Both the position numbers and the translations under genes were made by a program. Positions 1 through 64,000 of a DNA stretch of 64,000 nucleotides are shown here, in pieces. A model generated the notes under the pieces. It was not told where the DNA came from. It made no database searches and saw only the letters and a list, made by a program, of their open reading frames with translations. The first letter of the stretch is position 1. Every line of letters starts with the position of its first letter. This DNA is from Bdellovibrionales bacterium RIFOXYC1_FULL_37_79. GTDB lineage: Bacteria; Bdellovibrionota; Bacteriovoracia; Bacteriovoracales; Bacteriovoracaceae. The stretch covers positions 1 through 64,000 of the forward strand of contig MEQB01000035.1 of the NCBI GenBank assembly GCA_001770015.1. Reading direction: 5' to 3'.

Positions 1-1
1 A

Positions 2-208
2 AGACCGGGAAAGAAAATTGCCATCATCGAAATAAAATCTGCCAAGCGTGTAGACACGGCAGATGTAAAAAACTTAAAAATTTTTGCTAAAGATATGCGT
101 GTGAAAGATGTATATTGTTTGTCTCTGGATAAAATGAATAGATTGGAAGATGGTGTGAATTTTAAATATTGGAAAGATGTATTTATTGATTTGGGATTGT
201 TGACCTAG
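2..208 (+). CDS. C-terminal end of a DUF4143-type ATP-binding protein (5' end outside window)
   Basis: The reading frame is open from the first bases and ends at TAG, giving the last 68 residues of a protein that begins upstream of the window. The visible part starts with a charged strand containing AIIEIKSAKR. It continues through a helix with VKNLKIFAKDMRVKDVYCLS and ends in DVFIDLGLLT. This matches the C-terminal part of AAA ATPases with a DUF4143 domain (COG1373), where an E-x-K strand belongs to a nuclease-like fold. These proteins are often linked to mobile or accessory regions and their substrates are poorly known. The next recognisable sequence is on the other strand and is decayed. 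The assignment rests on a short fragment. Confidence 0.55.
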   Translation, partial: RPGKKIAIIEIKSAKRVDTADVKNLKIFAKDMRVKDVYCLSLDKMNRLEDGVNFKYWKDVFIDLGLLT

Positions 209-217
209 TTTTATTTA

Positions 218-587
218 TCAATCAGAGGGGATACTCGTCGTATAAATTTCAACCGAGAAAGTGCCGTCATCATTTTCTGTCAATTTCATAAGAATATTCG
301 GGGAGAGGGAGATGAGCTTTAATTGCTCGCATTCTCATGGATTTTAAGCCAAGTCCGCGTTCTTCTGCCAACTTCATTTTAGCAAAAACGTAATGCAAAA
401 TTGGATTTCTGCTGAGCATAGGAGCTTCAAACGATTTTACCTTTTCAATTGTTATTGGCTCAACAGGAAGGCCAGGACTTTTGATAATAATTTTCTTTGC
501 AGAAATAATTACTTGGCATTTTGCTCCTTGAATAGAGTAGTCTCTATGTACAAACACATTAACAATACCTTCTCGGACCAGCTCTGA
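218..587 (-). pseudogene. Remnant of an AlbA_2/HATPase_c_4 ATP-binding regulator
   Basis: The reverse strand encodes SELVREGIVNVFVHRDYS followed by RNPILHYVFAKMKLAEERG and GLGLKSMRMRA. These are hallmarks of the C-terminal half of the AlbA_2-type putative DNA-binding, ATP-dependent helicase RecG-like regulators (N-ALVHRDYS and RNP...EERG.G motifs). The frame is closed by an in-frame stop just before the SELVREG motif, so the N-terminal half is missing. Near position 280 the frame ends, while the neighbouring frame continues with MKLTENDDGTFSVEIY, which is what the family usually has next. This indicates a frameshift as well. The gene is 5' truncated and frameshifted, so it is very probably non-functional. 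It converges with the DUF4143 fragment. Confidence 0.6.
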
Positions 588-766
588 CTACAAGATCGGA
601 TCATTATTCTTGTCAAATCTAAAATCATTTTTTCCCTCCCTCCCATCTTGGCATCCCGATTGAATATTATATTGAAAGATTTATAAATAGGTCAAAACCC
701 GTCAAGAAAGTGTCTAATGATTGAACATTTGAGAGGGAAATTGACAAATTCAACCAGGGACCTTGC

Positions 767-2787
767 ATGAGAACATACTATTTAATGAAACCTTACTACA
801 TGTTTCTTCTAATCATGGTAACCGTATTTTCATTAAAAGCGTTTAGTGAATCTGAAAGCTTTCCCGGGAAATCAACCAAGCTCAATCCTTGGACCAAACT
901 CAACCATGAACTGGTATTAAAAAAAAAAAAATTAGACTAGAGGTCAATACCCCCTATTATCACATCGACGAGCAAGATGTTGACCTTCATTCCACTTATA
1001 ACGGATGGGATAAAATCAACAACCAGCGTATCCGCACCAGGGAAATATCCAAGAAGGCCATGGAGATGATCAAAAACGCAGACCAAAATATTTTGATCAC
1101 CACCTTTTTATTTGATTGCATGCTAAATGAATCATCCACCTATTATGATGTCGTTAAAGAATTTAAAGAGCTTTTAATCCATAAGAAAAAAATTAGTTCT
1201 GACATTAAAATCACGATCATGTTAGATCCACTAAATCGGGCCTATGGAGACCGGATCTCGGCAGCGGTTAAAGAATTAAATCAGCATGGAATTGATGTTT
1301 TTTATTCGGATCTTTTAGAAAGCAAATCTGCCACCAAGTACGGTACCTTTGAATTATTTAATCATCTGGGGAGACTCTCCAGCCAGCTCACCCTGGGACT
1401 CGGGGGCAACGTTTTGGATCTGCTGGGCCTGGTGGCCCTTAGTCCGGTTTTGCAGTTAACCCCTGCCCCGACCTCCCTGGACCAGGAAAACATCAATCTT
1501 CGCATGGTGATGGAAGCCGCCTTATTAAAGGCCAATCATCGCAAAATATTAGTTACCGATATCCAAGGAAGTGATGACTTTGAAGCCCTGGTGTCATCGG
1601 CTAACCCCCATAACGCCAGCGACGATTCCACCAACCACGCCATAAGCGTAAAAGGCAATCTCGCCAAATATATCTATATGTCCATCCGCGAGGATGTCGC
1701 TCATAGTATTATTACAGATAGTCAGGAACCACTGCGTCTGCGCCAAAAAAATATATTGATCAGTGATGAATCAAAAAGAAAGTATGCGATCAATAACAAG
1801 CTCGGGATTGATGAAATAAAAAAGTATATTACTCACCAGCTTCCCTTGGTCTCTTATGAAAATGACCAAAATCGGGGCAATGTAAAAGTCAAGTACGCCA
1901 GCGAAAGTCAGATAAAAAAAGAAATATTAAAAATGTTAAAAGGCACCACTCCTTCGGACATCGTTCGCATTCAAATGTTCTATCTTTCCGAACCGGAAAT
2001 AATCAAAAACCTCATCTTGGTTGCCAATCATAAACTCAGATCCAAAAATAATCCGGTTTTATTATTACTTGACCCGAACAAGGATGCCTTCAATTCCATC
2101 AAGGATGGCACCCCTAACCGGCAAGTGGCGCATCATCTCCTCCAAAACATTGCAGAGGGCAAGATCAGTATCAGATGGTACTCCACCCACGGAGAACAAA
2201 ACCATGCCAAGATTATGTCGATCACCAACGAGGCCAATAAAAAATATGAACTAACCACCGGTTCATGCAACTGGACTGGAAAAAATATGAATTCCATCAA
2301 CATGGAATCCAATCTTTTTGTCTCTAATTCAAAAAAATTAAATGATCAGTTCAATGCCTATTTCGACCGGGCATTTTATAATCAACAAAAAGATATTGAA
2401 TATTCCCTGGATTACGAAATCTATGACCTGCCTCACACCTACCAGATGGTCACCGGTTATTCTCTGTTTTCCAAAATCAAAGAGCAAGATGAATTCAGAA
2501 AAAAATGGATGAATGAGAAATATGACATTTTATTTATGTCCATCTTGAAAGAAAATGAGGATCTCTTTCATTTATCCAGCCAAGAGTATAACTTACGAAT
2601 CAATAACATGATCGAAAACAATCCCACCACGATTGATCGACTTATGTTCAATATCATGGGTAGGGAAAAACTAATGGAAGAGTGCCATTGTTTGAGACTG
2701 GATGAATCTGAACCATTTCATAAATGGAAAAAAGCTTACCTGAATAAATGGATAAAGGGAGAGAAAAATGGCCTGGTCAGTTGGTAA
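767..2787 (+). CDS. Secreted phospholipase D-like protein, split by a frameshift in an A13 tract
   Basis: The long frame (from about 931, first ATG 1060) encodes a two-domain phospholipase D-like protein. The first motif is complete, with H160, K162 and D167 (numbered from ATG 1060) and a downstream SSAN. The second has H382 and K384, but Thr389 replaces the usual Asp, followed by TTGSCNWTGKN. It has no start codon before residues that already look like domain sequence. In another frame an ATG at 767 begins a typical signal peptide (MRTYYLMKPYYMFLLIMVTV) and runs into a run of 13 A. One extra A would join it directly to the PLD frame. The intact product would be a periplasmic or secreted phosphodiesterase/phospholipase of about 673 aa. 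Possible explanations are transcriptional slippage, a recent mutation or a base-calling error. Its stop codon abuts the stop of the convergent next gene. Confidence 0.7.
919..931 (+). other. A13 homopolymer at the frameshift site
   Basis: Thirteen consecutive A residues lie between the signal-peptide frame and the PLD frame. A tract of 14 A (or 11 A) would restore one continuous reading frame. Long A tracts are known sites of RNA polymerase slippage and also of indel errors in sequencing, so the site decides whether the gene is functional. Confidence 0.8.
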
Positions 2788-4473
2788 TCAGAAATGAAGT
2801 GATTTTTCCACTGTCTCTACCAGCTTTTTATGTTTAGAGCGCACTTCACTTAAAGCGCGGTTTAATCTGTGCATACAATCATTTCTAAAAGATTCATCGT
2901 CAATGCCCATGAGGTTGATCCTCACGTTCATGGCAGCTCCTTCAGCACAGGCAAGCATACAATAGGCACCCACACCAACATCGGAAACGCAATTGGTATT
3001 TCCGATGGCCAAGCCTATCTCCAAAAGAGGGATGATGTCCGTCGTTTTTTCCAAGACCGAAAGAGGTACAAGCGTGGCCTGTTTATTGGCATTGAGCAAG
3101 GCCTCGTTCCTGATTTTTTTCTCTTCGGTGGTTTTCTTGGGTAAACTCATAGCACTCATAACCACATTAAAAGAATCGGTATCCTGATCAATCGCCTCTA
3201 AAAACCAATCTTTTAATTTTTGTCCCACCGGCCCCCACTTACCCATCTCATCCCAAGCATCCACATATTCTTTTTTATTATGAGTAAGGTTGGTGACCAT
3301 GGTACCAAGTCCCGCCGCCAAATTTCCACAAAGGGCCGCAATTGATCCGCCTCCGGGTGCCGGAGCATCACTGGCCAGCGTATCCGCAAATTGTTCAAGG
3401 GTTTGATCAACCAGTCGGTTTTTTCTTTTAAATTTATATTCAACTATTTTTTCCTCAGGATTAAATTTAGAAACATCATTTAGTCCCAGTGATTTGATGG
3501 CCACATTAATGATTTCCTTTTCACTGATCCCGGTGGTGAGCCCTTGTTTTTTTAAGTAGAATTGCCCAGCTTCCATAATCGACTGTTTAGGAACCAATCC
3601 CACAATTTCTGATCCCGTCACTCTCATTCCTCTCTCCGTGGCCTGCCTGACCACCTCTTCAAACACACTATGCACCGGGGTTACATCTATATCGGTCAGA
3701 TTCATGGTGATTTGAGCGCAGTTATATTCAGGAATAACCCAGGCGGTAGATTTACAATTGGTAAATATTCCCGGAACATTTAAGGCCTTGCCGTTTGGAC
3801 CTTTAACAATATCACCATCTGGATAACTGACTCTTTTGGATCTTCCGGTTTCCCTAATATTATAGGCGATATCCTGGGCCAATTTTTTATTGGTGGTGTT
3901 CAGATTGATATTATAAGCAACTAAAAACTTTCTGGCTCCGATGGCCACGGCACCAAACGATTCATCTAATTTTTTACCATCCCCAAAATCCGGTCTCCAT
4001 TCATCACAACCAATGCGCGCCGGCAAGGACTCATATTCACCCTGTCTAATATTAGCCAGATTTTTCCATTCAGGTTTACTGGCCGCTTCCTCATAGAGAT
4101 AAACCCATACCCCCAATTCAGCAGCCACTTTCCTGGCCAATTTTTTAGCCAGCTCAGCGCATTCTTGCATGGTAACCCCACTGACCGGAACAAACGGACA
4201 GACATCCGTGGCCCCCATGCGGGGATGTTCCCCTTGATGGCTTCTCATATCAATCAACTCTTTTGACATTTTTATGATTTCAAAAGCTCCCTCCACGATC
4301 ACTTCGGGAGTTCCGGCAAAGGTAATCACGGTGCGATTGGTGGCAAAACCAGGATCAATGTCAAGTAGCTTGACGCCCGCAATTTTTTCACAAGACCTGG
4401 CAATCGCATTGTATATCGCTGGATTTTTTCCCTCTGAAATATTTGGTACACATTCTACGATTCGAGTAGTCAC
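2788..4473 (-). CDS. ftcD: Glutamate formimidoyltransferase / formimidoyltetrahydrofolate cyclodeaminase (bifunctional)
   Basis: This cytosolic enzyme of histidine and folate metabolism transfers the formimino group of formiminoglutamate to tetrahydrofolate. It then deaminates the product to 5,10-methenyl-THF. Residues 1 to about 325 form the transferase half (VECVPNISEG at the start, HPRMGATDVCPFVPV, FTNCKSTAWVIPEYNCAQI). Residues from about 355 form the cyclodeaminase half, with the glycine-rich segment DAPAPGGGSIAALCGNLAAG. The length of 561 aa is close to that of the vertebrate bifunctional enzyme (about 541), so neither half is truncated. The start is GTG at 4473, preceded by a strong AAGGAGAAGGG ribosome site. 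It lies just downstream of a terminator and is therefore probably transcribed alone. No other hut gene is seen nearby. Confidence 0.93.
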   Translation of the reverse strand: MTTRIVECVPNISEGKNPAIYNAIARSCEKIAGVKLLDIDPGFATNRTVITFAGTPEVIVEGAFEIIKMSKELIDMRSHQGEHPRMGATDVCPFVPVSGVTMQECAELAKKLARKVAAELGVWVYLYEEAASKPEWKNLANIRQGEYESLPARIGCDEWRPDFGDGKKLDESFGAVAIGARKFLVAYNINLNTTNKKLAQDIAYNIRETGRSKRVSYPDGDIVKGPNGKALNVPGIFTNCKSTAWVIPEYNCAQITMNLTDIDVTPVHSVFEEVVRQATERGMRVTGSEIVGLVPKQSIMEAGQFYLKKQGLTTGISEKEIINVAIKSLGLNDVSKFNPEEKIVEYKFKRKNRLVDQTLEQFADTLASDAPAPGGGSIAALCGNLAAGLGTMVTNLTHNKKEYVDAWDEMGKWGPVGQKLKDWFLEAIDQDTDSFNVVMSAMSLPKKTTEEKKIRNEALLNANKQATLVPLSVLEKTTDIIPLLEIGLAIGNTNCVSDVGVGAYCMLACAEGAAMNVRINLMGIDDESFRNDCMHRLNRALSEVRSKHKKLVETVEKSLHF

Positions 4474-4533
4474 TCCCTTCTCCTTGATAACTAAAAATTG
4501 AAGTCAAAAATTTATCATGGACACTCGAACGAG

Positions 4534-4570
4534 TAAAACAAAAAGGCCAATCCATTAAGATTGGCCTTTT
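4534..4570 (-). terminator. Rho-independent terminator of the 4742-6867 signalling operon
   Basis: The inverted repeat AAAGGCCAAT / ATTGGCCTTT has an eight-base loop. On the reverse strand it is followed by TTTTTGTTTT. It lies about 170 bases after the last gene of the reverse-strand operon and before the formimidoyltransferase gene. The 170 bases between (4571-4741) show only a short CA repeat and AT-rich sequence. Confidence 0.75.
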
Positions 4571-4741
4571 CGAGAGACATTTTATGGAGGTCTGAAAAAA
4601 TCCTTTTTTCTTAACTCCTACACACACACACCTTTTATTGTGCAAATAATATGCCAGACTCAATGTCAAGTAACCATTCGATATTATTAATATTATATGA
4701 ACAAGTTGTCATATTTATGACTGACCGTGTGCGCCAATCGG

Positions 4742-5011
4742 TCATTTATCTGACTGTTGGTTTTTTTCAAAATAAGTTTTAAGTTTAAAAATTGCTTCAC
4801 TTAATACTTCTTCTTCATCACTGCAACTAAAAAACAGATCAATGTGCTTATAAATTTTTTGTCCCTCGGCCAAAACCAAATCCAATTCCACCATAAATTT
4901 TTTCGAGGTTTTACTGATCACAATCCGGCCTAGCAAGGTCTGGTTATCAACTAATTGAACAAGATATTCTTTAGGGTAAGATCCTGGTGCCATCTCACCC
5001 ATCCCATGCAA
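4742..5011 (-). CDS. Small hypothetical protein at the end of the signalling operon
   Basis: This 89-residue soluble protein matches no family that I recognise. It has two short beta-rich stretches (EYLVQLVDNQTLLGRIVIS and KFMVELDLVLAEGQ) followed by an acidic segment (SCSDEEEVL) and a C-terminal helix (AIFKLKTYFEKNQQ). There is no signal peptide or membrane segment. It begins two bases after the stop of the response regulator gene upstream and must be co-transcribed with it. That suggests a partner or effector role in the same pathway, but this is inference from position only. Confidence 0.6.
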   Translation of the reverse strand: MHGMGEMAPGSYPKEYLVQLVDNQTLLGRIVISKTSKKFMVELDLVLAEGQKIYKHIDLFFSCSDEEEVLSEAIFKLKTYFEKNQQSDK

Positions 5012-5013
5012 AT

Positions 5014-5469
5014 TTATTTTTCATCCACTTTCTTGAGTAACTTTTGATATTCCGAAAAATTATCTTCATCTACGGTCTGGTTTTTTTTATCATACAAGGC
5101 ATCTATCCCCGATTTAAGGGCATTGATGGTGACTTCTTCCAATTGGGGAATATTCGGCTTGCAAATAAAATCATACGCCCCATACTTGCCGGCCTTCAGC
5201 ATGAAGTCCTGATTTCCATAAGCCGAATAGAAAATAATCGGAACCTCATTACCCATTTCACGAATTTTGGCGATCACTTCAATCCCGTTCATTTCAGGCA
5301 TATTGATATCACAAATAATACAGTCAATTTGATTTTGCCTGATAATCTCTAGTGCCACCTTGCCATTTTCTGCTTTAAAGACCCGATTCACATGTTTTGC
5401 AAACAAAACCTCCAGGATCGTCAGGATATCTAGTTCATCATCAATAATTAATAAATTTTTCTTGTTCAC
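5014..5469 (-). CDS. Single-domain response regulator with C-terminal tail
   Basis: The CheY-like receiver domain spans residues 5 to about 122. It has the acidic pair D10-D11, phosphoacceptor D54 in CDINMPEMNG, a Ser/Tyr switch region in FYSAYG and the conserved K104 in CKP. A short polar tail of about 25 residues follows and there is no DNA-binding output domain. It probably acts by protein-protein contact after phosphorylation by an unlinked histidine kinase, as none lies in the window. Its start codon is immediately next to the stop of the HD-GYP gene, showing tight translational coupling. Confidence 0.88.
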   Translation of the reverse strand: MNKKNLLIIDDELDILTILEVLFAKHVNRVFKAENGKVALEIIRQNQIDCIICDINMPEMNGIEVIAKIREMGNEVPIIFYSAYGNQDFMLKAGKYGAYDFICKPNIPQLEEVTINALKSGIDALYDKKNQTVDEDNFSEYQKLLKKVDEK

Positions 5470-6867
5470 TTAAGACTTTCCTTTTTTAATAAAGCCGATA
5501 ATCAGGGATTTGATTAAAACCTGATCAAATTTAATCAAGGTATTTCTTTCCATCACAAACGGATGGATCGCCTGTTTGGGAGCCATGTTCTTTTCCACGA
5601 TATAATTAGAAAAATGATTGGCCAGGGATACAATCCGGGCCAAGGGAAAGATTCTTATTCCAGGCAGGCCACTGGGAAATCCTGATCCATCGGCCATTTC
5701 ATGGTGTTGATAAACAATCTGTTTCACCGGCTCCGAAATCGTCGGAAATTTCGCCAGCATCTCCACTCCCATCGCCGGGTGACTCTTATATTGCATCAGT
5801 TGTGATGGAGTCATGACTTTTTGTGAAAGTGTTTTAAATATTTCGGGCAATTTTAATTTACCTATATCATGTAGCATTGCCCCCAGACAGGTTTTTTCCA
5901 CGGTACTCCCTGACGCCCATTCCACATTTTTACAAATGACTGACGAAAAAAACATGGTGCCGAAAAGATGCGACCTGAAACTGTTATCCAGATTAAGATA
6001 ACTTTCCAGCATTTCAAACAGGATATCATCCTCTTGAATCAGATTATAAATATTCCGGCAAACAGCCTCTCCTTCCGTGACAATCTGGGCATCTATCCCC
6101 TTGGTAAATATTTCGTCAATGTAAATCTCCGACACTTCTTTTACCAATCCGGCTTTTTTACCAACATTAATATCCTTATCAATCATTTTTTCCAGAAGTT
6201 TATTGGTGAAATTGATATAAGTGCCCCGATCGGCAGTTTTAAAATAGAGATATTCAATGTTTTCTTTGGATTGATGCTTCTCCAGTTTTTGTTTATTAAA
6301 TTTCTTACCACGGTGAAAGATTCGAATATAATTATTCCGGGAGGTCCTTAAATAGAGGTCAAAAACATTGACACTCCCACTTATATAATTTTCCAATTTC
6401 ACTCCGGTAAAACGATCATCTTGCTCCCGCACGGCTTCTTCCTGATCATCCTCCTCTTCATCCTGGTTTTTCAAGGTTTGCCATGATTCAAATTGATGAA
6501 TCCCATGGATGGATTTTATTAATGCTGCTTGGCCATAGGGTTTCACCAGAACATCCTCCACCCCGAGTTTGGTCAAAGCACCGCTCGTTAATCCCAATTT
6601 ATTCAAAATAATCATATCTGACACGGTCAAAATTATTTTAACCGAGGGAATATTCAGTTTAAGATATCTAATCACCTCCAAAATCGAACGCTTGGGAGTG
6701 CTGATATCAATGACCACGAGATTAAAAGTTGGATCCTGGGTTATTTTTAAGCGGATATCGGCGATATTGGCCATTTGGCATAACTCAATCTTTGAATCTT
6801 TACAAAAAATATCAACGGTCCGGGCCCAGTTAACATCATCATCAAAAAAAAGCACTTTAATCGACAT
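5470..6867 (-). CDS. Response regulator with HD-GYP-type domain (cyclic-di-GMP phosphodiesterase candidate)
   Basis: Residues 1-120 form a receiver domain with the acidic cluster FFDDD, phosphoacceptor D54 in VVIDISTP and K109 in VKP. An acidic linker (EEEDDQEE, about 137-145) leads to a middle domain of about 155-225 (FDLYLRTSRNNYIRIF, then a strand containing EYLYFK). This is typical of Bdellovibrionota HD-GYP proteins. Residues about 290-440 form an HD domain with H333-D334 in MLHDIGK, H363 in YKSHP, and HHE at 388-390. The signature loop reads GSGFP in place of the usual GYP motif. It probably hydrolyses or senses c-di-GMP in the cytosol under phosphorylation control. It is first of three tightly packed genes. 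Confidence 0.87.
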   Translation of the reverse strand: MSIKVLFFDDDVNWARTVDIFCKDSKIELCQMANIADIRLKITQDPTFNLVVIDISTPKRSILEVIRYLKLNIPSVKIILTVSDMIILNKLGLTSGALTKLGVEDVLVKPYGQAALIKSIHGIHQFESWQTLKNQDEEEDDQEEAVREQDDRFTGVKLENYISGSVNVFDLYLRTSRNNYIRIFHRGKKFNKQKLEKHQSKENIEYLYFKTADRGTYINFTNKLLEKMIDKDINVGKKAGLVKEVSEIYIDEIFTKGIDAQIVTEGEAVCRNIYNLIQEDDILFEMLESYLNLDNSFRSHLFGTMFFSSVICKNVEWASGSTVEKTCLGAMLHDIGKLKLPEIFKTLSQKVMTPSQLMQYKSHPAMGVEMLAKFPTISEPVKQIVYQHHEMADGSGFPSGLPGIRIFPLARIVSLANHFSNYIVEKNMAPKQAIHPFVMERNTLIKFDQVLIKSLIIGFIKKGKS

Positions 6868-6915
6868 AATACCTACTATTCACAACTTAGGTTTTATTTT
6901 TTATCAGCTAAAATA

Positions 6916-7008
6916 TTATAAATAAGTGCGCAGATGTGGAACATAAAAGTGAGCAAGTATCCAAAAAATCATTAGAAATGCAACCCCATAGTTGATAATT
7001 TTACTCAT
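6916..7008 (-). CDS. Possible 30-residue membrane peptide
   Basis: An ATG-initiated frame begins MSKIINYG, continues with a single hydrophobic segment (VAFLMIFWILAHFYV) and ends PHLRTYL. The composition is that of a one-helix membrane peptide. It lies just upstream of the HD-GYP operon in the same direction. No convincing ribosome site is visible and the frame is short, so this is only a candidate. Confidence 0.25.
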   Translation of the reverse strand: MSKIINYGVAFLMIFWILAHFYVPHLRTYL

Positions 7009-7038
7009 GCTTTCAGATGTTTCTTCCGATCAGCTTAT

Positions 7039-10000
7039 GTGGTACGCAAATTTTTTATTACCATCATCTTACTCGTTTATCTAAATGGACTCCATGCCAG
7101 CGCCCCGGATTTACCTGTCCCAACCCAATGTATGTCTTCCTTATCATCCGAGCAAATCGAAGAATTTCAACATTTTTCAAACAACCTGGAATTGCGACTC
7201 CAGCTAGAGCAACAACCCGTTCACACCGGAAGCATCTTAAACGTCCTGGGACAAACTTTTAATTTTATCACCTTCTTGCCTAAAATGATTATCGGAAACA
7301 CCATCGACATCACCATATCCCCGCTATGGGGAACTCTCAGTAAAAGTAATCAGGAAAAAATCATTGCTGATTCCATTATCGAAAGGGCCCTGCAAATGAA
7401 GGATATCAAAAAACAACTGGCCCCTCAATTTGATGAGTGTAAGGCAAAAAACCCACAAGATTTAAGTGCGTGTGATGAAACCATGGAGGAAATCAGGCAG
7501 ATCGCCCTTTCCATAGCCAAAGAGAACCGGCCTAATATCATGCCACTTAAAAACCGAAGTACCATTGTCAAAATTTCCAAAGCAACCTTTCTATCCAGAA
7601 TAATTGAACTCAATCTAAAAAAACTTAATTTTCCAAGTGACCATCTTTCTGCCAAGGAAACCCAGGTAACCACACAGGCCACCCGGCAAGTATTAAAAGA
7701 CTACGACATCTGTATTAAAAAAAATCAAGGTGACTGCAGTCAACGATTAAGTTCATCCATTTTTTTCAGGATTGGGAAAGAAACACTATCCATCATGCTT
7801 GAGCAAAATTTTAAATGTCTTTTACCCATGCAAACTTTAATTGATCTGAAAAAATGGACCATGCTTTCGTATGATCAATGCGGCATTGAATATTATTTCA
7901 AAAACATTGATAATAAAAAAACCACGGCCAATCCCCTCCAAATAACCCAGGCATGCATTATGAAAAGCATCAAGTTTGCCTCCCAAAAGGCCATTGAATC
8001 AACCCTGGAACAAAAACTGAATGCTTATTTAGGTCCACTGCTTGATCAAAATGAAATTCGTGAGATTTATCAAAAGCATTTGAAAAAATACAATCATTGT
8101 CTGAGCGAAGGTGGGATCAAGCATACCCCTGATTTGGATCTGGACATTTCGCAAGAGCAGTTTAAAACGACGCTTGTCAATTGTTCAAACGAACTTACTT
8201 TTGAGACTGGCCAGTCTATCTTTGGCCACTCCATAAAAAACCACAAAGATTTAAACACCTATGTCAGTAAAAATGAAAAAGACCAGTTTCTTAAGAAAGT
8301 AATGCAAGATGGTTTTTTACCGTGTATGGATGCCTTCCACCGCCAATTTCCTGAAAATTGCCAGGGTTTTACCACCTCGATGGCCACCGCCATGATCCTG
8401 GAAACCAACCTGAAAAAATCCCTGCACCACCTTCGTTTGCCAGCGTCCCGGGAACAAACCATCGTTTCAGGCTATCACCAATGTATTGATAAGCACCATC
8501 AAAAGATGCTAGTTAAGGCCCGACTTGATTTGACTAGTTACCTTCTAAATCCAAAATGTAAAAAAGCCGACTCCTTGACCTGCGTGGATGCCAACGAATG
8601 TCCTCCTCCTGCCCAAACCAGCTATGATGAATCAGTTCACGTCGGTTGCATGCAACAAACCGTGGTGGACCAGTCATTTGATTTGACGGGTATTTTAATC
8701 GACCATGAATTAAAAAACAATGACCTCTTAAAAAAATATGATTTTACCCTTCCCCCTGAGTTCAAGCAAAAGTTGCAGCGTTCGACCCAAGAATGTATCC
8801 GCTCTTTAATCGCTTGCGATCAAGCTTATCTTCTTGCTTACCAGCACCGCCAAGGCCCGACCTGTAATAAAACTATTTCCAACCTGGTTGAATTCCAAAG
8901 GAATATGCCCCTGGTGCAAACCATCTGTGAGAACCAAGTATTCAAAGACGCCTTTTTATTCATCACCCAGCACCTACTCAATATAGAAATCAAAAAAAAT
9001 ATAAAAAATGACCGGATTCCTGACGTCATGGCAAAAATCAAAATGGCTAATTCCTTGAGCGGTGAAGATGATTTACTCAATGAGTACCAGACCACCTTGC
9101 AACATGAAGAAAAAATGTTACAACTCAAACAAGAAAACTTCATTCAAAAAATCCATCAACAGCTGGAACAGGATCTATCAACTAAAAATACCAAAAATAA
9201 AATCACTGCTTTGATTCCCACACTGACCGCCAGTATCACTCTGATGGTGGCCCAGGATTCCATTGATCAAGTTTTGGAATCGATCTATCCCATCAATAAT
9301 GAGGATCGTGCCACTACCATAAAAAACCAGGCTTTCAGAAACAAAGTCAACTCGATTTTTTTCAACCAGGCAAAACAAGAAAAAATCAAAGCGGCGATCG
9401 TCCAAAATAATGGATCCGCTGAAATAGAAATCTTACGCTTAAAACAACAACTGACTGGATACTTATCAGAAGAAGTCATCCAGAGTTCGATCAATAAAAT
9501 GTTACCTTTTGACCAGTTTGGCACTCAATCTCAAGATGTCATCATGGCGGCTCAGACATCCTTCAAAGCCTGTTTAAAGGCCAATGATCATAACCTGGAT
9601 CTATGCAGTAACCAGGAAACCCAAAAGAATACCTTGATCATCTTTGATCATCATCTTAAACACTTAACCGCCAAGCTTGCTCCAAAAAAGCAAATGGCTT
9701 CTCACCTTTTAGAGAAGGTTCACTCTTATTTTAATTTCAAGTTAGATTCAATTAAAAAAATTGATCCTCAAAAAATCTCTACCTCTAAACAAATGGCGGT
9801 TCAAAACGTGCAAGTTTGTCTAAATAAACTCGATCCCAAAGAAAATCCCCGCATCTTTAGCAAGATGACCAAGGCCTGTGTCACTTGGGGGATTCTGGAT
9901 TTTTACAATGATATGTCTAAAAATTATATTGAAAAATTTCAAATTCTTCATAAAAAGGATAAGGTTAAGGATATAAAACAAAGACAGACATCCTGCCAGG

Positions 10001-10188
10001 AGGAAATTAAACAAGATTTAATCGGAAAACATTATGCCAGATATCAATCCAATCTAGGTGAGATGATTAAACGTTTATCTCTTGGGCAGCTCGATCTGAT
10101 TACTACTGTCCAAGCCCGATTACATAAATGTCAGCAAATCCTCGAACAGGATTTATCAAAGATTGATTTACCTTTCAGATCTGATTAG
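7039..10188 (+). CDS. Large secreted cysteine-pair repeat protein, unknown function
   Basis: I do not recognise a family for this 1049-residue protein. The GTG start at 7039 gives a good signal peptide (MVRKFFITIILLVYLNGLHA) with cleavage near ASA. The rest is strongly helical, rich in Gln, Lys and Asn, with cysteines arranged in pairs. The recurrent unit is an aromatic or hydrophobic residue two or three positions before a Cys, a spacer of about 7-27 residues, a second Cys, then a 20-30 residue helix. Examples are FDEC, YDIC, YDQC, YNHC, YHQC and FKAC, at roughly eight to ten places along the chain. Disulphide pairing in the periplasm is likely. The next gene starts two bases after the stop. 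A scaffold or adhesin role is possible but unsupported. Confidence 0.75.
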   Translation: MVRKFFITIILLVYLNGLHASAPDLPVPTQCMSSLSSEQIEEFQHFSNNLELRLQLEQQPVHTGSILNVLGQTFNFITFLPKMIIGNTIDITISPLWGTLSKSNQEKIIADSIIERALQMKDIKKQLAPQFDECKAKNPQDLSACDETMEEIRQIALSIAKENRPNIMPLKNRSTIVKISKATFLSRIIELNLKKLNFPSDHLSAKETQVTTQATRQVLKDYDICIKKNQGDCSQRLSSSIFFRIGKETLSIMLEQNFKCLLPMQTLIDLKKWTMLSYDQCGIEYYFKNIDNKKTTANPLQITQACIMKSIKFASQKAIESTLEQKLNAYLGPLLDQNEIREIYQKHLKKYNHCLSEGGIKHTPDLDLDISQEQFKTTLVNCSNELTFETGQSIFGHSIKNHKDLNTYVSKNEKDQFLKKVMQDGFLPCMDAFHRQFPENCQGFTTSMATAMILETNLKKSLHHLRLPASREQTIVSGYHQCIDKHHQKMLVKARLDLTSYLLNPKCKKADSLTCVDANECPPPAQTSYDESVHVGCMQQTVVDQSFDLTGILIDHELKNNDLLKKYDFTLPPEFKQKLQRSTQECIRSLIACDQAYLLAYQHRQGPTCNKTISNLVEFQRNMPLVQTICENQVFKDAFLFITQHLLNIEIKKNIKNDRIPDVMAKIKMANSLSGEDDLLNEYQTTLQHEEKMLQLKQENFIQKIHQQLEQDLSTKNTKNKITALIPTLTASITLMVAQDSIDQVLESIYPINNEDRATTIKNQAFRNKVNSIFFNQAKQEKIKAAIVQNNGSAEIEILRLKQQLTGYLSEEVIQSSINKMLPFDQFGTQSQDVIMAAQTSFKACLKANDHNLDLCSNQETQKNTLIIFDHHLKHLTAKLAPKKQMASHLLEKVHSYFNFKLDSIKKIDPQKISTSKQMAVQNVQVCLNKLDPKENPRIFSKMTKACVTWGILDFYNDMSKNYIEKFQILHKKDKVKDIKQRQTSCQEEIKQDLIGKHYARYQSNLGEMIKRLSLGQLDLITTVQARLHKCQQILEQDLSKIDLPFRSD

Positions 10189-10190
10189 GT

Positions 10191-11297
10191 ATGATCGCTT
10201 TCCATATGCTGATCTACTCAAAAACCATTATTAGTTTTATAAAAAGATTAAAGTCTGATTTTCGTGAGATCGTATCCCAGGAACTGGGAATCAAAGTCCA
10301 TCGCACCCGTTTTTTTTATAAGGGGCGCCTGGTTCCCTACGACATTGTCGTGTTTGAAAATAACTCGAAACTGGGATATTTTGAACCGAATTTTTTCAAA
10401 ATTGCACTTAACCGGAAACTTATGTATCTGGCAAAGGATCAGGTCATCAAGGATATTTTGCGCCATGAGATCATGCACTTTATTGCATGGCTGGATTATG
10501 GACAAGCAGCTCTTAATCACTTGGACTACTTTAAATCCACCTGTAGAAGATTTAATTTCGATGAACGTGTCTCCAATGCCTATACCAATATCGAACTTGC
10601 CAACCTGCAATGTTATGAAAATTTTAAAAACGAAAAAATTGTGGAAAAAGTAAAAAAGTTACTCAAACTTTCCACTAGCGACAACCCCCACGAAGCGGAA
10701 CTGGCCACCATGAAGGCCAACGAATTACTGTTAAACCATAACTTGGAATTACTGGCCCAATCCACCCGCGAACAGGAGGAGGAAATTTACGTTAAACGGG
10801 TTTTGTCCGGAAAAAAAGCGACCGCCAAACATCAGGCCATCTACGAAATACTCAAAACCTTTTTTGTATCTCCGGTTTTTAGCTACGGGGGTGATATTTT
10901 TTATCTCGAGGTCACCGGAACCTATACCAATACCCAACTGGCTGAATATGTCTCCCACTTTCTTGACTATGAACTGGAGAGAATTTATAAAATAGAAAAA
11001 AAACATAATCCCGTGATTTCCAAGAACTCATTTATGCAAGGAGTAGGTCTTGGATATACCGAAAAAATCACTGCCAACCAAAAGCAACAAACCGGCTCAA
11101 AAGAACTGATTGCTTTGAAGGATGTTTTAAAGGAACAAGTAGAAATGGTTTACCAGCGTCTGAGTCATCGAACCAGTCGAAGTCATAACTGCCAAACATC
11201 GCTTCACCTTGGAAAAAAGATTGGCAACAATCTCACCATCAATCCGGCCATCCAAAAAAACACTCCCCTTCTAAAATTACTATCAGTTAAACATTAG
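10191..11297 (+). CDS. DUF2786 protein with SprT-like HExxH metallopeptidase motif
   Basis: This 368-residue protein has no signal peptide. Residues about 70-130 contain IKDILRHEIMHFIAWLDYGQ, an HExxH zinc-binding motif like that of SprT-type metallopeptidases. Residues about 145-185 match DUF2786 (KIVEKVKKLLKLSTSDNPHE followed by ATMKANELLLNHNL). A C-terminal part of mixed helix and strand follows. A peptidase acting in the cytosol is suggested by the motif, but the substrate is unknown. The gene begins two bases after the cysteine-repeat protein and is surely in one transcript with it. Its 3' end overlaps the convergent queE by 11 bases. Domain assignments are confident; the biological role is not. 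Confidence 0.75.
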   Translation: MIAFHMLIYSKTIISFIKRLKSDFREIVSQELGIKVHRTRFFYKGRLVPYDIVVFENNSKLGYFEPNFFKIALNRKLMYLAKDQVIKDILRHEIMHFIAWLDYGQAALNHLDYFKSTCRRFNFDERVSNAYTNIELANLQCYENFKNEKIVEKVKKLLKLSTSDNPHEAELATMKANELLLNHNLELLAQSTREQEEEIYVKRVLSGKKATAKHQAIYEILKTFFVSPVFSYGGDIFYLEVTGTYTNTQLAEYVSHFLDYELERIYKIEKKHNPVISKNSFMQGVGLGYTEKITANQKQQTGSKELIALKDVLKEQVEMVYQRLSHRTSRSHNCQTSLHLGKKIGNNLTINPAIQKNTPLLKLLSVKH

Positions 11298-11985
11298 TTT
11301 TCTTCGGGCCATAAACCCATTTATGCTGTTGCCCAACCACTCTAAAGAAGCCCCCATGAGATTCATTCCAATTTAAAATATTTTTGAATCGTTCCTTGGG
11401 AAAAGTTTCATTGGTATTATACGAAGGGGTCAATACCCATGCAAAATGAGACCCTCCCTGGTCTTTTTTAATTTCTGCGTAAGCATTTTTAACGTAGTTA
11501 AAATCCTGGATATTTTCAATCACTGATTTGACCTGGAATTTTCCACTAAATTGGTCAATCATTTGAGTTAAAACATTCAAAGGAGTGGTGACCCCGCTGG
11601 AAGGAGTTTTATAATCGATGCTTATAAAATCGGCTAACGTAAAAAGATCATGTGCTACCCGATCCCCGGATGCCTCTATATTGAGATAGTAATTTTTTTC
11701 TTTAAGGGACTGGGCAAGGGCCAAGGCTGCATCAATATTTTTACAATTTAAAGGATCACCACCCGTAATCGAAACCCTTCTGATCAACCCATTATGTCCC
11801 ACTTTGTCGATCTCGGCTAAAACCTCCAAAAGGCTCATCTCTAGGCCACCATTAAAGCTCCAGGTATAAGACGAATCACAATTGTCACACCCTATACCAC
11901 AACCATTAAACCGAACAAATATCTGGACCGTGCCAATCCAAACACCTTCCCCTTCCGTCGCCAAATAAATGGAATTAATCCGCAT
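11287..11985 (-). CDS. queE: 7-carboxy-7-deazaguanine synthase
   Basis: This radical SAM enzyme converts carboxy-tetrahydropterin to 7-carboxy-7-deazaguanine, an early step towards queuosine. The start MRINSIYLATEGEG fits the family and is placed at ATG 11985. The same frame runs a further 31 codons upstream, but those residues do not resemble the family. The iron-sulphur cluster cysteines are C29, C33 and C36 in FNGCGIGCDNC. The SAM-binding region follows with RRVSITGGDPL. The length of 232 aa is normal. tgt, for the tRNA base-exchange step, lies about 7.5 kb away in the same window, while queC and queD are not seen. Confidence 0.92.
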   Translation of the reverse strand: MRINSIYLATEGEGVWIGTVQIFVRFNGCGIGCDNCDSSYTWSFNGGLEMSLLEVLAEIDKVGHNGLIRRVSITGGDPLNCKNIDAALALAQSLKEKNYYLNIEASGDRVAHDLFTLADFISIDYKTPSSGVTTPLNVLTQMIDQFSGKFQVKSVIENIQDFNYVKNAYAEIKKDQGGSHFAWVLTPSYNTNETFPKERFKNILNWNESHGGFFRVVGQQHKWVYGPKKTNV

Positions 11986-12136
11986 AATCATCAACCTCAA
12001 CATCACTATAATATAATAAAACCGTTTGCCAGGCCCTTGTACCTCGAATCCTTTACCGTTACAATAAGGAATAAGCAAAAGAAAATAAAAAAAAACATAC
12101 TAATGATTTTTTTTTATTTAAATTTGCCCAATAACA

Positions 12137-12517
12137 ATGATTACAATTTTGTCACCTTATAACATGACCAATGCGATGAATGACTTAGAACGAAAAATTT
12201 TAAAATTAAAAAAATGTATTCATGTGGAAAACTCTGCTCCGGTTTATGACCTAAAAAATTCAGCTAATTTGCTCGTCAATTTACAACCAGATCAAAAAGT
12301 GTCAAGAGGCATGTTCCTTCCGAATCACCTTCTACCAGGCACTTTCAAAGCTCACCCCATCACCATTCGTGCGCTTAAAAAAGATATTTTAGTGGGTGAT
12401 CTTGAGTGTCTTGATTTGGAAGATATCCACATTTGTGATTCATGTAAAAATAAAATCGATCGGCAATTTTGGCACTTTTGCCCTTTTTGTGAGTCAAATC
12501 TTCCAGAAAAATCATAA
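12137..12517 (+). CDS. Hypothetical protein with C-terminal zinc ribbon
   Basis: The protein has 126 residues or fewer, as ATG codons at residues 10 and 14 are alternative starts and no clear ribosome site decides. The N-terminal part is polar without recognisable motifs. The C-terminus has a four-cysteine zinc ribbon (C100, C103, C115, C118, in CDSCKNKIDRQFWHFCPFC). Such ribbons mediate protein or nucleic acid contacts. A small inverted repeat (TAACATAA / TTATGTTA) overlaps the stop codon and could act as a weak terminator. The DksA-like gene follows in the same direction about 130 bases later. Confidence 0.6.
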   Translation: MITILSPYNMTNAMNDLERKILKLKKCIHVENSAPVYDLKNSANLLVNLQPDQKVSRGMFLPNHLLPGTFKAHPITIRALKKDILVGDLECLDLEDIHICDSCKNKIDRQFWHFCPFCESNLPEKS

Positions 12518-12538
12518 CATAAATGTCAACTTATGTTA
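12515..12538. repeat. Inverted repeat at the stop codon of the zinc-ribbon gene
   Basis: Eight-base arms TAACATAA and TTATGTTA are separated by eight bases. No T tract follows, so it is only a possible RNA hairpin. Confidence 0.4.
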
Positions 12539-12645
12539 GATTTCTCCTGTGAAAATCAATTGCATGATTAATATTTTATCAGTAAATTAGTTACACCTAG
12601 TAAAGATTTTTAACACACACTTATTTCGAGCAATGGAGATTTAGC

Positions 12646-13131
12646 ATGGCAAACAAGATTGATATCCCTATTCCTGAAAAAAGAGAAAACAAACACCTGA
12701 AAAAAACCCAGCTAAAAATTCTGTGGGAGTCACTCACTGAAATCAAAAATAAAATTGAACTTAATCTGCTGGAAAGCAATCCGCAAAACTACTGCCTGGA
12801 CCAAAATGAACTCTCTGATCCGTTAGACGAAGCCAGCGTAAATTCCGAGACCCAGAAATTATTGCGTTTTAGAAACAGAGATATTTTTCTTTTAAAAAAA
12901 ATAAGTAAAAGTTTTGATAAAATTAAAGATGGGACTTATGGGCTGTGTGATGAATGCTTTAATCCTATCTCTTTTGAAAGACTCAGGGCACGCCCGGTGG
13001 CAGAACTCTGTATCAGTTGCAAGGAAGAATCCGAGCTTACCGAAAACCAAAGCAAAAAAATTTCCAAGTCAATGGGACGCGAACTGGCCACTTCTGCGAA
13101 AAGTGCTATTCACATCTCTTCCCAAAATTAA
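12646..13131 (+). CDS. dksA: DksA/TraR-family zinc-finger transcription factor
   Basis: The family binds the secondary channel of RNA polymerase and, with ppGpp, adjusts promoter activity. The 161-residue protein has a helical N-terminal region and an acidic D58-x-x-D61-x-A63 motif at the position of the coiled-coil tip. Its C-terminal zinc finger uses C101, C104, C122 and C125 (GLCDECFNPISFERL, then ELCISC). The length is like that of E. coli DksA (151 aa) and the spacing between cysteine pairs is standard. A TraR- or YocK-like paralogue rather than the true DksA orthologue cannot be excluded. A leader of about 130 bases precedes it. The 3' end overlaps the convergent next gene by four bases. 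Confidence 0.85.
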   Translation: MANKIDIPIPEKRENKHLKKTQLKILWESLTEIKNKIELNLLESNPQNYCLDQNELSDPLDEASVNSETQKLLRFRNRDIFLLKKISKSFDKIKDGTYGLCDECFNPISFERLRARPVAELCISCKEESELTENQSKKISKSMGRELATSAKSAIHISSQN

Positions 13132-13826
13132 TTAGTGCTTAATGACTCAAGTAATTTAAAATCACCGATTGGGTGATAGAGATTTTCTAGTTCGACATAT
13201 TTAACATATTGTTGATCAAAACTTTCAAGTAGTGCCTGCTTCACTTTGTGCTCGGAAAAAGTATATTCCTCCGTAAGAAAAACAGTAACCTTACCGTATC
13301 CTCCTGCAGCCACAAAGTTGATCATTTTTCTCCATGAAGGATCAGATAATTCTTTTTCCACCAAATCCGTTGCCTCATCCCCGGTGGTAAAGATAACCAG
13401 TCGGCCAGGAATCTGGCCATGGCAAGGGCCTGGTTTGCTGGTTATGGCCAGATTTCTGAGAATAAAGGCCTTATCGCTCATCTGGGTCCAGGCACAGGCA
13501 TAAAAACCCTTCATATCGATATTTAGTACCAAAGAGGCACCATACCCGCCACAATGGATATAAAGTTGATATTTGTTATCTGAAAATTCATAACCATACT
13601 TTAATAGACTTTTATTGATATCTTCCTTCAATTTTTGCATTGATAAATCATCCACTATCCAGGAGAGCGACTGATTAAACGATGCAATCTTGGCGATTTT
13701 TTGATCCCCCTCTCCATCATACACAAAACAAGCGCCATCACTTAAACTGGAAACACTAATCATTTCCTCTGCCCATGTTCCACCAATCAAACAAACAAGA
13801 AATACCAATAAAGATAGTTTTTTCAT
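13128..13826 (-). CDS. Secreted hypothetical protein
   Basis: The 232-residue protein begins with a clear Sec signal peptide (MKKLSLLVFLVCLIGGTWA, cleavage after WAE or A-E). The mature part has several cysteines (ACFVY, YIHCGGYG, FYACAW, GPCHG) that could form disulphides. It has mixed strand and helix and no motif that I recognise. Strands such as YQLYIHCGGYGASLVLNID and GKVTVFLTEEYTF suggest an alpha/beta fold. It is convergent with the DksA-like gene and separated by about 100 bases from the lipoprotein gene upstream on the same strand. A periplasmic location is inferred; the function is unknown. Confidence 0.6.
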   Translation of the reverse strand: MKKLSLLVFLVCLIGGTWAEEMISVSSLSDGACFVYDGEGDQKIAKIASFNQSLSWIVDDLSMQKLKEDINKSLLKYGYEFSDNKYQLYIHCGGYGASLVLNIDMKGFYACAWTQMSDKAFILRNLAITSKPGPCHGQIPGRLVIFTTGDEATDLVEKELSDPSWRKMINFVAAGGYGKVTVFLTEEYTFSEHKVKQALLESFDQQYVKYVELENLYHPIGDFKLLESLSTN

Positions 13827-13925
13827 GGCCCAACCTTAAACAATACTTGATCGTATAAGTATGGATCGGCATAAAAAAACAATTCTTTACAGTTTTTGTA
13901 CACTATCGCAACTGGCTGAATTTAA

Positions 13926-14333
13926 TTATTTTTTCTCAGGTTCTGGCGGTGGTTCCCCCACCAGTTTGGCATCCAGGGCCTGTTTAACCAAGGCTTCTAG
14001 GTAAGGCTCACCAACCACATCATCTAAAACCCAGTTGTTATAGTGGTAGGCGTATAACCGTTTGGCCGCTTGATAAGCTTGATCCCGTCCGGTGAATTCC
14101 GCTGCCACCATGACCAGTTTTTTAACCTCTATTCTATGCACGCTTATACATCCCGCCCCGTAATCAGCACAGGGAATGATGTCTGTTAAAGATTCTCCCA
14201 ATTTAAATTTTGCCTCGGGTACAATTTTTTGAAGCATTTCTAAGATTTGATTTTTGGGATAAGTGATTTCTTCCTTCTGACAAGAACAGCCGCAAAAAAT
14301 AAAAGTAGATAACACCAGTATGAATATTTTCAA
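13926..14333 (-). CDS. Small lipoprotein, unknown function
   Basis: A TTG start at 14333 gives MKIFILVLSTFIFCGC, a short lipoprotein signal with a plausible lipobox (IFCG-C or nearby Cys), preceded by a GGA ribosome site. The frame can be extended 20 codons upstream to an ATG. That extension runs through a perfect terminator hairpin of the preceding gene, so the TTG start is preferred. The mature part of about 120 residues has two further cysteines (IPCADYGAGCIS) and a proline-rich acidic tail (GEPPPEPEKK). No family was recognised. The context is envelope proteins on both sides. Confidence 0.6.
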   Translation of the reverse strand: MKIFILVLSTFIFCGCSCQKEEITYPKNQILEMLQKIVPEAKFKLGESLTDIIPCADYGAGCISVHRIEVKKLVMVAAEFTGRDQAYQAAKRLYAYHYNNWVLDDVVGEPYLEALVKQALDAKLVGEPPPEPEKK

Positions 14334-14345
14334 AATAATTCCACT

Positions 14346-14379
14346 AAAAAAAACAGGGAGTGAATACTTCACTCCCTGT
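14346..14379 (-). terminator. Rho-independent terminator after the outer-membrane protein gene
   Basis: Perfect 12-bp arms ACAGGGAGTGAA and TTCACTCCCTGT are separated by three bases. On the reverse strand they are followed by eight T. It lies 20 bases past the stop codon of the beta-barrel gene, inside the upstream extension of the lipoprotein frame. Confidence 0.9.
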
Positions 14380-14400
14380 CCATTATATCGCATTTATAAC

Positions 14401-15675
14401 TTAGAAGAAAAGTCTAAAATTAAATGAGTAGATATTGGCAATTTTCATGCCGTCCACTTCACTTTTATGAGCAATTTTTCCTACGGCTTCCAGTTGCATC
14501 AGCCACAACTGCAGTCTGGGGGCCAGAGTAATATACTCACTGTCTAGCATACCCTTGGCAAGCAGGCCTAATCGATCCTGCCAAAAACTAAATCCAAAAT
14601 CAGCTCCAGCGTAGAGTCCATCCACCATATCGTATCCACTTCGCTTGTGAATTCCACCAAACGGTGTAAGGGCAAAACCAGCAAACTTGAAAGTATAATC
14701 ACTATGCAGTCTAAAAAGAATTTCATCACCGTAAAACGTTTCCCCGTATCTGGTACCATCCAGCACCATGTTCTTTTTAAGTTCGGCAATTTTTATCTCT
14801 TCCGCAGTAGCATAAATTTTCCATTCACCTTTTTTATAACCAAACATAAAATCAGTGGCCAGATCTACAAAATCCACCAGCTCATCTTTTTCAAAGAGTT
14901 CACTTTCCTTGGCCAAAAATTCTGCGGTATAACGTCTCTTTAAATCTGCTCGGTGTCTTACATACGGATTGAATGATCCGAAAAAATCGCCTTTATAGGC
15001 ATTAAACAAAGTCCCAAACCTGCTTTCATATTTTACATAAGCAAAAAGATCCGCCATATCCGGGCTAGCTGGTTTTAAATATTTTTCTTTCAATTTAGTG
15101 CAATTATCCGCAGTGTTGGCTTCTTTCAAAATGGTGACACAGTCTGCGTCGGTAAGCAGGGAAGCGCCATTCCCTGTTGTATCAAATCTGGCGACTACCA
15201 AATCAACCACTGATTGGGGAATTTCCGGGCCTAATAAATCCACTACCGTTTGGGCCGTCAACAAAACTGCCTTGGTTCCCACTTGGGCACCCACGTTGGT
15301 ACCAAAGCGAAGATCGGGGGTAAATTTAATTCCAGAAATAGTAAAGCTGGGCAGCGGAATCCCAAAGGCCAGATCAAATTTTCCGACGAATTCTTCATTT
15401 TTATGTTGGGTTAAAAAATTCTGGGCCTCGGTAATTTGTGAAGTGCCGTTAGTCTTTGATACTTTTTCAGCGTCATCGATGGTCTTTTTTACGTCAGGAT
15501 TGAGTGCTGCGTTTATATTCAAAAGAAAATCATGACCGTAGGGACGAAGTATTTCCATGGTTTTTAATCGATCGTCGTATAAGCGAAACCGGTCCACGAT
15601 TTCATAATCGGCCAAGACATTTAATGAAAATAACCACCCAAGCATGATAAGAACTAAAACTTTTTTTCCAAGCAT
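14401..15675 (-). CDS. Probable outer-membrane beta-barrel protein
   Basis: The 424-residue protein starts with a signal peptide (MLGKKVLVLIMLGWLFSLNVLA). The second half consists of alternating amphipathic strands (LFRLHSDYTFKFAGFALTPF, LYAGADFGFSFWQ, LGLLAKGMLD, ITLAPRLQLWLMQLEAVG). It ends NIYSFNFRLFF, with the C-terminal aromatic residue recognised by the BAM assembly machinery. An inserted region around residues 150-210 has a cysteine pair (DADCVTILK, DNCTKL) and may be a periplasmic or extracellular loop. No specific transporter family is recognised. The gene has its own terminator directly downstream and a 200-base divergent region upstream, so it is probably monocistronic. Confidence 0.7.
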   Translation of the reverse strand: MLGKKVLVLIMLGWLFSLNVLADYEIVDRFRLYDDRLKTMEILRPYGHDFLLNINAALNPDVKKTIDDAEKVSKTNGTSQITEAQNFLTQHKNEEFVGKFDLAFGIPLPSFTISGIKFTPDLRFGTNVGAQVGTKAVLLTAQTVVDLLGPEIPQSVVDLVVARFDTTGNGASLLTDADCVTILKEANTADNCTKLKEKYLKPASPDMADLFAYVKYESRFGTLFNAYKGDFFGSFNPYVRHRADLKRRYTAEFLAKESELFEKDELVDFVDLATDFMFGYKKGEWKIYATAEEIKIAELKKNMVLDGTRYGETFYGDEILFRLHSDYTFKFAGFALTPFGGIHKRSGYDMVDGLYAGADFGFSFWQDRLGLLAKGMLDSEYITLAPRLQLWLMQLEAVGKIAHKSEVDGMKIANIYSFNFRLFF

Positions 15676-15750
15676 AATAACACCTTCATTTTTAATATTG
15701 GTTGAACTTTAAAAATAGGATAGAGGATTACCCATAAAAGTAAATTTTAA

Positions 15751-15780
15751 AAATACAGGATTTTTATACCTGTGTATTTT
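15751..15780. repeat. Imperfect inverted repeat in a divergent intergenic region
   Basis: The arms AAATACAGG and CCTGTGTATTT (one bulged base) flank TTTTTATA. It lies between the divergent starts of the beta-barrel gene and the FHA-like gene. It could be an operator or an RNA hairpin. Confidence 0.35.
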
Positions 15781-15893
15781 GATCGGATTCTTGGCATCCC
15801 CTTTGATCAATTTGCAAAATATTAAAAAACAAAGGAAAATAGATACATACAAGTTTTTGTGAAAAATAAATTTTGACAGGGAAGTCTTGCAGC

Positions 15894-18800
15894 ATGTCCA
15901 ACTATCAAATAAAAATCAACACTCCCTCTAAATCTGAAACGGTCCCTCTGTCTGATCAGTTTAGTTTGGGAAGCTCCCCCGATAGCGGCTATCAGATTAA
16001 ATCACTTCTTCCCAAACACTTTGGTTTCATCATAAAAGATGACGCTCTTCTTTTAATTAATTACTCCGAGTCAGGAAGCTTTTTAAAAAATCAGGAATTA
16101 AAAGCAGGAAAAAAATATATCCTAGAAAATAAAGATATCATCAAGACTGGTGAGGTGGAAATCATTGTAGAAGCCTCTTTAGCTCAAAACCAGAAAGCCA
16201 ACCTTACCTCCTCGGACATTGATATATCATTAGATAAATCTGATCATTTGGAAAATGAAATTGAGGATGAAGATGATGTCGATATCGATATTGATATTGA
16301 CGAAAAAGAAAACGATGACGATCATGATGGGGATCTAAGTGATAACTTTTTTGATTTGGATGTGGACGACGCTTCCTCACCAAAAGATATTGCGCAAAAT
16401 TTAAAAGAAAATAAATCTGAGCAAAAAATAGAATTGCAAATGGAATCTGGAACAGGTACCAACTCAAAACATAAACAGACTAACCAGACCTCCAACCATC
16501 AGGTCAAAGAAAAGACTCAAGAAAAAATGATTAACTCATCTAGCAGCAAACCGAGGACCCTTGGAAGTCTCAAAAATGTTCTGGCTTCCAAAATACCGCC
16601 GACCAAAATAGCTGACTTGGATTTGGATGATGATCTCGACGATCTTGATGATAATACCAAACATGATAGAAGTAGCAAAAATATTCACCTGACCAGTGAA
16701 ATCACCAAACAAGGGCTTCATAAAAGCAGTGCGGTCGTGACCAAACCATCTTTTTTTCAAAAATTATTTGGCAAAAAATTAAAACCTGATCTTTCCCACG
16801 AGACTGAAGACTTGGAGTCAACCACCATAAAGTCAGAGCATAAAACCAGATCGCAAGTGACCGCCCCCAGTGGCCTTAATCTTTCCCGACCACACGAGCT
16901 TGCCAAAATCCTTGAAGAAAAAAGAAAACAAAAATCCATCCCAAGACCAACACCTAACGGAGCAAATCCACCCAGTAACGAACTCAAAGAATTGACCAAA
17001 AGTAAAAAGAAAGGACTGTTAAATTTTTTCAGGCCACGCAGAAAAACAGCCGCCCCTGGTATAAAATCAAAGAGGGGATTTTTTAAAAATTTATTTTATA
17101 AATTAAATATTTTCAAGACCCACCAAGTTTTCCAGGTAGGTTGTAAAACCAGAATTTATCTGTTTTTGGCCACCTTGTCTCTTTTAAATATCCTTGGCTA
17201 TCAGATTCTTCCCACGCTGGAACTTAACCTGGAAGTCGAAACCTATGTAAAACAAATTTCGACTTATGTAAAAAAAGAATATCTAACCACCAACTTGATT
17301 CCCAAAATTGAAAATGCCATTCCAGGTTTTCAAATAAAGGCCCAGCAAGCTGAGCAAAATTTGATATCAAACGCCACCAAACTGGGTCAAGACACCGTCG
17401 CCAAAATCAAGGAAAATGCTAGCGAACTTGGCATTGGGCAGGAAGCCGGCACGGCAAGCACACCAGGTACCACTTTAAAATCCACCAATGATTTGACCAG
17501 CAAGCCACGTAAAAAAAGAGGTGTCTTTAATCCCCAGCCAAATCAACCCAAGACACCACCAATCCCTGTACCCACCTCTTCCTTTGATCATTTTTCCATT
17601 TCCAATTTGATTCTTTCAAATCTGCAAATTGCCCTTCCTAAAATAAGAGACATCATTAGAAAGCTAGGCCCCACCCATGATAAATATGCTGAGATGATCA
17701 CCCGTTTTATAGTGATTTTCTTAAGCTATGAGCTGATTGGCAATATCCTTTTTGGTGTGGGATTTCTACCCTTCCTATACGGCATACGAGTAAAAGGCAA
17801 TTTTTTTGCGATCCGCTTAAAATCGGTCTTAAGAACCGCTGGTTTTTTTATATTTTTACCACTTTTTTTTCTCACCGAACTTTCGGTCTGTTTCAAGCGA
17901 AGAAGTCTAAAGGAAGTGCTTAGTTTCACCAGCTACGAATACAATCAATTCAAATTACGCAAGCTACTGGCCATCACCGTCATACCAATGATTATTATCC
18001 TCCCCTTGCTCACTCCCCTTTTTAGAAATATGGATGCCTCGAACAGTATTTTTTATACCGATTACCAAGCCCCCCCCCCTTTCAAGGTGAACGAAGGTAA
18101 AAAGGCCCAAACTCTCACTGCTGATTCCGTGCTAACTCCCCGAGACTTCAGTTTGAACATTGTGGGCTTTGACAAGGAAGATGTGGGACTGCCCCATTAT
18201 ATCTATGTTGCCCCTTATGTGCATAAAAAAGACAAGACTATTCTGACGGGAATTTATCTTTTTGATTATTTAGTTGGTGAGTCTGCCATGATAGAAAAAG
18301 GTAAAACTTACGATTTCACCCCATTTTTATCCAAAGCCTCCTCTGATAACCCGCTCTTTAATAAACTTTTCCCGAACCTTTATGAGTACCAAAAAAAAGA
18401 TTCCAAGGTACCATGGTCAGTTGAGCATTCCAAAGAACTAGCAGACCTCTTGCAAGCATCCGTCAGGCTTAACTTTAATCTCCTTTCAATGGAGGATATA
18501 TTAACCAGGCCTCATGAACTGCTCTTGTCTCTTTTTAAATATCTCAAAGCATACGGTCCGCTTATCAATGGCTATGTAGAGGGCCGGGACGAATTATTTA
18601 ATCTTTTTGGAAACTCTGCGATCAATTTCAAGTTCCGTAACCTGAATAACCATTTTTTACTGTACTACTCCATGGAAGATGACCCCCTCCACTACTGTCT
18701 AACTCAGCTGCACAATATCAAAGGTCATTTTACATGTCTTAGCACCAAAGACAATCTGGGGGATCTTAACAGCTTTATTGAAAATGATCTTTTAATTAAT

Positions 18801-19532
18801 ACCCGCTGGGAAATGGACACTACCAAAATTCTTAGCGATGATTTCAATGCTTTTGATTCATCCTATTATCTGGCCAGTCTAATAAACGCTTCATCACTTC
18901 CCACCAAGAAGCCACAGCTTTTAAAATATTACCGTCACTTTGCTTCCAATGCTTATGAAAATGGTGACCCCAAATATGTTAATTTTACTAAAAAAATTCT
19001 TTCTGACAATCTAAGATATCTGGAATCCCTGCCTGCCAAGCAACCCAATTCCAACCAGGAAATAATTAGTGAACTTAAAAATATTCTCTCCAAACTAAAA
19101 CCCAAACAAAAATGCCAGGATGATGCCCACTGTTTTTTAAATAATATCCCTGATTGCAACCGGGTTGAAACCTTCTTTAAACATCACACCAGAAAAAATA
19201 ATATCAAAATGTTTTATGAAAAAAAATTGTATCTACTGGGATCTAAAAATAACCGTTGCCGTTTTATCATTCACTTTACCAGCGTTAAAACTGAATATGA
19301 TGAAGAGACCAAATTAATATTAAAAAGTGCCGGAAAAGAGGATGCGGAAATTCTTGAAGCAGTCAAAGCGGACAGCAAAGAACATCTGGAGAAAAACGAC
19401 AAAATCTACTCGTGTCTCATGACTCCTAGCGAGATTACTGATTTATTTAACCAATGGAGAGGCAACATCCATACTCCCAATGATGTAAGAGACTGCATGA
19501 TCATTAGCGAAATTGATGATAACTATGAATGA
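15894..19532 (+). CDS. Large membrane protein with FHA-like N-terminus and RDD-like domain
   Basis: The ATG at 15894 (MSNYQIKINTPSKSET) is preferred over an upstream TTG because an AGGGA site precedes it. The product has 1212 residues. Residues 1-95 look like an FHA fold (strands around FSLGSSPDSGY, GFIIKDDALLLINYSESG, ILENKDIIKTG). A long low-complexity cytosolic linker follows, with Asp-rich blocks (DVDIDIDIDEKENDD, DLDLDDDLDDLDD) and a basic stretch. One membrane helix lies near 422 and three more near 601-630, 644-662 and 690-709, in an arrangement resembling an RDD domain. The C-terminal 500 residues would be soluble. FHA domains read phosphothreonine, so a role in envelope signalling is possible. 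Its end overlaps tgt. Confidence 0.6.
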   Translation: MSNYQIKINTPSKSETVPLSDQFSLGSSPDSGYQIKSLLPKHFGFIIKDDALLLINYSESGSFLKNQELKAGKKYILENKDIIKTGEVEIIVEASLAQNQKANLTSSDIDISLDKSDHLENEIEDEDDVDIDIDIDEKENDDDHDGDLSDNFFDLDVDDASSPKDIAQNLKENKSEQKIELQMESGTGTNSKHKQTNQTSNHQVKEKTQEKMINSSSSKPRTLGSLKNVLASKIPPTKIADLDLDDDLDDLDDNTKHDRSSKNIHLTSEITKQGLHKSSAVVTKPSFFQKLFGKKLKPDLSHETEDLESTTIKSEHKTRSQVTAPSGLNLSRPHELAKILEEKRKQKSIPRPTPNGANPPSNELKELTKSKKKGLLNFFRPRRKTAAPGIKSKRGFFKNLFYKLNIFKTHQVFQVGCKTRIYLFLATLSLLNILGYQILPTLELNLEVETYVKQISTYVKKEYLTTNLIPKIENAIPGFQIKAQQAEQNLISNATKLGQDTVAKIKENASELGIGQEAGTASTPGTTLKSTNDLTSKPRKKRGVFNPQPNQPKTPPIPVPTSSFDHFSISNLILSNLQIALPKIRDIIRKLGPTHDKYAEMITRFIVIFLSYELIGNILFGVGFLPFLYGIRVKGNFFAIRLKSVLRTAGFFIFLPLFFLTELSVCFKRRSLKEVLSFTSYEYNQFKLRKLLAITVIPMIIILPLLTPLFRNMDASNSIFYTDYQAPPPFKVNEGKKAQTLTADSVLTPRDFSLNIVGFDKEDVGLPHYIYVAPYVHKKDKTILTGIYLFDYLVGESAMIEKGKTYDFTPFLSKASSDNPLFNKLFPNLYEYQKKDSKVPWSVEHSKELADLLQASVRLNFNLLSMEDILTRPHELLLSLFKYLKAYGPLINGYVEGRDELFNLFGNSAINFKFRNLNNHFLLYYSMEDDPLHYCLTQLHNIKGHFTCLSTKDNLGDLNSFIENDLLINTRWEMDTTKILSDDFNAFDSSYYLASLINASSLPTKKPQLLKYYRHFASNAYENGDPKYVNFTKKILSDNLRYLESLPAKQPNSNQEIISELKNILSKLKPKQKCQDDAHCFLNNIPDCNRVETFFKHHTRKNNIKMFYEKKLYLLGSKNNRCRFIIHFTSVKTEYDEETKLILKSAGKEDAEILEAVKADSKEHLEKNDKIYSCLMTPSEITDLFNQWRGNIHTPNDVRDCMIISEIDDNYE

Positions 19533-20667
19533 GACCATAAATAAAAATAAATTGCATTTTGAATTTAAAATTCTTCACACTGACCAGCAAACTGCTGCAC
19601 GGGCCGGGCTGATTAAAACCCCTCACGGTGAAATTCCCACACCGGTCTTCATGCCGGTAGGAACTCACGGGGCCATCAAGGCACTTCCCCCAAGTTCTTT
19701 ACTGGAGATGGATATCCGGATTATTTTATCAAACACCTATCACTTGCATCTATCCCCATCCTCAGAACTGATTAAAAAAGCCGGAGGACTCCATAAATTT
19801 ATGAATTGGCAAAGGCCGATTCTCACTGATTCTGGCGGTTTCCAGGTTTTTTCCTTGCAAAAAAAATCAATCACCGAAGCAGGCGCTGAATTTAAGGATG
19901 TAGAGGGAAAATCAATCATGCTGGGACCGGAAAAATCCATTGAGGTTCAGCAAAACCTCGGTAGTGATATCATGATGAGTTTTGATGAATGCATTCCCCA
20001 CCCTGCCACCTTCAAGTATACTGAAAATTCCATCGCCAGAACCCATCGCTGGCTGGATCGTTCCATCGCCACCTGGTCCAACGAACAACAATCTCTCTTT
20101 GGAATTATTCAAGGTTCAACCTATAACGATTTACGAAAAAGATGTGTAGAGGAAGTTTGCTCCCGGGAACTTCCGGGTTATGCGATCGGAGGAGTTTCTG
20201 TAGGTGAAGGTGTGGAGCTCATGGAAAAAATCGTATCCTTCACAGCACCGCTCATGCCGGTCAACAAACCACGCTATGTCATGGGGGTGGGAAACCCCGA
20301 GGATCTACTGATGTTGTGGGAAAATGGCATAGATATGAGTGATTGTATTATCCCCACCAAATTTGCCAGGGGAGGAACCTTTTTTACCAATCGAGGAAAA
20401 ATTCGCATCACCCATAGAAACTACAAAAGAGATTTCTACCCCGTGGAACCAAATTGCACTTGTTACTGCTGTAAAAATTATTCCCGGGCCTATCTCAAAC
20501 ATTTATTTGATTCAAACGAAATTCTCGGAGCAATACTGGCGACCAATCACAATATAGCCTTTTATAAAATGCTGGCCGACCAGGCCAGAACTGCGATTAT
20601 GAAAAACCGCTTCTTGGAATTTAAAAAAAGTTTTTTGGCCAATTATCAAAAATCCAATTTAGATTAG
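19525..20667 (+). CDS. tgt: Queuine/preQ1 tRNA-ribosyltransferase
   Basis: The enzyme exchanges the guanine at the wobble position of GUN-anticodon tRNAs for preQ1, giving queuosine precursor tRNA. The family motifs are complete. They are TDSGGFQVFSL (substrate Asp), FDECIPHP, GGVSVGEG with the catalytic Asp region downstream, and a zinc site in NCTCYCCKNYSRAYLKHL. The length of about 380 aa is typical. The start ATG at 19525 overlaps the last codons of the previous gene, with in-frame TTG 19513 and ATG 19516 as alternatives. Translational coupling to the FHA-like gene is likely. The 3' end overlaps the convergent aminopeptidase gene by nine bases. Confidence 0.95.
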   Translation: MNETINKNKLHFEFKILHTDQQTAARAGLIKTPHGEIPTPVFMPVGTHGAIKALPPSSLLEMDIRIILSNTYHLHLSPSSELIKKAGGLHKFMNWQRPILTDSGGFQVFSLQKKSITEAGAEFKDVEGKSIMLGPEKSIEVQQNLGSDIMMSFDECIPHPATFKYTENSIARTHRWLDRSIATWSNEQQSLFGIIQGSTYNDLRKRCVEEVCSRELPGYAIGGVSVGEGVELMEKIVSFTAPLMPVNKPRYVMGVGNPEDLLMLWENGIDMSDCIIPTKFARGGTFFTNRGKIRITHRNYKRDFYPVEPNCTCYCCKNYSRAYLKHLFDSNEILGAILATNHNIAFYKMLADQARTAIMKNRFLEFKKSFLANYQKSNLD

Positions 20668-22380
20668 AGTCTTTTGTTTCTCACACTCAGCTTCATAAAC
20701 CTCAAGATATTTTTGTTCTTCTTTGGTTAGCAGATTAAAATCAATCAGGTCGTGATCAAATCCAATATTAACCAGAGGACGAAACCGCAAAGTCCCTTCG
20801 ATGGACGGATTTTTTTCCACCACCACCACGTTTTCCAACCGCACTCCGCCGTAGCCGGCAATATAAATCCCCGGTTCTATCGAAACCACTTGTCCCATTT
20901 TAATCGGCATATTGTTTTTGAATGAAAAAGCAATTCCCCCTTCATGGGTGTTGATACCGATACCATGTCCGGTACCGTGTAAATAATTATATCCATGTTG
21001 CAAAATTGGATTTCTTGCCAATATATCTATGGCCGCACCAAGTGTGCCTTCCGGGACTATAGCGTTTTGAGCATTTAACAATCCCTTTAACACCAGGGTA
21101 TAAATTTTCTTAAGCTTGGGATCTTTTAACTCTCCCACTAAAAAAGTCCTGGTTTTATCCGTCGCATAACCTTCCTCATAAATGGCACCGGAGTCCAGCA
21201 AAAGCATATCCCCGTTTTTAATCATCACCTGGTCACTTGCTTTTCCGTAGTGCACGATTGAGGCGTTGGCACCGACTGCCGCAATGGTATTAAAGCTTAG
21301 ATCAATGGCCCCCATCCTTTTATAGTTTTCGTTGGTCATATCATACAAATCTTTTTCCAAAAGTTTTTTATTTTCTTTAACCGCTCGCTTGATTTGTCTA
21401 ATAGTTTCGGCCACGACCTGGCTTGATTTTTGAAAATTACGTTTTAATACTTCTATCTCATTATCATTTTTAATGGATTGTTTAAGAATAATCCGCTCCT
21501 TCGGGGCAGACAATTGTTCTCTGGCAAAGATGTCCCGAAGAATCCGATAATCCGCTCCCGTCAGACATTCCTTATCATAATAGACCTTTGAGGGTTGCAG
21601 CTTACTGGCAATGGCCTTAATATTGTCTGCCCATTGGTTGACAGAGATATGTTTAAAAACAATAGGCTCAGCAAAATTGGTTTCATAGGCCTGTTCATCA
21701 ATATTAAAAACATAAATTTTATTATAAGTTAAAATACATCTGGCAAAGAAAGTGCTTTGAAATGGTTGGTGAAATCCCCTCGCATTAGTCACCCAAGCAA
21801 TACTATCCAGCGCCGAAACCAAATACATTTCCCCCTCATTAATTAAACTGCGAGCTTTAGAGAGTGGGTCACTGCCACATACTTTCACCTCAAGATGCTT
21901 AAGCGGTTTTAACAAGCCTGATTTGGACAATGGAATCACTTCTACCAGCTCATCTTGATCAAAATAGCTCACATCACATTTGGCATTTTGAATGATATTT
22001 TCTTCTTCCATCACAGAAGTTCGCTGTCCATCCACGCCCAGTTTTTTAATATTTAATTGGTTTAAATCCTCTAGAAGTTTATGAAAAATAGAGATGGTCT
22101 GCGGACACTTGACCACTTCCACTTGATCTAGATCACATTCATGCTCTGCCTGTTGGTGATATCTTCCATCCACGTATAACCTGGCCTTGTGGTGCTTGGT
22201 GATTAAAAGTTTACACGTCGATCCGGAAAATTGAGTTAATAAATAATAATGGGCCTGATCCCTTGGAACATATTCATTTAAATACCTGTCCGTATCATTA
22301 ATAAACATGGCATCCAGTTGGTTTTTCTCCAGAAACTCATGCATTTTGCTTAGATTAACTGCTGTGTTATTTTGATTCAT
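20659..22380 (-). CDS. pepP: Xaa-Pro aminopeptidase (aminopeptidase P, M24B)
   Basis: This cytosolic metallopeptidase removes the N-terminal residue from peptides with proline at position two. At 573 aa it is the long, eukaryote-like aminopeptidase P type, with two creatinase-like N-terminal domains (about 1-310) and a C-terminal pita-bread domain. The metal ligands are visible: the two Asp of LLLDSGAIYEEGYATDKTRT, His in HGTGHGIGINTHEGG, and Glu in SIEPGIYI and RLENVVVV. The start MNQNNTAVNLSKMHEFLEKN has ATG 22380. It is convergent with tgt. The upstream 290-base gap holds no clear gene other than a doubtful small frame. Confidence 0.9.
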   Translation of the reverse strand: MNQNNTAVNLSKMHEFLEKNQLDAMFINDTDRYLNEYVPRDQAHYYLLTQFSGSTCKLLITKHHKARLYVDGRYHQQAEHECDLDQVEVVKCPQTISIFHKLLEDLNQLNIKKLGVDGQRTSVMEEENIIQNAKCDVSYFDQDELVEVIPLSKSGLLKPLKHLEVKVCGSDPLSKARSLINEGEMYLVSALDSIAWVTNARGFHQPFQSTFFARCILTYNKIYVFNIDEQAYETNFAEPIVFKHISVNQWADNIKAIASKLQPSKVYYDKECLTGADYRILRDIFAREQLSAPKERIILKQSIKNDNEIEVLKRNFQKSSQVVAETIRQIKRAVKENKKLLEKDLYDMTNENYKRMGAIDLSFNTIAAVGANASIVHYGKASDQVMIKNGDMLLLDSGAIYEEGYATDKTRTFLVGELKDPKLKKIYTLVLKGLLNAQNAIVPEGTLGAAIDILARNPILQHGYNYLHGTGHGIGINTHEGGIAFSFKNNMPIKMGQVVSIEPGIYIAGYGGVRLENVVVVEKNPSIEGTLRFRPLVNIGFDHDLIDFNLLTKEEQKYLEVYEAECEKQKTLI

Positions 22381-22534
22381 AGATCAAGCCCTCTCAATAT
22401 TTTATAATAATTACGACCAGTTAAACCCTTACTAAAATATTTTTTTTTAATAAACAAAAAGCCTTAAGTTTTTTCCTTAACCAACCGATTAAGTTAATGA
22501 AATGCAAGAGTTAACTTAACATAGACTATATAAT

Positions 22535-22693
22535 ATGCACTTTAAAATCGGCAAACTTTTAATCATTTTTGTAGTAGTTTTTCTAATCAAAATTATTTTC
22601 GCCGATAACTATTTAAATGAGTCAAGTCAATCCAAACGACGCCCCGCTGGCGCTAAACACTTTCCTGCTCACATCCCCACTAGAGTCAGGTGA
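22535..22693 (+). CDS. Doubtful 52-residue secreted or membrane peptide
   Basis: The frame MHFKIGKLLIIFVVVFLIKI then FADNYLNESS resembles a signal peptide or one-helix protein with a basic tail ending HIPTRVR. A TATAAT box directly abuts the ATG, so transcription from it would start inside the frame. No ribosome site is seen and the end overlaps murD. This is kept only as a candidate. Confidence 0.2.
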   Translation: MHFKIGKLLIIFVVVFLIKIIFADNYLNESSQSKRRPAGAKHFPAHIPTRVR

Positions 22694-23994
22694 AATTGTT
22701 TTCCTCGGTCCATATAATTTTTAAACTGATCAAACGAGGGAAATGCCGGGGAAAATAACAAAATGCCATCAAACTTATTTTTTCTTGAGAAACTAATGCA
22801 GTTTTCTATGGTAAAACATTTTTCAGCGGATATCTTACTCTTTAATTCTTCAAAAAACTGCTCAGTGGTCTCACCAATCAGTAAGATTTTATCAACTTTT
22901 TTTACTAAGTTTTTAATTTGATGAGTTATATTATCGCCAGGGTTTCGTTTCCTCCCTCCCAGTATCAACCATAACTCTTTACCACATTTATCCAGCGACT
23001 CAACCGCCGAAAGCGTGGCATCCCAGTTCGTACTTTTGGCATCGTTGTAACATAAAAATAAATCGTTGGTTTTTTCATACTGTATTCTATAATCAACGCC
23101 CAGAAAAGTATCAATGGCACTTTGAATACCCGCTTTATTTATAGAAAAAGGAGTCAAAGCCTTGAGCATAAACAATAAGTTGGAAAGATTATGGGTTCCT
23201 GCCAGTTTGAAATGATCCAAGGAATAATCTTTAATAATATCTGCCTTGATACCACTTATATCCGATGTATCAATGCCAATTTTTTTTAAATTCAATGTCT
23301 CCACCCAATTGGCAATAAGTGGAAAATTGGTAGGATACACCACCAAATCGTCGGGGGTTAAATTTTTTGCAATATTAAACTTGGCCCTCGCATAATCACC
23401 AATCTCACCATAGCGCTCAGTATGATTAACAAAGACGTTCAAAATAATATTCGAATGGGCCCGAAAAGTTGGCATGGATTCCAACTGAAAACTGGATAAC
23501 TCCAAAACAACAAATTCACATTTTTGTTTCTCATAAATATATTGCACCAGTGGGGTACCTATATTGCCTCCCACAAAAACGGTATTATCTGCTTTTTTAA
23601 GCATTTCTCCAAGCATGGACACGGTGGTGGTTTTGCCATTGCTCCCAGTGACGGCAATGATTTTTTCATCTGTTAAAAACCAATACCCCAGTTCAATCTC
23701 GGACACCACCGGGATATGGTGTGCCAGGGCACATTGGATATGGGCATGGGTTCGAGGAATTCCAGGCGAGAGAATAACCAGATCACAGGTTTGAAAAAGG
23801 AGGTGGGCATCGGTTTCACTCAGACAGTGCTGCTCACCCACGATGGAGCTTATCTCCTTAAAGCTGGCCCAAGAGGATGGACTTCCCGAATTAATCGCAA
23901 AAACTTCGACATTTTTTTGATTTAAAAGTTTCACAGACCATATTCCGGATAAACCCATTCCTAAAACTACCACTTTTTTTCCCGCCAGATCCAT
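22669..23994 (-). CDS. murD: UDP-N-acetylmuramoylalanine--D-glutamate ligase
   Basis: This cytosolic enzyme of peptidoglycan synthesis adds D-glutamate to UDP-MurNAc-L-Ala using ATP. The N-terminal Rossmann-like domain starts KKVVVLGMGLSG. The ATP-binding loop VTGSNGKTTT is at residues 115-124. The central domain contains LELSSFQLE and NVFVNHTERYG, and the C-terminal domain contains YNDAKSTNWDATLSAV. The length of 441 aa is normal. The gene is not in a dcw (division and cell wall) cluster here; its neighbours are an aminopeptidase and a methyltransferase. That isolation is unusual for most bacteria but occurs in lineages with a broken cluster. About 75 bases separate it from the divergent methyltransferase gene. 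Confidence 0.94.
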   Translation of the reverse strand: MDLAGKKVVVLGMGLSGIWSVKLLNQKNVEVFAINSGSPSSWASFKEISSIVGEQHCLSETDAHLLFQTCDLVILSPGIPRTHAHIQCALAHHIPVVSEIELGYWFLTDEKIIAVTGSNGKTTTVSMLGEMLKKADNTVFVGGNIGTPLVQYIYEKQKCEFVVLELSSFQLESMPTFRAHSNIILNVFVNHTERYGEIGDYARAKFNIAKNLTPDDLVVYPTNFPLIANWVETLNLKKIGIDTSDISGIKADIIKDYSLDHFKLAGTHNLSNLLFMLKALTPFSINKAGIQSAIDTFLGVDYRIQYEKTNDLFLCYNDAKSTNWDATLSAVESLDKCGKELWLILGGRKRNPGDNITHQIKNLVKKVDKILLIGETTEQFFEELKSKISAEKCFTIENCISFSRKNKFDGILLFSPAFPSFDQFKNYMDRGKQFHLTLVGM

Positions 23995-24068
23995 AAAAGC
24001 TCCAAATCAGTTGATTTTACCCAAAATATTACCTATATAAATTGGATATCATAATTTAAGGATAACGT

Positions 24069-25310
24069 TTGGATTATAAATCAACCCTGCATGAAATAAA
24101 AGATTTTCTTGATTCCTACGAGGGTATTTGGAATAAGGAAATCATTTATAATTACCCCCAAACCTTGGATGCCTACGACCATCAGCATCTGGATCTTTTA
24201 GACCGGCTTACTCACGACCAGCTCTGGAAAATTGATGCTCGCTTCGATTTCTCACCTATCAAAGATACACCCTTACTATCCCTGATAGAAAAAACTATGT
24301 CCTTTAATCAAATTATTTCCCCATACCATCCAACCAAATTGGATTTACCCTTGCTGGCCTTCACCCGGATCAAGGATAAAAAACATCATGAACTTGATAA
24401 TCTGATTCCACTCATCGTTGAGCAAAAAAAGCACTTAAACTTCCAATCCGTAGTTGATATTGGCGGAGGAGTCGGACATCTGTCGCGGATACTGGGTGGC
24501 TATTTTAACACCCCAAGTGCCTGCATAGATATCAACCAAGAGTTTTTAAGGCAAGGAGAAATTAATAGTAAAAGACTACATCCCCAAAATGCCCATAATA
24601 TTTCTTTTTATAATTTTGACATCAAAAAAACTCCCACCCAGGATTTTAATAATATAAAAAATCTCTTTAATCAAAATACCTTCATGGTGGGACTACATTC
24701 CTGCGGACAATTATCGTCAAAACTCTTACAAGCTGCTGTCTATTACCAGGTAAAAGGTATTATCAATTTTGGTTGTTGTTATTTTAAATATGACCAGCCT
24801 CAATATGAACAACTCTCTAAAGCTGCAAAGTCCAATCCATTATTGATTAACGAACAAGGACTGACGCTGGCCACGCGGGCCCATACCTATATTTCAAAAC
24901 AAGATTATTATAATAAATATCAAGTCAAAAGCTATCGTTTTGGACTTCATCTTCTTTTATATGAAATGCTGGGAAAAAAAGCATTTATCACCATGGGAGA
25001 TTGCCCCATCCGAGATTACTTCAACGGATTTAGCGCTTATGCTTTAAAAAAATTAAAAGAACATCAAATCACGCATCGTCTGACTCACCAAAAAATTGAT
25101 GATTATTTTCATAGCGTTTCAATTCAAAAACAAATCAAAAGAATGTTTCTGTGTAACCTGATTCGCTGGTTTTTTGGCCGGCCTCTGGAACTCTATATTC
25201 TGGTTGATCGCGCCGTTTTCATGCAAGAAAATAGTTATCACACCACCCTTTCTCACTACTTCGATGACAAAATTTCCCCCCGCAACGTCGGACTTTTAGG
25301 TACGGCCTGA
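24069..25310 (+). CDS. METTL25-like SAM-dependent methyltransferase
   Basis: The Rossmann methyltransferase core begins with SVVDIGGGVGHLSRILGGYF (residues 127-145) and an acidic SAM-ribose strand (ACIDIN). The later motifs VGLHSCGQLSSKLL (207-220) and IINFGCCYFKY (231-241) are characteristic of METTL25 and related proteins. In that family the Cys-Cys motif follows the LH-x-CG-x-L motif. The TTG start at 24069 has an AAGGA site six bases upstream. The length is 413 aa. The substrate is unknown; the family has been linked to protein or ribosome-associated modification in eukaryotes. The last four codons and the stop lie within the inverted end of the transposase element downstream. Confidence 0.7.
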   Translation: MDYKSTLHEIKDFLDSYEGIWNKEIIYNYPQTLDAYDHQHLDLLDRLTHDQLWKIDARFDFSPIKDTPLLSLIEKTMSFNQIISPYHPTKLDLPLLAFTRIKDKKHHELDNLIPLIVEQKKHLNFQSVVDIGGGVGHLSRILGGYFNTPSACIDINQEFLRQGEINSKRLHPQNAHNISFYNFDIKKTPTQDFNNIKNLFNQNTFMVGLHSCGQLSSKLLQAAVYYQVKGIINFGCCYFKYDQPQYEQLSKAAKSNPLLINEQGLTLATRAHTYISKQDYYNKYQVKSYRFGLHLLLYEMLGKKAFITMGDCPIRDYFNGFSAYALKKLKEHQITHRLTHQKIDDYFHSVSIQKQIKRMFLCNLIRWFFGRPLELYILVDRAVFMQENSYHTTLSHYFDDKISPRNVGLLGTA

Positions 25311-25350
25311 CTTTTAGGGATGCACTTTAGCATCAGATACTAAAAGTCAG
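25297..25350. repeat. Left REP-like end with hairpin
   Basis: Besides the 28-base terminal repeat, arms CTGACTTTTAG (25307-25317) and CTAAAAGTCAG (25340-25350) enclose a second pair, GATGC and GCATC, giving an extended imperfect stem. It contains the stop codons of both the methyltransferase gene and the transposase gene. It could act as a bidirectional terminator as well as a transposase substrate. Confidence 0.75.
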
Positions 25351-25965
25351 CTTCTTTCCAGTGTTTGGATTTTTAGCAATTTTAAAAGCTGTTTTTGACA
25401 AGGATTTTTTAATGGACTGAATTTGATCAGAGGTGAAAGTTTGATTGATAAAGTAAACCAAGTTCTCAAGGCTATTATAATTAAAAAAACCTTTCAAATT
25501 ATGATTAAATTCAAGAGGAAGATTATTAACCAGAGAATAAAGTGTACTATATTCATAATCTTCGCAACATCCAACTATATTTGCTCTAAGTGGGTTTTGA
25601 AAGATATATTTGATAACAACGTAAAAATAATTTGCATTGTCAATTAGTGACCATTTATAAGGTCCTCCAAAAAGATGATTCACTCGATTGGTTTGTTGGT
25701 TGATAGTATCAGAAATATTTTTTTGAATAAATTGCATAACAACATCGAGATTCGAATGAGGGGTCCTCAAAAGCATATGATAATGATTGCTCATTAAAAC
25801 GAATTGAATAATTTCCAATTCAAATTTTTCCTGCGCTTTTTTTAAGATGAGTTGAAATACCATCCAAACATCTTCAAGGGGAAGATAAAACCATTCTTTA
25901 TTATTAGATCTAGCGGTTATATGATAAGGAAATTGATCAGTTCTAAGCAACGGTTTTCTTGGCAT
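25333..25965 (-). CDS. REP-associated tyrosine transposase (RayT, Y1/HUH family)
   Basis: The 210-residue protein matches the TnpA_REP family. The start is MPRKPLLRTD-x-FPYHITARS. The HUH motif is H61-Y-H63 in LMSNHYHMLLRTP. The conserved segment KYIFQNPLRANIV (119-131) holds the tyrosine region typical of RayT proteins. These enzymes nick single-stranded REP hairpins and are thought to spread them through the chromosome. The final codons lie in the left hairpin. The A+T content is higher than in the flanking genes. The gene appears intact. Confidence 0.9.
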   Translation of the reverse strand: MPRKPLLRTDQFPYHITARSNNKEWFYLPLEDVWMVFQLILKKAQEKFELEIIQFVLMSNHYHMLLRTPHSNLDVVMQFIQKNISDTINQQTNRVNHLFGGPYKWSLIDNANYFYVVIKYIFQNPLRANIVGCCEDYEYSTLYSLVNNLPLEFNHNLKGFFNYNSLENLVYFINQTFTSDQIQSIKKSLSKTAFKIAKNPNTGKKLTFSI

Positions 25966-26082
25966 AACTTAACTCCATGAAAGGGTTTATTGTTATAGCA
26001 TATTCAAATTGATTAAAAATTTGCTTGGAATAACAAGCGGAAATTTAACAGATCAAAAAAGTTTATAAAAAAAATCAGGCGA

Positions 26083-26110
26083 TGCATCCCCAAAAGTCAG
26101 GCCGTACCTA
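26083..26110. repeat. Right inverted end of the RayT element
   Basis: The reverse complement of this 28-base stretch matches the left end with one mismatch. Its outermost three bases form the TAG stop codon of glnN. A GATGCATC palindrome lies at its inner edge. Confidence 0.75.
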
Positions 26111-28300
26111 TCGTACGAAGAGCATGTCCATATATTTGGGGAGTTTCCAGAGGTGATCAGGAATCATTTCTTCAATTCTATTACAAAGATTTTCCATCTT
26201 GATCGATTGATTCATCAGTTCATGAGCAATCTTAAAAGATTTTTGTTCCTCATCAGAAGGAAGATTTTTTAATTCAGCTTTTAACTTAGTTGATTCATCA
26301 AAAAGCTCTGCGGATAAGCCCTCCAGCTTCTCTAAAATTTTTGATTCACTATAATTATTTAAGGCAAGATCCTTGTATCCTTTTATGACTTTTATCAGTT
26401 TCTTTTTGTACTCGATAGTGACAGGCACCACGAACTGGTCAATTAAAGATACAAATGTATTAAATTCAATCAAGCGATATGTGTTGTATCTTTCCACCAT
26501 AATATTATATCGACTTTTGATCTCATTCATTTTATAGACGCCACTGCTTATTAAAAAATCAATAGCGCCATCATCCTTAAGAAGCTTATAAGCATCTGGA
26601 GATGTTCTTAAATTGGAAAGACCTCTACGCTTTGCCTCTTCATGCCACTTCTGTCCATAGCCATCACCGTTGAAAACGATAGCATAAGATTTTTCCATTC
26701 TGGTTTTCACAACCTTAAGTAAAACCTCATCAATACTTGCGCCATTACTCATTTCATTTTTAATAAATTCGTTGGCATCTTTGAAACAACTGCTAACAGC
26801 CGCATTTAAAATCGAAAGCGGGAAACCTATGGATTGAGCCGATCCCACCGCCCTGAATTCAAACCGGTTACCGGTAAAAGCAAACGGTGAAGTTCGGTTT
26901 CTATCGGTATTATCTCGCAGAAGATGAGCTAATTGGTTAGCCCCCAAGTCAAATTGATTATTTTCAATTTGCTCAACGGTTTGTCCTGACATAATGGCAT
27001 TAAAGATTTTATCAAGGGTATCTCCTAAAAAAACCGACATGATACTCGGTGGAGCTTCATGACCTCCCAAGCGATGATCATTAGAATGGGTCGCAATCGA
27101 TGCACGCAAGATATCTGCATGCTTATAAATGGCCTCCACAATCACCGAACACATGGCCAAAAAACGAAGATTCGAATGCACCTCATTGCCCGGCTCTAGG
27201 AGATTTCTTCCCAGATTATCGGACATCGACCAGTTTAAATGTTTTCCACTTCCATTAATACCACTCATGGGTTTTTCATGAAGCAAGGCCACCAGATTAT
27301 GATTGTCCGCCACTTTTTTAATAAGCGCCATCATGGCCTGGTTATTATCGGAGGCAACATTTCCATCCCTGAAAATCTGGGCCACTTCAAATTGGCCGGG
27401 AGCAACCTCGTTATGTCTGGTTTTTGAAGGAATGCCAATTTTATACAGCTCATGATCAAGTTCCTGCATAAAAGAGAGAATCCTCTCAGAAATTGCGCCG
27501 AAATAATGATCAGACAATTGCTGATTTCTCGCAGTGAGTTTGCCAAAAAGAGTTCGCCCGGTCATCAGTAAATCGGGACGCTCAAAGAAAAAAGCCTTAT
27601 CCATCAAAAAATATTCCTGTTCAGCACCGCAGGTAACCGTTATTTCCGATATATCTTTTTCACCTATTAAATTTAAAAAACGGGTCACTTCCGTAGAAAT
27701 CGCATTACCACTTCGAAGCAGGGGGGTCTTGATATCCAGGGCGTCTCCCTTATAAGAAACAAAGGCGGTTGGGATGCACAGGGTTTTACCGTTTTCTGCT
27801 TCGGTTAAAAACATGGGCGAAGTTAAATCCCAAATAGTGTAACCACGGGCCTCAAAGGTGGCGCGTGTTCCTCCATGGGGAAAAGAGGAAGCATCTGGTT
27901 CTCCCTGGATAAGTTGACTGGCAGAAAGTCTCTCAATGGGAGTTTCATTATCTTTAAAACTCAAAAAGCCATCATGTTTTTCTGCCGAACTTCCGGTTAA
28001 AGGATGAAACCAATGACAAAAATGGGTGGCGCCTTTTCCAATCGCCCAATCTTTACAAGCATCGGCTACCAGCTCAACATACTCTCTTGGAATTGGTTTG
28101 CTTTGCTTGGCAAACGCCAACATCTCTCTTTTTATTTTCTCTGATACGGTTTTACATTTTCTAAAATCAAAAACATTTTCTCCGTAATAATCACTTACCT
28201 TTAATAATTGATGTTGATTATTTTGAGGCCGATCAAAAACTCTTTTAGGTCTATTAATGGCCTTTTGTCTAAGAACTTCTCTTCCCAGCGTATTTGTCAT
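26108..28300 (-). CDS. glnN: Glutamine synthetase type III
   Basis: The enzyme makes glutamine from glutamate, ammonia and ATP. At 730 aa it is the large GSIII type, not GlnA. Family signatures include THFCHWFHPLTGSSAEKHDG, PHGGTRATFEARGYT, CGAEQEYFLMD, RHNEVAPGQFEVAQIF, NGSGKHLNWS, HSNDHRLGGHEAPPSIMSVF and NRTSPFAFTGNRFEFRAVGS. These cover the metal- and substrate-binding residues. The C-terminal coiled region of about 600-730 is also typical, and the ending LPKYMDMLFVR resembles full-length family members. The terminal TAG belongs to the transposable element end. The ATG start is preceded by a GGGAGATGAG-type site. GSIII is usually nitrogen-regulated; no binding site could be defined. Confidence 0.95.
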   Translation of the reverse strand: MTNTLGREVLRQKAINRPKRVFDRPQNNQHQLLKVSDYYGENVFDFRKCKTVSEKIKREMLAFAKQSKPIPREYVELVADACKDWAIGKGATHFCHWFHPLTGSSAEKHDGFLSFKDNETPIERLSASQLIQGEPDASSFPHGGTRATFEARGYTIWDLTSPMFLTEAENGKTLCIPTAFVSYKGDALDIKTPLLRSGNAISTEVTRFLNLIGEKDISEITVTCGAEQEYFLMDKAFFFERPDLLMTGRTLFGKLTARNQQLSDHYFGAISERILSFMQELDHELYKIGIPSKTRHNEVAPGQFEVAQIFRDGNVASDNNQAMMALIKKVADNHNLVALLHEKPMSGINGSGKHLNWSMSDNLGRNLLEPGNEVHSNLRFLAMCSVIVEAIYKHADILRASIATHSNDHRLGGHEAPPSIMSVFLGDTLDKIFNAIMSGQTVEQIENNQFDLGANQLAHLLRDNTDRNRTSPFAFTGNRFEFRAVGSAQSIGFPLSILNAAVSSCFKDANEFIKNEMSNGASIDEVLLKVVKTRMEKSYAIVFNGDGYGQKWHEEAKRRGLSNLRTSPDAYKLLKDDGAIDFLISSGVYKMNEIKSRYNIMVERYNTYRLIEFNTFVSLIDQFVVPVTIEYKKKLIKVIKGYKDLALNNYSESKILEKLEGLSAELFDESTKLKAELKNLPSDEEQKSFKIAHELMNQSIKMENLCNRIEEMIPDHLWKLPKYMDMLFVR

Positions 28301-28336
28301 ATCTCATCTCCCTGAAATATAAATTAATAATTTTTC

Positions 28337-28489
28337 TTATTTTATAATTATTTCAATAATCTGCGGGGGATTTTCAAATGATTCAAAAAAATCGTGGTGG
28401 GCAGAAGCCTTGGCAAAACAAAAAATGAACATGGAAAAAACCACAAAAAGAACATTACCCATGATTATTTTGATATCTTCTGGTAGCAT
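28337..28489 (-). CDS. Possible 50-residue membrane or secreted peptide upstream of glnN
   Basis: The frame starts MLPEDIKIIMGN, has a hydrophobic stretch (VLFVVFSMFIFCFAKASA) and ends with an acidic segment (HHDFFESFENPPQ, then IIEIIIK). It has the shape of a signal peptide with an AKASA cleavage site. It lies in the same direction as glnN, about 37 bases before it. A GAGG lies close to the ATG but with poor spacing. It could be a leader or small regulator; it is a candidate only. Confidence 0.3.
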   Translation of the reverse strand: MLPEDIKIIMGNVLFVVFSMFIFCFAKASAHHDFFESFENPPQIIEIIIK

Positions 28490-28584
28490 AACCTCGAAAT
28501 CCCTTTAATTATAGAACTCTAAAAAAATTCTATATACTTAGGCTAAGTTATGACAAAAATTTAAAAGGCAGTAAAGAAAAATAT

Positions 28585-29154
28585 ATGATCTACAAAATAT
28601 TTTCAGGTAATGCACCCATCCCTACCGATATTTTAAAACAATTCACGTCCTCTGTTCGTGCTCAAAGTTATTATTATTCCCGCATGGCACTGCTTGAGTG
28701 TTTACAATCCATGGATCAACCAGGTGAACTAACCGACTTGAATATTATTAACCACCATCATTTAGAAAAATTTCCCAATTTTCTGGTTTCCCTTAGCCAC
28801 ACGCAAAATGTGGGCGCCGGAGTAATTGCTGCGACCAAGGAGTGTCAGTCCATTGGAATGGACATCGAGTTTTGCACCCGATTGATTGATCCCAAAACAT
28901 CTAAATTTTTTAAAACCCTTCATGATCAGGAACATGGAGGGGATAACTTGCTTTGGTTATGGGTGAAAAAAGAAGCTTCATTCAAGGCCCTATCCTCCAC
29001 GATCTTAAATAAGACATTAGTTCTAACCGACATTTGGATCAGGGGGGATGAGTTTGGTCTAATTAAAAATCCCCAGACGCTGGGAAAAATTATTTTAAAC
29101 GAAGAAAACGTTCTAGGACAAAAACTGCTGGTGGCGATCGCTCTTTTATTTTAA
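28585..29154 (+). CDS. 4'-phosphopantetheinyl transferase
   Basis: The enzyme attaches the phosphopantetheine arm of CoA to acyl or peptidyl carrier proteins. The 189-residue protein has the three family motifs. They are an N-terminal recognition strand before VSLSHTQNVGAGVIA, the metal-binding SIGMDIEF, and LWVKKEASFKA with the catalytic Glu and Lys. The length suggests an EntD/Sfp-like or single-chain type rather than the short AcpS (about 125 aa). The local target is unknown, as no carrier protein or synthase lies in the window. A promoter-like AT-rich region of about 280 bases separates it from divergent glnN. Confidence 0.85.
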   Translation: MIYKIFSGNAPIPTDILKQFTSSVRAQSYYYSRMALLECLQSMDQPGELTDLNIINHHHLEKFPNFLVSLSHTQNVGAGVIAATKECQSIGMDIEFCTRLIDPKTSKFFKTLHDQEHGGDNLLWLWVKKEASFKALSSTILNKTLVLTDIWIRGDEFGLIKNPQTLGKIILNEENVLGQKLLVAIALLF

Positions 29155-29247
29155 GAACAAGCAAATTTTAAAGTGCATCTGCTTTACCTGTTATTCATCT
29201 GCTCCCTGGTAGACATCCTCCACTCTTTTCATTCATAATATTTGGAT

Positions 29248-30042
29248 ATGGAATATCGATATTTAAAAGCCTTTTTATCCACCGCCAAACATGCTAGCTT
29301 TTCCAAAGCTGCCGGTGAACTTAAAATCGCCCAATCGGCTGTCAGTCGGCAAATTAAACTGCTCGAGGATTCTATTGGAGAAGAGCTTATTGTCCGATCC
29401 TCCAAAAAAGTTTTACTAACCGAACTGGGGAAAAAATTTTTCCTTTCATGTAAAAATTTTGACCATGATATCAGTGAAATTTTAACCTTGAAGGGAGCTC
29501 ACCCCCTCTCTATTGGCATTTTACACGGACTGCTGGAAAACTGGCTAGGCCCCAAGCTAATTGAATATTACCAAGCCAACCATCGTAATATCAGTATCAA
29601 GATTGGCGACATTCCTTTCCTGCGGCAAGGAATTGAAAGTGGTTTTTTTGACATGGTTTTTTCCAGCGAAAATATCCAGTCCGAACTGATCACCTCCAGG
29701 CATCTGTTTGATGAGAACATGGTGCTCATTTCCAAAAACGAACTCAATCTAAAAAACTTGCATGAATATAGATGGATCGCCTATAGCGAAAATGATTTTC
29801 TTTTTAAACTCACCCACAAAAGTCCCCGCTCCATCATTACCGTGGATTCCATGACCACCATTGTGAATCTGGTAAAAAGTAATACCGGAATTGCCATCGT
29901 GCCTGACCACATGATTAAACCAAATGATAATCTCACTCAATACCAAATCCCCAAACTGCCCAAATCGAAAATCTATATGACCACCCTGTCTTATAAAAAA
30001 ATGCCAGTTTATATCAGGGATTTCTACCAATTCATTATTTAA
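29248..30042 (+). CDS. LysR-family transcriptional regulator
   Basis: The N-terminal winged helix-turn-helix (residues 1-60) reads YLKAFLSTAKHASFSKAAGE, then IAQSAVSRQIKLLEDSIG, with the usual LysR pattern. A substrate-binding domain (about 85-264) follows, with SIGILHGLLENWLGP, a hinge, and SMTTIVNLVKSNTGIAIVP. ATG 29248 is taken as start; TTG six bases upstream is in frame. The regulator is last in its direction and overlaps the 3' end of the convergent lipoprotein gene by four bases. The usual divergent target arrangement is absent: its upstream neighbour is the phosphopantetheinyl transferase in the same orientation. The ligand is unknown. Confidence 0.88.
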   Translation: MEYRYLKAFLSTAKHASFSKAAGELKIAQSAVSRQIKLLEDSIGEELIVRSSKKVLLTELGKKFFLSCKNFDHDISEILTLKGAHPLSIGILHGLLENWLGPKLIEYYQANHRNISIKIGDIPFLRQGIESGFFDMVFSSENIQSELITSRHLFDENMVLISKNELNLKNLHEYRWIAYSENDFLFKLTHKSPRSIITVDSMTTIVNLVKSNTGIAIVPDHMIKPNDNLTQYQIPKLPKSKIYMTTLSYKKMPVYIRDFYQFII

Positions 30043-31832
30043 AATTCGCAATCCACTTTACCAAGATGCCAGGAACCATTTTCACAAAGCGTGATTTCTT
30101 GATGGGAAATATTTTTAAGGCGGTTAAAGGTATAAACCTGGGACAGTGTTTCCCATTTGGCATACCCTGGCTTTTTATAAGGCCAGCGGACTTCCGCGAC
30201 CAGAGGATAATCTTGATTTTCCATGCCAAAGATCACACCCTTTTCATTTTGGGATGGAAAAGATCCATATGAATAGGAAATCCATCTCCGCATGACCTCA
30301 TCACGAGTTCTTAAAATAACCATGGCCCCCAGCCCATCACGATTGGACTGCAAGCCTTGCAAATAAAACCTTATGGAACGCTTATCAGTTCTTTCTAATT
30401 GATTTTGAAAAACATAGATCCTTTTTTTGATACCTGCATTTCTTATATTGGTTTGACCGGTAATAAAATCCCACAACCCATCTTCATTCAAATCCAAACT
30501 CACCGTTCCCGAAGGATTTAAAATGTCAATACCTTCCTCTTTTGCCAGGTCCACGAAGGCCTTGTCCTCATCTTGTCTAAAAAGGATCAATCTCGAATAA
30601 GGTGGATAGCCTGAATTATCCACCAAGATATCTTCCCTACTATCCAAATTATAATCAATAAAGACCGCCCTTTTGTCGCACCTGGAATGATCCTCTTTAC
30701 TCTTAGTATGATAAAATTCTGATCTTAAAAATTTAAAAGGGAACTTCATCTGGCTTCCAGTTAAGATGCTCGATCGGTCCCTGGTTTTATAATCATAAGG
30801 ATGAGTCAATTCGCCCAAAAAAATATCCATAATCTGATCATTATTATAATCAAAACACGCAGAAAAAAATGAATTTCCTCCCCCCTTGGATTGCAGCAGA
30901 CCATCATCATCCGCCGCATACAAGGTTTCCACCCCATAGTCTTGAAACCCTCTTTGATTTTTAGCCGCCTGTTGGTTAATCCATAATTTATTGTTAAATC
31001 CCGCTGATGATGAAGTCAAAATATCCGGCCAGCCATCTTGATTGATATCACAAGTGGCAACCGCATAAGTGGGGGTTGCATTATAAAAACTTTGCTCCCG
31101 GTTTCTGATGGCATGCTCACCTTCCAGGAAATCACTGACTTCACTGAACTCAAAACCACGTCCTTTGTATAAATTATCGGGAACCGGGGTTTGCATCTTA
31201 TTATTTTCCGCAAACCAGTTTCCCAGATAAAGGTCCAACTCCCCATCCAAATCAAAATCTATCACTGCCACCGAGGAAGGTCCCATGGGCGGCCTATCAA
31301 AGGGAGTTTCCATTTTCTCATAACTCACTTTTTTTAAAACAACTTCGCCTCGGTAGATATCCAGGGCACTGGCGGTAATCTCAGTTTTTCTATTGAGATT
31401 ACCTGCTATCAAATCCAGCACTCCATCCTTATCCAGATCAACAAAAATTAAAAAGGAATACTTATGTATCCCAGGTAATGGGTGATCTTTCATTTTTTGG
31501 AATTTTCGCTTAAGCGGATCGAATTCATAAAATTCCGGAATAGAATAGAAATTTGGTAATAAGGCCAGATCGGTATAACCATCGTTGTTAAAATCCACCG
31601 CATACAGATTGGTGGCCTCCACTCCTTCCAACCCATACTCGTTGGTCAAATCTTTAAATGCTCCTGGTTTCCCCTCATGGGTGGGCCCCGCCACAATCTC
31701 TTTAACCTTCAAATGATCTTTGGCCTTAAGCTTAGAATCTTTAAATATTTTATAATTTTGATGGGACGAACAAGCTGCCTGTATCAATAAGACGATAAAG
31801 ATAAAGCAAATTTGACCGAGCTTTTCTATCAA
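30039..31832 (-). CDS. FG-GAP/VCBS repeat lipoprotein with ASPIC-like C-terminus
   Basis: The 597-residue protein has a lipoprotein signal (lipobox LIQAAC, Cys21). A beta-propeller of calcium-binding repeats follows, with at least seven Asp-rich loops: DFNNDGYTDL, DLDKDGVLDL, DFDLDGELDL, DINQDGWPDI, DYNNDQIMDI, DYNLDSREDI and DLNEDGLWDF. The C-terminal part (about 510-590) resembles the UnbV/ASPIC domain of CRTAC1-like proteins (RDGLGAMVILRT, VAEVRWP). Such proteins are exported and bind partners or matrix components at the cell surface. Two of the loops (NNDQI, NLDSR) lack the canonical Gly. It is upstream of and divergent to the type II secretion operon, but its link to it is unknown. Confidence 0.85.
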   Translation of the reverse strand: MIEKLGQICFIFIVLLIQAACSSHQNYKIFKDSKLKAKDHLKVKEIVAGPTHEGKPGAFKDLTNEYGLEGVEATNLYAVDFNNDGYTDLALLPNFYSIPEFYEFDPLKRKFQKMKDHPLPGIHKYSFLIFVDLDKDGVLDLIAGNLNRKTEITASALDIYRGEVVLKKVSYEKMETPFDRPPMGPSSVAVIDFDLDGELDLYLGNWFAENNKMQTPVPDNLYKGRGFEFSEVSDFLEGEHAIRNREQSFYNATPTYAVATCDINQDGWPDILTSSSAGFNNKLWINQQAAKNQRGFQDYGVETLYAADDDGLLQSKGGGNSFFSACFDYNNDQIMDIFLGELTHPYDYKTRDRSSILTGSQMKFPFKFLRSEFYHTKSKEDHSRCDKRAVFIDYNLDSREDILVDNSGYPPYSRLILFRQDEDKAFVDLAKEEGIDILNPSGTVSLDLNEDGLWDFITGQTNIRNAGIKKRIYVFQNQLERTDKRSIRFYLQGLQSNRDGLGAMVILRTRDEVMRRWISYSYGSFPSQNEKGVIFGMENQDYPLVAEVRWPYKKPGYAKWETLSQVYTFNRLKNISHQEITLCENGSWHLGKVDCEF

Positions 31833-31962
31833 CCTTTTCTCCCTGAAAAACTAGCATCTAAGAATATCATAACCAATTATGCAAATAATTAACAAACCAT
31901 CTCATTTTTGCCTAATCACGGTCTAGTTAATAACTTTTTTTTCATTCATTTATAAAGTTTTC

Positions 31963-31992
31963 TTGCTCATGAAACTTTAAATGCCTTAAAAT
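31963..31992 (+). promoter_or_regulatory. Possible promoter of the type II secretion operon
   Basis: TTGCTC and TAAAAT are separated by 18 bases, followed by a second TATAAT box at 31997-32002, in the AT-rich 180-base gap before gspC. This is the only sizeable gap before the twelve-gene run, so the operon promoter should be here. The exact boxes are uncertain. Confidence 0.35.
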
Positions 31993-32013
31993 AGTATATA
32001 ATGAATAGAAAGG

Positions 32014-33357
32014 ATGAACCAAGAATATAACATGAGTGAAAAACTTAAGAATTTACTCAACTCATTTAAGCGCAAAATTGTTGCTCCCATAAAGAATAAA
32101 TTTTTTAATAAAAAAGCAAAAAATGATGTTGTAGAAAATGTTATAGAAAATCAGGATCAGGATAATGAAGATCATGTTTCCTTGGATACTTCACTGCCAG
32201 AAATACCAAGCTCTCCCAAAACACCGGGCTTTTTTAAAAAGCTGCCTTTCGCTTCAAACCAGAAATTAAAAAAATTTTTGGGCCAGCTAAAGCAATATCT
32301 GATCCCGTTTGCCAGAAAGCAGCAACTAGTGGTATCCAAACTAGTTGCCAATATGCACTTAAAGCAAAAAGTCAATCAAACGGTGGGAAAAATCCATTGG
32401 GGCCAGCTTTACAGTTCAATCATGGCACCGGAATATCGCATCCGCATCAATCAAATTTTCTGTTTACTCTTGGTAGCAGCATTCACTTATTCTTTAGGCA
32501 AGATTATTGCTGCCGCCTTGGATATTCCCTCCATCAGTAAAAAAGAAACCTCCCGTACCTTTATTGGTGAAGCCACCTCCCGGGGTACTTCCTATGATAA
32601 CAAATTGGATATCTTGAAATCATCCAACCCCTTTGATGCTATTCTCAATAACGAAAAAGTCGCCAGTGCCCAAAGACCTGGAGATAAAAAAGATGAAAAT
32701 AAAGTTTGTCGCACGGCCAGCCGACCAAGTAGTCTGCCCATTAAATTGGTCAACACAGTGGTCTTACAAGATTCCATAAAATCAGTGGCCTCCGTCCAAA
32801 TCAGAAACACCGAAGGCATATCCCTGCGGGAAGGTGACAATATCAAAGGACTGGCACGCATTGGAAAAATTGAGGCGGAAAAAATTATGGTCAAGAATCT
32901 TTCCTCGAATGAATGCGAATTCATTGCCTCCAGTAACCATAGTGGCCCGACTAAACCTTTTACCATTTTCTCTCCAGAAGAAGGCAAGCGGATGCTTGAT
33001 CAATCAAGCGCATCCGGCATCATCAATCAAGGTAACAACTTTAAAATCAAAAAAAGTTATCGCGACCAGCAGCTCGTCAATTTAAGCCAGCTATTAACTC
33101 AGGCCCGCGCCCTCCCTATTAATAATCCCGATGGCACCATCTCTTACAAGTTCACAGAAATTGTACCCGATAGTCTCTACACCAAGCTGGGAATGCAAAA
33201 TGGAGATATCGTCCATAAGATTAACGGATCTCCCATCAGAAGCATGAATCAAGTCATGTCCTTTTTTGGACAAATAAAAGAAATGAACCACTATGAATTG
33301 GAAATAACTAGAAATGGATCACCCACCAATTTAAGTTTCGATTTTATTGATGAGTGA
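32014..33357 (+). CDS. gspC: Type II secretion protein C (inner-membrane clamp, PDZ domain)
   Basis: GspC links the inner-membrane platform to the secretin. The 447-residue protein has a long basic cytosolic N-terminus (to about 135) and one membrane helix (FCLLLVAAFTYSLGKIIAAAL, about 148-168). The periplasmic HR domain starts at about 245 (IKLVNTVVLQDSIKSVASVQ) and the C-terminal PDZ domain covers about 365-445 (SLYTKLGMQNGDIVHKINGS). The N-terminal extension is longer than in E. coli-type GspC (about 270-300 aa in total). ATG 32014 or in-frame ATG 32032 can be the start. It is first of the operon; gspD follows 19 bases later. Confidence 0.88.
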   Translation: MNQEYNMSEKLKNLLNSFKRKIVAPIKNKFFNKKAKNDVVENVIENQDQDNEDHVSLDTSLPEIPSSPKTPGFFKKLPFASNQKLKKFLGQLKQYLIPFARKQQLVVSKLVANMHLKQKVNQTVGKIHWGQLYSSIMAPEYRIRINQIFCLLLVAAFTYSLGKIIAAALDIPSISKKETSRTFIGEATSRGTSYDNKLDILKSSNPFDAILNNEKVASAQRPGDKKDENKVCRTASRPSSLPIKLVNTVVLQDSIKSVASVQIRNTEGISLREGDNIKGLARIGKIEAEKIMVKNLSSNECEFIASSNHSGPTKPFTIFSPEEGKRMLDQSSASGIINQGNNFKIKKSYRDQQLVNLSQLLTQARALPINNPDGTISYKFTEIVPDSLYTKLGMQNGDIVHKINGSPIRSMNQVMSFFGQIKEMNHYELEITRNGSPTNLSFDFIDE

Positions 33358-33376
33358 TTCAACCTAAGGAACGGGT

Positions 33377-35824
33377 ATGAATAGAAAATGGATTTTTGCT
33401 CTAGCTATGTGCATGTATGTATCGAGTTTTTCGCTTTTTTGCCAATCCAGACCTTTTGATCGCTTTAAATCAACCACCAATTTCAACTCGGACTCCAGTG
33501 ATAGCTCTGATGATGATGACGAGGGCAGTGCCCCCAGCGAGGAAAGTGCTGACGACAGTTATTCCCCCTCAAACGATGATAACGGATCTGGCGATCCTTC
33601 CGCATCCTCACCAACCAACTCCAAAGATGTTTTCGGCAGAAGTACCGGAATCAATGCTGTTAAAAAGGGACCGGAGGCCAAAAAGCTGGTGCAACTCAAT
33701 CCTGAAACGGCCTTTGGCCCCGAAGTTATTGAGAGTTTCAATTTTCCCAATACTTCCTTGATTGAATTGACAGAAACCATGCAAAAGCTCACCGGCATCA
33801 ATCTTATCTACGAAAACGATATCAAAGGAAAAAAAGTAAACATCCTGGCCCCCAACCCAATCACCGTGGGAGATGCCTGGAAGGCCTATTTATCCGTACT
33901 TAATATGGCCGGTTATTCCCTGTCGCAATCCGGAGGCTTTTATAAAATTGTCAATAACCGGGATATCAAATCCGAAAACACCAAGATCTATACCGGAACC
34001 TATACACCTGATACGGATAATTATGTTATGAGAGTCATTCCCCTTAAATATATAAGTTCAGCCGAAGTCACTCGTAATTTTCGCCCCTTTATGACCAAGA
34101 ATGGACGAATCACCGACATCCGCCAAACCAACACCATTTTGGCCCAAGATACCGGAAGTAATATTTTAAGATTAGTCAAGCTTATCGAGTTTGTGGATAT
34201 TCCAGGACACGAGGAAACCTTGCAGATCATTCAGGTAAAACATTCATCCGCCCAAGAAATAGCTAAATTAATCGGCGAAATTTTAAATGCCCAAGCTGCC
34301 AAAAACAAAAACAAGTCCAGCTATTCCATGCAACAAGAAAACATTTCGATTTCTAAAATCATTGCAGAGCCAAGAACCAATTCCATCATCGCCATGGCAA
34401 ACGCCGAGGGGACCCAGCAGCTTAGGGACATTATTAATAAGTTGGATGTCAAGGATGTCACCACTGGAGGACAGATTCATGTTTACTATTTAAAACATAG
34501 CGATGCCGAAGAACTCTCTAAAACGCTGTCGGCGCTGGTGGGAAATGCCAAGGCAGGAGCGAACCGCACACGCTTCACCCAATCCCCCGTGGTCAGCTCT
34601 GACACTCTATTTAATTCTGATGTCAAATTAACCGCTGATAAATCCAATAACGCCATCGTGGTTACTGCCGCCCCGACTGATTATCTGACCATTAAAAAAA
34701 TTATCGAAAAACTCGATATTCAAAGAGACCAGGTTTATGTGGAAGGACTCATCATGGAAAGCGAATTATCATCAAGTCATGAATGGGGCATCTCATGGGT
34801 GGGTGCCTATGGTACTGGTGATACCGACCGGGCCGGTTACGGCGGAAAAAATCGTGGCGATATGGCCAATCTTTTATCTCCCAGTGGCATTACCAGCATT
34901 GGTGGATTGTTTTCGGGGATCGGAGTCGGAAAAAAAGTTGAACTGACCCTGCCTGATAACAGCAAAAAAAGCGTACGCAGTGTAACCGGACTACTGACCG
35001 CCATCGCTTCCAACGACAACACCAATGTTTTGGCCACCCCTCAGATTTTAGCCTTGGATAATCAAGAAGCGGTTTTTGAAGTTGGCGAAAAAATTCCTAC
35101 TCCCAAAACCACCTATCAAACCAACGGACCATCCCAAACTTCCGTTGACTATCAAGACGTCGGACTCACCTTGAAACTCACGCCGCAAATCAATAAAATC
35201 AGTCGTTTTGTCAAACTGAAGATTGACTATAAGATGGATGATTTCTCCACTAGATCGCTACCCTCTGCCCTTGAACCCATCGGCATGGCCATGAACAATC
35301 GGAGTGCCGTTACCACCGTTATAGTCAGAGACATGGACACCATCGCCATGGGTGGTTTGATGAAGGATAAGGACATCGTGACCAACTCTAAAGTCCCACT
35401 CCTGGGTGATATTCCGGTGCTGGGCTGGCTGTTTAAATCCACGAAAAAAGAAAAATCCAAAACCAATTTACTTTTCTTTTTAACTCCTAAAATTTTAGCC
35501 TCCTATGAAGAAACTACCGCCGATCATTTAAAAGATGTCGTCAATCGAAGAGCTGCTCATCTAAAAGATATTGTAGGCGATGACGATCCCTTTGCCACCA
35601 CCAACAAAGGGCTTTTTGAAAAGGCCAAAAACCAAAAGGAAGGTCCCTTATATAATCCTGGCTCAACTATTCAAGATGGAACAATTAAATCGGATAATCT
35701 GGAAGAAGTGGAGGATGTTCCTCCCCAGGCGGACGCCACCAAATTATTGGAAGTTCCAAACTATAGCGAAATCATTCAACATGCCAGTGCCATTAAGAAG
35801 GCCCAAAACGAAGAAAAAAACTGA
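33377..35824 (+). CDS. gspD: Type II secretion secretin
   Basis: GspD forms the outer-membrane channel. The 815-residue protein has a signal peptide (MNRKWIFALAMCMYVSSFSL). A Ser/Asp-rich linker of about 60 residues (SDSSDSSDDDDEGS and further) follows, which most GspD lack. Next are the N0 domain (about 115-190, FNFPNTSLIELTETMQKLTG), N1-N3 domains (VIPLKYISSAEVTRNF, IIQVKHSSAQEIAKLI, VYYLKHSDAEELSKTL) and the secretin domain from about 450. The secretin signature is SKVPLLGDIPVLGWLFKST. A C-terminal tail after the barrel could be the pilotin-binding S domain. No pilotin is recognised in the window. Confidence 0.95.
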   Translation: MNRKWIFALAMCMYVSSFSLFCQSRPFDRFKSTTNFNSDSSDSSDDDDEGSAPSEESADDSYSPSNDDNGSGDPSASSPTNSKDVFGRSTGINAVKKGPEAKKLVQLNPETAFGPEVIESFNFPNTSLIELTETMQKLTGINLIYENDIKGKKVNILAPNPITVGDAWKAYLSVLNMAGYSLSQSGGFYKIVNNRDIKSENTKIYTGTYTPDTDNYVMRVIPLKYISSAEVTRNFRPFMTKNGRITDIRQTNTILAQDTGSNILRLVKLIEFVDIPGHEETLQIIQVKHSSAQEIAKLIGEILNAQAAKNKNKSSYSMQQENISISKIIAEPRTNSIIAMANAEGTQQLRDIINKLDVKDVTTGGQIHVYYLKHSDAEELSKTLSALVGNAKAGANRTRFTQSPVVSSDTLFNSDVKLTADKSNNAIVVTAAPTDYLTIKKIIEKLDIQRDQVYVEGLIMESELSSSHEWGISWVGAYGTGDTDRAGYGGKNRGDMANLLSPSGITSIGGLFSGIGVGKKVELTLPDNSKKSVRSVTGLLTAIASNDNTNVLATPQILALDNQEAVFEVGEKIPTPKTTYQTNGPSQTSVDYQDVGLTLKLTPQINKISRFVKLKIDYKMDDFSTRSLPSALEPIGMAMNNRSAVTTVIVRDMDTIAMGGLMKDKDIVTNSKVPLLGDIPVLGWLFKSTKKEKSKTNLLFFLTPKILASYEETTADHLKDVVNRRAAHLKDIVGDDDPFATTNKGLFEKAKNQKEGPLYNPGSTIQDGTIKSDNLEEVEDVPPQADATKLLEVPNYSEIIQHASAIKKAQNEEKN

Positions 35825-35833
35825 TGGTGAAAA

Positions 35834-37570
35834 ATGGAAAATAATGACCCAATTTTAAGCAAATTGACAGGAGAAAAAGAAAAGATCGGTGAACTTTTGC
35901 TCAAGCATACTTCCTTAACCAAAGAACAGTTGGAAGCAGCCGTCTTCCAACAGGAAGAAACCGGTGCCTTACTGGGTGAAATTTTAATCAAGAATAATTA
36001 TCTTCATCCCCATGATATTGTACGAGTCATTTGTCACCAAATGAACATTCCCTACATCACCGATATCAAGGTGGATGATATTGACGCCAACGTCATCCTG
36101 GATATCCCCATCAACTATGCCAAGGCCCAGGAAACCCTGCCCATTTTGGAAACAGAAGATTCAGTCACGATTGTCACCACTGATCCTTATAACTTTGATG
36201 CCTTTAACGATTTACGGGAGGTCTTTAAAAAAGAAATAAAAATTCTAGTATCCTCCCCCTTAAAGATCATTGATGCCATCAACCGGGTCTATGAAAGGGC
36301 CAATAAAAACCTGGTGAGTTCCCTCGAAGATGAGTTTAACGAAGACCTGGATCTAGATGGGCCCATCGACATTCTGGATGCCGGCGCTGATGAAGCTCCG
36401 GTTATTAAATTTGTAAACTCCATTATTTTTCGCGCCGTAAAAGAAAAGGCGGGCGATATTCACATTGAACCCTATGAAAAAGAAGTCATTTATCGTTTTA
36501 GGGTAAACGGTGCCATGAGAGAAATTCTGCGCCAACCAATATCCACTCACATGGCGGTATCCAGTCGGATTAAAGTTATGGCCAAACTTGATATTGCCGA
36601 AAAACGTCTTCCCCAAGACGGAAGAATCCGGATCAAAATGGCCGGCAAAGATATTGATATAAGGCTATCCACCGTGCCTATTCAAAGTGGAGAGCGCATT
36701 GTTATGCGGATTTTGGAAAAAACCAATACCATTTTAAAACTGGAAAGCCTGGGTTTTGAAGGCAAGGTTTTAGAAAGTCTCAAGGATTTGACCCGCAGAA
36801 GACACGGCATTGTCTTTGTCTCAGGTCCCACCGGGCACGGAAAAACCACCACGCTAGGAGCTATCCTGGATATCATGAATACTCCCGATAAAATGATTAT
36901 CACCGTGGAAGATCCGGTGGAATATGAATTTCCCGGCGTATCCCAGATCCAGGTCAATTCTAAAATTGATTTGACCTTTGCCCGCGCCCTTCGTTCCATC
37001 CTCCGGCAAAATCCCGATATTATCATGCTGGGAGAAACCAGAGACTACGAAACCGCGGTCATGGCCATCCAGTCATCACTCACCGGTCACTTCGTCCTCT
37101 CCACCATCCACACCAACGATGCTTGCACCACTCCTACCCGATTAATTGATATGGGAGTACAACCATTTTTAATATCTTCCTCTTTAATCGCCGTATTGGC
37201 CCAAAGACTGATCCAGACCCTTTGCAATCATTGTAAAGAAAGAATTGTGGTAACCAAAGAAGATTTGCGTCTTATGGAAATTCCAAGCGTTCCTCCAGAT
37301 GCAACTATATATAGGGCCAGAGGATGTCCCAAATGTCACGACTATGGCTATGATGGACGTACCGTCGTGAGCGAACTGCTATTAATAACTGATGACATTA
37401 GAAAGCTCATTATAGAAAAAGCCTCCTCTACTGAACTGAAAAAAGTGGCCATAGCTCAGGGAATGGAAACCTTGAAACAATCGGCTTTAACCAAAGTGTT
37501 TGCCGGAATTATATCAATCGAGGCAATGCTAACCGGTATTAGCACCGCTGAGGAAGAGGAAAAAGAATAA
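35834..37570 (+). CDS. gspE: Type II secretion ATPase
   Basis: GspE is the cytosolic hexameric ATPase that powers pseudopilus assembly. The N-terminal MshEN-type domain (about 10-150) is followed by the RecA-like core. Walker A is GPTGHGKTTT at 331-340, where the usual Ser of GSGK is His. The Asp box is VEDPVEYEF, Walker B is IIMLGETRDYETA (397-408), and the His box is LSTIHTNDA. The zinc-binding cysteines are C464, C467, C498 and C501 (CNHC and CPKC). The length of 578 aa is usual for the family. It starts nine bases after gspD and abuts gspF. Confidence 0.95.
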   Translation: MENNDPILSKLTGEKEKIGELLLKHTSLTKEQLEAAVFQQEETGALLGEILIKNNYLHPHDIVRVICHQMNIPYITDIKVDDIDANVILDIPINYAKAQETLPILETEDSVTIVTTDPYNFDAFNDLREVFKKEIKILVSSPLKIIDAINRVYERANKNLVSSLEDEFNEDLDLDGPIDILDAGADEAPVIKFVNSIIFRAVKEKAGDIHIEPYEKEVIYRFRVNGAMREILRQPISTHMAVSSRIKVMAKLDIAEKRLPQDGRIRIKMAGKDIDIRLSTVPIQSGERIVMRILEKTNTILKLESLGFEGKVLESLKDLTRRRHGIVFVSGPTGHGKTTTLGAILDIMNTPDKMIITVEDPVEYEFPGVSQIQVNSKIDLTFARALRSILRQNPDIIMLGETRDYETAVMAIQSSLTGHFVLSTIHTNDACTTPTRLIDMGVQPFLISSSLIAVLAQRLIQTLCNHCKERIVVTKEDLRLMEIPSVPPDATIYRARGCPKCHDYGYDGRTVVSELLLITDDIRKLIIEKASSTELKKVAIAQGMETLKQSALTKVFAGIISIEAMLTGISTAEEEEKE

Positions 37571-38779
37571 ATGGCCATTTTCAAATATAACGGAGTTAAT
37601 TCTTCCGGCAAAGAACTCACCAGTACCATCACGGCAGAAACCCTGGCCCAGGCAAAAAATAAACTTAAAAATCAAGGCATCATACTGGTATCTATTAAAG
37701 AGCAAAAATCTGACTCGCAAAAAAAATCCAGTATCAAACTGTTGCAACCCATCAGTGTCAATGACCTAGCACTGATGACCAGACAGCTGGCAACCCTTCT
37801 AAAGGCCCGTATCCAAGTGGTGGATGCGCTCACCGCCCTGGTTGATCAATCAGACAACCGGGATTTGAAAGTCATTTTGGCGGAAGTCGGACAAAAAGTG
37901 AACGAAGGAAGCTCCCTGGCCAAGGCCCTGAGTGACTATCCCAATGTCTTTAACAATATCTATGTCAACATGGTGGAAGCCGGTGAATCCTCAGGAACCC
38001 TCCATATTGTCCTCCTTCGACTTTCTGAATTCACCGAAGCGCAGGTCAAACTTAGAAATAAGGTAAGTGGTGCGATGACTTATCCGATTATTATGGTCGC
38101 CTTTGGCACCATCATGATGGTGATCATTTTCACCTTGGTCATTCCCAAAATCACCAAAATTTTTGTTTCTATGAAAAAAACCCTTCCACTTCCCACCAGA
38201 ATTTCCATTTTTTTATCGGATATTTTTTTAAACTACTGGTGGGCCATACTTATCGTCCTAGTAGTAAGTTTTTATAGTTTTAGAAAATATATTACGACCG
38301 AGTCCGGACAAAAACGTTGGCATCGATTTTTACTACGGCTTCCCGTTATCAAGGGGCTTATTATCATGATCAACGTAAGCCGATTTTGTTCCACGCTTGC
38401 CACCCTTTTACAATCCGGTGTCCCCATTCTCACATCCATAAAAATTGTGCAAAACCTGGTTTCCAATGTACATATGAAACAAGCCGTGGCAGAAGCCAGA
38501 ATGGCCGTAGCTGAAGGTGCCTCCATGACCGGTCCGCTTGCTAAAAGTAACCTTTTTCCCACCATGGTGACCCATATGATTAAACTGGGGGAAAGTTCGG
38601 GGGAACTTGAACCCATGCTGGAGATTATTTCTGAAAACTACTCAGATCAAGTGGATGCCAAACTCAACGGATTAACCTCCATTTTACAACCTATAATGCT
38701 GGTGGCAATGGGATTGGCGGTTACATTTATCGTTTTCTCTGTTATCATGCCCATGATGGAATTAAATAGTTTTAGATAA
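37571..38779 (+). CDS. gspF: Type II secretion inner-membrane platform protein
   Basis: GspF is the polytopic platform protein contacting GspE and GspL. The 402-residue protein begins with the usual strand-rich leader (MAIFKYNGVNSSGKEL). It has two T2SSF domains (about 70-195 and 275-395), each with the pattern LATLLKARIQVVDALTAL / LATLLQSGVPILTSIKIV and GESSG. Three membrane helices lie near 170-190, 220-240 and 375-395. Start and stop join gspE and gspG with no gap or a short one. All conserved features are present. Confidence 0.95.
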   Translation: MAIFKYNGVNSSGKELTSTITAETLAQAKNKLKNQGIILVSIKEQKSDSQKKSSIKLLQPISVNDLALMTRQLATLLKARIQVVDALTALVDQSDNRDLKVILAEVGQKVNEGSSLAKALSDYPNVFNNIYVNMVEAGESSGTLHIVLLRLSEFTEAQVKLRNKVSGAMTYPIIMVAFGTIMMVIIFTLVIPKITKIFVSMKKTLPLPTRISIFLSDIFLNYWWAILIVLVVSFYSFRKYITTESGQKRWHRFLLRLPVIKGLIIMINVSRFCSTLATLLQSGVPILTSIKIVQNLVSNVHMKQAVAEARMAVAEGASMTGPLAKSNLFPTMVTHMIKLGESSGELEPMLEIISENYSDQVDAKLNGLTSILQPIMLVAMGLAVTFIVFSVIMPMMELNSFR

Positions 38780-38804
38780 TTAATATTCGCAAGGAGATAT
38801 TACA

Positions 38805-39278
38805 ATGCTGTCCAAACAAGCTTTTAACGATTTTTTCAAATCTTTAAACCAACAGGCTTCTAAAGGTTTTACCCTGGTGGAAATTTTAATCGCCCTGACC
38901 TTGCTGGCCATTGCCGGAACATTCGTCGCAGGTAAGATTTTTGACCAGCTTCGTGATGGAAAAATATCTGCTGCGCAAATTCAAATGAAGGCTCTCGCCG
39001 ATCGATTACAAGAATATCGCAGACATTGTTTTAGCTACCCTACCACTGATCAAGGATTAAGAGCGCTCATTGAAAAGCCTACTGGCGGTAAGGAATGCAC
39101 CCGCTATAATCCGGGTGGATATATTGAAAATGGAGAAATCCCCCTTGATCCATGGGATATGGAATATGTCTATGAGTCAGATGGAAATACCCTTACCATA
39201 AAGTCCTATGGCCCTGACCAAGTCCCTGGAGGAGAAGGCCCCGACGCAGCCGATATCATACATGGGAAGAAAAATTAG
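38805..39278 (+). CDS. gspG: Major pseudopilin
   Basis: GspG is the main subunit of the periplasmic pseudopilus. After a leader of about 23 residues the prepilin peptidase site is KG-FTLVEILIALTLLAIAG, with Glu5. The mature domain has the GspG hallmark YPTTDQGLRALIEKPTGG, a Cys pair (RRHC, KEC) and the calcium-binding C-terminal region (PLDPWDMEYVYESDG). The length of 157 aa is normal. A prepilin peptidase (GspO/PilD) is not in the window and must be encoded elsewhere. An AAGGAGA site precedes the ATG. Confidence 0.96.
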   Translation: MLSKQAFNDFFKSLNQQASKGFTLVEILIALTLLAIAGTFVAGKIFDQLRDGKISAAQIQMKALADRLQEYRRHCFSYPTTDQGLRALIEKPTGGKECTRYNPGGYIENGEIPLDPWDMEYVYESDGNTLTIKSYGPDQVPGGEGPDAADIIHGKKN

Positions 39279-39951
39279 CAAACCAATCAATGGTTTCACC
39301 TTGCTTGAAATTCTAGTCGCCCTGGCACTGATAAGTGTTATTGTGGCTTTGGTAGTCTCGTCCACTTTCAATTCCAGAGATAATATGGAGGAGGCAATCT
39401 CCAACATCGAGAGGGCCATTCGCTTTTCGGTGGGAGAATCCGCCCTTCGCAACGTGATCACCCGGGTGCAATTTGATCTGGATAAGGATCCCCAGGAATT
39501 ATCCGTTGAATATGGACCGGATGATTCGTTTGTCTTACCTCCCAGCGAAGAAAGGATTATGGGTGTAGAAACCGAAGGGACCAAGGAAAGTGAGGAATTT
39601 GAAAAAAGAGCAAAAAAAATCAACCAGTCCTTTAACAAAGTCAGTGAATTTAGTGAGGGGGCATTAAAACTTCCAGGTGGCGTCAGCATTATTGCCATCG
39701 GGACTAATATCTCTCTTAAACTGATCACCAATAATTTTGCTTCAATCTATGTCTATCCTTCCGGCGAAAAAGATGGGGCCATCGTCATCCTTTCCTCAGA
39801 TACCGAAGTAATTGGGCTGAGTATTTCACCGTTTAAAGAAGAGTTTCAAAGAACCTACAAGGAAATAAAAATGCTCAACGAGTCTGAGGATATAGAAGAT
39901 ATTCGCTTAAATATTGCCAAGGAATTATACGAAGAATGGTTAAAAAATTAA
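39262..39951 (+). CDS. gspH: Minor pseudopilin H
   Basis: GspH is a minor pseudopilin in the pseudopilus tip. The N-terminus MGRKISKPINGFTLLEILV has the prepilin cleavage site NG-FTLLE. The ATG at 39262 is preferred because the frame upstream lies wholly within gspG and would give an overlong leader. The mature part is soluble and acidic in the middle (ETEGTKESEEFEKRAKKI). At about 229 aa it is somewhat longer than typical GspH. The gene overlaps gspG by 17 bases and gspI by 16, so translation is coupled. Confidence 0.85.
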   Translation: MGRKISKPINGFTLLEILVALALISVIVALVVSSTFNSRDNMEEAISNIERAIRFSVGESALRNVITRVQFDLDKDPQELSVEYGPDDSFVLPPSEERIMGVETEGTKESEEFEKRAKKINQSFNKVSEFSEGALKLPGGVSIIAIGTNISLKLITNNFASIYVYPSGEKDGAIVILSSDTEVIGLSISPFKEEFQRTYKEIKMLNESEDIEDIRLNIAKELYEEWLKN

Positions 39952-40445
39952 AAAACACATCGGGTTTTACCCTGCTGGAAGTCCTGATTGCCACCGGTAT
40001 ATTTGCGGCGTTTGCCACCGCCTTTACTTTGACTTTAAGTTATAATGTCACTGACTCCATAAGACTTGAGGAAGAAATTATTTTAAAAGAACTGTGCATG
40101 AATAAAATGAATGAAATCCTATTGGATCCTCCTGACTTAAAAGAATCATTAACCTTGCAACCGGAAACCAAAACCTTTGAAAATAACGATGCCTACCAAT
40201 ACAGTTTAACCTGGAAAAGATTCACACTGCCCGATTATGAGAAATTGAAAGGAAGCGAAGAGGATAGTGATGATGAAAACACCTCCCCTTACGAAAAAAT
40301 TTTCTATGGCCAGATCAAGGATAATTTAAAGGAATTAATCTGGCAGCTACAGGTCAAGGTACAAAACAAAAAAACCGGTTACTTTTTTACCCTGTCCACC
40401 TGGGTCACCAACCAGAATGCCAAAGTGAGTTTTAAAAAAATATGA
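39936..40445 (+). CDS. gspI: Minor pseudopilin I
   Basis: GspI starts the tip complex with GspJ and GspK. The short leader MVKKLKNTSG is followed by the processing site G-FTLLEVLIATGIFAAFATAF and a globular domain of about 130 residues with an acidic insert (GSEEDSDDENTS). Position between gspH and gspJ, the N-terminal motif and the 169-residue length identify it; sequence alone does not separate H from I with certainty. It overlaps gspH and gspJ, the latter by the ATGA arrangement. Confidence 0.85.
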   Translation: MVKKLKNTSGFTLLEVLIATGIFAAFATAFTLTLSYNVTDSIRLEEEIILKELCMNKMNEILLDPPDLKESLTLQPETKTFENNDAYQYSLTWKRFTLPDYEKLKGSEEDSDDENTSPYEKIFYGQIKDNLKELIWQLQVKVQNKKTGYFFTLSTWVTNQNAKVSFKKI

Positions 40446-41299
40446 AAACCCAAACTCCACTTTCTACTACGCCGAATGGTTTTACGCTACTGGAGATAAT
40501 TATTTCCATCACCATTTTATCTTTTTTAATGCTGGGGGTATATTATCTTACCGAAAACAGTACGGAAGGTGCTGCCCGGGTCACCAAGGAAGATCTGTTT
40601 AAAATGCAAATTGAAGCCGCCTTGAACCGGCTTGATCAGGACTTTTCAAGAATATTCACCCCGCTTTACTACAAGTCCATCAAAGGCAAAAAAAGTGAGC
40701 AAGCATCGGAACTGGAATCAATGACAGATGAATTTCCCTCCTTTGAAACCACTGAACGGTTTCCGGCCCTCACCCAGGATAATCAGCCGATCCCCGCCAT
40801 CAAAAGTGATTCCCCTTCCGATTTACTGTTTTTAAGCACCATCAATCAAAGGAAAATTCAAAACGCCAAGGAAAGCCATTTCGTCTGGATCAAATACATG
40901 CTAAGAGACTCCCTGGATGAAAATCGCAATTCCAAGGCCCCGTTTGAACTTATTCGCTATTATCTCCCAAGCGATATTTATGCCCCGGATTTTGATTTTG
41001 AAAAAATCCGTCCTTCGGTTTTACTTGGCAATATTAAAAAATTGGAATTTTTATTTTGGAATCCCACTAAAAAAACTTTTGTGGATGACTTGAAAATGAT
41101 GGATAAACCCCATCTCATCCGGGCCATCAAAGTGGTTTTATCCACCGTGGATGAAAAAAATAATGAGCTTAAATTTGAGCGCATTTATCGAAGTATTTGG
41201 CCATTTTTTGACCCTGGTGTTGATGAAGCTTCCAAAAAACGCAATCCACAAGACAGCGACAATGATATGGATAACGAACCCCCGGGAGAGGAAGATTAA
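40442..41299 (+). CDS. gspJ: Minor pseudopilin J
   Basis: GspJ is a large minor pseudopilin of the tip complex. The leader MKTQTPLSTTPNG precedes FTLLEIIISITILSFLML with Glu5. The globular domain contains family-like segments (ALNRLDQDFSRIF, LIRYYLPSDI, IKKLEFLFWNP, RAIKVVLSTVD) and an acidic C-terminal tail (DSDNDMDNEPPGEED). The length of 285 aa is slightly above the average. Its end overlaps the probable start region of gspK, and it carries the ribosome-site-like GGGAGAGGAAG near its stop. Confidence 0.9.
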   Translation: MKTQTPLSTTPNGFTLLEIIISITILSFLMLGVYYLTENSTEGAARVTKEDLFKMQIEAALNRLDQDFSRIFTPLYYKSIKGKKSEQASELESMTDEFPSFETTERFPALTQDNQPIPAIKSDSPSDLLFLSTINQRKIQNAKESHFVWIKYMLRDSLDENRNSKAPFELIRYYLPSDIYAPDFDFEKIRPSVLLGNIKKLEFLFWNPTKKTFVDDLKMMDKPHLIRAIKVVLSTVDEKNNELKFERIYRSIWPFFDPGVDEASKKRNPQDSDNDMDNEPPGEED

Positions 41300-42701
41300 T
41301 TTAAGCATTAAAAAACCACCTTGTTTTTTTATATTCACCTCCCAAAAAGGGGTGGCACTCATGATGATTCTATCGGCCATAACCCTGCTGACTTTTGTGG
41401 TTTATAATTTTTCTTTTGAAACCCGGTTAAATAGTGCCCGGATCTCCAGTCAGCAAAAATCTCTGCAAGCAAAACTCAATGCCGAATCTGGATTAAGACT
41501 CGCCCTTGGCAAATTAAAGCTTTACCAAGAAGGCCACAATATGATTGAAAAGGATAAAAAGCTAAAAGATGTAATTCCTGCCAGCTTATTACAAGAAGTC
41601 ACCGTCGTACCCTTTATTTATCCGGTTCCACTGGGACCTGATGCCAATCTCATCCAAAGAAATGCCCTGCAAGATTTTGAAAAAGAATCTCTTATTCAAG
41701 GAGGTATGAATGTTGAAATTATGCCGGTCAGCGGGTTTTTAAATCCTAATAATATGAGAATCAAAAAAAATACTTCCGGACAAAATCCCAATGAACCAAC
41801 TCCCGACACCACGAATCCCCCTGCTGACGGTCAATTTGCCATTCATTCCTTTATTGAAAAAGAAATCACCCGGGCAGTGGAAGAAGCCTTCTTGACTAAA
41901 AAAGAAACCGATGAAACTTTTGAATCCCTCTACAGCGATATTGACCCCATCCTCCTGGTCAAAGAACTTAAATACTACGTTACCGATAAAGGCAAGTTTG
42001 AAGATGAGCAAAAAGGGGAAGTGGAACAACTCTACATGAAAAAAGGTATCACCCCCAAATTTGCCCCACTGACATCACTTACCGAGTTAAATCTTTTAGA
42101 GGGATGGAATGATGATTTTGTTGAGCTTTTAAAGGATAAATTCTCGGTACATGAAATCTCGATTATTGACATTAACAAATTAACCCAAGGCCAGTTGAAG
42201 CTTTTATTTCCAGAAATAACCGACGAACAAAGTAAAGAATTCTTTAAATATCGTGATGGTGACCCCAATGCGGTGGAAAATGAAGATAATGCTGATGAAA
42301 ACAATGAAGCCGATGGATCTCCCCACCCTTTTACTTCAGAAGAAGACTTCAAGGAACTGCTCGTCACCAAGTTAGAAGTAACCAGCCAGGAAAAATACAC
42401 CGAACGAACCACTGAATTAACCCAAGCAGGTCTTAAGTTTGGAGTGGCCGGAAAACTTTTTAAGATTATTTCCACTGGAAAAATGGATAATGCCAGCTAC
42501 ACCATCAAGGCCTTTGTGGATTTACCCATCAAACCACCCCCGACACCTACCCCCACTCCAAATCCACAACCACCCTCTTCCTCCTCGGAAGATGGTACTG
42601 CGGGATCATCCGATCCTCCCCCTCCCCCCACAGCTACCCCCACTCCAGTTCCCGAGGAATTTTTAGATCCAAGGGTCATAGAGATCTATTATAACGACTA
42701 A
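41262..42701 (+). CDS. gspK: Minor pseudopilin K
   Basis: GspK caps the pseudopilus. The processing site is SQKG-VALMMILSAITLLTFV, without Glu5, as is normal for GspK. The large mature domain includes typical segments (NAESGLRLALGKLKLYQ, PVSGFLNPNNMR, ITDEQSKEFFKYRDGD, FTSEEDFKELL). The C-terminus is a Pro/Thr/Ser-rich low-complexity stretch (about 455-505 in the longest frame) before a conserved-looking end (DPRVIEIYYND). The start is unclear. ATG 41262 lies inside gspJ with no ribosome site, and only an ATT codon at 41307 follows the GAGAGGAAG motif. The frame is open further upstream to 41151. Confidence 0.85.
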   Translation: MIWITNPRERKINLSIKKPPCFFIFTSQKGVALMMILSAITLLTFVVYNFSFETRLNSARISSQQKSLQAKLNAESGLRLALGKLKLYQEGHNMIEKDKKLKDVIPASLLQEVTVVPFIYPVPLGPDANLIQRNALQDFEKESLIQGGMNVEIMPVSGFLNPNNMRIKKNTSGQNPNEPTPDTTNPPADGQFAIHSFIEKEITRAVEEAFLTKKETDETFESLYSDIDPILLVKELKYYVTDKGKFEDEQKGEVEQLYMKKGITPKFAPLTSLTELNLLEGWNDDFVELLKDKFSVHEISIIDINKLTQGQLKLLFPEITDEQSKEFFKYRDGDPNAVENEDNADENNEADGSPHPFTSEEDFKELLVTKLEVTSQEKYTERTTELTQAGLKFGVAGKLFKIISTGKMDNASYTIKAFVDLPIKPPPTPTPTPNPQPPSSSSEDGTAGSSDPPPPPTATPTPVPEEFLDPRVIEIYYND

Positions 42702-42791
42702 AAATATCGCCGTTAATTCTCAATAAAATTCTTTTCTTATAATCTAGGAATCTGGTAAAATATTAGGAGGTACACATTCAGGGATGATTAA

Positions 42792-44408
42792 GTGGATATT
42801 CTCTCGATAGATTTTGGTACATATTCCGTTAAATTTTTACATCTTTTTCTTGAAAGAAAGTCGATGATTTTAAAAGGTTTCAGCGAATCATTGCTTCCAA
42901 CTCAAGAAACTGAGTTAAAACGCTATGAGCCTCCTATCGAACGGCAATGTGAAATAATTAAAAATTATCTGATCCAAAAACAATTTGTGGGAAAAATCAT
43001 TGTCAATATCCCCTCTGAGTTAACCACCTCCCGTTACTTGACCCTACCCACTGAAAAATTGAAAAAGGCCGGGTTAATGATTCCCTATCAGTTGGATGAA
43101 AATTTACCTTTTCCCATCAATGAATCGCATTATTCTTCCATCCTCTACAGATATAACAAGTCCGTTAAGGCCATTGTCAACATCACCAAACTGGCTGACT
43201 TTGATATTTTTTATAACGAACTTTTAAATCATGACATCCTTCCTGGAATGATCACCACCAGTCTGTTTTCTCTGCATACCTATCTCACGTTGGGCCAAAC
43301 CCATCAGATCGTCCAAAATATCCCTGAAAAATCTTTTTTACTACTTGATATCGGTCACAACACCACCAAGGGCTATTTAGTAAAAGATAGTGCCGTGGTG
43401 GCCAACCATATTTCCGGGATTGCGGGAGCATTTATCAATGAAACCATCGCCCAGATGTATAAAATATCACTGGAAGAGGCCATTACCTACAAACATACCA
43501 ACTGTTTTTTTCTCAACCAGTCCCAATACAACGAAGTTGATGAAGACCAGAAGGAATTTGCCAAACTGATGAAGCAAACCATGACCCCCCTTTTGCGGGA
43601 TATTCACCAATGGATACTGGGTTATCGAATTAAAAATATCGAATTGATTGAATGTATATACATTACCGGCGGCACCAGCAATATTAAAAATATTATCGGA
43701 TTTTTAACCGAAGAACTCGAACTTCCTGTTAAAAAATTTCTTCCGCTTTCCATACTACGAAAACCCAAAATCAATATTTCACAATCCATGGAATCCGGTG
43801 GCACCAACGCATTTTTATGTGGACTTACCTCCCTTTCCAAAATGGCCAATATCAATTTTTTAAAAGGCGAATATTCTCCAACCTCCACGCAAACCGTCCC
43901 TCTTTATTCCCTGGCTTTTATAAGCTTACGGGTTTTAATACTCTGTGTTTTCATGATAGGTGCCTTGATACTTGAAAATGTCATCCTCTCTAAAAATGAT
44001 AAAGTCGTCACCACCAATCTCAATTCCATTTTAGGTAAAAAAAGTCTGAATCTGGCCGAAGGGTTCAAAGCACAACTTAAAAAGAATCCCGATGCCTTGC
44101 TAAAGACCGTACAAAAAAAGGAAAATGCCATTGAACAAGAAATCACTACGCTTATGTCTGCTATTTCCATCAATGCCGTCAACCCTCTTTTTAAATTCAA
44201 TGCCATGTTAACACCCGAAATGAGAATTCATATTACCAGTTTTAAAAATAGCGAAGATGAACTAAGCATTATATTTAAAGGAGAAATTTTAGAACACCTT
44301 CAAGCATTGGAAAAAAGATTACAAAAAGATACTTCTTTGCAAAAGGCCAAGACTGAACTTAACTCCAAAAATTTGGTGTTATCTTTAAAAAAGGTGATGG
44401 TGAAGTAA
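42792..44408 (+). CDS. gspL: Type II secretion protein L, PilM-like
   Basis: GspL anchors the ATPase to the inner membrane. The 538-residue protein begins with an actin-like fold of PilM type (LSIDFGTYSVKFLHL, a phosphate loop-like LLDIGHNTTKGYLV near 185, and YITGGTSNIKN near 290). It has one membrane helix at about 375-398 (FISLRVLILCVFMIGALIL) and a periplasmic domain of about 140 residues. This combines PilM and PilN features in one chain, which is how GspL is built. The GTG start at 42792 follows AGGGA with good spacing. An AGGAGG further upstream suggests a second possible start. Confidence 0.85.
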   Translation: MDILSIDFGTYSVKFLHLFLERKSMILKGFSESLLPTQETELKRYEPPIERQCEIIKNYLIQKQFVGKIIVNIPSELTTSRYLTLPTEKLKKAGLMIPYQLDENLPFPINESHYSSILYRYNKSVKAIVNITKLADFDIFYNELLNHDILPGMITTSLFSLHTYLTLGQTHQIVQNIPEKSFLLLDIGHNTTKGYLVKDSAVVANHISGIAGAFINETIAQMYKISLEEAITYKHTNCFFLNQSQYNEVDEDQKEFAKLMKQTMTPLLRDIHQWILGYRIKNIELIECIYITGGTSNIKNIIGFLTEELELPVKKFLPLSILRKPKINISQSMESGGTNAFLCGLTSLSKMANINFLKGEYSPTSTQTVPLYSLAFISLRVLILCVFMIGALILENVILSKNDKVVTTNLNSILGKKSLNLAEGFKAQLKKNPDALLKTVQKKENAIEQEITTLMSAISINAVNPLFKFNAMLTPEMRIHITSFKNSEDELSIIFKGEILEHLQALEKRLQKDTSLQKAKTELNSKNLVLSLKKVMVK

Positions 44409-45020
44409 ATGGATATGGTTATGAACTGGCTAAAATCAATCGATCAGATTATTTTTAACCAAATTGATCTTTTCAAAAACACCAAATATTACGAACAATT
44501 TATGGATTTTATGAATCAACTAAGTGATGACCAGCAACGACTGGTCACTTATGTGATCAGCGCCATCTTTATTTTAGGGCCACTGCTGGTGGTGGGAATT
44601 ATAGGGCTTAATACCTATACCCTGAAGAGTAATTTAAATACCAAAAAAGAAATCCAGGCCACCACTTATAAATTTATCAATCAAGCGGATCGTCTGCAAT
44701 CGTTACAACAAACTATTTTAGGGCCTCGGGCTCCCGGCAGCCAAAATGAATTGAAGGCCTCGCTCAACGCATTTAATATCGATCCCAACAAACTCTCGGT
44801 TGATAATTTCAAACAAGAAAGCTCCCATAACTCGCCTCAAATAAAACAAATCAGTGCTGATATTATTTATAAACAGCTGGTCCTATCCGATTTTGTTGAT
44901 CTGGTGAAAAAACTCATAACAATTAATAAAGTAAGAATTAGCGCGATTGAAATCAATCGTGATGATAGTGAAAAATTACTATCGGGAAGAATAAACATAT
45001 TACAATACGCTAAAAAGTAG
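44409..45020 (+). CDS. gspM: Type II secretion protein M
   Basis: This bitopic inner-membrane protein pairs with GspL. The 203-residue protein has a cytosolic N-terminus of about 50 residues and one helix (VISAIFILGPLLVVGIIGL, about 47-66). A coiled segment (KKEIQATTYKFINQADRLQS) and a small alpha/beta domain follow. GspM is poorly conserved, so the identification rests mainly on the position between gspL and gspN and on the topology. It starts directly after the gspL stop and ends eight bases before gspN. Confidence 0.75.
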   Translation: MDMVMNWLKSIDQIIFNQIDLFKNTKYYEQFMDFMNQLSDDQQRLVTYVISAIFILGPLLVVGIIGLNTYTLKSNLNTKKEIQATTYKFINQADRLQSLQQTILGPRAPGSQNELKASLNAFNIDPNKLSVDNFKQESSHNSPQIKQISADIIYKQLVLSDFVDLVKKLITINKVRISAIEINRDDSEKLLSGRINILQYAKK

Positions 45021-45027
45021 ATGGTAA

Positions 45028-45963
45028 ATGGTACAAAAAATTCACAAACAAGAAAATACTCTGGACGACAGTATTTATGATAAGGAAAATTTTCCCTTTC
45101 AACGGATTATTCTAACCGCTTTTATCCTGATACCACTGGGCTTTATCTTAAATTTTCCTCTAAAAGGCATTATTCGATCATTAATCTTAAGCGGGCTTTC
45201 CAACAATACCGCCTGTCCGGTACTCTACAGTGACGTCGAAGTCTCTTATTTTTTTCCCAAAATTATTATTAAAAACCCCACGATAACCAAAGCCTGTATC
45301 AATGCATTAGAGGAAAATTTAAATTTAGAGGATATTGTGATCAGGCCCCATCTTCCTTCATTTAAAGTTTTAGGTATTCGTTTTTCGGTCAATCTGAAAA
45401 AGGATAAAACTAATATCTATATGTATCCGGTAATCGGACTTGGAAAAATCCTGATCACCATTGATGATTCCACGATTCATACCGATACCATCGCTTACTT
45501 TACGGGAGGACTTGACCTGTTCGACGGAACCTTCAATTTAAACCTCAATACCCAGATAGAAAACCATCAACTCAAAACGACCTCCATCAAATTGGAATCC
45601 AGGGATTTATACATCAAGGAATCCAACGTCAATAACTTTATCATCCCGCAAATCCCCCTGCTGGATTTTTCCATCAGGGCCACCTTAAGCGCCGATATGA
45701 CCCTTAGAGTAGCTCCCGGACAGCTCATCATTGGAAACAAAAATTCCCCTCTCTACACCAACCTGGGAGGCACCATTAATATCCGCCAGGACCATTTTGC
45801 CTCTTCCAATATCGATATGACCGGCGAAATGATCCTGACTGATAAATTTCTCGATCTCTTTCCCATCATCAGACTTAAAATTCCCAATATCTCCCCCACC
45901 GGCAACTACACTTTTATTGCCCGAGGCCCGCTTTTAAGTCCTGAAAGTTACCGGTTTCAGTAA
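45028..45963 (+). CDS. gspN: Type II secretion protein N
   Basis: The 311-residue protein has one N-terminal membrane helix (IILTAFILIPLGFILNFPL, about 27-47). It continues as a beta-rich periplasmic domain (LIIGNKNSPLYTNLGGTINI, ISPTGNYTFIARGPL), like GspN of deltaproteobacteria and Bdellovibrionota. GspN is dispensable in some systems and its role is not well defined. The last operon position and the pattern of repeated amphipathic strands support the call. The gene ends 15 bases before the polyprenyl synthase. Confidence 0.8.
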   Translation: MVQKIHKQENTLDDSIYDKENFPFQRIILTAFILIPLGFILNFPLKGIIRSLILSGLSNNTACPVLYSDVEVSYFFPKIIIKNPTITKACINALEENLNLEDIVIRPHLPSFKVLGIRFSVNLKKDKTNIYMYPVIGLGKILITIDDSTIHTDTIAYFTGGLDLFDGTFNLNLNTQIENHQLKTTSIKLESRDLYIKESNVNNFIIPQIPLLDFSIRATLSADMTLRVAPGQLIIGNKNSPLYTNLGGTINIRQDHFASSNIDMTGEMILTDKFLDLFPIIRLKIPNISPTGNYTFIARGPLLSPESYRFQ

Positions 45964-45978
45964 TTCATTGGATGCATT

Positions 45979-46923
45979 ATGAATATTATAAAACTTAGGG
46001 CCAATCTCGAAAAAAATCTTGTTGATCACCTGGATTGGATATCTCCTCACAACGAATTTAAGGCCATCTATAAATACGCGCTTATCCCTCCAGGTAAATT
46101 ATTTCGTCCCCTCCTTAGCATCTCCCTCCATCTGGATTTCACCCACTCAAACCTGGAATTTTTTAAACCCGACAATCCCATGTCACTGCTGGCCAGTGCC
46201 CTGGAAGTTCATCACGCCTATACCCTCATTCACGACGATCTTCCCGCCATGGACAATGATGATTATCGCAGAGGCAAACTCTCGACCCACAAAAAATTTG
46301 GACAATGGCAGGCCATTTTAGCAGGTGATGGACTACTGAATGCCTCCTATAACCTGCTTGCTCGCATCAATTCACCCCAGACAGTTAAAATCATCCGGAT
46401 CTTTTCCCATTTTCTAGGTCCCAAAGGTCTAATCGACGGACAAGTCATCGATCTTTCTGCCGGTAAAAAATCCTTTCTTAATATTTTAAAAATGCATGAA
46501 CTTAAAACCTCCCGGCTCATTCAATGTGCCATGATTGGCAGCTATACATTATCTACGGATAAAGTAAGCTTGCGCACCTCGATTGATCTACTTCAACTGG
46601 GCAAACACTTGGGGATAGTTTTTCAATTCCTAGACGACCTGAGTGAATTAAACTGTAAAAAAATCCCTCCCCATGAAGCCAACATCAATCCGTGGCTCAA
46701 TCATTTGTGGCCCAGTTACGATTATCTTCAAAAATCTTTGGATAAAATTCACCACTTGACCAGAAAACACCGCCTAGATAGTTTCAGACTGATGATCAAT
46801 GAATATCTCCAGAAAAATAAAAAAAATATTGATGATGGCAAAAAAATAATTGAAATGCATTTAAAAAATCAGGAAATCCTAATACCAATTATGAACCGAC
46901 TTGACATTATTTGTAATACTTAA
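45979..46923 (+). CDS. ispA: Polyprenyl (farnesyl/geranylgeranyl) diphosphate synthase
   Basis: This cytosolic prenyltransferase condenses isopentenyl diphosphate with allylic diphosphates. The first Asp-rich motif is LIHDDLPAMDNDDYRRG (DDx4D, IspA-like), with upstream PGKLFRPLLSISL. The second is FQFLDDLSE, which diverges from the usual DDxxD. KTSRLIQCAMIGSY is the usual Lys-Thr segment. At 314 aa it is of normal size. Chain length cannot be told from sequence alone. It follows gspN closely and may be co-transcribed with the secretion operon without a functional link. It overlaps the convergent merR-like gene by 45 bases. Confidence 0.85.
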   Translation: MNIIKLRANLEKNLVDHLDWISPHNEFKAIYKYALIPPGKLFRPLLSISLHLDFTHSNLEFFKPDNPMSLLASALEVHHAYTLIHDDLPAMDNDDYRRGKLSTHKKFGQWQAILAGDGLLNASYNLLARINSPQTVKIIRIFSHFLGPKGLIDGQVIDLSAGKKSFLNILKMHELKTSRLIQCAMIGSYTLSTDKVSLRTSIDLLQLGKHLGIVFQFLDDLSELNCKKIPPHEANINPWLNHLWPSYDYLQKSLDKIHHLTRKHRLDSFRLMINEYLQKNKKNIDDGKKIIEMHLKNQEILIPIMNRLDIICNT

Positions 46924-47304
46924 AATAGCACTCAATTTTCGGCTTAACACAGATATCTGCTCCCTCTGATCCTCTGATTCCAAAACTGGATCAGTCACAG
47001 TCTCAGCTTTATCTGGTAACAATTCGCCCATGAAATTTTCAAGCGGCAACTGGGTTCCACTTAATTCAACCTTGGCTTCATCAACTGTCAATTTTTTATC
47101 GAATAAAAGACTTTTAATTAACAAAATGGTTTCAAGATCTTTTCGTGAATAAAAATTTTTGGGTTGATTATTTTCAGGCATGCCAAGTTCAGCAAATTCT
47201 TTTTCCCAAAATTTTATAATATATTCCCTGACCCCGGTGACCTTACAGACTTCATCAATTTTAAACCATGGCCTATCTGGTATTAAGCAGGCTCCTTGAT
47301 TCAT
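46879..47304 (-). CDS. MerR-family transcriptional regulator
   Basis: The protein of about 141 residues contains an N-terminal winged helix (PWFKIDEVCKVTGV, then IIKFWEKEFAELG, and NFYSRKDLETILLIKSLL) as in MerR regulators that follow ihfA in many proteobacteria. The ATG at 47304 is chosen because GAGAGG lies seven bases upstream; a TTG five codons earlier is in frame. The C-terminal half is polar and helical without an effector domain, so the ligand is unknown. It is 27 bases after ihfA and in the same transcript, a conserved arrangement. Confidence 0.8.
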   Translation of the reverse strand: MNQGACLIPDRPWFKIDEVCKVTGVREYIIKFWEKEFAELGMPENNQPKNFYSRKDLETILLIKSLLFDKKLTVDEAKVELSGTQLPLENFMGELLPDKAETVTDPVLESEDQREQISVLSRKLSAILSITNNVKSVHNWY

Positions 47305-47331
47305 AATCATGCCTCTCAAAATGCGAGTTTA

Positions 47332-47739
47332 TTAAAACTCATTACCGTCTTCTTCCTCTTCCTGGCCGGCCACAAAGGATGTGAGTGCCCGTGAAGCTCC
47401 ATCTTTTGGAGATATGCTCTTATCTTCATTACCATCTTCATCCAATCTATGGGCATAACGACCAGTGATATCTTCTTTTAATACTTGGGAAGGTTTAAAG
47501 CTTAATACTCTTCTCGCAGTAATTTCCATCGCATCACCAGTCTGCGGATTACGACCGACACGAGTGGATTTATCCCGAATGGAAAAATTACCAAACCCTG
47601 AAATTTTAACTTTCTCACCTTTTGATAACGTGTCTTTAATTGTATTAAAAACCAGCTCGACCAAATCTGAAGCCTCTTTTTTAGAAAAGCCTGCTTCCTT
47701 GTAAACTCTTTCTACAATATCAGCCTTGGTTAAACTCAT
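47332..47739 (-). CDS. ihfA: Integration host factor alpha subunit with acidic tail
   Basis: This HU/IHF-family DNA-bending protein has its core at residues 1-95. It shows MSLTKADIVERVYKEAGFSK, KVKISGFGNFSIRDK and the DNA-intercalating arm with GRNPQTGDAMEI. The length of 135 aa exceeds the usual 95-100. A C-terminal tail of about 40 residues ends in AGQEEEEDGNEF and is acidic. Acidic tails in DNA-binding proteins can modulate binding; this is inference. IhfA pairs with IhfB, which is not seen. The order ihfA-merR is conserved widely. Divergent cstA lies 200 bases away. Confidence 0.88.
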   Translation of the reverse strand: MSLTKADIVERVYKEAGFSKKEASDLVELVFNTIKDTLSKGEKVKISGFGNFSIRDKSTRVGRNPQTGDAMEITARRVLSFKPSQVLKEDITGRYAHRLDEDGNEDKSISPKDGASRALTSFVAGQEEEEDGNEF

Positions 47740-47943
47740 AAATCTTCCTCCATGAAGTCTTTTAAAGAAAACCTTATTTATTAATAGGTTAGCAAATAAT
47801 CTAAAAAATCGCTATATAAATTAAATTCTTTTTTTTTATTTTCCAATAATTGATTTTTTTTGTCCAGTTTATAAAAACAATGTTAAACTTTTTTATAAAA
47901 AAATGGTCGATAATTTATCTATTTCTTAAAAAGAGAGGAATAT

Positions 47944-49632
47944 ATGGGTGCTTTATTTTTAATGATTATAACATTTTTAGGTTATTTACTAATGTACAAA
48001 CTCTACGGAAGATTTTTGGGCAAAAAAATCTTTGAATTATCTGCGACCAACATCGTACCATCAGTGGCCCAAAATGATGGGGTTGATTTTGTACCCACTG
48101 AAAAAGAAGTTATCTTTGGTCACCATTTTACCAGTATTGCCGGAACCGGTCCGATTGTCGGGCCTGCCATTGGAATTATATGGGGATGGGTTCCTGCCAT
48201 GATTTGGATTTTTTTTGGGAGCATTTTTATGGGGGCGGTTCATGATCTGGGAACGCTGGTCATCTCCCTTAGAAATGAAGGAAAGTCTCTTTCTGAGTAC
48301 ACCGCCAAATATATTTCAACTCGCACTAAAATGATTTTTTTTGCCATTATTTTTCTTGAATTATGGCTGGTAATTGCCATCTTTGGATTGGTCATTGCGG
48401 TTATTTTTAAAATGTATCCTGCGGCAGTTTTCCCCGTTTGGTTTGAAATACCCATTGCCGTTACCGTAGGAATTCTCATTTATAAAAAAGGTTGGAAGCC
48501 ACTGGCAACTGGCATTGGTGCCATGATCATTATGTATATTACTGTGGCGCTTGGCTATTTCTGGCAATTTGAAATGCCTGAAATTTTTGGAATCCCGGCA
48601 ACCGGAATCTGGACCATTATCTTACTCATTTATGCCTATATCGCTTCCATCTTGCCCGTGACCGCTCTTTTACAACCAAGAGACTATATCAATTCACACC
48701 AATTGATTGTCGCCATGGTTTTATTAGTGGCCAGTGTATTCGCAGCTGCTTTTACCAGGGATCTCACGATCGTTGCTCCGGCCTTTTCACTCGCTCCTAA
48801 GGATGCCCCTTCGATGTTTCCATTTTTATTTATCACTATCGCTTGCGGTGCGATTAGCGGATTTCATTCCTTGGTCTCCTCCGGCACATCTTCAAAACAA
48901 GTTAAATGTGAACAGGACGCCTTGTTTGTAGGATACGGCTCCATGCTCTTAGAAGGTGCTCTGGCCACTTTAGTAGTGATTGCGGTTGCGGCGGGAATTG
49001 GACTTTCCCACAACGGATTAACAGGGGTAGCAGCATGGAATTCTCAATATTCTTCATGGTCAACCACACAAGGTTTAGGCGCCCAGATAACTGCTTTTGT
49101 GATTGGTTCCGCCAACATGATTGCTGCACTAAAAATCCCTGAGTATATTGCCATTACCGTAATGGGAGTATTTGTCGCCTCCTTTGCATCCACGACCTTG
49201 GATACTGCAACTCGAATTCAAAGATATGTGGTGACAGAAATATTTTCCGGACTACAACTTAAGTTTTTAACTGGCAAACATGTCTGCACTTTGATCGTCG
49301 TTATCTCAGCAGCGCTGCTGGCCTTTATTACAGGAGCTGATGGCAAAGGTGCCTTGAAATTATGGCCGCTTTTTGGTGCCATCAACCAGGCCCTTGCAGC
49401 CTTGGCACTCTTAGTCGTTTCTCTTTACTTAAAACCAAAAGGTAAATACAAATATCTGGTTACTTTAATTCCTGCGGTCCTGATGACGGCCATCACCATC
49501 TATGCCACAATCTTAAACGAACTGACTTTCTTTAACAGTGGTTTTTACTTGCTGACAGTGATCAATACCATCATCCTCCTTATTGTCATTTGGATTACCA
49601 TAGAGGCGGCTATCACCTTCTGTAAAAAATAA
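47944..49632 (+). CDS. cstA: Carbon starvation protein CstA (pyruvate/peptide transporter family)
   Basis: This polytopic inner-membrane transporter takes up peptides or pyruvate during carbon limitation. Family motifs include KEVIFGHHFTSIAGTGPIVG, IIWGWVPAMIWIFFGSIFMG and ISGFHSLVSSGTSSKQ. At 562 aa it lacks the C-terminal extension of E. coli CstA (701 aa) and resembles the shorter type. About 14 hydrophobic segments span the whole protein. The ATG is preceded by AGAGAGGAA. A terminator follows. The divergent upstream region of 200 bases holds long T and A tracts but no clear regulator site. Confidence 0.95.
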   Translation: MGALFLMIITFLGYLLMYKLYGRFLGKKIFELSATNIVPSVAQNDGVDFVPTEKEVIFGHHFTSIAGTGPIVGPAIGIIWGWVPAMIWIFFGSIFMGAVHDLGTLVISLRNEGKSLSEYTAKYISTRTKMIFFAIIFLELWLVIAIFGLVIAVIFKMYPAAVFPVWFEIPIAVTVGILIYKKGWKPLATGIGAMIIMYITVALGYFWQFEMPEIFGIPATGIWTIILLIYAYIASILPVTALLQPRDYINSHQLIVAMVLLVASVFAAAFTRDLTIVAPAFSLAPKDAPSMFPFLFITIACGAISGFHSLVSSGTSSKQVKCEQDALFVGYGSMLLEGALATLVVIAVAAGIGLSHNGLTGVAAWNSQYSSWSTTQGLGAQITAFVIGSANMIAALKIPEYIAITVMGVFVASFASTTLDTATRIQRYVVTEIFSGLQLKFLTGKHVCTLIVVISAALLAFITGADGKGALKLWPLFGAINQALAALALLVVSLYLKPKGKYKYLVTLIPAVLMTAITIYATILNELTFFNSGFYLLTVINTIILLIVIWITIEAAITFCKK

Positions 49633-49660
49633 CATTTACTTACATTTATCCTTCATGAAC

Positions 49661-49692
49661 GGGAGTATTTTTTCCTCCCCTCTTTTTTTTTC
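49661..49692 (+). terminator. Probable terminator after cstA
   Basis: The arms GGGAG and CTCCC are separated by nine bases, mostly T, and followed by CTC and nine T. It lies about 30 bases past the cstA stop. The stem is short but the T tract is strong. Confidence 0.6.
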
Positions 49693-49744
49693 GATTTTAT
49701 ACTTATACGTTTTAACAAAGTAACTTCATATTAGGGGTTTTTAT

Positions 49745-50470
49745 ATGTTTCATAATATTTTAATGCTATTTGCTCTGCTCACTTCGTGGTCACTTTCCGC
49801 TGCTCTATTAACCACTAATAACTGTCAAAAAGAAAATGTGCTTATCACCTACGAGGATGAGCTTGATTACAAGCATGCATGCCAGGCCATTGAAACAATT
49901 GTCAATATTTTTAAAAAATACCATTTTACCACCTCCGAAATGATCAAGATCACCTTTCAAGACCAAGTTATTCTGGAATATAAATCACCTGATCAACCAA
50001 TCCCCGCTGATAAAATACAAGTGTATGCCCTCTACGACGCTGCCACCAACGAGATCTTCATGTCCAAATTGGACTCAGCTTACATTAGATCAAGAAAGGC
50101 ATTTAACACTCTGGAAATAACTCCCTCTATGCATGAATCCATTATTCTCCACGAATTGGCCCATCGCTATCTTCACCTTTATTACAGAGACTTTTTAAAC
50201 CAAAATAATCCCGACCACGCTACCCATGAATTTTTTGCTTATTTTGTCCAAATTGCTTCTTTAAATGAAAACGACCAAAATTTGGTTTTAAGCCTTTGGG
50301 TAGACGCGGAATTTAATTCAGACATGAGCATAAACAGCATGATTCACGGTATTCACCCTCATAAGTTTGGAGTTATGTCTTATCGATACACTCAACACAC
50401 TGACATAATAACCAGAATTCTGGACGGATCATTCTCTTCCGGTGACCAGATTTTAGAAAATTTCCTCTAG
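49745..50470 (+). CDS. Secreted protein with HExxH metallopeptidase motif
   Basis: The 241-residue protein has a signal peptide (MFHNILMLFALLTSWSLSAA). It contains H136-E-L-A-H140 in ESIILHELAHRYLH and a downstream Glu162 in THEFFAYFVQIASL that may serve as third zinc ligand. This suggests a small periplasmic or exported zinc peptidase; it resembles short HExxH proteins of DUF6639 type. Substrate and family placement are uncertain. A truncated copy of its 3' part lies 2.1 kb downstream. The type II secretion system upstream could export it. Confidence 0.65.
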   Translation: MFHNILMLFALLTSWSLSAALLTTNNCQKENVLITYEDELDYKHACQAIETIVNIFKKYHFTTSEMIKITFQDQVILEYKSPDQPIPADKIQVYALYDAATNEIFMSKLDSAYIRSRKAFNTLEITPSMHESIILHELAHRYLHLYYRDFLNQNNPDHATHEFFAYFVQIASLNENDQNLVLSLWVDAEFNSDMSINSMIHGIHPHKFGVMSYRYTQHTDIITRILDGSFSSGDQILENFL

Positions 50471-50576
50471 ATTTTTAAGTCTTCTTAAGTTAAATAGTGC
50501 TTACATTAGATCAAAGAAAATATAACGAAAAATATTATTTTTAATCTTGAAATTGCAAAAATTAAAATTTTACTGG

Positions 50577-51371
50577 TCAGGTATTAATAACTGCCAGCAT
50601 TTTTTCATTAATATCTTGCAAATGGTATAAAATTTTTTGTTTTTCCTCCTCCGATTCAGTTTCTTCATAGAGTTTTTCAAGTTTAGAAATTTCGTCTTCT
50701 GCAAGTTTTAGAGTGATGGGCTTAAGTGCTTGGCGTCCTTCTCTAATTCCTCCCACAATATAATCTACTCTCTGGACTTCAGCGGTGGTCAATTCACGGT
50801 TTTGAATTTGCTTTTTCGCTTCAATAATTGAATATACTAAAGCGCTTAAGGAGCTTCCCCAAATTAAAGTTTTTGTTGCTATAGGAAAGAGAGCAAGCGC
50901 TTTTGCATAGATTGCTGTGGATCCTTTTAAAAGAAGAAGTAGTGCTATAGCTCCAGGCACTTTTCCAATTCCATCAGCGGTCATCATAGAGATAACAAAA
51001 GTATTATGTAAATCAGGTCTATCCGGATAGCATGTGTTTACCGCTGCAAGAAATCCAGGACTATTCAAACGCTCATAGGTATAATCACTGAACGTAGCCT
51101 GTCTGGTAACATACATCAATTTATCTTCAAGAGTGGCAAGACCTGGTGAAATCATCACAAAAAGTTCTCCCATAGAAATCATTAAGGCATTCATGGTATT
51201 GCGATTTAAAATGCTTCGCATGTACCCATTCCCCCTCTGGCAAATTTCTAAAGTTTCCCGATAAATTTTTTTATCAATGTAGCTTAACCCAGAATTAGAA
51301 TCAATCGCATCGCCTAGACAAACAGATTTTGACAGTATAAAAATCAACAGAAATGCTAATAATTGTCTCAT
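50577..51371 (-). CDS. Envelope protein of unknown function
   Basis: The protein has 264 residues with a signal peptide (MRQLLAFLLIFILSKSVCLG). Residues about 20-125 contain two cysteines (EICQRGNGY, NTCYPDR). Two hydrophobic helices at about 130-175 are consistent with membrane insertion (KVPGAIALLLLLKGSTAI, LALFPIATKTLIWGSSLSAL). The end is a long charged coiled-coil-like region (KLEKLYEETESEEEKQKI). I do not recognise a family. It follows the other 264-residue protein by eight bases, so both form one transcript. Their role is probably joint. Confidence 0.6.
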   Translation of the reverse strand: MRQLLAFLLIFILSKSVCLGDAIDSNSGLSYIDKKIYRETLEICQRGNGYMRSILNRNTMNALMISMGELFVMISPGLATLEDKLMYVTRQATFSDYTYERLNSPGFLAAVNTCYPDRPDLHNTFVISMMTADGIGKVPGAIALLLLLKGSTAIYAKALALFPIATKTLIWGSSLSALVYSIIEAKKQIQNRELTTAEVQRVDYIVGGIREGRQALKPITLKLAEDEISKLEKLYEETESEEEKQKILYHLQDINEKMLAVINT

Positions 51372-51379
51372 ACAACTTC

Positions 51380-52174
51380 TTAATTTGATGAGGTTAATAT
51401 TGCTCTTAGCAGTTGTTCCTGTGTCTTTAGCTTTTCATGCTCAACTCTGATTTGCGAAAGCAGCTTTCTGGCTTCTTTTGCTGACATGATAAATGCCGGC
51501 ATATGAACAAATTGCGAAAGAAAATTAACCTCTGCACTACCAAAAGCTGCAATATAACCTATCGCACTTGGTACAGCCGCACCAGTACTCATCAATCCTA
51601 ATCCTGCAACTAGAAGGATAGCAGCACCTACATGCACTTGTGCCCCCAATTTAGTTCCATAATTCCAATCACCCAGTTGTTTCTCTAAATCAGCTATATC
51701 TTTGAATAATGTTTTATTAATGGCCATTAAACCAATATAGAGTTCTTGGACGTCCTGATTGCTCGTTTTTCTAATTTCACTACTTAAACACAATCCCTGA
51801 TCAATCTCATGAGTTTTATCAGCAATTTCTTTTTTTACAACCTCAATTGCCTCCTTATAAAATAAAACATCTTTCGCTGCCACATAAAAATTAAAACCAT
51901 TAATAGCAGTTGCTGCCAGTATTGCCGCTAAAATGGGGCGTGATATTGGACCATTGTCAAGTCTTAGACTTACATAGGCAATGGCCAGAGTTCCAATTCC
52001 ATTCACCCCCGTTGCGTTCCTATTCTTTTTTGACCAAGATAATTGAGTATCCAGTGCATTTAACTGAGCATTCAATACATCCAACGTTTGTCTTTCCAAT
52101 TCGCAGTACTGAGCAAAAGATTGAGACGAAAATCTCATAAAAATCAAACATGCTGTTATGATCATTTTTCTCAT
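51380..52174 (-). CDS. Envelope protein of unknown function, partner of the next gene
   Basis: The 264-residue protein has a signal peptide (MRKMIITACLIFMRFSSQSFA). It has two cysteines (QYCELERQ, GLCLSSE). Hydrophobic stretches are near 55-75 (GIGTLAIAYVSLR), 80-100 (ILAAILAATAINGFNFYVAA) and 185-220 (VHVGAAILLVAGLGLMSTG, then AIGYIAAFGSAEVNF). A charged coiled tail follows (EARKLLSQIRVEHEKLKT). It has the same length and layout as the downstream gene, but no obvious sequence identity was noted. No family was recognised. The pair lies between two copies of a duplicated segment. Confidence 0.6.
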   Translation of the reverse strand: MRKMIITACLIFMRFSSQSFAQYCELERQTLDVLNAQLNALDTQLSWSKKNRNATGVNGIGTLAIAYVSLRLDNGPISRPILAAILAATAINGFNFYVAAKDVLFYKEAIEVVKKEIADKTHEIDQGLCLSSEIRKTSNQDVQELYIGLMAINKTLFKDIADLEKQLGDWNYGTKLGAQVHVGAAILLVAGLGLMSTGAAVPSAIGYIAAFGSAEVNFLSQFVHMPAFIMSAKEARKLLSQIRVEHEKLKTQEQLLRAILTSSN

Positions 52175-52621
52175 ACATTAATCTCCTAAATACGGCTCAT
52201 TGAGTTAATTCGTGATGATAATAACACAGAAGAGAGTTGGTGCCCATAAAAATACTGCCACGTGTAAAATATAGCCGTGCAATCAGTGATTTTTTCGTTA
52301 ATTCGGTTAACACACCGTAATTATTAGGATATTTAGTCAGTTTAAAACATAATTAACTGTTTAACTAGAAAAAATCAAGCATAACTTGATTTTTTTTAGT
52401 GGAACAGAAACCAACCAACATATAAACATGATCAATACATACTGATCAGAAAAGTACATGGATAAGCTAACAAGGCGAAGCTGTATGAGGCTTTCAGTTA
52501 TTCTTCAGTGACATTAGATAGTTTTTACTGACAGTGACGTTCATAATTGATTGTAAAAAAATATAGTGGTGAAAATGTAATATGAAGAGAAATCAAGATG
52601 AAAATAAATTAAAAAATATGC
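52175..52621. other. Gene-free AT-rich region upstream of the envelope pair
   Basis: Apart from the orphan hairpin at 52369-52397 no coding frame or RNA gene is recognised. The promoter of the two 264-residue protein genes should lie near its left edge. Confidence 0.4.
52369..52397. terminator. Orphan terminator-like hairpin
   Basis: Arms AAAAAATCAAG and CTTGATTTTTT with a five-base loop are followed by two more T, giving eight T in a row. A-runs on one side and T-runs on the other could work in both directions. No gene ends here on either strand, so it could end a small RNA or a vanished gene. Confidence 0.5.
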
Positions 52622-52823
52622 AAGGCATTTAACGCTCTGGAAATAACTCCCTCTATGCATGGTTCACAGGATTCACCCTCATAAGTTTGGAGTTATGTCT
52701 TATCGATACACTCAACACACTGACATAATAACCAGAATTCTGGACGGATCATTCTCTTCCGGTGACCAGATTTTAGAAAATTTCCTCTAGATTTTTAAGT
52801 CTTCTTAAGTTAAATAGTGCTTA
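52622..52823 (+). pseudogene. Truncated, internally deleted copy of the HExxH gene
   Basis: This 202-base stretch repeats two parts of the gene at 49745-50470. The first is about 40 bases around codons 118-130. The second is the last 130 coding bases plus 33 bases after the stop. They are joined where the intact copy has GCATGA twice (50131 and 50337), so 206 bases are missing. That number shifts the frame. The flanks match almost exactly, with a few substitutions at the junction. It has no start and cannot make the peptidase motif. Confidence 0.85.
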
Positions 52824-52872
52824 ACCAAGTTTAAGAAATCTTAAGTTTTTAAATGCAACTTAAGATGATTTA

Positions 52873-53115
52873 ATGGCAAAATTGGGGTCATGCATGTTAG
52901 AAAGAATCAAACTAGAAGAAAGTTTTATCGGTAACACCATGGTGGTCACCTATGATAGTTACGACCCTCAAAAATCCCTTGATGATGGTTTGTTTGAAAC
53001 CGTCATTTTTTCTCCCAGATTTGGTCGCAAGGTAATGTATTCCAAAGAGGAAACCGAGGCCATCATCACTCACGAACGGGCCTGTCGCCAGGCGATTAAT
53101 CATTTAATCATTTAA
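52873..53115 (+). CDS. Small hypothetical protein
   Basis: The 80-residue (or 73-residue, from the ATG at codon 8) soluble protein has strands around SFIGNTMVVTYDSYDPQ and LFETVIFSPRFGRKVMYS and a terminal helix (EAIITHERACRQAINHL). No signal peptide or known motif was seen. Base composition is richer in GC than the surrounding spacer, which supports a real gene. It follows the truncated duplicate by 50 bases, in a region full of CTTAAG-like repeats. Confidence 0.5.
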   Translation: MAKLGSCMLERIKLEESFIGNTMVVTYDSYDPQKSLDDGLFETVIFSPRFGRKVMYSKEETEAIITHERACRQAINHLII

Positions 53116-53312
53116 ATTAACAAATAAACAATTGAAACCATTATTTATGCATGGCCGTAGCCGGAAGATGTCCTGGTCGTATTGTAAAAAGTATGCAATT
53201 TCAAAAATTTTAATGAAACCACCTCAAAAATCCTATATAAAGGATCAATATACGCTGTAGCTCGAAAAAAATGAATTTGACCAGGTTTTAACCGCTAACC
53301 ATAGGAGATTCT

Positions 53313-53675
53313 ATGAAAAAAGCAATTCGATTATTAAGCATTGCTAGTGTTGTCGTGGCTGCATTAGCTACGGGCGCTTACGCTGAGGTAATGGATCAGA
53401 GACTCTGCGAAAAGTTGGATCAAGCAATCACTCAAGGCTGGGAGGATGCTTCTTCGATTTTGTTGGCGCAAAACCTGTATCAACAGTACTGCTCCAATCA
53501 AGAAAATCCCGCATTCACAGACGAGACATACGCCCAATTTGTTAAAGTAGGCTCGGCGATCGCAGATGACGGAACATTGACCTTAGAGCAACGTCAACTG
53601 GGCTCCAAAGTAATTGTCTGTGCAAACAATGCTATCAACTACACCCTCAAGATTAATCCTGAGGAGTGCGACTGA
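53313..53675 (+). CDS. Small secreted protein, unknown function
   Basis: The 120-residue protein has a strong signal peptide (MKKAIRLLSIASVVVAALAT, cleavage after AYA). The mature part of about 95 residues is acidic and helical with four cysteines (RLCEKL, QYCSN, IVCANN, EECD) that could form two disulphides. A good ribosome site (TAGGAGA) lies seven bases before the ATG. GC content is higher than in the flanks. No family was recognised. A periplasmic or type II-secreted effector is possible. Confidence 0.65.
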   Translation: MKKAIRLLSIASVVVAALATGAYAEVMDQRLCEKLDQAITQGWEDASSILLAQNLYQQYCSNQENPAFTDETYAQFVKVGSAIADDGTLTLEQRQLGSKVIVCANNAINYTLKINPEECD

Positions 53676-54219
53676 GCGATGCACGGACTTTAATTGTCAT
53701 CCACCAGGTTAAAGAATGATTTGAAATTATAATTAATTGGGAAACGGCCAATCAATAAAAATTCACGATGACATAAGAATTAAAAACATATTCTTATAGC
53801 AAAGCAGAACTTGCATTGGTTCTTTTCTGATTTCATTATCAAAGATGAAAGTGAAAAAAAACTAGGAGAAATCAAAACTCGCCTTGGAATTATTAAACGT
53901 AAATATGATTTACTTGATGTGGAATTTCCTTACTAGCAAAAAAAGACGCAAAAATCCATAGACCAGTGGTCAAAACAACATTTCAAAAAAAATAGTATGT
54001 AATTCCTGTCAAGCATGTATCATTTATTTTATCTGATGATATACGAATGTCGAAGACCGTAAAATAAAGCGTCACTACCAGCTGGGACAGGCAATCGCTC
54101 CTGCTCATGCCTGCATACCAACCATCCTGGTTATAAGAGTCGGTAAGTTTCCGGGGCCAACAGGAGGATGGATATACTGTATCACCTTATTTACCAGTAT
54201 TAAAACCATGGTAGAAATA
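53676..54219. other. Gene-poor region with decayed coding fragments
   Basis: About 545 bases without an intact gene. One frame (53784-53936) is open without a start and reads HWFFSDFIIKDESEKKLGEI then RLGIIKRKYDLLDVEFPY, which looks like the end of a real protein. A second open stretch (54043-54246) follows two stops and has raised GC (GQAIAPAHACIPTILVIRVG). Both could be gene remnants. No family was recognised for either. Confidence 0.4.
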
Positions 54220-54256
54220 CTAAAAATAAAAGAAGGCCCGGTTTAGAGGGCCTTCT
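54220..54256 (-). terminator. Terminator of the papain-like protease gene
   Basis: Nine-base arms AGAAGGCCC and GGGCCTTCT have an eight-base loop. On the reverse strand they are followed by TTTATTTTTAG. It lies about 35 bases past the protease stop codon. Confidence 0.75.
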
Positions 54257-54292
54257 TCATTTCAATTCATTTATTTAAAAAACCAGAGCTTC

Positions 54293-55654
54293 TTATAGTT
54301 CAATTGGACTATAAATACGATAGACCGGATTCCAACCTTCTATGTCGTCATGAATATAAGCCGAAATTCTTAAAAAATACTCCGAGACGCTTGGATCTTT
54401 GTTAATAATCAAAGACGGGATGTCCATCACTGCTGGTTCACTATCATCAACAACAATGGTATCAACGCCATTTTTTAAAATATAATCTGCTCCTCTTACA
54501 TAAGAGCCATACTCCGGTTTTAAATTTTCAGGCACTGACATAATATCTGCGTTAGCATCATCAATGGGAAGCTGTTGATCCTTTTTAAAAGCAATAAACG
54601 TACTGGTATATAAAACCCTGTTTAATAGATTCTTAAAAACCCCGGTCATTTTTACTTTAATATCAGAAGATTGATCAATCACCACACTGACTGCTTCTGA
54701 AGCAGGAGTGGCTATCTGATCGTGGTCAGGTGGGATAACGACGGGCCCTGAATAATCCGCCGTGACGGTTCCGGTCGAACTATATTTATCTACATAATCA
54801 AAAGACAAGGAACCATAACCGAGTTTACCCCAGCTAGTTCCCCAGCTATTTTTGAAATAAAATTTTCTCTCTTTCATGTTATAACCAGTAAGTAAAATCG
54901 AGTGACCTCCGCACTGGGCATCTGGTTCGACTTCGCATCTTTTTCTATATTCCTCATTAAAATCACATTCACCAGTTTCTCCGTTCCAGCCTTCTGGGTG
55001 CAGGGGAAGTCCAATGACTACCGCATTCTTCTTTTCATTCATTTTATTGATGATGGACGCAGAATCGGCGGGAACAATTTCCACGGTAAAATCGGTAAAT
55101 TCAATCAATCTATCTTTAATCTCATCACCAGGTCCAACATGGGCGTAACACATAACCGGGGTACCCTCTTGTTCATCCTTATAGTTTTCACACGGTAACC
55201 CTTTAGCAAACCATGACGGTCCATAGGGCATATCTTTTTCTAGAAAAAAACCCTTGCTTAAGGCCTTTAAATTTAGGGAAGCTCGCGAACCATCCCCATT
55301 ACTAAACTCTCCCAGTACGGCCTTTCCGTAATAAATCAGATATTCTTCCGACATGTTGATCACTTTACCCGTTTTCTTCTTAACCAGACTTTCAGCCAAG
55401 GCTATGGAAGAAAAATATGCACAAGCACCTCTTTCACTCTGGCTTTTAACAGGGGATTGAAATTCCTGAAGAGATAGTTCACTTGGATAGTTGACTAAAA
55501 ACAGACTTAAATTTTTATTAACGGCTTTGGGGGGTAAATTTTCAAATTTTTGTAACTTGAACTTTTTGCCTTCAAATTCATATTCACCGGCCAAGACAAG
55601 AGTTGAAATAAAACCAACCAGCAGACTGACAATTGTTAACCTAAAAAATAACAT
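54293..55654 (-). CDS. Secreted papain-like cysteine protease (C1 family)
   Basis: The protein has about 453 residues with a signal peptide (MLFFRLTIVSLLVGFISTLV). ATG 55654 is chosen because AGGAG lies seven bases upstream; the in-frame ATG five codons earlier overlaps that site. The catalytic elements of C1 peptidases are visible. They are the oxyanion Gln72 and Cys78 in PVKSQSERGACAYFSSIALA, His in QCGGHSILLTGYNMK, and Asn in FYFKNSWGTSWGKLGYG. There is no obvious inhibitory propeptide of ERFNIN type. The last 150 residues form an extra beta-rich domain. The protein probably acts outside the cell, fitting a predatory or scavenging lifestyle. The terminator suggests a single-gene transcript. 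Confidence 0.88.
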   Translation of the reverse strand: MLFFRLTIVSLLVGFISTLVLAGEYEFEGKKFKLQKFENLPPKAVNKNLSLFLVNYPSELSLQEFQSPVKSQSERGACAYFSSIALAESLVKKKTGKVINMSEEYLIYYGKAVLGEFSNGDGSRASLNLKALSKGFFLEKDMPYGPSWFAKGLPCENYKDEQEGTPVMCYAHVGPGDEIKDRLIEFTDFTVEIVPADSASIINKMNEKKNAVVIGLPLHPEGWNGETGECDFNEEYRKRCEVEPDAQCGGHSILLTGYNMKERKFYFKNSWGTSWGKLGYGSLSFDYVDKYSSTGTVTADYSGPVVIPPDHDQIATPASEAVSVVIDQSSDIKVKMTGVFKNLLNRVLYTSTFIAFKKDQQLPIDDANADIMSVPENLKPEYGSYVRGADYILKNGVDTIVVDDSEPAVMDIPSLIINKDPSVSEYFLRISAYIHDDIEGWNPVYRIYSPIEL

Positions 55655-55745
55655 AACTTCACTCCTCATAAGTTTTCAATTTCATCGTAGTTACCCTGAT
55701 AAAATGAATCCGTCCATGAGTAGTGTCAAATTTATATAAATAAAA

Positions 55746-56252
55746 TTAAATAAATCGTATTTTCAAGTACACGACGCCGTCAATTTTTAACGAACTGACG
55801 GACATCTTTAATGCACGCGAAGAGTCATCTGGGGCTTGTTCAATGATTATTTGCTCATCTTGATATTGCTTTTCAAAATTGAAGGTATCCATAATCACTT
55901 TTCGCAAATTACAGGTTCCACAATGCACAGTCTTTCCGCATCCTCCCGGCAAAAAAGCATTTTTACACTCAAATACTTTTCCAGCTGGCAGTTTTTGTAC
56001 AGGAACATTATCCTTACCCAAGGCAACCCGGGCAACCCGGTTAGCATTGAGAATGACCCTATCATTACCCGTAATGACGATGGGATGGGGAAAATCTTCA
56101 ATGTAGTCGTTGAGCTCCATGGTAGCTGATGACGCCTTCATATGAAATTCACACATACTACAAATTCCATGGGATATTTCTTCCCCTCCTTTATTAGTAG
56201 GTAAGGCCACCGGTCCTAATCCTTTTCCACACCAAGCACATTGTCTTTTCAT
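55746..56252 (-). CDS. PAS-like protein with cysteine clusters, coupled to the topoisomerase genes
   Basis: The 168-residue cytosolic protein begins with a probable zinc site of C5-C8 and C31-C34 (CAWC, CSMC). A PAS-like segment follows (FPHPIVITGNDRVILNANRV, 54-73). A second cluster comes after it: C96, C105, C111 and C114 in FECKNAF, GGCGKTVHCGTC. Such clusters may bind zinc or an iron-sulphur group, and PAS domains sense redox or ligands. The ATG overlaps the stop of the A-like subunit gene by four bases, so translation is coupled. A role in modulating the topoisomerase is plausible but inferred only from coupling. Confidence 0.65.
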   Translation of the reverse strand: MKRQCAWCGKGLGPVALPTNKGGEEISHGICSMCEFHMKASSATMELNDYIEDFPHPIVITGNDRVILNANRVARVALGKDNVPVQKLPAGKVFECKNAFLPGGCGKTVHCGTCNLRKVIMDTFNFEKQYQDEQIIIEQAPDDSSRALKMSVSSLKIDGVVYLKIRFI

Positions 56253-57688
56253 TGCAGACCTTTTTTCTTTTTATTAATCCCTTTTTCCAAATTTTTCATT
56301 AACTTGATTTTTTCCTTTTCCTTTTCCACCAGCCACTGGGATAACTGCTCTTTCACATCTATCAATTCTTCAATCAATTTTTTTTCAACCAGCTTGGAAG
56401 ATTTAAAAATTTTTGTGCAATCAATTAGTGCCTTGGAATCTTCCTTGACCATTTGTACTCTTTTTGCCACTTCTTCTTTGGTCATACGATAAATTGGCAT
56501 GTCCGACAGATAATCACAAAAAGTAAATTTTTTGCTGGTTAAATATTCCACAAAACTCTTACGATTCGCGCTCACAGTCGCCTTATGATAATGTTTTTCC
56601 TTAATAAACCTGATTATCTCATTATTCTGTTTGATTTTTTCTTCATAATTTTGGGCCCGTAAAACATATCTTCTATGAACTACTTCGAGTCTTTTTTGAG
56701 TAAAAATTTTAATAATTTCCTCTGGATTATCAAATATTTTTACCCCCCGCTCAGAAATCAGCGTATAGTTCGGAACCAGCGATGATGAAACCAGCATGGA
56801 TTTTTCAATTTCCTCCAAACTGATTTCTTGTCCTCTTTTAAAAATAAGTTCAATTTTAATTTCATTATTAACCGATGAATCAATATAATCTTTAAGGTCT
56901 CCCTTATCGATAAATTTATTCAAATGACGATATATTTTGGCCGCATCATATCCCTTGGGAACTTCTGTAATAAAAAATTTATCCCCGATTTTTTCAATTT
57001 TCATCGGAAATACAATTCTTCCCGACTTTTCAATCTCCAATTTATGCTGATAATTGTGGTAAAAAGGACGCAACTTTTTGGGAGTACCGGTTTCCACACA
57101 ATGGATAATGGAATCCACCAGGTCTTTATGATGAAAACCAGGTATCACCGAGGAAAAACCGGTACCAATACCTTCCGCTCCATTTAAAAGCATGAGTGGA
57201 AGCTTGGGATAGAAAGAAACCGGCTCCATGACTTTTTCATCGTAATTGGGAACCATATCAACTTGTTCAAGATCATCAAACAGTAAAATTTGTGCCACTT
57301 TCCCCAGCTTGCATTCAATATACCTGCTGGCAGCTGGTTGAGTTTCCATTCTCTCCCCAAAGTAGCCTTTTTTATCAATCAAATTGTAATTATTAGAAAA
57401 AGTATAATCCTGGGCCATATTCACAATCGCCGATTCTATTGAAGCCGGCCCATGGGGATGCAAGGTCAATACCAGTCCGGTCGCCGAAGAGACTTTCATT
57501 AGCCCTTTGCTTTGATTTTTATAAAGCGTGTAAAGAATTCTGCGCTGTCCAGGCTTTAAACCATCTTGCAAATAGGGAATCGCCCGATCCATCAACGTAT
57601 AGATTTGATAGGCCCGATATTCATCTCTGACAATTTTATCAAGCGGTATCGATTCCATTGAGTGCAAATATTTTTCTTCCATATCCAT
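56249..57688 (-). CDS. Type IIA topoisomerase A-like subunit, T4 gp52-like
   Basis: The subunit cleaves and religates DNA. The 479-residue protein contains AYQIYTLMDRAIPYLQDGLK then PGQRRILY, the WHD segment LHPHGPASIESAIVNMAQ, catalytic Tyr123 in QPAASRYIECKL, and LPLMLLNGAEGIGTGFSS. NGAEGIGTG is typical of eukaryotic topoisomerase II and differs from the NGSSGIAVG of GyrA. The ending with PIYRMTKEEVAKRVQ and the lack of a C-terminal beta-pinwheel fit T4 gp52 (442 aa). GyrA and ParC (about 750-880 aa) are much longer. It starts 15 bases after the B-like gene and overlaps the PAS-like gene. It may be a specialised enzyme beside a normal gyrase. Confidence 0.85.
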   Translation of the reverse strand: MDMEEKYLHSMESIPLDKIVRDEYRAYQIYTLMDRAIPYLQDGLKPGQRRILYTLYKNQSKGLMKVSSATGLVLTLHPHGPASIESAIVNMAQDYTFSNNYNLIDKKGYFGERMETQPAASRYIECKLGKVAQILLFDDLEQVDMVPNYDEKVMEPVSFYPKLPLMLLNGAEGIGTGFSSVIPGFHHKDLVDSIIHCVETGTPKKLRPFYHNYQHKLEIEKSGRIVFPMKIEKIGDKFFITEVPKGYDAAKIYRHLNKFIDKGDLKDYIDSSVNNEIKIELIFKRGQEISLEEIEKSMLVSSSLVPNYTLISERGVKIFDNPEEIIKIFTQKRLEVVHRRYVLRAQNYEEKIKQNNEIIRFIKEKHYHKATVSANRKSFVEYLTSKKFTFCDYLSDMPIYRMTKEEVAKRVQMVKEDSKALIDCTKIFKSSKLVEKKLIEELIDVKEQLSQWLVEKEKEKIKLMKNLEKGINKKKKGLQ

Positions 57689-57703
57689 CCCGTTATTTCA
57701 CCA

Positions 57704-59881
57704 TTAATTTTTAGCCGCTCTTTTTTCTTTCATATTCAAAAGCCCTTCCTGCACCAGATCGGTATAGGCGGTATGAGAGGGAGTCTTGAGCTTGATCACT
57801 TTAGGCGCTTTATGATCCGGTTTAGTCATTTTTTTAGTGGTTTTCTTTTGCTTTTGTCCTTTATCCGCCGAAACACTACCCCCGCTGGTAGCTGGCGGTA
57901 TTTTCGATGCATGGTTTTTTTCATATTCATCCTGATCCATTAAAAGATCTTTCCTGGGACTGGAATCTTTACCAAAACACACTTGCAACATGCTTTTAGC
58001 GCTCTCTAAATCCTCAATGGTAATTTTAGTGAAAGACTCTCTCGATAAAACATACTTGAACGCTTCGGGGCTCATCTCCCCCAACCCTTTGTTCCTTTGA
58101 ATTTCATGAATTTTTTTATGTTTTTCCTTGAGCATTTCCAGTTCATTTTCGGTTTCGGCAAAGACCCTCTCACCTTTATCCAAGATCACCTCAAACAAAG
58201 GCGCTTTGGCGATTTGAATAATCCCCTTTTCAAACAGCTCCGGCCAAAAGGTAAAAAAGAAATTGGTAAGCAATGTATTGATGTGCCCACCATCCACATC
58301 GGAATCCGCTAAAAATACAATTTTTGAATAGCGCATATTTTCAAAATCTACCGGATGACCAATGGTTAAACCAATACTGGCCATAATGTCTGAAAATTCC
58401 TGGTTATCCAAAATATCTTTGATAGATGCCTGGACCACATTCATCGGCTTGCCTTTTAAGGCAATTCCCCCCTGATATAATTTATTTCTAGCAGAGCGCA
58501 GACCACCAATAGCCGAATCACCTTCGCAAATAAAAAGCGTGCATAACTCTCTTTTTCTTCTTTCATTGGCATCCAGAAGTTTTTCCACTCTTTGTTTTTT
58601 TTGTTGCTTACCCCGTTTGGTGGCATCTTTGAATTCTTCAAATCGGTGCCGACTTTTTGCCCTCTCCAAAACATCATCCGAAAATTCCGGGTAGGACTTG
58701 GCAAATTTCGTAAGATATTTTTCCATAAAAATATCCACGGCCTTATCCAAATGATTATCCCGCACCAGTTTACGTTTGGTCTGGGATTCAAAACGGGCGT
58801 TGGGCATGGTGATACCAATGATAAAGGTAAGCCCGGTTAAAACGTCATTATCCACCACATTCAAATTTTCTTTCTTACTGGTTCGCTCCAGCTTCTCCTT
58901 GAAAAAATTAATAAACGATCTTTTGATCCGGTCGTGATGAAATCCTCCATCAAAGGTGGGACTTGAATTAACAAAGGAAATCATGCGCTCCCTCTGCTCA
59001 CTACTTCTATCCACCACCAGGGACAAGGAGAAATCAATTCGGCCTTGGGCCTTTTTATTCTTGTTGGTCATGGTTTCATAGATGTACTTATCATATCCAA
59101 ACGGCCTGGCCTTCTCTGGATTAATTCTTTGGGCCAGTTCATAAAGACCATTTTCATACAAATATTTTTCTTTATTAAAATAAAATGCCAGTCCTGGGTT
59201 GTTATAGGCCAAATCAATAATTCTTTTTCTCAGGAGATCAGGATCAATAATATTATTTTTATAAACTTCCTGGGCAAGCACCAGTTCCACCCGCACTCCG
59301 GAATGACCGGTGAAGGATTTTGCCGGGGTCTTTTTAACCGTCAAGGCCCCATCTAAAAAGCTATAAGTCTGCTCTTTTTTGGTATTATAATGGCGAACTC
59401 TTACGATAAAGCTATCGGAAGTCAAACAGGTTGCCGCCGCTCCCAAACCATTTTGCCCCAGAGTTCTAAACAGAAAACCTTTTTCATCCACTTCATCATC
59501 TTTGAATTTTGAGCCGGTTCTAAATTCCGTATAAACTTCTTTAATCTTATCCAGAGGAAAACCAATACCATTATCTTCAATCGCCACCGTTTTACCATCT
59601 TCCATCAGGGTGGTATGAATTTCCGTGACGTGTCCCCTATAGTATTCATCTATGCAATTATCTAGAATTTCTTCAATGGCCTTGGATTTTGCCTGGTGGA
59701 ACTTAATGGTCTTAAATTCCAGGGAATTCTCTCCGTATATATAAGTATCTAAGTCTTCAATTTCATTACTACCAAAGACAAGACTGAGTCTGTTTCGGCA
59801 GTGCCATCTCTGATCTTTACTTTCTATAACAGCATCATGGGTCTTTCCGCGACGATTAACTTTTTGTACATCCATAGACAA
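57704..59881 (-). CDS. Type IIA topoisomerase B-like (ATPase/Toprim) subunit, T4 gp39-like
   Basis: The subunit binds ATP and captures the transported DNA segment. The GHKL ATPase motifs are E71 and N75 in IEEILDNCIDEYYRG, IEDNGIGFP (101-109) and GQNGLGAAATCLTS (142-155). The transducer has FVNSSPTFDGGFHHDRI and NARFESQTKRKL, with Lys369. The Toprim domain has CEGDSAIGGLRSARNK (452-466) and ADSDVDGGH (525-533). WPELFEKG (546-553) is nearly that of T4 gp39 (WPELFEQG) and NKGLGEM follows. At 725 aa it has a Lys-rich tail of about 100 residues. The start is TTG 59881 with AAGG five bases away, or ATG 59875. It is first of a three-gene transcript. Confidence 0.87.
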   Translation of the reverse strand: MSMDVQKVNRRGKTHDAVIESKDQRWHCRNRLSLVFGSNEIEDLDTYIYGENSLEFKTIKFHQAKSKAIEEILDNCIDEYYRGHVTEIHTTLMEDGKTVAIEDNGIGFPLDKIKEVYTEFRTGSKFKDDEVDEKGFLFRTLGQNGLGAAATCLTSDSFIVRVRHYNTKKEQTYSFLDGALTVKKTPAKSFTGHSGVRVELVLAQEVYKNNIIDPDLLRKRIIDLAYNNPGLAFYFNKEKYLYENGLYELAQRINPEKARPFGYDKYIYETMTNKNKKAQGRIDFSLSLVVDRSSEQRERMISFVNSSPTFDGGFHHDRIKRSFINFFKEKLERTSKKENLNVVDNDVLTGLTFIIGITMPNARFESQTKRKLVRDNHLDKAVDIFMEKYLTKFAKSYPEFSDDVLERAKSRHRFEEFKDATKRGKQQKKQRVEKLLDANERRKRELCTLFICEGDSAIGGLRSARNKLYQGGIALKGKPMNVVQASIKDILDNQEFSDIMASIGLTIGHPVDFENMRYSKIVFLADSDVDGGHINTLLTNFFFTFWPELFEKGIIQIAKAPLFEVILDKGERVFAETENELEMLKEKHKKIHEIQRNKGLGEMSPEAFKYVLSRESFTKITIEDLESAKSMLQVCFGKDSSPRKDLLMDQDEYEKNHASKIPPATSGGSVSADKGQKQKKTTKKMTKPDHKAPKVIKLKTPSHTAYTDLVQEGLLNMKEKRAAKN

Positions 59882-60005
59882 TCAAACCTTTTTTAAGTTA
59901 AAGGATACTTAAAATCTTATACAATTTGTGTAAAATGTAACTAGAGTTTATTATATTTATCATAAGTTATGTATAACGTAAATTTTTTGAACCCATAATT
60001 ACGCG

Positions 60006-60617
60006 GTGTGCTTAATAAAAACTTTTTCGATTCCCCTATTCTTCATCGTTTCTTTAACTGCCTTCAGTGCCGGTTTAGAGATCAACAATCTGCCTTTTCC
60101 TAAAAATACTTTGGACAAAATTAAAAAACACGAAATCATCACTGAATCCGTCGTCACCGATTACGAAGCGAAGGATAAAAACAAACGTCAAACCATGGAT
60201 TTCAAGTCAGCCGGCCTGCATAAAAAAACCTGTGCCGAATCGATCCCCAGAATTTTTAATTACGAAAGTTATCAAGATAAAATTGAAATGATCACCCACA
60301 GTAGCTACAACGATGCCCTCGGAAGAATTAAAATTATCCTAACCGCACCAATTATAAAACACAGCTTCGGCCTGAATTTTAAAATACCAAGGATTACGCA
60401 ACCGGGCAGTTTTGACTTTCTTTTTGATAGTGGTTTTTTAAGTGGCCTGAAAGGGACAATTACCGTCACACCCATTAACAAACACTGTCTCTACTATGCT
60501 CAAGCAAGCTGGGATGGACCTCACAGCGGTTACTCCAATCTTATTCTGAGCCTTTTTTCCAAAACCGCCATGGCCCTTAGTACCAATAAACTTTTTAGAA
60601 TTTCCGGTAGTTACTAA
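60006..60617 (+). CDS. Secreted hypothetical protein
   Basis: The 203-residue protein starts at GTG 60006 and has a signal peptide (MCLIKTFSIPLFFIVSLTAF, cleavage near SAG). The mature part contains a cysteine pair (KTCAES, NKHCLYY) and alternating strands (RIKIILTAPIIKHSFGLNF, GTITVTPINKHCLYYAQASW). No family was recognised; the fold may be a periplasmic alpha/beta barrel-like domain. It diverges from the topoisomerase operon with 120 bases between. It converges with the next gene with six bases between the stops. Confidence 0.55.
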   Translation: MCLIKTFSIPLFFIVSLTAFSAGLEINNLPFPKNTLDKIKKHEIITESVVTDYEAKDKNKRQTMDFKSAGLHKKTCAESIPRIFNYESYQDKIEMITHSSYNDALGRIKIILTAPIIKHSFGLNFKIPRITQPGSFDFLFDSGFLSGLKGTITVTPINKHCLYYAQASWDGPHSGYSNLILSLFSKTAMALSTNKLFRISGSY

Positions 60618-60623
60618 TACCTG

Positions 60624-61196
60624 TTATTCCAACAAAAAATAATCCTTCATGGCATCTTCTTTTAATCTTCTTTTGACCGCCTCTTCGAAATCAATAATTT
60701 CAGTGAAGGCCTGGGTGGCGGTTTCCGTAGCCGGAGTCATATTGATACAAAACAGTTTACTGGGCAGTGAATGCATCAACTCATATTGTTTTTCCAGGCA
60801 ATTAGTCAACGTTTGAAAAGATTTCAAATGAGCACATGCATAGATCGAGTGTTTTTCCCGTTTAGTTTTTTTTCTGGCCAATTGACAGTACTCAAACCCG
60901 TTCTTGTTGACACAGGCGAAATGTCTTTTTTTACAATCATAAATCAGATACTCACCTGCATAATATCTATAATCATACTGGTGCAATTTATCTGCCTCGC
61001 CTCTGGCCTGTTGTCTGGCCTCTTCGATAGATTGGATAGTGCCATCATCCCTTACAATATAATCGTCAGATTTTTCCTGACTTTGAATTTCCAAATCAAT
61101 TTTTAATACATTCGGCTTCTTTTGCGCCAACAAAGCACCCGGCATCATACAATACGTAACTAAAAGGCATGTCCACACTTTGGGGACTGACCACAT
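60624..61196 (-). CDS. Secreted hypothetical protein at the end of the lemA operon
   Basis: The 190-residue protein has a signal peptide (MWSVPKVWTCLLVTYCMMPG, cleavage after LLA). The mature part is polar, with a segment IVRDDGTIQSIEEARQQARG, followed by several cysteines (IYDCKKRHFACVNKNGFEYC, YACAHL, TNCLEK, LFCINM). It is three bases downstream of the TPM gene and so probably co-transcribed with lemA and both TPM genes. No family was recognised. A periplasmic disulphide-bonded protein is likely. Confidence 0.6.
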   Translation of the reverse strand: MWSVPKVWTCLLVTYCMMPGALLAQKKPNVLKIDLEIQSQEKSDDYIVRDDGTIQSIEEARQQARGEADKLHQYDYRYYAGEYLIYDCKKRHFACVNKNGFEYCQLARKKTKREKHSIYACAHLKSFQTLTNCLEKQYELMHSLPSKLFCINMTPATETATQAFTEIIDFEEAVKRRLKEDAMKDYFLLE

Positions 61197-61199
61197 ACT

Positions 61200-61859
61200 C
61201 TACTCCTTGATGATTAACTTATTTGGTAATTCGTCAATATCGCCAAGTTGAACGGGGAAAAGAGGTTTTAAAATATTGCCGCTATTTATTAATGCTTTTT
61301 CCAATCCACTGGCCAGATCTTTTTGTTTCATACCACTGGTGATTAAATTAACCATTGCCGTCCAGGTATCCGCCGGTAGCTGGTCGCAGATGATTTGGTC
61401 TGCCAGGACAATTGCTTTTCTTTCTAAAACTGAAATAAAAAATAGTATTCCAGTACCATCCTTGGTCTTTTTAATATTCGACTGATAGAATTCCAGCAAT
61501 GCTCTTTTTTCGACTTGCTCACCTTGATCCCAGGCAGGAGTCAGCATTCTTTTTACCCAGTCAAGCTGATTTAATAAAAAGGTTGCTATCAACAACAATA
61601 ATAAATAAGGAATAAAAGTAATCTGCAAAAAACCCAGATATTTTTCTTCCAGTAAACGCACATCAAAAATAAAATAAAGTACCAGGCCAAGTAAAAGAAT
61701 GATCGCCGGAACATGCCCGGTGGTACTGGAATTTTTCACCACCACGGCCACCAATTCCGCCGAGGTATGTTTTTCCACACGGGCAATGGTCTCTTCCACC
61801 CTTTTGATCCCTTCTTCCTCAATATATTTTTTTACAAATTTAGGTATACTCATCACCAT
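61200..61859 (-). CDS. TPM-domain membrane protein
   Basis: The 219-residue protein has a TPM-like start (HTSAELVAVVVKNSSTTG). Two membrane helices near 48-68 and 80-100 follow (VPAIILLLGLVLYFIF, FIPYLLLLLIATFLL), then a second soluble part with ILFFISVLERKAIVLADQII, the usual TPM pattern. TPM domains occur beside LemA and often in a second copy lacking the Gly-rich tail, as here. The start ATG GTG ATG leaves two close alternatives. It overlaps the upstream TPM gene by seven bases. Confidence 0.8.
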   Translation of the reverse strand: MVMSIPKFVKKYIEEEGIKRVEETIARVEKHTSAELVAVVVKNSSTTGHVPAIILLLGLVLYFIFDVRLLEEKYLGFLQITFIPYLLLLLIATFLLNQLDWVKRMLTPAWDQGEQVEKRALLEFYQSNIKKTKDGTGILFFISVLERKAIVLADQIICDQLPADTWTAMVNLITSGMKQKDLASGLEKALINSGNILKPLFPVQLGDIDELPNKLIIKE

Positions 61860-62590
61860 CTCCCCGAGGCTCCGCCACCACTAAATCCGCCGCCGCCGCC
61901 AGACCAGCCCCCTCCGCCAAATCCGCCGCCACCGCCCAAGAACCCTCCCGGACGTCGCCCCAATCTTCCAATGCCAAAGATACTTCCAAACAAAAGCGTG
62001 AATATATTGGTCCTGATAAACAATATAAATAAAATAAACAAAAGGAGCTTGAACCACGAAGTACGCCCCTTTATAGTTGACCTTGACAAATTGGTGGAAA
62101 GACCTAAATTCTTTTCATGAGGAAGGGCATGCCGAGCAATCGCTACAACTCCACTCATGACCCCGCTATCATAATCCCCCGCCTGAAAATAAGGTGTAAT
62201 AACCTCTGCAATGATCCTTTTGGCCACAGCATCAGGAATAACTCCTTCCAGTCCCTGACCAACTTCGATACGCATGGTCCGATCATTTTTAGAAATCAGT
62301 AATAAAACCCCCTGATCTTCTTTGGCACTACCAATACCCCATTGTTCCACGACTTTAATCGAAGCCTGTTCAATCGTTTCACCTTGTAAATCTAAAACCG
62401 TCAAGACTTGCAGCTGGACACCATGACGTGCGTAAATCTCTCTAATCAATTTTTCCATCTGTTCTTTATTTTTAAATTTTAACAAACCGGCCCGATCAAC
62501 CACCGGCCCAGTCAGTATGGGAACCTCAAAGGACCACACCTGAAAACTTAAAATAATGGTAAATAAGAAAAACAGATTAGCATATTTCAT
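61853..62590 (-). CDS. TPM-domain protein with glycine-rich C-terminus (YgcG-like)
   Basis: The 245-residue protein has a signal peptide (MKYANLFFLFTIILSFQVWS). The TPM domain (about 22-165) has GPVVDRAGLLKF, IEQASIKVVEQWGIG and DQGVLLLISKNDRTMRIEVG. A membrane helix at about 180-200 (KLLLFILFILFIRTNIFTLL) and a Gly-rich tail (FLGGGGGFGGGGWSGGGGGF) complete the usual YgcG layout. These proteins sit in the inner membrane with the domain in the periplasm, and work with LemA in membrane stress in ways not yet clear. The ATG overlaps the lemA stop by one base. Confidence 0.9.
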   Translation of the reverse strand: MKYANLFFLFTIILSFQVWSFEVPILTGPVVDRAGLLKFKNKEQMEKLIREIYARHGVQLQVLTVLDLQGETIEQASIKVVEQWGIGSAKEDQGVLLLISKNDRTMRIEVGQGLEGVIPDAVAKRIIAEVITPYFQAGDYDSGVMSGVVAIARHALPHEKNLGLSTNLSRSTIKGRTSWFKLLLFILFILFIRTNIFTLLFGSIFGIGRLGRRPGGFLGGGGGFGGGGWSGGGGGFSGGGASGRW

Positions 62591-63174
62591 TAAAATTTTA
62601 CCTCAGGCGCTTTTTCAATGGTCTTTACTTCCTCCTCTGAAACACCCCATTGAGGCATTTTAGGATGATGATAAAACAAACTATTGGTCCAGCTCGTAGG
62701 TGGAACGGTTATCAAATCATTAAATAATTTAATGGCCTCAATATATCTTTGTCTGGCAATCGTAATGCGATTTTCAGTTCCTTCCAATTGGGCCTGTAAA
62801 TCCCTGAAGCTGGCATCCGCCTTAAGGTCGGGATATTTTTCCACAATCACCATCAGTTTTCCCAGGGCCTGGGACAATCCTGTTTGATTTTTAGAAAATT
62901 CCTGCAGCGTCTGGGCATTTAAATTGGTGGGATCAATACTCATCTGACTCGCCTTGGACCGTGCCTCCACGACTTTGGTCAGGGTCTCTTCCTCATGCTT
63001 GGCATATCCCTTGACGGTACTTACTAAATTGAAAACCAAATCAGATCTCCTTTTATATTGATTGGTGATTTCGGCCAAAGCTGCTTCCACTTGATTTTTG
63101 GCCTTGGGAATGGATTGAATCCCACAGGAAAAAAGTAGCGGTAATCCCAGTAAAATGACAAATATTTTTTTCAT
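62590..63174 (-). CDS. lemA: LemA family lipoprotein
   Basis: The 194-residue LemA protein has a lipoprotein signal (MKKIFVILLGLPLLFSCGIQ) instead of the more common membrane helix. The four-helix LemA domain shows QVEAALAEITNQYKRRSDLV, EEETLTKVVEARSKAS, LSQALGKLMVIVEKYPDLKA and EGTENRITIARQRYIEAIK. All helices are intact. The family function is undefined, often linked to TPM proteins, as here. It is the first of four genes on this strand. About 120 bases separate it from the symporter upstream on the same strand. Confidence 0.93.
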   Translation of the reverse strand: MKKIFVILLGLPLLFSCGIQSIPKAKNQVEAALAEITNQYKRRSDLVFNLVSTVKGYAKHEEETLTKVVEARSKASQMSIDPTNLNAQTLQEFSKNQTGLSQALGKLMVIVEKYPDLKADASFRDLQAQLEGTENRITIARQRYIEAIKLFNDLITVPPTSWTNSLFYHHPKMPQWGVSEEEVKTIEKAPEVKF

Positions 63175-63299
63175 CTTGACTCCTCTATTATCAAATTAAC
63201 TCGAAAAAAATTTTACGACAGTTATGCTTGCTTGGCCAGCATAAGTCGAAGATATTATACACAAACAAACAGTTAAAAAAATAAATCGTCCAATCATGA

Positions 63300-63998
63300 T
63301 CAGGGCAAGTATTTTTTTATAAAACCAAGCAGAACTGATCGAAGGCTCACCATAATAACCAAAAAGCTGATCAACAGACCAATATAAAAGGCATCGATAT
63401 GTTGAGTGAAGCCGTGATGATCCTGGTAACGCCACCAGGTGATTCCGACGATACTAAGAAGTGAAGCAATAAAAAAAGTATTATCGCTTATTAATTTAGG
63501 AAACTTAAAACCAAAAAGCATAGGAATCAGTAACGATGCGGCCATATATGATCCCAGCGTTTTCCAGGCCATTTTAATATCTCCTTCAAAATATAAAGAA
63601 AGCAAAATGGAAACCACGGCAATGAATATAAAAGAGAAATGATTCATCCAAATCATTTTTTTTCCTCGCAGCCCCATAATGTCGTAGGAAAGAGTGTTGG
63701 CCGTGATCAGCAAAAATGAATCGGCAGTGGATACAATCGTTGCCAGAATTCCTGCCAGGAAAAGCCCTTTAAGTCCCTCCGGTAAAATGGTCATTCCATA
63801 GAGGAGATAAGCATGTTTGGGATTGGCGGTTGGCATATATGCCCTGGCGTAAATACTTCCGAAGGTCGTGCAGATATCGAAGCAAAACCAAATAACAATG
63901 GAAATGAATATTCCCTTCTTGGCTATCTGAGGTGATTTGGCACACAGGCAGGTTTGATAAAAACATGGATCAACCAGGGTGGCCAGTGCGATAAATCC
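63300..63998 (-). CDS. Sodium:solute symporter, C-terminal part (N-terminus outside window)
   Basis: The frame is open to the window edge and gives 232 residues of a polytopic inner-membrane symporter of the SSS family. The visible signature is LPEGLKGLFLAGILATIVST then ADSFLLITANTLSYDI, as in family members. An upstream part holds PQIAKKGIFISIVIWFCFDI. Five to six further hydrophobic segments follow to the end (LGFIKKYLP). The solute cannot be deduced. A Na+-dependent transporter for organic solutes is the default reading. Confidence 0.88.
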   Translation of the reverse strand, partial: GFIALATLVDPCFYQTCLCAKSPQIAKKGIFISIVIWFCFDICTTFGSIYARAYMPTANPKHAYLLYGMTILPEGLKGLFLAGILATIVSTADSFLLITANTLSYDIMGLRGKKMIWMNHFSFIFIAVVSILLSLYFEGDIKMAWKTLGSYMAASLLIPMLFGFKFPKLISDNTFFIASLLSIVGITWWRYQDHHGFTQHIDAFYIGLLISFLVIMVSLRSVLLGFIKKYLP

Positions 63999-64000
63999 CC

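Follow-up and report, generated by a model that had tools for sequence, protein, structure and literature searches.

What kind of enzyme is encoded by two adjacent genes of Bdellovibrionales bacterium RIFOXYC1_FULL_37_79, where does it belong among the type IIA topoisomerases, and what does it do in the cell? The genes lie in the window, the whole 64,000-nt stretch of DNA that we analyzed, and the original prediction read them as a split, T4-like enzyme with eukaryotic resemblances, fixed in a cellular genome beside or instead of ParCE. We conclude, with a probability of roughly 75%, that the pair is the second type IIA enzyme of the Bacteriovoracaceae, a separate deep cellular lineage that most likely serves as chromosome decatenase.

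Both predicted open reading frames are present, including the 479-aa A chain without a pinwheel and the B-chain motifs GQNGLGAAATC and WPELFEKG (Table 1). The genes are adjacent in the order B-A. The B chain comprises GHKL ATPase, transducer, Toprim and C-terminal gyrase B domains (Pfam DNA_gyraseB, E=6e-22; Toprim, E=5e-10), with SQTK at residue 366. The A chain consists of one PF00521 domain (E=1e-84), with HPHG at residues 77-80, and ends in a Lys-rich helix. With GHKL ATPase, transducer, Toprim and breakage-reunion tyrosine, the pair belongs to the type IIA superfamily; Tyr123, EGDSA, DxDxD, GxNGxG and QTK are invariant family-wide, and every catalytic motif checked is intact. The B chain can start at TTG 59881 (725 aa) or at ATG 59875, two codons later (723 aa), while the family-typical A-chain start, ATG 57682, is probably also the one used here, as in relatives.

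Table 1. Features of the B-A topoisomerase genes, in positions of the window
Feature	Position	Strand	Basis or remark
B chain (gp39/GyrB/ParE-like: GHKL ATPase, transducer, Toprim)	57704..59881	(-)	phrog_543 E=1.5e-138 vs best NCBIfam gyrB model 3.8e-91
A chain (gp52/GyrA-core-like breakage-reunion subunit, no CTD), 479 aa	56249..57688	(-)	phrog_551 E=1.5e-103 vs best NCBIfam model 4e-50
Active-site Tyr123 codon, A chain (SRYIE)	57320..57322	(-)	invariant in 12 family members
SNN, A chain 98-100	57389..57397	(-)	motif comparison
NGAEGIGTGFSS loop, A chain 169-180	57149..57184	(-)	common to eukaryotic Top2
GQNGLGAAATC, B chain 142-152, ATP-lid G2 box	59426..59458	(-)	motif comparison
EGDSA, B chain 453-457, Toprim catalytic Glu	58511..58525	(-)	motif comparison
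DSDVDGGH, B chain 526-533, Toprim DxDxD metal site	58283..58306	(-)	motif comparison
WPELFEKG, B chain 546-553	58223..58246	(-)	resembles T4 gp60 WPELFEQG
B chain C-terminal tail, Lys-rich, predicted disordered	57707..57940	(-)	histone-H1-like in several relatives

A Lys-rich tail closes the B chain in about half of the relatives and reaches 48% K+R; it is histone-H1-like and Lys/Ala-rich in L018, L035, L056, L061, L071 and others, and very short in other members. This tail might substitute for the DNA contact that the pinwheel makes in ParC. The B chain of L120 and L121 aligns to that of the window in two pieces near residue 255, which suggests a lineage-specific insertion there, and the B reading frame is split into two pieces in L016 and L054, probably through sequencing or assembly errors in these MAGs. 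Frames of 1161-1186 aa that seemed to fuse B and A in some relatives arose only because stop codons had been read through, and the two chains have separate genes; a coupling of the two by readthrough was also considered and was not convincing (phases 30/12/24).

In the source genome, which measures 4.36 Mb and is 96% complete, both PF00521 and DNA_gyraseB match twice, at a normal gyrAB locus, whose GyrA carries the GyrA box QSRGGK, and at the B-A pair. These profile searches found no ParCE in the genome; a topo VI A subunit is missing as well, and type IA is represented by one topoisomerase with no second. Since gyrAB and the B-A pair are the only type IIA enzymes, the pair stands instead of ParCE rather than beside it, which settles the alternative that the original prediction had left.

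The distribution of the enzyme follows the family boundary. We sampled 192 Bdellovibrionota genomes, 50 from Bacteriovoracaceae and 142 from elsewhere in the phylum. The A chain occurs in 50/50 Bacteriovoracaceae (62-77% identity) and in 0/142 of the others, and topo VI A in 0/50 and 122/142, respectively (Fisher p=4e-30 for this split, among species that are not independent). The B chain, too, occurs throughout the family, near-complete genomes included. In G203, a Bacteriovoracaceae genome of 1.6 Mb that is 91% complete, only a gyrase-like B chain was found; possibly the enzyme was lost, or the assembly lacks the locus. Twenty sampled Bdellovibrionota have neither topo VI nor the B-A enzyme (including G001, G003, G010, G012, G013, G018 and G020; further genomes with neither are G026, G028, G035, G042, G046, G047 and G052). 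Many of the 20 are small, and some have a second GyrA/ParC-like gene while others apparently have gyrase only, so that not every lineage requires an additional, dedicated decatenase.

Beyond the phylum, A-chain patterns, which detect close relatives only, were run against 84,980 species genomes and returned 69 family loci (under names such as Bacteriovorax, Halobacteriovorax and Bacteriovoracaceae, or as MAGs) and otherwise just three gyrase matches. No short T4-like A chain exceeded a strict cut-off in 248 Bacteroidota and 247 Caldimicrobium-phylum genomes, the matches above it being frames of 674-957 aa, and a search of plasmids gave no closer relatives. Bdellovibrio has been described as having topo VI and lacking topo IV (PMC11302465). 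Our literature search found neither a description of the complementary position of the Bacteriovoracaceae, with the B-A enzyme and no topo VI, nor a paper describing the enzyme itself.

At all 66 of the 66 loci with both chains, A directly follows B on the same strand, with a gap of mostly -4 to 47 nt. Neighbors at 70 loci include a GNAT acetyltransferase (58), ArgRS (43), HU/IHF (23) and a MerR regulator (23), as well as polyprenyl synthetase and PilM; part of this conserved neighborhood has been lost in the source genome. A prophage or other mobile element was considered and ruled out, given the absence of phage genes nearby, the conserved housekeeping synteny and a distribution that is not sporadic. 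The B-A pair is an old chromosomal gene pair, and the prediction that it is fixed in a cellular lineage agrees with its housekeeping setting and its presence throughout the sampled family. In the window, the end of the A gene is overlapped by 4 nt by a gene for a 168-aa cysteine-containing protein (55746-56252, (-) strand), with no Pfam family above threshold, and a papain-like C1 cysteine peptidase with a likely signal peptide is encoded at 54293-55669, (-) strand.

Pairwise identity to every group is about equal, at 21-30%, so that motifs alone cannot decide the kinship of the enzyme, and profiles and trees have to. PHROG T4-like profiles score 349 and 464 bits (A and B). No gyrase/topo IV model of NCBIfam reaches its own cut-off, and the best of them score 171 and 306 bits. 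Matches to bacterial topoisomerase IV models, the ParC/ParE types of Bacteroidota and Desulfobacterota (NF009397, NF007209) included, stay far below the cut-offs (158 vs 644 bits). Profile-profile comparison by hhalign ranks phages first for the A chain (499, against 325 for gyrase and 282 for Bacteroidota/Desulfobacterota ParCE) and for the B chain (665, against 462 and 464), although we take these scores as supporting evidence only, for they favor phages partly through profile diversity (Neff 4.0 vs 2.6/2.2). Structure was tried as a discriminator and set aside: with predicted models of moderate confidence (pLDDT 67 and 70), Foldseek fails to separate the families, the best match being T4 gp52 for the A chain and GyrB for the B chain.

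Trees of the A, B and concatenated alignments (IQ-TREE, LG+C20+F+G4 by PMSF; ParCE sampled from the E. coli and Bacteroidota/Desulfobacterota types) all give the same backbone order: gyrase with E. coli ParCE, Bacteroidota/Desulfobacterota-type ParCE, Bacteriovoracaceae, and viruses with eukaryotes. The branch uniting Bacteriovoracaceae, viruses and eukaryotes against all sampled GyrAB/ParCE has support of 100/99 (A), 98/96 (B) and 100/100 (concatenated), with bootstrap values of 98-100, and the branch setting viruses and eukaryotes apart from Bacteriovoracaceae has 100/96, 88/80 and 100/97. Both are kept when 22 more IMG/VR viral lineages are added (100/99 and 100/98), and the order is unchanged without the longest phages or when just one representative group, viral or eukaryotic, is kept in each run. 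The enzyme is thus a lineage of its own between GyrAB/ParCE and viral/eukaryotic Topo II, neither gyrase nor ParCE. The trees have no true outgroup, and the clade status of the viral and eukaryotic side depends on the root: rooted on gyrase, Bacteriovoracaceae are the sister group of every viral and eukaryotic enzyme sampled on this side; were the root among viruses, as the viral-origin hypothesis has it, they would be the earliest bacterial branch. Under either root they are a deep lineage apart, placed on the long branch that joins the halves of the superfamily.

These results divide the original claim of a T4-like enzyme. Its anatomy and its side of the tree bear the label out, but descent does not, as the approximately unbiased (AU) test rejects grouping with T4/Lazarusvirus (p=5e-6) and with Asteriusvirus-like phages (p=0.014). 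Grouping with the eukaryotic enzymes is rejected as well (p=9e-81). On the viral side, we also came across a 735-kb uncultured phage (L078, LR756503.1, 3782-7090) whose topoisomerase II joins B and A in one chain of about 1100 aa, and a related IMG/VR frame (L126) that has Toprim and A parts and is truncated where its contig stops; together they are sister to eukaryotic Top2 in the A tree (100/96), as is L078 alone in the B tree (100/99). Giant-virus Top2 was not found in IMG/VR by one single-sequence scan, and an alignment scan gave two loci.

The shared motifs tell a similarly mixed story. T4-type phage topoisomerase II (gp39/gp60 + gp52) has the same split chains, with an A chain of about 440-490 aa and no pinwheel; it shares the NN motif and, in T4 gp60 and other T4-like phages, WPELFE, and provides the best profile matches. 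The T4-type enzyme differs, however, in having YHHG and, in T4 gp52, NGVSGIATG where the Bacteriovoracaceae have HPHG and NGAEGIGTG, identity is about 25%, and the T4-type enzymes are those of phages whereas the Bacteriovoracaceae pair is cellular, chromosomal, family-wide and in a separate clade. Eukaryotic Top2 shares the NGAEGIGTG loop, an SNN region of the same length, the lack of a pinwheel and, in many members, a Lys-rich disordered tail, but Top2 and its single-chain viral relatives are one chain, whereas here there are two genes, with the tail on the B chain. SNN is part of a 2-residue insertion near HPHG that is also found in eukaryotic and some viral A chains and is absent from gyrase and ParC.

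Among the alternatives, capture from a T4-like phage followed by fixation in the family fares best, and we regard it as possible though doubtful. It would account for the split chains, the missing CTD and a B-A order like that of Asteriusvirus, and phrog_551 and phrog_543 are by far the best matches, alongside the WPELFE and SNN motifs. Yet the family is not nested in any sampled phage group, the AU test speaks against both phage placements, and the viruses and eukaryotes form a clade that excludes it, although the B chain by itself supports this clade with no more than 88/80. No close viral relative turned up in IMG/VR scans with family-specific patterns. A viral lineage that is unsampled or extinct may have been the source, if the capture preceded the radiation of the family.

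We consider it improbable that the pair goes back to an ordinary ParCE (topo IV) by loss of the CTD and fast evolution, with long-branch attraction pulling it towards viruses. Short, CTD-less ParC is known in Chlamydia, and the NCBIfam model NF007208, which we take to be probably this chlamydial type, describes a ParC of the same CTD-less length, 479 aa. HPHG and NYD..EP in the A chain are of bacterial type, single-sequence PDB matches of the B chain favor ParE/GyrB, and in all three trees the Bacteriovoracaceae have a long stem, of 1.2-1.6 changes per site, so that attraction to viruses remains the main threat to the placement. Against this, the A and B trees agree independently, any single viral or eukaryotic group recovers the placement, and the longest row, Lactococcus phage P1048, does not attract the Bacteriovoracaceae. 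The ParC and ParE models of NCBIfam score far below cut-off, NF007208 being weaker still (108 bits), and the AU test rejects grouping with Bacteroidota/Desulfobacterota ParCE (p=7e-7 and 8e-5) and with gyrase (p=1e-4). The chains thus fall outside the Bacteroidota/Desulfobacterota type by the AU test and outside the E. coli type in all three trees. The original prediction had proposed such a tree and a search for gyrAB and parCE as its checks, and had named a placement of both chains firmly within ParC/ParE as its refutation; that placement was not obtained.

If the pair is its own cellular lineage, as we favor, what would it do? From its anatomy and what is known of type IIA enzymes, the B-A bicistron would yield an A2B2 heterotetramer working by the usual ATP-dependent two-gate mechanism: the B chain would bind ATP and close on the T-segment, the B-chain Toprim and A-chain Tyr123 would cleave the G-segment, and the T-segment would pass. 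Relaxation and decatenation would be expected, and not supercoiling, because there is no pinwheel to wrap DNA. With DNA gyrase the pair shares the catalytic core and B-A order, but its A chain lacks both GyrA box and pinwheel, and a genuine gyrase is encoded elsewhere in the genome. Bacterial topoisomerase IV shares the heterotetramer, HPHG, NYD..EP, RYIE and the presumed role, but differs in its CTD and in its position in the trees, where the pair lies outside all sampled ParCE.

Topoisomerase IV separates replicated chromosomes in most bacteria. As gyrase, with the GyrA box in its own GyrA, keeps supercoiling, the B-A enzyme most likely performs this separation in Bacteriovoracaceae and would, judging from gene content, replace topo VI there as chromosome decatenase. 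Topo VI, a type IIB enzyme whose cleavage subunit has an unrelated fold, plausibly does the same job in the rest of the Bdellovibrionota. That the pair instead serves predation, or a mobile element resident in the genome, as an accessory enzyme seems very improbable: the family is known for predators, a viral origin is possible and only sequence evidence bears on function, but the enzyme is universal in the sampled family, near-complete genomes included, sits in a housekeeping neighborhood and is mutually exclusive with topo VI in the phylum, and gyrase is the only other decatenase candidate.

Bacterial Topo IIA is said, in the abstract of a 2022 study, to form one monophyletic group. The origin of the eukaryotic enzymes is debated, and a viral origin has been proposed (Guglielmini et al., 2022, as cited in PMC10653817 and PMC12198294). 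It is conceivable, though in our judgment unlikely, that the enzyme of the Bacteriovoracaceae survives as the cellular sister group of all viral and eukaryotic Topo IIA, and that viruses, and through them eukaryotes, acquired their topoisomerase II from bacteria of such a lineage. A cellular lineage that splits the long branch between bacterial and viral/eukaryotic enzymes offers a better comparison group for re-testing where eukaryotic Topo IIA came from. The enzyme could also serve in comparisons of mechanism and drug response between gyrase-like and Top2-like enzymes. The Bdellovibrionota themselves, a single phylum in which topo VI and the B-A enzyme exclude each other, offer a natural experiment on how an enzyme basic to chromosome segregation is replaced.
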